From a virus: a stretch of DNA of 27,867 nt. The stretch's first letter is position 1; every line of letters starts with the position of its first letter. The notes under the pieces were generated by a model, which was given only the letters and a program-made list of their open reading frames with translations, was not told the origin of the DNA and searched no databases. This document shows, one piece after another, positions 1 through 27,867 of this stretch. The DNA lies in IMG/VR virus record IMGVR_UViG_3300032297_000024, positions 1-27,867 of that record. The stretch is one strand, 5' to 3'. The position numbers were made by a program, and so were the translations under genes.

Positions 1-44
1 CCTTGATTCAATTGTGTGAACGCATCAAATACAAATGACTGAAT
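1..44 (-). repeat. 44-bp exact match to 6638-6681 in the paralogous gene
   Basis: The first 44 bases of the window are identical to 6638-6681. The two stretches encode the same peptide, SPIQSFVFDAFTQLNQG or part of it, in the two giant paralogues. The flanking codons differ at many third positions. A perfect match of this length stands out against the otherwise diverged pair and suggests gene conversion or strong constraint. Confidence 0.85.
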
Positions 45-3000
45 TGGGCTCTTTAATGAAGGAGCATTACCGTCGACTAACGCACCGCCACCAGATCCGT
101 GGCCGTCTAGTCTTCTCATAGCCCATTCTTCTGGAATGTCAGCAGCCAGTGTAGGATAGACTTGTGTCTTTCCGAAGTACAATGTTGCGCCGTCACTTGA
201 AGAAATTGTAGGTCTATTTAAAACAACTTCATATGTTCCTGTTGTTATTTTTTGAACATGTGTTACCACACTTGCTGTGTTTAACGCATCTGGACTTAAT
301 CCGCTTGGCACAATTAATGCGTATATATCTTTGACAGGATCAGGAGTTGCATCTGGACCTTGTGTGATAATACTTGTAATGATGTCAATTCCATCGTTAA
401 TGCGAGTAGCAACTATTTCTCCGTGTACTAGACTAGGATTAATTACTTGTGTCTCTACTGAGTTAATGACATTAGTAATAGTTGTGTTAGCAATAATTTG
501 TAAAGATAAATCTTTTAAATAATTGATTGCACTAACTGTTTCTGTTTGTTCTCCAGGAATTAAAGTAGTAGCTCCATCCCAATAAGATAATCCTGCTTCA
601 ATACTTCGTTGATTGCCTCCAAATCGAGCATCTCCGGCAATAGCATCAATAATTAATCCAGTATCTCTATAACATAGCGGTTGATTATAAACAAAATAAT
701 TGTTATCAATGTAAGCAATAACTTCTGCTTGAATAAATTTTTTATTAGCTTGTAAAATTTTTGCAGCGTTAACGACATTTGGATCTGAAGACGGAGTTAT
801 TCCTAACGGAGCAGGGTCATCTGCTACAGTAGGACCGTTATTAATAATATCAGTAATAATAGAAATTTTGTCTATAGCAATACCAGCTTCTGTAATTGTT
901 CCACCAATCATATCAACTACTTGCGGTACAACACTTTGTTGAGGACTAATTGCTTGACCGCTAATAACTGATTGTACAATGTCGCTAATATAAGTGTATG
1001 CAGCAGTTACTTGAGGTATTTCGTTTGGTACAGCAGTAGAAGTAGTGTAGCTATAATAGTATACACCAGTCTGTACAGCCTGTCTATTGCCGCCATATAA
1101 TAAATCAATACTTACGCTATCGATCATATTTCCAATATCTTGAATGTACTTAGATTGGTCGTACTCAAATCTATCAGGATACTTTTGATCAATATATGCC
1201 ACTACTTCTGTTTGAATAAAGTCTCTATTAGCTATTAGCAATCTTGCCGCATCTGTATCGTTTATATTTGTACTAGATGTTACACTAATTGGAGATTTGT
1301 AAGGAACTATATCAGCACCGTTCCTAATGATGTTAGTAATTGTACTAACAATATCATAAATTTTAGCAGACTCTGTATAAGTTGCAGTATATGCAGCAAA
1401 TACCTGAGTAACAGTATTTTGATATGTTATTGCTGGAACATTCTGAATAACTTTTTGTGCCAAGTTTCCTAAGAAATCAAAGGCATCAATAGTTTCATTA
1501 ATTTCGTTTGGTATTGCAGTGTTGGTACTAAATGAATAGTAGTATACACCGCTTTGTACAGCTTGTCTATTGCCGCCATGTAACAGGTCAAAGCTGATAC
1601 TGTCAACCATATAGCCTACATCTCTATAGCATAATTCTTGATCGTAAACAAATCCAGGAGTCTTTGTAGATTCTACAAATGCAACAGCTTCTGCTTGAAT
1701 ATATTCTTTATTAGCCTGAAGAATATTGTAGGCACTAATAACATTAGTTAGAGTACTTGGAAGAATATTGTTTGGAACAATAATGTCTGACACACCGTCA
1801 GTTCCGTTACTTAAAATATCTGTAATTACAGAAAAATCATTAGCAATTAATGTTACTTCTGCAGAACTTGCAGAAGGTAAACTTGTATTTTGTGTAACAG
1901 TACTTTGATAACGAGGACCTGTAGTAATATTTCTTGCTAGTTTTTGTGCAAGAGTACTAACATAATTAATTGCATTAGTGGTAGTTGTTAATTCGTTAGC
2001 AATAGTACCAGTGTAACTACCTTGACTCCAATACTGTAATCCAGAAAAAGTAGCTTGACTGTTGCCGGGTGTTGGGTATAACAAATCAAGGGCAATAGCA
2101 TCAACAATTAATCCGCTATCTCTATAACACTTAGGTTTATCAAAACTAAATCCTGTTTTTATAGACTCAATAAAAGCAATTGTTTCGTTCTGAATAAACG
2201 ATCTATTTCCTTGTAACAAATCAACTGCTGCAAGTATGTCAGTTTCTGTACTTGCAGAAATTCCGTTAGGTATAATAATATCTGATACGCCTTCAGTTCC
2301 TCTATTAAGGATATCTAATATAACTCCAAAATCATCAGCAATAGTCTCAGCTTCTAACGAAGTTGCTGAAGTCCCAGAAAGAACTTGGCTAAATGTATTT
2401 TGATATCTAGTGCCTGTTGTCTTTGTAACAACTTGTTGCGCCAGTGTGCTGACATATTCAATAGCCCTAGTAGTTGTGCTAATTTCTCCAGGTACTGTGC
2501 CAACATATCCGTTTTGATTCCAGTATTGTAGGCCTGCAAAAGTACTTTGGCTTGAAGTATTGAATAATAAATCTTGTGAAATAGCGTCAACAATTAACCC
2601 AGTATCTCTAATACATTTGTTTTCGTTGTAGAAGAATCCGTTATAGGTAGTGTTTACATAAGCAACAATTTCATTTTGTAAAAATCTTTTGTTAGCCTGT
2701 AACAATAATTGTGCATTACGATATCCTTCATTTGCAGAATCATTAATTGCTTGACCAACAACAATAGTTCCTGTAGAAAGATGAACAGTTAATGTATATT
2801 GATTAGCTGTCCATGTACTTGTTCCAGCGGCTTCAGGCACCTGTACCGTTTGGTTAGGAATAAACATTGTTCCGTCAAATAACCAAGGTCCTGATTGATT
2901 GGTACAGTTTTGAATGTACGGTGAATAGTATAAGTCAATTGGATTTTCTAAGCTAGGAGGAAATGCTACTGCATAAGCGCCAGTAGTGTATGTACCTGCT

Positions 3001-3722
3001 CCGCCAGGAGCGTATCTCTCAACACTACCTCTTCTTAGGTTTAACATGTTCATTTGCGCGATATATACGCCGGAATTAACATGGAATAGGTCTAAATCTT
3101 TGTTTAACGGCTCAACAAATGTTGTTCTTAAGTCACTGCCTTTAACTGAGGTATAAGGTTTTAACGGGATTGGATTGTCTTCAAAGTAGTGTCCGGCTGC
3201 AACAATAATACTTGTACCTTCTTGGTAATAAGGACTACGAATTGCTCCACTAATTGTTCGGCAAGCCCTAGTAGAATCCATTGCTCTACCATCATTTGTA
3301 TCATCACCGTCCATTGTAACATAGAGGGTATTAGTAACAAATGGAAATGTACCTTTTGGATCTTCTCCTAGTACTCTAATTTTTCCGTTTAGTAGAGTAT
3401 CATTAGAAACTTCAAAATTACTAAAAGTTTTAGTTAAGGCAGATGGTCGTAGATTAATGTCTGCTTTATTATCGCCATCGACAGTAATTGGTGTAGTGTT
3501 ACCAGTTGCTTTAATTGTTTGATTTTCAAACTCTAGTTTGCCTAATGTGTTGTCAAATACTACTTTGTTATCGCCAACTTGTTTTAATGTATAGCCGGTG
3601 TCAGCAGACGGTGGCACACCTAGATTAGGCTGAGCCTGATTCAGTCCTAAATAATCCCACCTACTTTCTTTAAGCTCGGCTGGCGGAGTTACTTTTTTTC
3701 TATTACTCAGTAATCTTGGCAT
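1..3722 (-). CDS. Giant virion/fibre-like repeat protein, 3' part cut off by window edge
   Basis: An open frame runs leftwards from ATG at 3722 to the window edge without a stop (about 1,240 residues seen). It starts MPRLLSNRKK, 15 bp after the preceding gene. A segment at about 2,840-3,340 with LYVTMDGDDTNDGRAMD and FHVNSGVYIAQMNMLNLRRG looks like a right-handed beta-helix of the pectin-lyase-like type common in marine T4-like virion proteins. Five tandem repeats of about 160 residues follow, each with an 'ANKxFIQxExxAY' helix, an 'RDxGLIVDxIAxDLL' helix and a 'YQNTxTQ' end. The visible part ends in a block with GHGSGGGALVDGNAPS. It is a paralogue of the 2,171-residue protein encoded at 4135-10650, in the same domain order. 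A tail-fibre or particle-surface role is inferred from context; I see no enzymatic residues. The C-terminus is outside the window. Confidence 0.85.
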   Translation of the reverse strand, partial: MPRLLSNRKKVTPPAELKESRWDYLGLNQAQPNLGVPPSADTGYTLKQVGDNKVVFDNTLGKLEFENQTIKATGNTTPITVDGDNKADINLRPSALTKTFSNFEVSNDTLLNGKIRVLGEDPKGTFPFVTNTLYVTMDGDDTNDGRAMDSTRACRTISGAIRSPYYQEGTSIIVAAGHYFEDNPIPLKPYTSVKGSDLRTTFVEPLNKDLDLFHVNSGVYIAQMNMLNLRRGSVERYAPGGAGTYTTGAYAVAFPPSLENPIDLYYSPYIQNCTNQSGPWLFDGTMFIPNQTVQVPEAAGTSTWTANQYTLTVHLSTGTIVVGQAINDSANEGYRNAQLLLQANKRFLQNEIVAYVNTTYNGFFYNENKCIRDTGLIVDAISQDLLFNTSSQSTFAGLQYWNQNGYVGTVPGEISTTTRAIEYVSTLAQQVVTKTTGTRYQNTFSQVLSGTSATSLEAETIADDFGVILDILNRGTEGVSDIIIPNGISASTETDILAAVDLLQGNRSFIQNETIAFIESIKTGFSFDKPKCYRDSGLIVDAIALDLLYPTPGNSQATFSGLQYWSQGSYTGTIANELTTTTNAINYVSTLAQKLARNITTGPRYQSTVTQNTSLPSASSAEVTLIANDFSVITDILSNGTDGVSDIIVPNNILPSTLTNVISAYNILQANKEYIQAEAVAFVESTKTPGFVYDQELCYRDVGYMVDSISFDLLHGGNRQAVQSGVYYYSFSTNTAIPNEINETIDAFDFLGNLAQKVIQNVPAITYQNTVTQVFAAYTATYTESAKIYDIVSTITNIIRNGADIVPYKSPISVTSSTNINDTDAARLLIANRDFIQTEVVAYIDQKYPDRFEYDQSKYIQDIGNMIDSVSIDLLYGGNRQAVQTGVYYYSYTTSTAVPNEIPQVTAAYTYISDIVQSVISGQAISPQQSVVPQVVDMIGGTITEAGIAIDKISIITDIINNGPTVADDPAPLGITPSSDPNVVNAAKILQANKKFIQAEVIAYIDNNYFVYNQPLCYRDTGLIIDAIAGDARFGGNQRSIEAGLSYWDGATTLIPGEQTETVSAINYLKDLSLQIIANTTITNVINSVETQVINPSLVHGEIVATRINDGIDIITSIITQGPDATPDPVKDIYALIVPSGLSPDALNTASVVTHVQKITTGTYEVVLNRPTISSSDGATLYFGKTQVYPTLAADIPEEWAMRRLDGHGSGGGALVDGNAPSLKSPIQSFVFDAFTQLNQ
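350..2720 (-). repeat. Five tandem ~160-residue protein repeats
   Basis: Five units are spaced 480-495 bp apart; their 'ANKxFIQxE' motifs lie near 2695, 2215, 1720, 1240 and 750. Each unit reads roughly: Lxx(A/G)N(K/R)xFIQxExxAYxxxx, then FxYDxxxCxRDxGLIVDxIAxDLLxGGNxQ, then AGxxYWxxxxxxIPxExxxTxxAxxYxxxLxxxV, then YQxTxTQ, then a helix with IxxIIxNG. The repeats are diverged at DNA level, so the array is old, and the spacing is regular. Confidence 0.8.
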
Positions 3723-3737
3723 ATCAATCTCTACTTA

Positions 3738-4124
3738 TTATGTGTTAGCAGTTTCTAGAATACTTAAAACTAATTTTAATGTTCCTGTAGAATCTGCAAA
3801 TGCTCTAATACTATCTTGGCTTTCTAAAATCATCTTACCAGTAATTAAACTTGCAGAATCGTTAGGTGGGATTTCAAATCCTTTAACTAATTCTGTTGTG
3901 ATGTTAGGATCTTGAGCGTTGTTACCTTGGGCGTCAGGCAAGACTCTAAAGCGTCTGTGGTGACTAAAAGTAATAGTGTGGGCAGCATTTGCGTCCACAT
4001 TAGATACTTGTGCCATAAGAACAATGCTTGTAACGCCGATAGGAGCCACATAAACCGTAGAGGTGGTATTAGTGTCTAATGTCTTTGTTTTCGTTTTAAA
4101 TGTGTTTAATGGAATTAATGCCAT
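3738..4124 (-). CDS. Small beta-rich virion-associated protein (128 aa)
   Basis: This gene lies between the two giant fibre-like genes, with a 10-bp gap upstream and a 15-bp gap downstream, so all three are probably read as one message. A strong AAGGAG ribosome site precedes the ATG. The protein has no signal peptide or membrane segment and alternates short hydrophobic strands (STVYVAPIGVTSIVLMAQVS, TGTLKLVLSILE), as expected of a small beta-sandwich. Its motif order (STVYVAP, TSIVL, FEIPPNDSAS, ILESQDSIRAFA) parallels that of the 105-residue protein at 11558-11875, so the two look like paralogues. A decoration, adaptor or fibre-connector role is possible but is only inferred from position. 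Confidence 0.8.
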   Translation of the reverse strand: MALIPLNTFKTKTKTLDTNTTSTVYVAPIGVTSIVLMAQVSNVDANAAHTITFSHHRRFRVLPDAQGNNAQDPNITTELVKGFEIPPNDSASLITGKMILESQDSIRAFADSTGTLKLVLSILETANT

Positions 4125-4134
4125 TTATATCTCC

Positions 4135-7100
4135 TTATCCCCCAGCATCCGCTTCAACAGCAAGGATGAAAGGTGTCATCTCAGCAAATAAACTCTTTTG
4201 GAATGTTCTTCCTGATAATACACCAGTTGCCTGACTAATTACCAATCCAGGACCAATACGGAAGTCTCCGTTTTGATCAGTGGAAGTAAAGAACACCTTA
4301 CCATTATTTAACTGAACTGTTTCCTTGCTCTGATTTGGGTCTACTCGACCAACCTGAGGCAAGGCTCCGTATTGTGTTCCTGCTCCTACATACTCAAACA
4401 AGTATCCAGAAGCACTCATATAACTTCTTTGATAGAAATTAACTTTACATCCGTCGACAAATAACAACGGATTAGCTACATACTCCTCCATGGTAACAAG
4501 GTGATATGTTCCATCTTTAGTATAATATGTTTTTGCAGCTTCTACGCTTCTAAAGTTTCCTCCAGTAGCTAAGTCTGCTTGTAATGCATCAATAATTAAC
4601 CCAACATCTCTACGGCATTTTAATCTGTCGTATGTAAATCCGCCATACTCACTATCGATATAGGCAATGACTTCTGCTTTAATATAATCTCTATTTGCAT
4701 TAATTAAGTTATAAGCATTAACTACATTTGTAGAAGTTGATGCTGTTAAACTAATTGGTGTAACTGGCGTTATGCCCGGGCCGTTATTAATAATACTAGT
4801 AATTAAATCAATTCTTTCTGCGGCTGCATTTACTTCATCAATAGTACCAGGGTTAGAACTTACAGTCTGTGTTATCTGATTTTGATAGCTAGGGCTTGTA
4901 GGTGTTCCTGTAATAATGTCGCCAATAATAGATTTGATAAAATTATAAGCTGCGGTAGTCTGAGGAATCTCATTAGGTATTGCACTCACATCAGAACCAA
5001 AACTGTAATAGTAGCTACCAGCTTGTATACTTTGTCTATTACCGCTATGTATTAAATCAAATGCAACACAATCAACAATGTATCCTAAGTCTCGTTCGCA
5101 AGTATTTTGATCATAAGTAAAATCTGGATTGTTTGCATTAATCCATGAAATAGTTTGACTTTGAATACTTGATTTGGCTGCAAGCAATGCGTTGTATGCA
5201 TTAACAATTGTTGGAACACTGCTCACAGGTCCGTTAGGAACAATAGCATCAGAAGTATCTACTAGAACTCCTCCTAAAATATCTAATATGGTATTAAACA
5301 ATGTAGACACTGTGTTGTTGGTAGATCCATATCCAGTGACTACTGATACTGCTAAGTCTCTTGCGTAAGCAATTGCATTAGAAGTTGTAGTTAACTGACC
5401 CTCAATGCCGCCAGTTAGGCCAGATTGATTCCAATATTGAATACCTGCATATTGACTTTGAGTAAAGCCGTCATGCAATAAATCTAATGCAATACTATCA
5501 ACAATTAATCCAGTATCTCGTTCGCACTTTGCTTGGTCGTAAGTAAATGAATTATATATTGCATCAACATATCCAACTGTTTCATTCATTATGAATATTC
5601 TGTTTAGTTCTAACAGTGTAATTGCATCTTTTGCACCTATTGGAATTGTTCCAGTGGTTAGTACTGTTGGCGCACTTTGAGGACCTGATAAAATTACACC
5701 TGTTAAGATACTTAATTTGTCGTCAATAAATTCAGTAGCACCACTTCCTGCTGAATAAGACAAGTTAACAACTTGTGCTGTAGCTGTACTGTATGGAGAA
5801 TCTATTGTGGTATTAGAAATAACAGAATTAACTACTGAGTTCATAAAATTAATAGCATCAATAGTTTCGTTTTCCTGGCCTCTAATTTTACTAGCACCGG
5901 ATGCGTAAGGACTCGATGCTATCTCACTTGTTAGAACTGTATAGTAAGCGTTTCCACAAGCATACAAATTAAAATAATTTTCGTTGCCTGGTTCAGATCC
6001 AGTTGCAGTAATTGGATTGCTTAGTTGAATAGTTTGGTAACTGATATCAGTGATAATAGTATTTGAATTTAAATATCGTGTTCCTAGGCCATTATTATCC
6101 GCTTCGTTACCAAATTGGTCTCTAATGTATAAATTTTGTCCTATTGCAAATCCGGTAGTATCGATACCACTGATAGTATAACTACCGGTTGTTATTGTAC
6201 CAGTAGTATTAACTGCTGCTAAGAATCCAGGATACCCTTGTTCATTTTTATATGGAACAACATTTCCATCATAGTCATTGTATATATCAGGTGGAACTAC
6301 TTCCATCACTAATGCAATGTGTGGTCTGTCATTAGGGTCAGGAACAAATATACATACTTCTGATTTATTAGGGAAGAAGCCTTCTGGATAATTTTCACTG
6401 TATTCCCAAGAGTTTGTTAACTTATTGTAGAAAAAGCCCGATGGATTATATACAGTTCCTCCGAACTCTCGAGGACCGTACCCTTCTGCTACTAGACATA
6501 AATCTCCAAAGTTAGCATTAGAGTTAGTAATTGAACAAATGCCTCCGGACTCACAACGAACTGCAATATCGCAGAAAATCGTAAACACAGAAACTAGCTG
6601 TGCATACCCTCTGTTAATAATGTGAATTCCAGTTCCGCCTTGATTCAATTGTGTGAACGCATCAAATACAAATGACTGAATAGGAGAATTTAATGAAGGT
6701 GCATTGCCGTCAACTAGAGCACCGCCACCTGCGCCATGCGGGTCTATTCGACGATCTGCAAAACCATTTTCTTCCCACTCGCCTGGAATATTTTTATCTT
6801 CAACTGGATATACTGTTGTCTGACCAAAATAAACAATATCGTTATTTGCACTAGCAATAGTTGATGTGCTTAGAGTAACAATAAATTGTGTTAGCGTAGA
6901 ATCTGTGCTAAACGGAGTATACTCTGGGCCGTTTTCAATGATAGTAGAAATGGCATTAAAGTTAGATTCGACTAAAGGAGTAGCAAGAGCTCCGCCTTGT
7001 AATAATGGATTAATTAATTGTGTAACAACTGTTCCAGTTTGATAACTGTAGGTTACAGGATTATTAGCAATGATATCTAATGCAACATTTTTTGCATATC

Positions 7101-10100
7101 TAATAGCATTAGCAGTCTCTTTTAACTGTCCTGGAATTACACTTACTGCTCCATTCCAATAACTTTTACCTGCGATTAATGTGTTAACATTTGATCGATT
7201 AATAATATCATTTGAAATAGCATCGACAATTAATCCAACATCTCGGTAGCATAAATCTTCGTTGTAAGTGAATACATACGGGTCAATAAATGTCTTGTCA
7301 ACATACGCAATTGTTTCTGCTTGAATAAAATTTCTATTTGCTTTTAATAAATCAAATGCTCTAACAAGATTAGTACTAGTAGAATATGTTAATCCTACAG
7401 AAGTTAGTTCAGGCGCAACACTAGGACCGTTCCTAATAATGTCTGTTATTAAACTTAAATTATTAACAATACTATCTGCTTCTGCTTTTGTTGCAGGAGG
7501 CAAATTAATATTTTGTGTGCTAGTTGATTGATACGGATTTGTAATTTTTGTACCTTGTACAACTTTATCTACCACAAATTTTAAGTATTTGTAGGCAGCA
7601 GTAGTTTGTGGAATTTCATTTACAAGAACAGTGCTTGTTGAGTTATATCCAAAGTAAGATACTCCGGCCTGAATACTTTGTCTATTGCCTCCACGAAGTA
7701 AATCAACTGCGATACAATCAACAATAAATCCTGCATCTCTTAAACATTTTTCAGCGTCATAAGAAAATCCAATTGGTTTATTAGCTTCTACCCAAGCAAT
7801 TGTTTCAGCTTGAATAAAAGATTTATTTGCAACTAGGGAATTGTATGCATTTATAATTTGACCGTCAGTGCTGGCATCGCCATTTCCTAAAATTAGATCG
7901 CTAACTCCGGCTGTTCCAGTGCTTATAATATTAATGATTAAATCACAATTAGCCACAACACTTTCTACAACCGATGCAGAAGCTGTTCCAGTTGTTACTG
8001 TATTTTGTTGAACAGGAACTTGGAGAGGACTAATAGCATTGCCTTGGATAATCTGTTCAACTATATCTCGAAGATAGGTAAACGCACCTATTGTAGTTGG
8101 CTCTTCTCCGGGAATATTTGTTGCTGCCTGATTCCAATACTGCAATCCTGAGAAGGCAGAATTAGAGTTGCTTTCATATATTAAGTCTATTGCTAAACTA
8201 TCTACAATAATACCAGTATCTCTATAACATTTAGCTGCATTGTAAATAAAATCTAATTTAGTAAAAGTAGTATCAACAAATGCAACGACTTCATGTTGTA
8301 TAAATTCTTTATTGTCAACTAGACTTTGATAACTGTTTAATGTTCCTGGAACAGTAGTTGGTACACCGCTGTTAGATTGAACAATAACTGATGTATCTGT
8401 ACCTAAGTTAATAATATCAGTTAATGCTAGGACATTCTTTTCTATTATTTCTGCAGAAGCATTGTTACCAATTGTTAATGTATTAATATATTGAGTAACT
8501 GTACTTTGATATGGCTCTAATAAAGATTTTCCTAAGATTACATTTCTTGCTACATTGGCTAGATAGTTAAATGCCGCAATAGTTTCTTCTTGTTCTGTTG
8601 GAATTAAAGAAGTTACTCCGTCCCAATATTGGTTTCCTGCAATAACAGATTGTTCGTTACCGCCATACAGTAAATCTGTCGCTAGAGCATCTATTGCCAG
8701 CCCTACATTTGCAAAAAATATTGATTTATCGTAGGTAAACCCAGTTAGCGGCTGACCTACATAAGTTTGGTTAACAAAACTAACTACTTCATTCTGCAAA
8801 AATCCTCTATTAGCATTTAGTAATGCGGCAGCGTTTTCATAACTTACATTATTAAGAATTATGTCGTTTAATAATTGCACTAACTCAGTAACTCTAGGAG
8901 CAACTACTGCACCTCCAGTTAATGCTAAATCAAAAGTTTGAGATTCTACATTTCCAAAAGTAACTGATACAGGAAGGTTATCAACAACTTGATTTATAAC
9001 TGATGCTAAATGAGTAAACGCTGCTACGGTAGCGGTAGTTGCATTGTCTGAATACTGTCGTCCGGCGCTGACAATTTTAGTGTTGCCGCCTAATATAGTA
9101 TCGTGTGCAATTGCATCAATAATTACTCCTGCATCTCGTCTAAATTTAACTCTATCATATGTTAGAGTAGAAAAATTTAAATCAACATACGCTACTGCTT
9201 CTGATTGTAAGAAAGATTTATTTGATACAATTAAAGATTTAGCCGATTGAAAGTCGGAATCAGGATTAAGAATGTCTTCAACTACTGCTACTGGGATATC
9301 TGGATTAATTAAAATTCCAGCACCATTTACAGCCATGCCAATTTCAAGCATCTGAGTAGTAGGAATTTCTAGTACATTAACAAGTAATGTAGTCGTCCCT
9401 GATACATAAGTCGAAGTTGCAACTACTTGAGGAACTTGCACAGTTTGATTAGGCACAAACATTGTGCCATCGTACAGCCATGGACCAGTTTGATTGGTAC
9501 AGTTTTGTATGTAAGGACTATGAAAAATATCAATAGGATTATCTAGTCTAGGAGGAAATGCAACACAATAAGCGCCAGTTGTATATGTTCCTGCTCCGCC
9601 GGGTGCGTAACGAGTAACTTCCCCTCGGCGAAGATTTAACATTGTCATTTGAGCAATATATACACCAGAGTTTACATGGAATAGATCAACTCCGTTATTA
9701 AGTGGTTCTATAAATGTAGTTCTCAAACTATCTCCCATTACAGTTGTATAGGGTTTTAGTTGGATAGGATTGTCTTCAAAATATTTTCCGGCTGCAACTT
9801 TAATAATAGTTCCTTCTTTATAGAAAGGACTGTTAGTAGCACCTGTGATAGTACGACATGCTCTACTTGAATCCATTGCACGGCCGTCATTATCATCGTT
9901 GCCATTTTCGTTAACATACAATACATTATTAACAACAGGAAATGTTCCAATCGGGCTACCGCCATAGACACGAATGTCTCCGTTAATAGTAACAGTCTTA
10001 TTGATTGTTCTTTCAAGTAATGGGATGTCTGGAAAGAATTGAATATCAGTGCCTGTGGCAATTGTGTCAATTCTCTTTGTATAAATGTCTTGTATGTAGC

Positions 10101-10650
10101 CAGATAGCCAGCCGCTTTCTGTTGAGCCTAGACTGAACTCTGATACTACGCTGGTATTGGTTACAAAGTAAGTAAGTGTACCAGTTGTAACAACTGTTCC
10201 GGTTCCGTTAAAAGGAATAAAATCTGATTTAATATCAGATCCGAATATAACAGTGTCAGTAGTTGTGTTATCACCTAAGACGATATCGCCGTCTGCTGTG
10301 ATGTTTCCTGTAACATGAAGATTACCGTCGATAAGTGTATCGCCGATAAGTGTAATTGTTTCTTCGCCGCCTGGTTGAAATACTAGCGGGCCATAAAGTG
10401 TTTCGATTAAACTAGTACCAGTTGTACTAGAGCTGATGTTTACTAGACCGATTGTGCCAGTATTGGCAATAATCTTAAAGGCATTAATTGTGCCGTTAAC
10501 ATCTAGTTCGTATTTAGGAACACTATTTCGAATACCAATCTTTTTGGCACCGACATCCCAGAAAATTAAATCTCCGTCAATTGCTAATGGAATCCCGTCG
10601 CGATTCAGGTTAGCAGCAAGTAACGGACCGGTAATACGACCTACGGCCAT
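4135..10650 (-). CDS. Giant virion/fibre-like repeat protein (2,171 aa)
   Basis: This is the largest gene here. It begins MAVGRITGPLLAANLNRDG behind a GAGGAG ribosome site. Domain order by residue: 1-160, an N-terminal beta region with the LIDGNLHVTGNITADGDI pattern of T4-like fibre proteins; about 240-405, a beta-helix-like segment (LYVNENGNDDNDGRAMD, FHVNSGVYIAQMTMLNLRRG); about 465-1250, five repeats of the 160-residue type; about 1285-1400, a Gly/Cys-containing block (GAGGGALVDGNAPS, CDIAVRCESGGIC); about 1670-2040, three more repeats; and a C-terminal region with FFTSTDQNGDFRIGPG, a motif common at the ends of cyanophage-type virion structural proteins. The truncated gene at the left edge is its paralogue. 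A long fibre or other particle-surface protein is the best reading; the sequence gives no receptor. Confidence 0.9.
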   Translation of the reverse strand: MAVGRITGPLLAANLNRDGIPLAIDGDLIFWDVGAKKIGIRNSVPKYELDVNGTINAFKIIANTGTIGLVNISSSTTGTSLIETLYGPLVFQPGGEETITLIGDTLIDGNLHVTGNITADGDIVLGDNTTTDTVIFGSDIKSDFIPFNGTGTVVTTGTLTYFVTNTSVVSEFSLGSTESGWLSGYIQDIYTKRIDTIATGTDIQFFPDIPLLERTINKTVTINGDIRVYGGSPIGTFPVVNNVLYVNENGNDDNDGRAMDSSRACRTITGATNSPFYKEGTIIKVAAGKYFEDNPIQLKPYTTVMGDSLRTTFIEPLNNGVDLFHVNSGVYIAQMTMLNLRRGEVTRYAPGGAGTYTTGAYCVAFPPRLDNPIDIFHSPYIQNCTNQTGPWLYDGTMFVPNQTVQVPQVVATSTYVSGTTTLLVNVLEIPTTQMLEIGMAVNGAGILINPDIPVAVVEDILNPDSDFQSAKSLIVSNKSFLQSEAVAYVDLNFSTLTYDRVKFRRDAGVIIDAIAHDTILGGNTKIVSAGRQYSDNATTATVAAFTHLASVINQVVDNLPVSVTFGNVESQTFDLALTGGAVVAPRVTELVQLLNDIILNNVSYENAAALLNANRGFLQNEVVSFVNQTYVGQPLTGFTYDKSIFFANVGLAIDALATDLLYGGNEQSVIAGNQYWDGVTSLIPTEQEETIAAFNYLANVARNVILGKSLLEPYQSTVTQYINTLTIGNNASAEIIEKNVLALTDIINLGTDTSVIVQSNSGVPTTVPGTLNSYQSLVDNKEFIQHEVVAFVDTTFTKLDFIYNAAKCYRDTGIIVDSLAIDLIYESNSNSAFSGLQYWNQAATNIPGEEPTTIGAFTYLRDIVEQIIQGNAISPLQVPVQQNTVTTGTASASVVESVVANCDLIINIISTGTAGVSDLILGNGDASTDGQIINAYNSLVANKSFIQAETIAWVEANKPIGFSYDAEKCLRDAGFIVDCIAVDLLRGGNRQSIQAGVSYFGYNSTSTVLVNEIPQTTAAYKYLKFVVDKVVQGTKITNPYQSTSTQNINLPPATKAEADSIVNNLSLITDIIRNGPSVAPELTSVGLTYSTSTNLVRAFDLLKANRNFIQAETIAYVDKTFIDPYVFTYNEDLCYRDVGLIVDAISNDIINRSNVNTLIAGKSYWNGAVSVIPGQLKETANAIRYAKNVALDIIANNPVTYSYQTGTVVTQLINPLLQGGALATPLVESNFNAISTIIENGPEYTPFSTDSTLTQFIVTLSTSTIASANNDIVYFGQTTVYPVEDKNIPGEWEENGFADRRIDPHGAGGGALVDGNAPSLNSPIQSFVFDAFTQLNQGGTGIHIINRGYAQLVSVFTIFCDIAVRCESGGICSITNSNANFGDLCLVAEGYGPREFGGTVYNPSGFFYNKLTNSWEYSENYPEGFFPNKSEVCIFVPDPNDRPHIALVMEVVPPDIYNDYDGNVVPYKNEQGYPGFLAAVNTTGTITTGSYTISGIDTTGFAIGQNLYIRDQFGNEADNNGLGTRYLNSNTIITDISYQTIQLSNPITATGSEPGNENYFNLYACGNAYYTVLTSEIASSPYASGASKIRGQENETIDAINFMNSVVNSVISNTTIDSPYSTATAQVVNLSYSAGSGATEFIDDKLSILTGVILSGPQSAPTVLTTGTIPIGAKDAITLLELNRIFIMNETVGYVDAIYNSFTYDQAKCERDTGLIVDSIALDLLHDGFTQSQYAGIQYWNQSGLTGGIEGQLTTTSNAIAYARDLAVSVVTGYGSTNNTVSTLFNTILDILGGVLVDTSDAIVPNGPVSSVPTIVNAYNALLAAKSSIQSQTISWINANNPDFTYDQNTCERDLGYIVDCVAFDLIHSGNRQSIQAGSYYYSFGSDVSAIPNEIPQTTAAYNFIKSIIGDIITGTPTSPSYQNQITQTVSSNPGTIDEVNAAAERIDLITSIINNGPGITPVTPISLTASTSTNVVNAYNLINANRDYIKAEVIAYIDSEYGGFTYDRLKCRRDVGLIIDALQADLATGGNFRSVEAAKTYYTKDGTYHLVTMEEYVANPLLFVDGCKVNFYQRSYMSASGYLFEYVGAGTQYGALPQVGRVDPNQSKETVQLNNGKVFFTSTDQNGDFRIGPGLVISQATGVLSGRTFQKSLFAEMTPFILAVEADAGG
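4530..5640 (-). repeat. Three further ~160-residue repeats, second array
   Basis: Three more units of the same family lie after the glycine-rich block, with motif starts near 5605, 5170 and 4690 (LNRIFIMNE, AAKSSIQSQ, ANRDYIKAE). A partial unit with only the second half (GQENETIDAINFMNS, SPYSTATAQVVNL) precedes them at about 5670-5910. The last unit runs into the C-terminal region after EAAKTYYTKDG. Confidence 0.75.
6900..9250 (-). repeat. Five tandem ~160-residue repeats, first array
   Basis: The 'NKxFIQxE' motifs of the five units lie near 9215, 8815, 8310, 7825 and 7340, so the spacing is about 400, 505, 485 and 485 bp. The first two units are the most diverged: they read SNKSFLQSE and ANRGFLQNE and lack the Cys-x-Arg-Asp that the other units have before the 'GLIVD' helix (RRDAGVIID and FANVGLAID instead). 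The unit family is the same as in the left-edge paralogue. Confidence 0.8.
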
Positions 10651-10742
10651 CTTAGCTCCTCAATACACCGTGTTACACGGATAACCACCTTACATTGCGG
10701 GTTTACCACAGTATGACTCTGCTAGAAACCTAGCATCAAGTG

Positions 10743-10750
10743 TATTTATT
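10743..10750 (-). promoter_or_regulatory. Candidate late promoter (AATAAATA)
   Basis: The octamer differs from the T4 late consensus TATAAATA only at the first base. It sits in the 129-bp gap ahead of the 2,171-residue gene and would give a leader of about 87 nt. That leader holds two small hairpins (GCTAG/CTAGC and CCGTG/CACGG). Confidence 0.45.
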
Positions 10751-10779
10751 GGAAAAGTAATATTTGTGCTTTATAGGCT

Positions 10780-11556
10780 TCAGCTTGGAGGAAAATATCC
10801 GTCGTAGCCTAATAATGCCACTACTGGTTTAGCAGGTACTGCTCCTGTAAACTTTAAGTAAGACCCAGTATTGTAAGAGAAAAGAACATTTGTACTAGTA
10901 TCTAGTGTAGCAGCGGTTGGGAGACTAATATCAACATGGAATGTTGTTGCAGTAAATGGTATTGTTGTAAACACTGAAAATGTTCTAACCACTGTAGTCC
11001 CGGAAGCAATTGCAGTTCCAGTTGATGCACTAACTGTGCAACCTTCAAGAATATTATAAATGCCATTAACTTGAATAGTAGATGAATTTATAGCAGATTC
11101 AGCAACTACGCTTCTAGTAATAGTACTAGGATTAAATTGAATGCCGTAGTTAGTTTCTGGAATTTGATATACATTGTCTACATATACCATAGCATTTTGA
11201 GGGCCTGCAATATAAGATGCTTCATAATCTGGATTTAATGGTCCAAATAAATCATTAGCATAATTTCCATTGCCTAAATTTTGTACCACAATGGTCGATG
11301 GACGAACTGTTCTAACTCTTTCCCAGGCTCCGCGAATATATGCTTCCATATCTTGAAGATCTTGATTATAACGAATCATACCTTCTTCAGGAGAAGTATT
11401 AGGCAGATTAGCATCGCCAGGACGATCGTCAGTAAGACCATTAGGAAGTTGTAAGCTCACTGCGCTTGTTGTAATAATTTCGCCGTTATCTTTTACAGCA
11501 AAACGATTGCTCATCGGGTTGTGGTTATCAAGTGGTAGGCGTTTATAGAATTTCAT
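10780..11556 (-). CDS. Virion/fibre-like structural protein (258 aa)
   Basis: Start MKFYKRLPLDNHNP lies one base after the stop of the preceding gene and has no clear ribosome site, so translational coupling is likely. The N-terminal part has EEGMIRYNQDLQDMEAYI followed by GAWERVRTVRP, a pattern (short peptide displayed, then 'G-x-W-E-x-V-R') often seen at the start of phage fibre and baseplate-attached structural proteins. A middle segment, NAMVYVDNVYQIPETNYGIQ, is of the kind repeated in cyanophage virion proteins. The rest is Thr/Ser-rich beta sequence. No catalytic residues or membrane segments are seen. The exact role is unknown; membership of the fibre module is inferred from its neighbours. 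Confidence 0.82.
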   Translation of the reverse strand: MKFYKRLPLDNHNPMSNRFAVKDNGEIITTSAVSLQLPNGLTDDRPGDANLPNTSPEEGMIRYNQDLQDMEAYIRGAWERVRTVRPSTIVVQNLGNGNYANDLFGPLNPDYEASYIAGPQNAMVYVDNVYQIPETNYGIQFNPSTITRSVVAESAINSSTIQVNGIYNILEGCTVSASTGTAIASGTTVVRTFSVFTTIPFTATTFHVDISLPTAATLDTSTNVLFSYNTGSYLKFTGAVPAKPVVALLGYDGYFPPS

Positions 11557-11557
11557 T

Positions 11558-11875
11558 TTAAGATAATTGCATGTAACTTACAGTTGTTGTAATAACGCTG
11601 TTTTGAGTTGCTTGAGCTGCAACACTATCGCCGTTACTTAAAATAAAGCGTTCAGTGTCAATACTAAATGTTTCTTTAGCAGGAATAAAAATTTGATTTA
11701 AAATTTTATTGTTATCGCCCGCTGCTTGGCCAGTTGGAACCATCCATACATCAATATACGCATCTGTTGCACTATCAACATTGCAAAAAATTATAGAGGT
11801 TACTGCGTTTTCTCCGGAAGCAATAAAAACTGTCGACGGAGCTGTTGCGCTTAATTGTGTACATGCAATTGCCAT
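11558..11875 (-). CDS. Small beta-rich virion-associated protein (105 aa)
   Basis: ATG follows an AAGGAA ribosome site, 10 bp after the upstream gene. The protein is a compact, strand-rich sequence with STVFIASGENAVTSIIFCNV, then FIPAKETFSI, then ILSNGDSVAAQATQNSV. The same order of elements occurs in the 128-residue protein at 3738-4124, so the pair are probably diverged paralogues of one small beta-sandwich family. One lies just after a 335-residue fibre-like gene and the other between the two giant genes. A small adaptor or decoration protein is possible; no function is recognised. Confidence 0.8.
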   Translation of the reverse strand: MAIACTQLSATAPSTVFIASGENAVTSIIFCNVDSATDAYIDVWMVPTGQAAGDNNKILNQIFIPAKETFSIDTERFILSNGDSVAAQATQNSVITTTVSYMQLS

Positions 11876-11884
11876 GTTTGTTCC

Positions 11885-12892
11885 TTAAAATATCATTCCA
11901 AAAATTAACGCTTTCCTTGCGGAAACTAATTCACCATATACGGTGTTTACACCGTCAGTGTGGTTATACAATAACCCTGTAGAACCTGCACCAGTAGTTG
12001 AAGTGCTATATACTTTAGTCTTTCCAACTTCAGGTAAAGGCGGAGACCATGTAGGAAACACTGGAGATTGAAATGCAACACCGTTTTGTGCAACAACTAA
12101 TCCAGTTCCATTTGTTTTTAGAATTAAATCTGTGTTAGTTGTAATTGATTCAATTTGTGCGTTAGTAAATCTTAATCCGCCAATAACTGCGCTGTTTGGT
12201 CGTAGTACAAACACTGCTGCTGTATTGACATAGGCAGTAATGTTACTTTCTTGAAAAGTTGTACTGTCATCGTTAATAACAATTCTAGTATCGTTATCTC
12301 TACCTAATACAGTTGTAGCTGTTGTTGCAAAAGTTGCTAAGCCGGTAAACGGTCTGTTATCAACATATTCTTTGTTAGGGATGTCATCAGGATCGACAAC
12401 TCTACTTGCGTAGTTAGTTTGGCCTGCTACAGATAACATACCTGCAACACCTTGTCCTAGAAAGTTTAATCTACCATCTAAATTTGGACCGTTGCCGTCA
12501 AATTGTATTGCACTAACACGGATAGCAGTAAGGTTAGGACCTTTTTTAAAGTCCCATAACCCTCGAACACTCGGTCCACCTGCTGACCAATTAACAGTAT
12601 CATCCCATACCATGTATGCAGAACTAGTAGAGCTTGCGTTGTTGCCACGATCAATTTGAATTCCAGAAGTACCTAGAGATACATATCCGTTAGTCTCGCC
12701 TTGGTTAAGAATTAAAATATTGTCTTTAATTTGTGAATCAATTGATTCAATAAAAGTTTGTGTACCTTTGACATCTAAGTTACCAGTAATAACAACCGTA
12801 CCGGTAGTAACACCTGTATCTAAGGTAATAGTACCTTTATTGGCTGTTGTTATTCTGTAGTCGCCGGATAACTTAAGAACATCAGTGGTCAT
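11885..12892 (-). CDS. Fibre-like virion structural protein (335 aa)
   Basis: The start follows AAAGGAAAG. The N-terminus (ITLDTGVTTGTVVITGNLDV, then KGTQTFIESIDSQIKDNILILNQGE) is a strand-turn-strand pattern typical of T4-like phage fibre and virion proteins, and the giant protein at 4135-10650 has a similar one (LIDGNLHVTGNITADGDI). A central segment with VDPDDIPNKEYVDNRPF resembles linkers in such proteins. No enzyme motif is seen. A trimeric fibre or baseplate-attached structural part is likely from composition and context, with the precise position in the virion unknown. Confidence 0.82.
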   Translation of the reverse strand: MTTDVLKLSGDYRITTANKGTITLDTGVTTGTVVITGNLDVKGTQTFIESIDSQIKDNILILNQGETNGYVSLGTSGIQIDRGNNASSTSSAYMVWDDTVNWSAGGPSVRGLWDFKKGPNLTAIRVSAIQFDGNGPNLDGRLNFLGQGVAGMLSVAGQTNYASRVVDPDDIPNKEYVDNRPFTGLATFATTATTVLGRDNDTRIVINDDSTTFQESNITAYVNTAAVFVLRPNSAVIGGLRFTNAQIESITTNTDLILKTNGTGLVVAQNGVAFQSPVFPTWSPPLPEVGKTKVYSTSTTGAGSTGLLYNHTDGVNTVYGELVSARKALIFGMIF

Positions 12893-12910
12893 GAAACTTT
12901 CCTTTATTCG

Positions 12911-12918
12911 TATTTAGC
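12911..12918 (-). promoter_or_regulatory. Possible late promoter variant (GCTAAATA)
   Basis: The TAAATA core of the T4-type late promoter is present 18 bp upstream of the start at 12892. If T4 spacing applies, transcription would start near 12905 and leave the AAAGGAAAG ribosome site in a 13-nt leader. The first two bases do not match the consensus, so this rests on position. Confidence 0.35.
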
Positions 12919-12922
12919 AGTT

Positions 12923-13507
12923 TTAGTAGACTCTTAGTTCTACAGATTCTACCAATACTGTTTCTTTGTGCGGATAAAATAGATGACTTTGGAATCGAAG
13001 AGTGACTCCGAAGCTAGAATCTGTTACGATTTCAGGAGTTAGTACTGCATCCCACAAATCTGACATGTTTCCGTAACTAGTAGTATTATAGATAGGTACA
13101 TGTCCTAAATCATCTGTATTGTAGTTGATTTTGTTTGAACCTAAAAAGTCATCGTTATATCGAAGACTGATAGTGTCATCCATAATTCGTCCTTTTCGTC
13201 TGATGTTAGTTTTAAGTTCAATACCAGAAATTACTTCAGGTACATTAGAAATTCTAAAATCAGTTAAGTGTAGATACCATGTTTTCATCCTCAACGGAGC
13301 ATGACCGTCATTAGAAATATACAGTAAAGGCTTAACGCTTTGTATAAACGGAGATCCAGAATTTAGATCAAAGTTAGGAAAATCTGTCGGAATGCCGTAT
13401 TGATCTAGCACCTTTGTTGTGCCTCGTTGCCATTGTATATGGTTATCAAAATCTTCAAATTCAGGATTTTGTGTTATGTTTTTAGAAGTATACCATTGTG
13501 TTGTCAT
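12923..13507 (-). CDS. Unknown virion-module protein (194 aa)
   Basis: Start MTTQWYTSKNITQNPEFEDF is the first gene after the terminator at 13522-13548. No Shine-Dalgarno sequence is visible; the bases before the ATG are TAAATACATC. The protein is a soluble, strand-rich sequence with many aromatic residues (WYLHLTDFRISNVPEV, FGVTLRFQSHLFYPHKETV) and ends VESVELRVY. I do not recognise the family. Placement at the head of the fibre module suggests a particle component, perhaps a jelly-roll-like fold, which is inference. Confidence 0.8.
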   Translation of the reverse strand: MTTQWYTSKNITQNPEFEDFDNHIQWQRGTTKVLDQYGIPTDFPNFDLNSGSPFIQSVKPLLYISNDGHAPLRMKTWYLHLTDFRISNVPEVISGIELKTNIRRKGRIMDDTISLRYNDDFLGSNKINYNTDDLGHVPIYNTTSYGNMSDLWDAVLTPEIVTDSSFGVTLRFQSHLFYPHKETVLVESVELRVY

Positions 13508-13511
13508 GATG

Positions 13512-13519
13512 TATTTACC
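13512..13519 (-). promoter_or_regulatory. Possible late promoter variant (GGTAAATA)
   Basis: The TAAATA core lies between the terminator and the start at 13507. With T4 spacing, transcription would begin inside the ATG, giving a leaderless message, in keeping with the missing ribosome site. The match is weak at the first two bases. Confidence 0.3.
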
Positions 13520-13521
13520 GT

Positions 13522-13548
13522 AAAAAAAGGCTCCGAAGAGCCTTTTTT
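13522..13548 (-). terminator. Rho-independent terminator with UUCG loop
   Basis: On the minus strand GGCTC-TTCG-GAGCC is followed by seven T's, and the A-rich 5' flank can extend the stem. It lies 13 bp beyond the stop of the 240-residue gene at 13562 and separates it from the fibre module. The plus strand also ends in six T's, so it could work in both directions, though no plus-strand gene is nearby. Confidence 0.9.
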
Positions 13549-13561
13549 AGAGTTATAACAA

Positions 13562-14284
13562 TTAAGCGTTAGTTAAAGATACTTGATTAGTACCAGTCGC
13601 TGCGCCTAAAGTCCAACCAGCAGTTAAGTTAGTAATAAGTGCTGTGCTTGTATTTGTCCTATTAAGTAGCGTTACTTTATGTGCTGTTAATTTAGTAACA
13701 TAATAAGTTGCGCCGCCGCCATCAGTAGCAAAAATGTGTGCTTGACCTGGAACTAGAGCATGACTAGCACCGGTACCTGCTCCAATTCGTACTTGGCCAA
13801 TACCTTGGCTGTTACGAACTAGATAACGACGACTTGCTTCTTGTTTGATAATATCGCCTCCAGATACAGCAGAGCTTCCTGTTGTTAGATACGATGTAAT
13901 AGAAATAGCATTTTGCTGAGTAGCTGCTAGCGTAGCCTGAGTGGTTGCCGCAACTCCGCCAGAACGAGCTGGAGTATAAGTGATTGTAATGCTTGATGTT
14001 GAAGTATAACCGCTACCTTTTTCAGTAACTGATAAACTTTGTAGTCTACCTTGACCGCCGTTAAACCAAACAACTGCTGTACCAGTTGCGGCCACGCCGC
14101 CTGGTAGAGTAGGAGCACTTGCTACCCAAGTAACTGCTGTACTTGTAGAGTATCCTGCGTTAGTTGCTGTGTTAGTTACAACAATAGAGGCAATGCCTTC
14201 ACCACCGATAAAGTTATCTGCTCTTGTGCTAGCAGATCCTAAGTTTGTATTTCCGAAATATTTCTTGTTAATTGGGCGTCCCAT
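13562..14284 (-). CDS. Virion-type beta-rich protein downstream of gp23 (240 aa)
   Basis: I chose the ATG at 14284 (MGRPINKKYFGN) because AAAGGAG lies just before it. The frame is open back to 14362, but that extension begins next to the gp23 terminator and covers the leader. The protein has Gly/Thr/Ala-rich beta sequence with two similar blocks, GIASIVVTNTATNAGYSTST and GRLQSLSVTEKGSGYTSTSS, each followed by a Val/Ala/Thr strand: an internal duplication of the 'GxGYTSxPTI' kind seen in marine phage structural proteins. It stands alone between two strong terminators, so its dose is probably set separately. It may be a capsid-surface or tail component; the function is not recognised. Confidence 0.83.
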   Translation of the reverse strand: MGRPINKKYFGNTNLGSASTRADNFIGGEGIASIVVTNTATNAGYSTSTAVTWVASAPTLPGGVAATGTAVVWFNGGQGRLQSLSVTEKGSGYTSTSSITITYTPARSGGVAATTQATLAATQQNAISITSYLTTGSSAVSGGDIIKQEASRRYLVRNSQGIGQVRIGAGTGASHALVPGQAHIFATDGGGATYYVTKLTAHKVTLLNRTNTSTALITNLTAGWTLGAATGTNQVSLTNA

Positions 14285-14352
14285 TTGTTTCTCCTTTTGT
14301 ATGAGCGTTCTAGGCCCTACGCGGTGGGTGCCGCATAATAATCTAGATATTA

Positions 14353-14360
14353 TATTTAAC
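14353..14360 (-). promoter_or_regulatory. Possible late promoter variant (GTTAAATA)
   Basis: The TAAATA core lies directly behind the gp23 terminator and ahead of the isolated gene starting at 14284, with a predicted leader of about 63 nt that ends in AAAGGAG. The first two bases differ from TATAAATA. The position between terminator and gene is the main support. Confidence 0.35.
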
Positions 14361-14383
14361 AAAAAACCCGCCGAAGCGGGTTT
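14361..14383 (-). terminator. Rho-independent terminator behind gp23 (UUCG loop)
   Basis: The minus-strand sequence ACCCGC-TTCG-GCGGGT is followed by a run of T's. It lies 27 bp beyond the gp23 stop. It would end the head-gene transcript and keep strong capsid transcription from entering the fibre module. Confidence 0.92.
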
Positions 14384-14410
14384 CTTGTATACTTTTAAGT
14401 AAAGTTCTGA

Positions 14411-15592
14411 TTAACGGAAACTTACTGTAGAGCTTGCAATAGCAACCTTACCTAAGTAGTCAGCTGCATTACCTAAGCTGCTAGCAGTGTTGGAAAGTTC
14501 AACATAGCCATAACGAGTTAGGAAACCAACAACTGGTTCAAAGGTGTTAGGATCTAGAACAACACCAGAAGACATCAACGGAATGTATGGGCAATAGAAT
14601 GCAGCAGCGTCAGCTTCGCTAGCACCTTTGTAACCAATCAAGATCTGGTTGTTGTCGTTTGTGTCGCTTAGATAAGCGTCAACATAAATTCTCATGCTGT
14701 TGTTCAATGTACCAACAAACTTAGTGTTTGTAGGAGCTTCGAATGTACCTTCTGTAGTACGAGCAAACGCAGAAGTTGTAGCAGACTGAAGGATCGTTAG
14801 AGCCTGGTTAGATACAACTGCCCAGTTAGCAGCACCACGACGAGTACGCTGAGCGATCAAGTTAGATACACGGTTGATCTGAACAGCTAGAGCAGCGTGT
14901 TCGTCACCAACGAATGTAGCAGTACCAGATACTAGAGACTGGTCATAAGTTTCTTCAACGGAAGCTAGGGCACGAAGGCTAGCTAGAACTTCTTGGTCGA
15001 TTTCAACTGTAATTTCTTGAGCTAGAGCAGCCATGATTTCTGCTTCGATGTCAATACCTTGTTGGGCTTGTGCATCTTGAGCAGCTTCAAAAGTCCAACG
15101 AGCACTTAGTTTACGAGACTTAGCTTCTACGCTGGCTTTCAAGATTTGAATGCTCATACGCTTACCTGGTTGACCTTCTAACTGGCTAGTTGCGCTAGCA
15201 CGAGGAGTAGTGTCATTGTTGTTACCAGAATAAGCAGCAGCAATCTTGAATGGGCTTAATGCCTCTTCACCTGCTACAATACCATCACCTGCGCTTGTGT
15301 CAGCATAGCGAACACGCAATGTATGGATTTGACCAACTGGACCAGTCATTGGCTGAACGCCGATGATTTCGTTGGCAATAACCGTCGGCATAACACGACG
15401 GATAACTGGAAGAATAACGCGGTTTAGAGTAGCGATATTACCAGAACTTGTTGCACCACTTGTAGCGGCTTCAGCTAGATACTTGCGTGTGTTTTCTAAG
15501 CATACATTCATGCTAGCTTTACGAGTACCTTGTAGGCCTTCAAGCAGAGCTTCTTTGGTCTCTGACCATCTTTCATTTAATAGTTGTGACAT
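14411..15592 (-). CDS. 23: Major capsid protein, T4 gp23 family (393 aa)
   Basis: Forms the head shell. The family signature is clear: NRVILPVIRRVMPTVIANEI, then GVQPMTGPVGQIHTLRVRYA, and near the C-terminus AFYCPYIPLMSSGVVLDP and GFLTRYGYVEL. A gp21-type maturation site L39-A40-E41|A42 would remove a propeptide of about 41 residues; LLE|G at 16-18 is a second possible site. At 393 residues it is much shorter than T4 gp23 (521), the loss lying mostly in the N-terminal propeptide and the middle (insertion-domain) region. AAGGAG precedes the ATG, and the gene lies 23 bp after gp22 and before a strong terminator, the usual arrangement for the most abundant protein. Confidence 0.97.
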   Translation of the reverse strand: MSQLLNERWSETKEALLEGLQGTRKASMNVCLENTRKYLAEAATSGATSSGNIATLNRVILPVIRRVMPTVIANEIIGVQPMTGPVGQIHTLRVRYADTSAGDGIVAGEEALSPFKIAAAYSGNNNDTTPRASATSQLEGQPGKRMSIQILKASVEAKSRKLSARWTFEAAQDAQAQQGIDIEAEIMAALAQEITVEIDQEVLASLRALASVEETYDQSLVSGTATFVGDEHAALAVQINRVSNLIAQRTRRGAANWAVVSNQALTILQSATTSAFARTTEGTFEAPTNTKFVGTLNNSMRIYVDAYLSDTNDNNQILIGYKGASEADAAAFYCPYIPLMSSGVVLDPNTFEPVVGFLTRYGYVELSNTASSLGNAADYLGKVAIASSTVSFR

Positions 15593-15615
15593 TTAATTTG
15601 TCTCCTTGAAAATAA

Positions 15616-16713
15616 TTATTTTAGACCCGCTAATTTGCGGATATCTAAGATGTTATCTAAGCCTACCTGAGGCTGTTTAACTTCGCGATCACCTGTTACG
15701 ACATGACCTTCTGTTAAAGTTTCTTTGGCTACTGCTTTAGATTTCTTAACTTCACCTTCCATTACTGCTGGAAGATATTTGTCAAACGCTTCATTCAGTC
15801 TTGCAGTCTGTACGGACTCTAGCAATTCTTTCATGATCGCTTTCTTTTCAGCACTTAGGGGTGCTAACATTTCTGACATAACTTGCTTACGCACCATCAT
15901 ATCTTTGGCTACACGAATTTCGCGGTCCTTAGATTCGACTAGTTGTGCTTTAGCTGTCACGGCAGACTTTGCTTCTGCTAACTCTGCATCTTTCTTCTGA
16001 AGAATCTTTAACAATTTACTTGTTTCAGACTTTTCATTTAGATAGCTTGTAGAATATTCTTGGGCAAATGCTTCAAACATCTTACGACCGAACGAGTTCT
16101 TACGAGCAGAATCGATATCTTCTTTGAGTTGAGTCATTTCAGATTTCAATTGTTTTGTTACTGCTTCTTGAACTAACGCTGCGCTGCGTTTGATGAATTG
16201 TGTTTTTACTTCATCAAATTTAGATCTTGCTTCACGGACTAGACGAACTTTTGCTTCGGCTATGTCACGCTTGTCTTGACTAAACTCGTTGATTTCTCTT
16301 GCTAGAGCTGTTACAATGAATTGCTCTAACTTACTAAAATTCTCAGATACTTTCTTGCGATCGTTCTGGAATTCTACTAACTCTTTACCTAGCTGTTTTA
16401 AAACAAAAGATTCCATCATTTTAGAATCATGTGTTAACTTATTCTTATAAGCTAGTTTAGCTTCCGCCAAACCTTTCTTATCTTGAACAAGCTCAGCCAT
16501 TTCAGCGGCCAATCTGTCTCCAACCATCTTGTCAAGAGCTTCCACCATTACAGCTTTATCATGGCTGTATTTTTGTGCAAACTCTTCACGAAGTTCAGCT
16601 GTGACTTGGTCGCGATTTTCTTGAATCTTAGATTGGAAAGCTTCTTCAATCGCAGACTTTACATCTTCCGAAATCATACCACCTTCTACTAAGCTCTTGA
16701 ATGCGTCCATCAT
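15616..16713 (-). CDS. 22: Prohead core scaffolding protein, gp22-like (365 aa)
   Basis: Scaffold around which the gp23 shell assembles. The sequence is almost wholly charged alpha-helix or coiled coil (repeated K/E/A-rich segments such as AEAKLAYKNKL and FVLKQLGKELVEFQNDRKKV), as in the T4 gp22 family, and it lies in the conserved position between gp21 and gp23. Several L/I-x-E|A/G/S sites fit digestion by gp21: LVE|G near residue 10, LAE|A twice, IAE|A, LVE|S and LNE|A near the C-terminus. The start has two consecutive ATGs behind AAGGAG; I kept the first. It is somewhat longer than T4 gp22 (about 270 residues). Position and helical character carry the call more than residue identity. Confidence 0.9.
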   Translation of the reverse strand: MMDAFKSLVEGGMISEDVKSAIEEAFQSKIQENRDQVTAELREEFAQKYSHDKAVMVEALDKMVGDRLAAEMAELVQDKKGLAEAKLAYKNKLTHDSKMMESFVLKQLGKELVEFQNDRKKVSENFSKLEQFIVTALAREINEFSQDKRDIAEAKVRLVREARSKFDEVKTQFIKRSAALVQEAVTKQLKSEMTQLKEDIDSARKNSFGRKMFEAFAQEYSTSYLNEKSETSKLLKILQKKDAELAEAKSAVTAKAQLVESKDREIRVAKDMMVRKQVMSEMLAPLSAEKKAIMKELLESVQTARLNEAFDKYLPAVMEGEVKKSKAVAKETLTEGHVVTGDREVKQPQVGLDNILDIRKLAGLK

Positions 16714-16724
16714 CGCTTATCTCC

Positions 16725-17351
16725 TTAGGCTTTTAAGCCATTAATAATGTTAAGCATCGCCTCGCGGAGATACTTTTGTGCCTTGGGATCTTCTTTAACC
16801 TCTTGCGCCACCCTAAACGAATTATAACCGCCTCTCATATTCATAAGGCTTTCATAAATTGGTGTAGGATAAGCTCCTGGCGCACTTGGCTGGGCAACTA
16901 TATCAACAGTGATAATCTCAAAGTCGGCTACTTCACCAGTTCCTTCGTTAACATTTCCGCTACCTCTAGAACTAACTCCAAGTTTTACACCTGCTTCGAG
17001 CATAGTACGAATTAAATTGCCCATTGGAGTAGGTAAGACTTTCATCTTACCATATCCGTTAGGACCGTCCATCCACATATCTGTGATCATGTGGCTAACA
17101 CGGTCTAAATTCACTTTTAGGTCATCTGGGTGATCTACTTCACCGAGAACACTATAACCGTTCTTGATCTGATCGTTTAAGGTCTTAACAGCGGTAGTGA
17201 TCTCGTTAACGGGATAAACTCGTTGGTTTGCGTTACGAATACCACCTTGAATGGCAATACCTTTTAGGTAAAGATTCTTGCCGTTCTCGCCTTCAGACTC
17301 AAGGACTACACGAGCTTGATCGAAACTTAAATGTTCTCTTAAGTACTTCAT
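16725..17351 (-). CDS. 21: Prohead maturation protease, gp21 family (208 aa)
   Basis: Serine protease that degrades the scaffold and trims capsid proteins during head maturation. Close to T4 gp21 in length (about 212). Conserved elements: GIAIQGGIRNANQRVYPVNE (31-50), GEVDHPDDLKVN with His74, the LGVSSRGSGNV motif with Ser127/Ser128, and FEIITVDIVAQPSAPGA with Asp150. His and Ser in these motifs are the expected catalytic residues of the family; I place the acidic partner at or near Asp150 only tentatively. Sites of the L/I-x-E type occur in gp22, in gp23 and, less exactly, in the acidic core protein. The gene starts 12 bp after the acidic core gene with TAGGAAC upstream. Confidence 0.95.
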   Translation of the reverse strand: MKYLREHLSFDQARVVLESEGENGKNLYLKGIAIQGGIRNANQRVYPVNEITTAVKTLNDQIKNGYSVLGEVDHPDDLKVNLDRVSHMITDMWMDGPNGYGKMKVLPTPMGNLIRTMLEAGVKLGVSSRGSGNVNEGTGEVADFEIITVDIVAQPSAPGAYPTPIYESLMNMRGGYNSFRVAQEVKEDPKAQKYLREAMLNIINGLKA

Positions 17352-17363
17352 CCTGAGTTCCTA

Positions 17364-18347
17364 TTATTGTCTACGATCTGTTACAGATCGTGTATTTAGG
17401 TCACCAGTTTGGCCTGCTTTGTCGCCCTTGCCAGAACCCCATCCTTGACCTTCTGGAGCACCTTTCTTCTCAGCACCGTGGCCACCTGCAACTTTGTTTA
17501 GTGCATCGCCCTTGCCGAAGCTAGACTTGCTGCTACCGGAGATGTTCTTTTCAACACCTTTAGTAAACTCGCCCTTCTTACCGCCAACTAAACCTTCACC
17601 GCCTTTGATACCAGCTTCTCCGCCTTTTTGGCCTAGAATGTTGTGTGCGCTAGCAGTAGTTGTTGGACGACCTTTTGGGTTTTGTAGTCCTACGCTTTTA
17701 GTGTTTGTACCACCGTCTTCTGTTTTATAAGCGTTCTTGTCCCAGTCTTTGCCGATTTTTTCGACATATTCACGGGTCATTTCGCGACCTTCAAAAGGCA
17801 TGCCACCTTCTTCATCGTCACCTTCTTCATCGTCGGCTTCTTCGCCGTCGTCTTCACTGTCGTCTTCGCTATCGTCGCCACCGAAGTCATCGCCATCAGT
17901 GTCGCCTTGTTCGCCGGCCATTAGGGCTTCGAATTCAGCTTTCAATTCTTCTAATGCATCTTCTAGGTCGTCGATGCGCTCTTCTGGGCTACCTTCGCCA
18001 TCAAGGCCAAGTTCACCTTCTTCATCGCCACCCATTGGGTCATCCATACCGCCCATTGGGTCATCCATTGGGTCAGCTGACACATCGCTAGCTAATGCAT
18101 CGGATGCATCACCACCGATTTCAAGAGTAGTTTCTTCATCTAACTCTTCTTCGTCATCTTCTTCTGCGGCTTCGTCCATTTCCTCATCGGTGGACTCATC
18201 CATTTCTTCTTCTTGTGCTTCTTCAGCAATTAAATTTTCATAAATTTCTCTAGACTTTTCTACAACGATTTCATGGAATAATTCATTCGCCTTATCCATT
18301 TCCTCGTTGACTAGAAAATCTAATAGTTGTTCAAACTTGTTAGACAT
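17364..18347 (-). CDS. Acidic prohead core protein in the gp68 position (327 aa)
   Basis: The N-terminal 45 residues are amphipathic helix (MSNKFEQLLDFLVNEEMDKA); residues of about 45-185 are extremely acidic (runs of E and D with DDPMGGMDDPMGGDEE repeats); the rest is glycine/lysine-rich and basic (LGQKGGEAGIKGG). The order portal, small gene, this gene, protease, scaffold matches T4 20-67-68-21-22, where gp67 and gp68 are internal head-core proteins. IAE|E near residue 40 is close to a gp21 cleavage site. It is about twice the length of T4 gp68, and the homology is positional rather than read from residues. GGAG precedes the start. The low-complexity acidic block creates long plus-strand open frames that I treat as shadows. 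Confidence 0.82.
   Translation of the reverse strand: MSNKFEQLLDFLVNEEMDKANELFHEIVVEKSREIYENLIAEEAQEEEMDESTDEEMDEAAEEDDEEELDEETTLEIGGDASDALASDVSADPMDDPMGGMDDPMGGDEEGELGLDGEGSPEERIDDLEDALEELKAEFEALMAGEQGDTDGDDFGGDDSEDDSEDDGEEADDEEGDDEEGGMPFEGREMTREYVEKIGKDWDKNAYKTEDGGTNTKSVGLQNPKGRPTTTASAHNILGQKGGEAGIKGGEGLVGGKKGEFTKGVEKNISGSSKSSFGKGDALNKVAGGHGAEKKGAPEGQGWGSGKGDKAGQTGDLNTRSVTDRRQ
18031..18075 (-). repeat. Short tandem direct repeat in the acidic core gene
   Basis: The 17-base unit CCCATTGGGTCATCCAT occurs at 18031-18047 and 18052-18068 (period 21 bp), with a shorter third copy to 18075. It encodes the DDPMGG repeat. This looks like recent slippage in a low-complexity region. Confidence 0.9.
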
Positions 18348-18386
18348 TGCGGGTTCTCCTATGTTAGATTGGCAAGGCTGTCGATG

Positions 18387-18394
18387 TATTTACA
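18387..18394 (-). promoter_or_regulatory. Possible late promoter variant (TGTAAATA)
   Basis: One mismatch from TATAAATA, 40 bp ahead of the acidic core gene, in the 121-bp gap after the small gp67-position gene. The predicted leader is about 34 nt and contains the GGAG ribosome site. The gap also holds AT-rich inverted repeats (18404-18420, and the AAAAAACC/GGTTTTTT pair near 18424-18442) that might act as a weak terminator or pause site. Confidence 0.38.
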
Positions 18395-18468
18395 GCCAAG
18401 ATGATATACTTATATCAAATAGGTGAAAAAACCAGGTTTTTTGATATTCAACCAAAAAAAACCAAGGT

Positions 18469-18714
18469 TTAAGCAGCAGGAGCTTCCTCTGTAGGAGTTT
18501 TATACATCAGTTGTAAAAACTCTAGGTCTTCCTTTTGCTCTTTCTCACGGGCATCGCCACTCTTTCTTAAATCATTTAACATTCTAAGAGTTAAGCGAGT
18601 CTTTCTCAAGTCTTTGGACTTGATAACAGAAGTATCGTTAAAAGGATCATACCTATCGTTAGATTGTAGGTTTGAGCTTTCTGCATTAAAATAAATGAAT
18701 TCGTTTAGTAGCAT
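18469..18714 (-). CDS. Small charged protein in the gp67 position (81 aa)
   Basis: Lies between portal and acidic core genes, where T4 has gene 67, a small prohead core protein. The sequence is hydrophilic and probably helical in its second half (KSKDLRKTRLTLRMLNDLRK), ending KTPTEEAPAA. It is not visibly like T4 gp67, so only the position supports a core role. There is no ribosome site; instead a perfect TATAAATA ends six bases before the ATG and overlaps the stop of the portal gene. A leaderless message or reinitiation after portal translation is possible. Confidence 0.75.
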   Translation of the reverse strand: MLLNEFIYFNAESSNLQSNDRYDPFNDTSVIKSKDLRKTRLTLRMLNDLRKSGDAREKEQKEDLEFLQLMYKTPTEEAPAA

Positions 18715-18719
18715 AGTAA

Positions 18720-18727
18720 TATTTATA
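18720..18727 (-). promoter_or_regulatory. Late promoter (TATAAATA) overlapping portal stop
   Basis: An exact match to the T4 late consensus. Its bases include the TAA stop of gp20. With T4 spacing the first transcribed base would be the A of the ATG at 18714. It could serve the core-protease-scaffold-capsid genes separately from the portal. Confidence 0.55.
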
Positions 18728-20438
18728 CAGGTGCTGCCGGAGCAGGACCCTGTGATCCAGGCATTGCTTCAGCGCCAGCAGCTTCAGGACCGCCTTCCAT
18801 ACCTTCCGGCGAAGGCTGTGATCCAGCTAATGCATCAGCATCAGTTTGCATACCATCAGCAGTAATGCCTGCACCCCTTAATTCTGATCCTGCAGGTAAT
18901 CCGTTTTTAGCCATGCCGTTTTCTTGACGCCACATTAATTCGTTTTCTGCCATTTCTTCTGCTGTTAAGCCTAAGAACCGTTTCATTGAGAATCGTTTAC
19001 TCAAATAAGGTACTTCTGCAAGTGTTGTATATGTACTAACACGGGCAGTGTCCATTTCAGCTTGACGGTAACTTGCAAAGTTTTGTGGCGGATTAAACTT
19101 TAAATCAAATATATTTGGGTCAAAATTTATACCCTTAACTTTCATGTACAGTTTAAATTCTGTATCAAATTGTTCATTAATTAAACTTTGTAGTCGCTCA
19201 CAGTACTTGTTGAATCGTAGTTCTTGAATGTAGGCTGTTCCAACTCGACCATCATTAAAGCTAGATCCTCCATCGTCAGGCCCTGTAGGAAGATAACTTG
19301 AAGGTATGCGTAAAGCACGAAACAACTTATTAGTAAAATATCTAAGATCATCGATTTCTCCTAAGTTAGTACCACCTGGAAGGATTTCAACTTTACTACC
19401 TCGACCTTCACTAGTTTGTGGGAAAAAGTAATCTTCATTAATACTTAACGGGTTGTAACTACTGTCAACAACTGTTTGTCCGCCTCCACTTACGCTAGGA
19501 ATTCTGCGTTGGTTAACTTCGTTTTTAACTCTTTCAACAAAACTCATAGCTAAGTGACTGGGCATGTTACCTACATCAATATAGAACACTCTACGCTCAG
19601 GCGCTCTTTGTACACGATATATAATAATTGCATCTTCTAGCAATTCTTTTTGTTTGTAAACTTTGAAAATAGGTTCTAACAAGCTATTTCCAAACGGAAA
19701 ATTGTTGTCTAACCCTTCGCTCATTGACAAATGAATTACATGGGCTGCATCAATTGCAGCCTGATTTTGATTAATTGTAAATCTAGATCCTTGGTTGCCT
19801 GGACTATAAGAACCAGTCATACCTTTTTGCTGTGCTCCTGCGGTCATAAAGTTGCCACCGCCACTGCCTCCGCCGGAGTTTGTAGGGTTAATTGCAGTTA
19901 CAGCAAGTGTTTGGAAGTTAATGTTTAAGTCACGGATAACATACTGCTCGGGCTTTTTGCCATCGCTTTCGTTAACAATAATCTTATCTACTTTACTAGG
20001 ATCAATGTAGAACCAAGATTGTGTTTCGGGATCTCTAATAAAGAAACTGTCACCATATTTGAAAGCATTACGAACAATTTTAAAAATTCTAGGAGTAAAC
20101 TTGTTTAACTTAGTCCACTGCTGTAGATACTTTTTAATGATTTTAATTTCAGTACTTGTGGCTTGCTCTTTAAAAAATATTTGAAACGGTGTTCCGTTTT
20201 CATCGTTTTCTTGTGTACAAAATTCTGCAAGAATGTCTAAGGCAGCATTAACTTCACTGTCGTTGTCCATTGTATCGTACTGGCCATATCTCTCTAAACG
20301 GTTAGGATGTCCAGAATAAACATCCGGTAGGTAACTGCTATAGTTTGATTTTGACCCAGTTGGCATCTGAGAGTTACCACTGATAGTACTCAGTTGTCCA
20401 GATGTATTAACGGGTATGAAGTATTTTTTCCAAGACAT
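18723..20438 (-). CDS. 20: Portal vertex protein, gp20 family (571 aa)
   Basis: Dodecameric portal at the head-tail vertex through which DNA is packaged. Family features: YDTMDNDSEVNAALDILAEF near 55-75, FKYGDSFFIRDPETQSWFYI, then RVQRAPERRVFYIDVGNMP, then LPGGTNLGEIDDLRYFTNKL, followed by FRALRIPSSYLPTGPDD and a long helical C-terminal part. Length is slightly above T4 gp20 (524) because of an added Pro/Gly/Ala-rich tail of about 50 residues (SQPSPEGMEGGPEAAGAEAM). The start lies two bases after the tape-measure stop, without a clear ribosome site, so coupling is likely. In T4 genes 17-19 precede 20; here a tape-measure-like gene does. Confidence 0.97.
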   Translation of the reverse strand: MSWKKYFIPVNTSGQLSTISGNSQMPTGSKSNYSSYLPDVYSGHPNRLERYGQYDTMDNDSEVNAALDILAEFCTQENDENGTPFQIFFKEQATSTEIKIIKKYLQQWTKLNKFTPRIFKIVRNAFKYGDSFFIRDPETQSWFYIDPSKVDKIIVNESDGKKPEQYVIRDLNINFQTLAVTAINPTNSGGGSGGGNFMTAGAQQKGMTGSYSPGNQGSRFTINQNQAAIDAAHVIHLSMSEGLDNNFPFGNSLLEPIFKVYKQKELLEDAIIIYRVQRAPERRVFYIDVGNMPSHLAMSFVERVKNEVNQRRIPSVSGGGQTVVDSSYNPLSINEDYFFPQTSEGRGSKVEILPGGTNLGEIDDLRYFTNKLFRALRIPSSYLPTGPDDGGSSFNDGRVGTAYIQELRFNKYCERLQSLINEQFDTEFKLYMKVKGINFDPNIFDLKFNPPQNFASYRQAEMDTARVSTYTTLAEVPYLSKRFSMKRFLGLTAEEMAENELMWRQENGMAKNGLPAGSELRGAGITADGMQTDADALAGSQPSPEGMEGGPEAAGAEAMPGSQGPAPAAPV

Positions 20439-20440
20439 AA

Positions 20441-23014
20441 TTATGTGTATAAGTTACCTGATAGAGATTTGAAATTGGAAACCAAATCTCTCGATTCCCC
20501 GTGGGTTAGTTTCATATATCGCAACATCTCAGTAGTTTGTTTATTTAATGTTTGCAGTTCTTTTAACAAATTATCTGAGGATCCAGCTTGTGCGCTAGGT
20601 GCTCCGCCTATAGGAAGTCCTAAGCTCTTTGCCATGTCTCCAAACATACTGGAAATATCCATGCCTTTTGATGCGCTTGCTTGAGCGTTTGCGGCATCTC
20701 CCATTGCACCTCCGGCGCCTGCTAATAAACTATTAAAGTCAGGAAGTGGGGTTTTACTGGCTTTTAAATTATCCATTGGTACAATTGCTTCGTTGCCGTG
20801 CATCTGTACCATATAGCCTGATTCAGGACCGTTAAAAATTCCACCTTTTGCTCCAGATAATCCTCCGGCAGCACTCCAATCTGTCATGTCTTGTCTATTA
20901 GATTGTCCCGAATCTTTGGCAGCATCTGCTGCTGCGGCACCTTGAGATCTAAGTGTTGAAGCATTTCCTTGAGCCGTAGCAGCCGCTTTCATAGCGTTCT
21001 CATCTTTTGAAAGTGCTAATATTTCTTGTTTCTTTTTTAATGTAGCTTGTGCTTCGTCTAATTGCTTTTGTTGTTCGCTATCAAGTTTAGTTCCACCTTT
21101 CTTAAGGTCTTCTAACTTTTTAATATCTGCTTCTGCTTTAGCTTTTTCGCCTTCTACTTTAGCTCGTTCTTTTTCGTCCTTGGCTACTTTTAATGCTTCT
21201 AGCTTTTTGCTATTTTCCATTTCAATTTGAGCAGCTTCGGCTTTTTTATCGTATGATTGTTTCTCTAAGTCTAACTTTTTCTTATCAGCTTCTGCATCAG
21301 CATCGCTGTACATAATTTTAGGTAGCAATGCTTTCTTAACTTCAATCATCATTAATTTTAGATAGTAAGTTAAATCGTTTACAATCTTTGCACGACCGTC
21401 TTCAGAAAACATATTCTTAACAAATTTAGTAGCAAACTCTGCAACATCAGTTAATGCTTTCTTAATTGCAGGCATGTTATCTTTAACAAATCCCATAAAT
21501 GATTGAGCCATATCTTGCATTAGCGGTATAATAGCAGCTAGTGCAGGCTGTAGCATACCGTAAATCATTGCGCCCATATCTTTAAATGCTTTTTCAGCTT
21601 CGGCGGCACGGCCTGCTGCTGACTCTGCAAGTTTATTCTGTTGTTCTTCTATCTTCTTGCGAGCAGCCGTTGCTTGCTCAACCGTCTCTGTTCCTGCGGC
21701 ATGTGCTTGTGATGCGGCTCTAGCTTGAGCGTTTGCTACATCTCCAGCTGCTCCGCCTGAACGAGCAAGTGCTGCGTTTAATGTTCCGCGCTCTTTGTGT
21801 TCTTTTGCTAGTCCAACTGTTAAGGCATCGCCTGCTTTCTTTTGGTCCTCAGCAGTTTTAGTGCTGTCTTTAACATTATTTGCTAGAGTATTAACTGCAT
21901 CAGCACCTGCTTTTGATTGAGCAACAAACTGTTGACCAGCTTCAGTCATTGGCGGCAAGCCTTGAACTTGATCTTTAAATGCTTGGGCGGCACCTTTGCC
22001 GCCTCGAGCTAAAGATTCTTTCAATCCTTCCATTGCTTTTTCTCTACTCTTTTCATCTAAAGTAGACAAATATGACTGGAATTGAGCTTCTTGAGCTTCT
22101 TCAGCCATCTTAGCTTCAAGTGCTTCTTTACTTTCGCCAGTTAACTGACTTAGTGCATCTAAACTTTTCATGTAACGGCCAGCCGACTCAGCAATTGCCG
22201 TTGTGTTCTTTAATTCTTCTTTGCTTCTAGCGCCAGTCATTTTAATGTAACTGCCTAAACCAGCGGCTGCTTCTTCACCTGTAATACCCATGCCTCTTAG
22301 TTGTTCACCCATTGGGCTATCTCTAAGTTGTTTAGCGATCTTGTTAAAAGCCATGGCACCGTCATTGGTACTGCCGCCTAACATGACAAGAGCTGATTGA
22401 TTCTTTTTAATTACTCCAGCATACTCGTCCATTGTCATGCCAAGGCCGAGTGCTGTTGATCTAATATCGTTTAATGAACCACCAAAGTTAACACCTGCTT
22501 TAGTTAAGTCTCGATAAGTCTTAAGTTCAGCTTCTTGCATTTTAGCTATCTTTTCAAATAGCCCTGCTACTGCTCCTAGTCCAAACGGTAGGTCTTTTAG
22601 TGCTCCAAAGAATCCGCTTAGGCCGCCAGTTCCATCCATTAACTGTCCGGCAAAGTCAGCTAAGTTACCAATAGTCTTTACACCGCTAGCAACTAAATCT
22701 CCTAGCACTCCGCCCAATACTCCTGCTACTTTAGCCAGCGGTCCCATAGCGGCTGAAAGTGCTCCTCCAGCTTTTGATGCTAGACTAGATGACTTACCTA
22801 GATTATTATTTGCTGCTGCGGCTGCTGCGGCTGCTGCCGCACCCGGGCCTGCTCCGCCACCTCCGCCACCACCACCAGGCGGTGCTTTCATTGCTTGACC
22901 CAAGACTTGAGTCTGACGGTTCATAGCAGCCAATAACTGTCGTAAGGTTGCCTCCGTAGCAGCGTTGTCTAGTTCTACTGGTTGCCCGCCTATCGATCCT
23001 GTTACTTCAGCCAT
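20441..23014 (-). CDS. Tape-measure-like tail protein (857 aa)
   Basis: Probably sets tail length and lies inside the tail tube. Order of parts: a short N-terminal domain (1-45); a Gly/Ala homopolymer stretch (eight Gly, then ten Ala); a hydrophobic glycine-rich region of about 90-170 that may become membrane-active on injection (VAGVLGGVLGDLVASGVKTI, LPFGLGAVAGLF); a long helical body; a Lys/Glu/Ala coiled coil of about 570-690; and the motif GGIFNGPESGYMVQMHGNEA followed by IVPMDN. That last motif is typical of the C-terminal part of many phage tape-measure proteins. T4's own tape measure, gp29, is 590 residues and not obviously alike. The start follows GGAAAATACTA, a weak ribosome site. 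Confidence 0.8.
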   Translation of the reverse strand: MAEVTGSIGGQPVELDNAATEATLRQLLAAMNRQTQVLGQAMKAPPGGGGGGGGAGPGAAAAAAAAAANNNLGKSSSLASKAGGALSAAMGPLAKVAGVLGGVLGDLVASGVKTIGNLADFAGQLMDGTGGLSGFFGALKDLPFGLGAVAGLFEKIAKMQEAELKTYRDLTKAGVNFGGSLNDIRSTALGLGMTMDEYAGVIKKNQSALVMLGGSTNDGAMAFNKIAKQLRDSPMGEQLRGMGITGEEAAAGLGSYIKMTGARSKEELKNTTAIAESAGRYMKSLDALSQLTGESKEALEAKMAEEAQEAQFQSYLSTLDEKSREKAMEGLKESLARGGKGAAQAFKDQVQGLPPMTEAGQQFVAQSKAGADAVNTLANNVKDSTKTAEDQKKAGDALTVGLAKEHKERGTLNAALARSGGAAGDVANAQARAASQAHAAGTETVEQATAARKKIEEQQNKLAESAAGRAAEAEKAFKDMGAMIYGMLQPALAAIIPLMQDMAQSFMGFVKDNMPAIKKALTDVAEFATKFVKNMFSEDGRAKIVNDLTYYLKLMMIEVKKALLPKIMYSDADAEADKKKLDLEKQSYDKKAEAAQIEMENSKKLEALKVAKDEKERAKVEGEKAKAEADIKKLEDLKKGGTKLDSEQQKQLDEAQATLKKKQEILALSKDENAMKAAATAQGNASTLRSQGAAAADAAKDSGQSNRQDMTDWSAAGGLSGAKGGIFNGPESGYMVQMHGNEAIVPMDNLKASKTPLPDFNSLLAGAGGAMGDAANAQASASKGMDISSMFGDMAKSLGLPIGGAPSAQAGSSDNLLKELQTLNKQTTEMLRYMKLTHGESRDLVSNFKSLSGNLYT

Positions 23015-23040
23015 TAGTATTTTCCGTCATTCTGTGCGTA

Positions 23041-23048
23041 TATAAATA
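23041..23048 (+). promoter_or_regulatory. Late promoter (TATAAATA) for the plus-strand island
   Basis: An exact T4-type late promoter, with a predicted start near 23054 and a leader of about 34 nt that contains CGGAG ahead of the ATG at 23088. It is the only reason visible here for the two plus-strand genes to be expressed late with the rest of the particle genes. Confidence 0.75.
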
Positions 23049-23067
23049 AAAACGCAATATCCAAGTT

Positions 23068-23075
23068 TATTTATC
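23068..23075 (-). promoter_or_regulatory. Candidate late promoter for the tape-measure gene (GATAAATA)
   Basis: One mismatch from the consensus, at the tolerant first base. Predicted start is near 23062, with a leader of about 48 nt. It points towards the plus-strand promoter at 23041-23048, so the two initial transcripts would overlap over about 9 bases. Confidence 0.55.
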
Positions 23076-23087
23076 GGAGAACAAAAC

Positions 23088-23954
23088 ATGATTCCTACCC
23101 AAAAAGCAGCCCACAATCCTCTAGCTAATTTTATGAGGCAACCTAAGATCTATATCAAGATCCCTAGTGGAGGTGAGTTTTGGCCAGCCGGTAGCATTGA
23201 CATTCCAGAGAACGGAGAGTTCCCTGTGTACTCTATGACTGCCAAAGACGAGCTAATGTTAAAAGTTCCCGATGCTTTAATGAATGGACAAGCAGTAGTT
23301 GAAGTTATTCAGCACTGTATGCCTAACATTAAAAATGCTTGGTTTGTTCCTAACTTAGACTTAGATGTTATTTTAATTGCTATTCGTATTGCTACCTACG
23401 GTGAAATAATGACATTACCTGTTAACCTAGGTGAAGATAAAGAATTTGAGTATCAGTTAAACTTAAACATATTGCTAGATCAATTACAATCTAAAATTAT
23501 TTGGGAAACTGCGGTTCCTATCAGTCCTGAGTTAACAATTCATGTTAAGCCTATTAACTATAAAGTAATGACCGAAAGCGCATTAAAAACTTTTGAAACA
23601 CAAAAACTTCTAGAAACTGCATCTAGTACAATGCCAGAAGAAGATAAGTTAAAAACTTTTAACGAGAGCTTTCAGAAATTAAATGATATCACTATTGGTA
23701 TTGTAAATCAATCTGTGTATGCTATCGAAACAAGCGACGGTGCAACGGACAATGCCAAGCATATTAAAGAATTTATGGAAAATGCTGATAAAGACATCTT
23801 TGATGCAGTTAGGAATCACATTGACGAGCTTAGAAAGCACAACAGTCTAGGTCCAATGAACATTGAAGTAACTCCAGAAATGAGAGAGCAAGGTATTGAA
23901 GCTGAGAAGATCGAAGTACCGTTAGTATTTGATCCTACAGTTTTTTTCGCATAA
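23088..23954 (+). CDS. Baseplate hub assembly protein, T4 gp26/gp51-type (288 aa)
   Basis: N-terminal sequence NPLANFMRQPKIYIKIPSGG, then EFWPAGSIDIPENGEFPVYS, MTAKDELMLKVPDALMNGQA, then IQHCMPNIKNAWFVPNLDLD and IAIRIATYGEIM is the pattern of the T4_baseplate protein family (gp26/gp51 relatives) widespread in T4-like phages. These proteins help form the central hub of the baseplate. The second half is helical (KLNDITIGIVNQSVYAIE) and the end, FDPTVFFA, is characteristic of such proteins. I cannot decide between the gp26 and gp51 names from sequence alone. It lies on the strand opposite to its neighbours behind its own TATAAATA promoter and CGGAG ribosome site. Confidence 0.88.
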   Translation: MIPTQKAAHNPLANFMRQPKIYIKIPSGGEFWPAGSIDIPENGEFPVYSMTAKDELMLKVPDALMNGQAVVEVIQHCMPNIKNAWFVPNLDLDVILIAIRIATYGEIMTLPVNLGEDKEFEYQLNLNILLDQLQSKIIWETAVPISPELTIHVKPINYKVMTESALKTFETQKLLETASSTMPEEDKLKTFNESFQKLNDITIGIVNQSVYAIETSDGATDNAKHIKEFMENADKDIFDAVRNHIDELRKHNSLGPMNIEVTPEMREQGIEAEKIEVPLVFDPTVFFA

Positions 23955-23959
23955 GGCTT

Positions 23960-24178
23960 TTGTCTCTAGCAATTGAAGACATCATCGAACTCTCCAAAAA
24001 AATGGAGCATGAGACAAAAGCCATTAAGGATGAATTGTTTAGATGTTGTTGGTATATGCGCGGATCTCTACAGCTAGCTGATGCTTACGAACTGCCGTTA
24101 GAAGACAGACAAATCATTAGTAAGATAATCTCAGATAATTTTGAGACTACTAAAAAGACAAACTTACCGTTCTTTTAA
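23960..24178 (+). CDS. Small helical protein downstream of hub gene (72 aa)
   Basis: Second gene of the plus-strand pair, five bases after the hub gene. The likely start is TTG at 23960, with AAGG close by but tightly spaced; an ATG at 24002 would give a 58-residue form. The sequence is predicted helical (AIEDIIELSKKMEHETKAIK) with Cys-Cys-Trp in the middle (DELFRCCWYMRG) and ends TNLPFF. The family is not recognised. Tight linkage to the hub gene suggests a partner in baseplate assembly or a small regulatory protein. Its stop overlaps the stop of the convergent gene at 24175 within TTTTAAA. Confidence 0.7.
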   Translation: MSLAIEDIIELSKKMEHETKAIKDELFRCCWYMRGSLQLADAYELPLEDRQIISKIISDNFETTKKTNLPFF

Positions 24179-25260
24179 AGTTTCTGACCTAAGAAGTTGC
24201 TGTAGAAGTCAATACTTTCTCGTTGTAGTTTCTTCATCGAAGTACTACCATCTGGGTTTGTAATCAACTTATTTTGACTTCCTGCTACATAGTCGCTAAA
24301 TCCAGATCCAGTTTGACTAGCAGTTGTTTGTCCTGCGGCTCTCTTGCCTTTTAATTTAGCTTTCATAGCATCTTGTTGAGCTTGAGACATTTTGCCACCA
24401 GTTTGCGTAGCCGTAGGTTGTGTTCCAGCAGGCGGAGTCTCGGCAGCAGGTGCTCCTTGTTGTGCGGCGGGTTCAGTAGGAGTAGCTCCTGCTTGTTGCT
24501 GACCGTATTGGCTAATTGGTTTACCTGTTTGCGGATCAAAGTTTTGTCCTGTTCCTTTGCCACCGGCTGGCATCTCTGCTGGTGTAGTTGCCTGTGCGCC
24601 AGCTGAAGGCGTATTTGAGGCTGCTGGTTCTTGTTTTGCAGGTTGCTGAGAAGCTCCAGACGATATGCTTTTCTCTAATTCACCTGCAAGCTGTTGTTTA
24701 CTTGGTTGATCCAACTTGTCAATTGCTTGAATGATACCTTTTAAATCTCCAGCAGCGGAAGCAGCTGGTTGTTGTTGCGCTGGGGCAGAACCACTTGCAG
24801 CCGGAGCAGCTTGTTGTTGAGCAGGTTGTTGCGCCGCAGGTGCAGGTTGTTGAGCAGGTGCGCCACTTGCTGCCGGAGCAGCTTGCTGTGCTCCTGGTGC
24901 TTGGGCTTTAGGATCCCAATTAGCTTTACCTTGAGCGTAACCTGCTTTGGCATCGTTCCATGCATTCTTTAAACCACGACCGGCGGCCTTAGCTGCTCCA
25001 ACAACATTACCTGCTGCCTTGCCCAGAAATGATCCAACACCTTCTTGCAAACATCTATTGTTATAAGAAATTAACATTTCAGAAATAAATGATTCTGTAA
25101 ACACTTTGCCAGCTTGGTCAATACCTAGGTCTTTGACAGCAATCTTCATAGATTCATCGCACAGTTGTTTAACTGTTCGGATGCCTAATGGTAACTTTTC
25201 TGCTAACTTTTGATGGTAAGCAGTGTGTTGTGATTCAACGATAAGGTCTGTAATTCTCAT
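24175..25260 (-). CDS. Ala/Gln/Pro-rich late protein of unknown function (361 aa)
   Basis: The N-terminal 85 residues look folded and helical (MRITDLIVESQHTAYHQKLA, then CDESMKIAVKDLGIDQAGKV, FISEMLISYNNRCL), and a short Gly/Ala segment (FLGKAAGNVVGAAKAAGRGL) could touch membranes. Most of the rest is low-complexity Ala/Gln/Pro with the repeated phrase QAAPAASG. A short helix, LKGIIQAIDKLDQPSKQQLA, resembles the C-terminal helix of the upstream 452-residue protein. The end is again ordered (RESIDFYSNFLGQKL). The start is 15 bp after the upstream gene with AGGAAC before it. A particle or injected internal protein is possible; I do not recognise the family. Confidence 0.8.
   Translation of the reverse strand: MRITDLIVESQHTAYHQKLAEKLPLGIRTVKQLCDESMKIAVKDLGIDQAGKVFTESFISEMLISYNNRCLQEGVGSFLGKAAGNVVGAAKAAGRGLKNAWNDAKAGYAQGKANWDPKAQAPGAQQAAPAASGAPAQQPAPAAQQPAQQQAAPAASGSAPAQQQPAASAAGDLKGIIQAIDKLDQPSKQQLAGELEKSISSGASQQPAKQEPAASNTPSAGAQATTPAEMPAGGKGTGQNFDPQTGKPISQYGQQQAGATPTEPAAQQGAPAAETPPAGTQPTATQTGGKMSQAQQDAMKAKLKGKRAAGQTTASQTGSGFSDYVAGSQNKLITNPDGSTSMKKLQRESIDFYSNFLGQKL
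24770..24900 (-). repeat. Imperfect repeats coding for Ala/Gln/Pro tract
   Basis: Near-identical 26-base segments beginning CCACTTGC and ending in GCAGCTTG(T/C)TG occur around 24791 and 24862 on the plus strand, among other GTTGTTG-rich copies. They code the repeated QQAAPAASG phrase and are probably slippage-prone. Confidence 0.7.
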
Positions 25261-25275
25261 ATTAGGCTGTTCCTA

Positions 25276-26634
25276 TTATTTTTTTAAATGTGCTAAAACT
25301 TGTTTTTGCGATGCAGGGTCAAGTTTCATAATCTGTGCAAGTAGATCTTTTATATTTACTTGTCCCGATGGTGCTGCTGCAGGTTGTCCGCCTGGTGCTG
25401 GCAAATTCATATCTGTAAATGCTTTAGCAATCACAGATGGATCAACTCCAGCATTAGTAAGTATCTTGGCAATTTCTTCGCTGTCCATTGGACTGCCTGC
25501 CTTCTTCCAAGCCTTTTCTAGATTGCTAGCATCTACTTTGTTGCCTGTAATGCCAAATAATTCGTTTAATTGTCTTCTGTTTAGTGACTCTGCTACTGGT
25601 GCAGGAGGTTGTTGATTAGTTGCGGCGCTGGCTACACCTCCTGCGGCGGCTGTGCCTACTTGTTGTAATTGACCTACTAGAGCTATACTAGATTTTGCAG
25701 CTTCCTTAGCAGCTAGTGCTACTTCTCTAGTTTTACTAATTGCATCTTGATATTCTGGACTAGATACTTTAGCCATCATTTTAGCAAAATTATTAACTGC
25801 GTTAGGATCAACTTGTCCACCTGTTCCAAATTTTGGCATCAGTGCATCAAACGCATTTTTAAGTGCAGTAGTTTCAGGCTCTTTAGTTACAGCACTAAAC
25901 ATCGCACCGTTATGATCCATAGTATGTTTAGTAATTCGCATACCTTTTAGATCTGCAATAACATCTGATCTAAGTCCTGCTTTAACCATGTCACCTATCT
26001 TAGCGGCAGCACCTGCGGCTAATCCTGCAATAGCACCTGTAGTCGCACCACGACCAATAGCCGTTGACGCTTTTTGACCTTGTAGTAAACGGTCAGCAAT
26101 GTTTAAAATGCCAACTGCAATACCAGATCCTGTTCCAACTGCAAGTGCTCCTGCACCTACTCCGCCTGCTACTGCAACACCTAAGGCAGCGGCTGCAGAA
26201 CCTGCAATAGCTAACAAGAACTTATGTAAGTTAGGATTATTTTTAGCAAACTCGCCATACTTGGCTAATTTAGCTGCTAGTTTAGGATTCTTAGCACCTA
26301 TTTTAGATTTGAGATCTTCCCATTTTTGGTCAAATGCTTGGACTGGCCCGCTACTCTGTAACATACCTCCAAACTTATTAAACCACACATCACTAATTTT
26401 GTCCTTAGCACCCTTAACCGCATCTAGACCTTTGCCCAATGTGCTACGACCAGCGCCCGTTTCAATGCTTTTGAATAGTTGTTGTATTTGATCAGGTTGT
26501 AGAGCTACTTCGCATAGAATAGGATGTATATCTCGTTCCCATGTACGGAAGTATTGATCTCCGTGACCTATACTTTCAAATATAGATTTATTAGGAGAGC
26601 TTTCTATTCCATTTAATAAAGTAGCTAGTTTCAT
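25276..26634 (-). CDS. Late protein with glycine-zipper-like membrane segments (452 aa)
   Basis: The N-terminal region is soluble and helical (MKLATLLNGIESSPNKSIFE). Residues of about 135-180 are strongly hydrophobic and Gly/Ala-rich (LLAIAGSAAAALGVAVAGGV, then GAGALAVGTGSGIAVGI), and a second Gly/Ala segment follows (TGAIAGLAAGAAAKIG); both are of a kind able to insert into membranes. After a linker, ESLNRRQLNELFGI begins a small domain that reads like a helical fold (KAWKKAGSPMDSEEIAKILT, DPSVIAKAFTDMNL). The last helix is NIKDLLAQIMKLDPASQKQV. An exact late promoter lies 23 bp upstream. An internal virion or injection-related protein is plausible from composition; the family is not recognised. 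Confidence 0.82.
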   Translation of the reverse strand: MKLATLLNGIESSPNKSIFESIGHGDQYFRTWERDIHPILCEVALQPDQIQQLFKSIETGAGRSTLGKGLDAVKGAKDKISDVWFNKFGGMLQSSGPVQAFDQKWEDLKSKIGAKNPKLAAKLAKYGEFAKNNPNLHKFLLAIAGSAAAALGVAVAGGVGAGALAVGTGSGIAVGILNIADRLLQGQKASTAIGRGATTGAIAGLAAGAAAKIGDMVKAGLRSDVIADLKGMRITKHTMDHNGAMFSAVTKEPETTALKNAFDALMPKFGTGGQVDPNAVNNFAKMMAKVSSPEYQDAISKTREVALAAKEAAKSSIALVGQLQQVGTAAAGGVASAATNQQPPAPVAESLNRRQLNELFGITGNKVDASNLEKAWKKAGSPMDSEEIAKILTNAGVDPSVIAKAFTDMNLPAPGGQPAAAPSGQVNIKDLLAQIMKLDPASQKQVLAHLKK

Positions 26635-26656
26635 ATTGTTCCAGAAGTATTTGTTT

Positions 26657-26664
26657 TATTTATA
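26657..26664 (-). promoter_or_regulatory. Late promoter (TATAAATA)
   Basis: An exact T4-type late promoter with predicted start near 26651, giving a leader of about 17 nt that contains GGAA before the ATG at 26634. A perfect 7-bp hairpin (26664-26670 with 26675-26681) adjoins it on the upstream side. Confidence 0.75.
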
Positions 26665-27123
26665 ATGAGCTAACGCTCATTTGCTTCTTCGTTAACACTC
26701 GAAGCAATTTAGTTTAATAGAGATTAACGCGAAGCGTTTAAATTCATGTAGATTGTTTCAGTCAGACGGAACCGTTTTGCTGCGGTTCCATCTTTTGTCT
26801 TCATGTGAGTTGCACACAGCCGAGACATTGGAAGTAGGTATTTTTTATTCACCGTAAGCTAATGGGCTCTGATCTTTCCCAACCTACATCGACTCGCATA
26901 ATGCGTCTTAGACCTCGTTCCTAGTGTCTAAGTTTTCTTAGCCGGTGATTTCGTATGCTAACATTCATACTATAACAATGCGTTGGGCGTATGGTTCGTA
27001 CCCTCAGACTCGCTTCCAATTTTTCAGGATAGTGGGATTTACCCACGGGAGTGCATCATTATGTTGCGTGTCCGGTTATTCCCCGGTTTTTCCACAGCGG
27101 TATTACAAACTGGCCCGCTAACC
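26665..27123 (-). ncRNA. Candidate structured noncoding RNA
   Basis: The only long stretch without a credible gene. Over 26,761-27,120 hand-counted GC is about 46 percent, against roughly 35 percent in adjacent coding lines. Stems include: 26765-26774 with 26783-26792; 26834-26839 with 26882-26887 enclosing 26863-26866 with 26878-26881; 26907-26913 with 26926-26932; 26953-26957 with 26966-26970; 27032-27036 with 27042-27046 (27037-27041 as loop); 27072-27075 with 27083-27086; and 27095-27100 with 27115-27120. Two of these stems pair fully only on the minus strand (G-U where plus has C-A), which favours minus-strand transcription. 26849-26854 can also pair with 26943-26948, giving a pseudoknot. 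I do not recognise it as tRNA, tmRNA, RNase P RNA or group I intron. RNA identity and ends are inferred. Confidence 0.5.
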
Positions 27124-27405
27124 TTAGGTGTTAGGTGATATATAGCCCTTAGGAAGCCAAGAAACAAACATACCCTTGCCTTTTTTATTCTTGCAAGTAT
27201 TGCAGACTACTTTTCCTGCGTGTGGTCCTGTAGGTTCGTTAATAATTTCCCAATCATGGTCTTTATGGATGCCTAAATTTTGCTTGAGATTGTCTCTTTG
27301 AGTATGCCATGCTTTGTCAAATCCAGATTTTGGTTCGGTCCAGTACGGATCATTTAAAAAAGCGGTGTCGCTTTTGTTAGTTCTGGAATAATCAAACTTT
27401 GACAT
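27124..27405 (-). CDS. Small protein with CxxC motif (93 aa)
   Basis: Start MSKFDYSRTNKSDTAFLNDP lies four bases after the nuclease gene stop, so the two are likely cotranscribed. The C-terminal half is compact: HKDHDWEIINEPTGPHAGKV, then VCNTCKNKKGKGMFVSWLPK. The Cys-x-x-Cys with nearby His residues could bind a metal, but only one CxxC pair is present, so a full zinc finger is not shown. The motif order suggests a small phage-conserved domain; the function is not known to me. It is the last gene before the noncoding region, and its stop is directly followed by the first stem of that region. Confidence 0.78.
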   Translation of the reverse strand: MSKFDYSRTNKSDTAFLNDPYWTEPKSGFDKAWHTQRDNLKQNLGIHKDHDWEIINEPTGPHAGKVVCNTCKNKKGKGMFVSWLPKGYISPNT

Positions 27406-27409
27406 TATT

Positions 27410-27838
27410 TTATATTTTTGATTTTATATGAGAGCCATGTACACGGACTTGTATATGTCCGTTATAGTATTCATCGGATTCTAATACTTTGCGGTCGAAT
27501 TGTTCGCGGGCCTCAATGTAAGATGTTTCTGCTTTAGATTTACAATAATAAAGTATTTCTCTTGAGAAGTTATCTTTGCCTAGTGATGTGATATCTGCTG
27601 TTAAATTAGGACTGGACCCGTAATACTCCTGCCAGTCGCTGTCGATTTTGCTTCGAATCTTCTTTTTCTTCTTGGTGCCGTTCTTCAACTTTACAGTCTT
27701 GTAGGTCGTTTTACTAAATTTTGCTAGTTTTTTGCCGATGTATTGGCGCCCCGAAGCTATGTTGGTAATGCAATATACAAAACCAACACAGTCCTCGGGT
27801 AATTCATTTACAACTTGTCCTTGATAAGTCCAGGTCAT
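27410..27838 (-). CDS. GIY-YIG nuclease, SegE-like (142 aa)
   Basis: The GIY-YIG core is seen as GFVYCITN (19-26) followed by GRQYIGKK (30-37), with the second Tyr and Gly of the YIG motif at 33 and 35. A Lys/Arg-rich segment follows (TVKLKNGTKKKKKIRSK), then SDWQEYYGSSPNL, then LGKDNFSREILYYC and an acidic residue in the helix after it (SYIEAREQFD). This order fits the SegE-type GIY-YIG endonucleases of T4-like phages, which act as free-standing homing nucleases. The canonical G-I-Y is replaced by F-V-Y, as in that subfamily. There is no DNA-binding domain beyond the basic segment. Whether it still moves is unknown. Confidence 0.82.
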   Translation of the reverse strand: MTWTYQGQVVNELPEDCVGFVYCITNIASGRQYIGKKLAKFSKTTYKTVKLKNGTKKKKKIRSKIDSDWQEYYGSSPNLTADITSLGKDNFSREILYYCKSKAETSYIEAREQFDRKVLESDEYYNGHIQVRVHGSHIKSKI

Positions 27839-27841
27839 TAA

Positions 27842-27867
27842 TTACTTTGCTGCTTTTTCTTCCTTGC
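27842..27867 (-). CDS. 3' end of an upstream gene (partial)
   Basis: The frame reading leftward gives KEEKAAK and then TAA at 27842-27844, three bases before the nuclease ATG. A Lys/Ala/Glu-rich end just before the next start is typical of phage gene packing, but only seven codons are visible, so this is a tentative call. The AAGGAA inside it could also serve as an upstream ribosome site for the nuclease gene, though it is far from the ATG. Confidence 0.4.

Follow-up and report, generated by a model that had tools for sequence, protein, structure and literature searches.

Phycobiliprotein-like repeat arrays in a pair of giant tail-fibre-type proteins from a T4-like jumbo phage

To which fold do the long arrays of a repeat of about 160 residues belong that fill two adjacent giant phage genes, and what kind of protein do these genes encode? 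The window analysed here, that is, the whole 27,867-nucleotide (27.9-kb) stretch of IMG/VR record IMGVR_UViG_3300032297_000024, is a fragment of an aquatic T4-like jumbo phage, in which genes for the portal, the prohead protease, gp23 and a baseplate-hub protein can be recognised. Its gp23 is about 70% identical to that of the 350-470-kb phages Vibrio 2.275, Phosso and 121Q. The baseplate-hub-type gene (23088-23954, plus strand; phrog_150) is the sole large gene standing alone on the plus strand, and a 142-aa protein (27410-27838, minus strand) matches phrog_447 and homing-endonuclease families. The genes that concern us are the following:

4135..10650, minus strand: copy A (P0001), giant fibre-type protein of 2,171 aa; open reading frame, tail-fibre families phrog_5342/4527, invariant architecture in relatives
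3738..4124, minus strand: P0003, small gene between the copies, 128 aa; phrog_1276
3..3722, minus strand: copy B (P0002), paralogue truncated at the contig end to 1,240 aa; open reading frame, relatives

A preliminary description of this DNA had proposed two giant paralogues built on these repeats, and both reading frames were confirmed. The proteins align over 1,193 columns (P0001 216-1337 with P0002 105-1240) with 43% identity, and an HMM of the unit (about 160 aa), whose seeds were drawn from these same two proteins, gives 9 matches in P0001 and 5 in P0002 with i-Evalues of 1e-17 to 1e-67. The same genes are found on a second contig, IMGVR_UViG_3300032295_000707 (66.7 kb; L164), where A is 97% identical and B 99% identical over the shared part. 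Between P0001 and its 97%-identical homologue, 341 codons differ synonymously and 65 non-synonymously. This excess, together with the recurrence of the repeat arrays in more than 70 contigs, argues that the arrays are not a product of chance. L164 also supplies the end of the left-edge copy, which the preliminary description had proposed to read: copy B is complete there at 3,391 aa, with 19 repeat matches and the same C-terminus as A. Thus, the left-edge copy, and not the 2,171-residue protein as first thought, is the larger of the two. Downstream of copy B, L164:3-2894 (minus strand) holds a 587-aa gene that has copy B's N-terminal domain (NB) and an open reading frame of at least 964 aa with GGVGIGG-type repeats, which means that the fibre cluster extends past the window.

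A module scan of the relatives yields a shared plan: an N-terminal domain (NA or NB), a first part of a beta-helix (H1), n units, a second part (H2) followed by H2b, a half unit, m units, another half unit and the C-terminus. The 64 distinct complete proteins, which range from 984 to 4,060 aa, have 0-17 units at site 1 and 0-12 full units at site 2. The two copies of the window can be mapped as follows:

10006..10650, minus strand: copy A, N-terminal domain NA, residues 1-215 (module scan)
9451..9966, minus strand: copy A, beta-helix part 1 (H1), about residues 229-400; homologous to P-SSM2_293 57-183
6892..9249, minus strand: copy A, array 1 inside the beta-helix, five units (unit HMM; fold match of unit 1)
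8842-9249, 8374-8838, 7882-8340, 7378-7854 and 6892-7365, minus strand: the units of copy A array 1; C-x-R-D in units 3-5
6391..6732, minus strand: copy A, beta-helix part 2 (H2), residues 1307-1420, holding the glycine-rich block; homologous to P-SSM2_293 189-280
5905..6390, minus strand: copy A, H2b, beta-rich, residues 1421-1582 (module scan and predicted model)
4486..5901, minus strand: copy A, array 2, made of a second-half, a partial, a full and a first-half unit (unit HMM; model)
5653-5901, 5302-5628, 4735-5208 and 4486-4725, minus strand: the units of copy A array 2; C-x-R-D in the last three
4138..4500, minus strand: copy A, residues 2051-2171, conserved C-terminal domain; shares 40% identity with the C-terminus of P-SSM2_293
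3378..3722, minus strand: copy B, N-terminal domain NB, common to the next gene downstream in L164 (module scan)
2793..3377, minus strand: copy B, beta-helix part 1 (P-SSM2_293 comparison, module scan)
333..2720, minus strand: copy B, array 1, five units (unit HMM); C-x-R-D in 4 of 5
2247-2720, 1755-2234, 1269-1739, 789-1253 and 333-776, minus strand: the units of copy B (unit HMM)
3..110, minus strand: copy B, first stretch of beta-helix part 2, truncated at the contig end (P-SSM2_293 comparison)

The order first proposed, a beta-helix segment, five repeats and a glycine-rich block, is seen in both copies. The glycine-rich stretch itself, however, is not a separate block; it is the point at which the interrupted beta-helix resumes. 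P0001 does have additional units and a C-terminus beyond it, but the three clean repeats described earlier turn out to be the mixture of half, partial and full units listed above.

Sequence comparison identifies both arrays most plausibly as insertions, each at a fixed site, the first interrupting the beta-helix and the second preceding the C-terminal domain, since cyanophage relatives exist that lack them. Indeed, the tail-fibre-like protein P-SSM2_293 (617 aa) and its S-SRM01 homologue (619 aa) possess H1, H2 and the C-terminus and no repeats; the H1 of P-SSM2_293 runs to residue 183 and its H2 begins at 189. B23 gp322 has units at site 2 only, and at site 1 an ACG-2014f protein has a unit that has diverged. 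Two beta-helix templates, pectin methylesterase and the phage 7-7-1 tail fibre, align with the structure model across the insertion (model residues ~17-1178), although its second half is of low confidence. In three loci (L057, L068 and L083) the repeat protein is spread over two open reading frames (1,509 + 1,193 aa in L083), perhaps through frameshifts or real splits. The jumbo contigs L173, L175 and L176 encode additional giants at other loci; these share the beta-helix and C-terminal modules described above and contain few repeats.

The fibre class of these proteins, already suspected in the preliminary description, is indicated by their PHROG families, by the neighbouring genes and by the virion peptides of a relative. 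Copy A matches the tail-fibre profiles phrog_5342 and phrog_4527 at 4.5e-82 and 2.1e-76, and copy B at 1.8e-51 and 5.5e-55; 290 cyanophage records match the protein family. A homologue of P0003 adjoins the copy-A-type gene in cyanophages P-SSM2, S-SRM01, B23 and ACG-2014f. S-SZBM1_208, a protein of 6,619 aa in which we find six units of the kind described here, was detected in purified virions by mass spectrometry, with 71 peptides (PMC9146016). A and B are very probably fibre or baseplate-linked proteins of the virion, and it is likely that both genes encode giant tail-fibre-type proteins of the T4-like jumbo phage, with a presumed place in the particle. The S-PM2 record (AJ630128, 168556-173383; L184) places at least 16 tRNA features within the giant repeat gene S-PM2p218. 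ARAGORN detects none there, and its tRNA predictions all lie upstream of the gene (locus 6317-8237), so that the annotation is apparently displaced. Separately, the S-CREM2 virion has a long tail fibre of 4,971 aa (PMC10665884).

The unit had been expected to be predominantly helical, and helices are what the structure models predict. The model used for the comparisons covers P0001 224-1414 with a mean pLDDT of 73.8, and a second model has a pLDDT of 78, both of moderate confidence. With VIA-align, the best 31 PDB matches of the predicted unit 1 of A are all phycobiliproteins or the bilin domain of ApcE, with Z scores of 13.6-16.9, a range to be judged knowing that helical models may reach Z 13 by chance. 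The low-rmsd matches, which start near chain residue 30, superpose 125-133 residues at about 2 A with 11-17% identity; after the phycobiliproteins come globin-coupled sensors (Z 11.8) and haemoglobins (about 6.7). The link is weaker with the second model (Z 7-8.7), for which a plain Foldseek search of the PDB gave nothing below 1e-3 and did not show it.

Because of this chance level, evidence was sought separately from sequence. A profile of the unit searched against 177,635 PDB sequences has a phycocyanin as its best match (E 0.0063) and CpcA as its second (E 0.59), with C-x-R-D in register. The Pfam family Phycobilisome (PF00502) is matched by 19 of 88 units (best E 7.5e-4), and the next family by 2. 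The whole giant proteins match nothing in Pfam (E up to 1) or NCBIfam (E up to 0.1), and phmmer with P0001 finds nothing among the PDB sequences. Aligned with hhalign, a profile of 187 units and one of 44 phycobiliproteins from cyanobacterial genomes score 40.7, against at most 20.7 in 100 column shuffles and 16.7 with a reversed profile. Adding the cyanophage units raises the score to 48.2 (probability 93), at 13% identity. In addition, a phycobiliprotein HMM scores above 10 bits in 165 of 481 units and in none of 2,477 decoy ORFs (other phage ORFs). The profile match starts at column 58-59 of the phycobiliprotein alignment, past the N-terminal helices (the region of the X-Y hairpin, through which light-harvesting phycobiliproteins form their alpha-beta assemblies). 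The unit's second half also gave weak matches to vinculin (E about 1), which were discarded.

In phycobiliproteins, the cysteine of a C-x-R-D motif carries the bilin, which the arginine and the aspartate hold. In the 481 phage units, otherwise about 30% identical, these three columns are conserved at 98, 98 and 99%; exactly one cysteine is present in 381 units, and the motif is kept in many distant cyanophage units. In the window, it is intact at 6 of 8 positions in A and 4 of 5 in B, the cysteine being absent from the remaining two and one. Unit 1 of A is the best structural match, yet it has no cysteine, so the register of this residue rests on the sequence alignment. The triad kept in most units leads us to infer that they would bind a bilin, which the host or, in certain relatives, a phage heme oxygenase and bilin reductase would supply.

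The genes for such a supply are present in a few relatives. Two jumbo contigs, G008 and G010 (L204 and L205), encode in a row, and in identical order, an Hsp20-like protein, a protein labelled ClpS-like from a reading of its translation, a heme oxygenase and a PcyA-like bilin reductase; G008 also encodes a 19-unit protein, and G010 likewise carries repeats. The window and G001, the near-identical contig of 66.7 kb, contain neither a bilin reductase nor a heme oxygenase; both are fragments. Bilin genes are absent from 11 of the 13 large relatives (contigs above 100 kb), and no CpeS lyase was found in 22 relatives. When contigs above 100 kb are picked by their bilin reductase alone, 10 of 12 carry the repeats; so do all six contigs of at least 100 kb picked by their portal, so that shared lineage may explain the co-occurrence with the reductase, which is not independent evidence. 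In P-SSM2 (L009:10668-13686), PSSM2_291, which encodes a heme oxygenase, is located two genes upstream of PSSM2_293, the homologue without repeats. As for the host, no psbA is found in 16 relatives, and a scan of genome contigs gave only short ones, in MAGs of unrelated kinds (bacterial, archaeal and Synechococcus). Pieces of the fibre family occur in MAGs of Neisseriaceae, Chitinophagaceae, Rhodobacteraceae, Sphingobacteriales, Euryarchaeota and Synechococcus (L186-L191); these are probably mis-binned phage contigs.

Could an unrelated helical repeat have come by chance to a globin-like arrangement and a C-x-R-D motif? The identities are low (11-17% in the structural matches, 13% in hhalign), and helical repeats can attain Z 13 fortuitously. 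However, separate searches based on sequence only agree with one another, far above shuffles, decoys and other families, and the motif aligns in register, which makes convergence highly improbable. We are thus confident that the helical unit is a homologue of the phycobiliproteins (bilin-binding globins). Bilin binding is a matter separate from membership of this superfamily. The units may descend from phycobiliproteins or bilin-binding globins and serve a purely structural role, as rigid helical spacers or glycan-binding modules in which C-x-R-D contributes to folding or packing. Units without cysteine persist in the arrays, the number of units varies freely, as would befit a spacer, most of the large relatives lack bilin genes, and the 22 relatives scanned for CpeS have no such lyase. 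Against this stand the cysteine, arginine and aspartate, which are among the most conserved positions of an otherwise divergent unit and persist in distant cyanophages, and the finding that the BBAG-type globins BBAG-1 and BBAG-3 take up bilins without lyases (PMC10151467). We regard a purely structural role as evenly balanced with its negation, and a covalently attached bilin, which the triad suggests, as possible, if somewhat doubtful.

The two adjacent copies had also been suggested as possible heteromeric fibres, or interchangeable ones, that widen the host range. Their tail-fibre annotation would suit this, as would the arrangement as tandem paralogues, with a P0003-like small gene between them, in 20 of 78 loci; many relatives, however, have a single copy. 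Moreover, the N-terminal domains of A and B differ, and NB recurs at the N-terminus of the gene that follows downstream and, in single-copy phages, of the second gene. Length and unit order are conserved in A and shuffled in B. Copy A is 2,171-2,202 aa long in the closest paired group (1,919 in one other relative), and all seven of its testable units have their closest counterpart at the equivalent position in other phages; copy B, in contrast, varies from 2,437 to 4,060 aa, and its units often match other positions or the other site. Taken together, this makes heteromeric or interchangeable fibres unlikely. Since their N-terminal domains differ and NB is common to the neighbouring gene, A and B would rather dock at different sites, A as an arm of fixed length and B as a variable one.

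The protein family itself is already known, from PHROG tail-fibre families and cyanophage records. The giant proteins of cyanophages (phrog_5342, phrog_4527 and phrog_701; S-SZBM1_208, S-ShM2_093, S-PM2p218 and B23 gp322) share the unit and partly also the beta-helix, the C-terminal modules and the small neighbouring gene; the annotations seen do not state the phycobiliprotein nature of the unit. The type found in the window differs from them in its occurrence in jumbo phages with Rak2/121Q-like capsid proteins, in its arrays at both sites and in its often tandem copies. The P-SSM2_293/S-SRM01 protein shares both beta-helix halves, the C-terminus and the small neighbour, but is uninterrupted. 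Cyanobacterial phycobiliproteins (PF00502; phycocyanin, phycoerythrin and the ApcE bilin domain) are alike in predicted fold, profile and C-x-R-D, whereas the phage units stand in tandem inside a fibre-type protein and match only after the N-terminal helices. The BBAGs, compared here by their description (PMC10151467), are likewise phycobiliprotein paralogues outside light harvesting, with CXRD in groups 1 and 3, but are single-domain cellular proteins encoded beside pre-PcyA genes, in clusters with heme oxygenase, Fe-S or V4R genes. The heme oxygenase and bilin reductase of some repeat-carrying relatives recall the phage hemO-pcyA/pcyX and pebS cassettes described, as far as the available portions of these articles go, in PMC11480375 and PMC13198022. 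Those portions name no phage protein as bilin target; in that of PMC11480375, only a phytochrome or a BBAG is suggested and the purpose of the cassette is left open. In the open-access literature, which leaves subscription journals and most preprints outside, no earlier report was found of the phycobiliprotein nature of the unit, of the two-site insertion plan or of its spread among jumbo phages.

The outcome that the preliminary description named as a refutation did arise, since the unit matches a non-fibre domain, that of phycobiliproteins; but this domain lies within a fibre-type protein, so that the fibre reading is extended and not removed. Leaving bilin binding aside, each giant is probably a fibre-type protein with phycobiliprotein-homologous units. 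Each would be a beta-helix fibre into which two arrays of tandem phycobiliprotein-fold domains are inserted; the arrays would form long arms, with unit number determining how far each extends, fixed in copy A and variable in copy B, the latter docked through its own N-terminal domain.

The intact attachment motif suggests that virus particles may carry bilin pigments. A light function of the units is very unlikely, and equally improbable are pigmented fibres whose covalent bilins, in some phages products of their own heme oxygenase and bilin reductase, are active in the virion, for example as a photoreceptor for the light-dependent adsorption reported for several marine cyanomyoviruses. According to a review (PMC2984593), bilin genes are of unclear benefit to Prochlorococcus phages, cyanomyoviruses lack several T4 fibre genes and adsorption is light-dependent in several of them. 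Pigmented fibres, if real, would link three puzzles: the bilin genes that phages carry even where their hosts lack standard phycobilisomes, the need of some cyanophages for light in adsorption and the replacement of the T4 fibre genes missing from cyanomyoviruses. The units are a concrete phage-encoded candidate target for phage-made bilins, and even without a chromophore, a beta-helix fibre with tandem globin-fold domains inserted into it is unusual in design. Many giant structural proteins of unknown make-up are encoded by cyanophages and their jumbo-phage relatives; the phycobiliprotein link, with the bilin triad intact, provides these proteins with a fold, a candidate ligand and a probable evolutionary origin.
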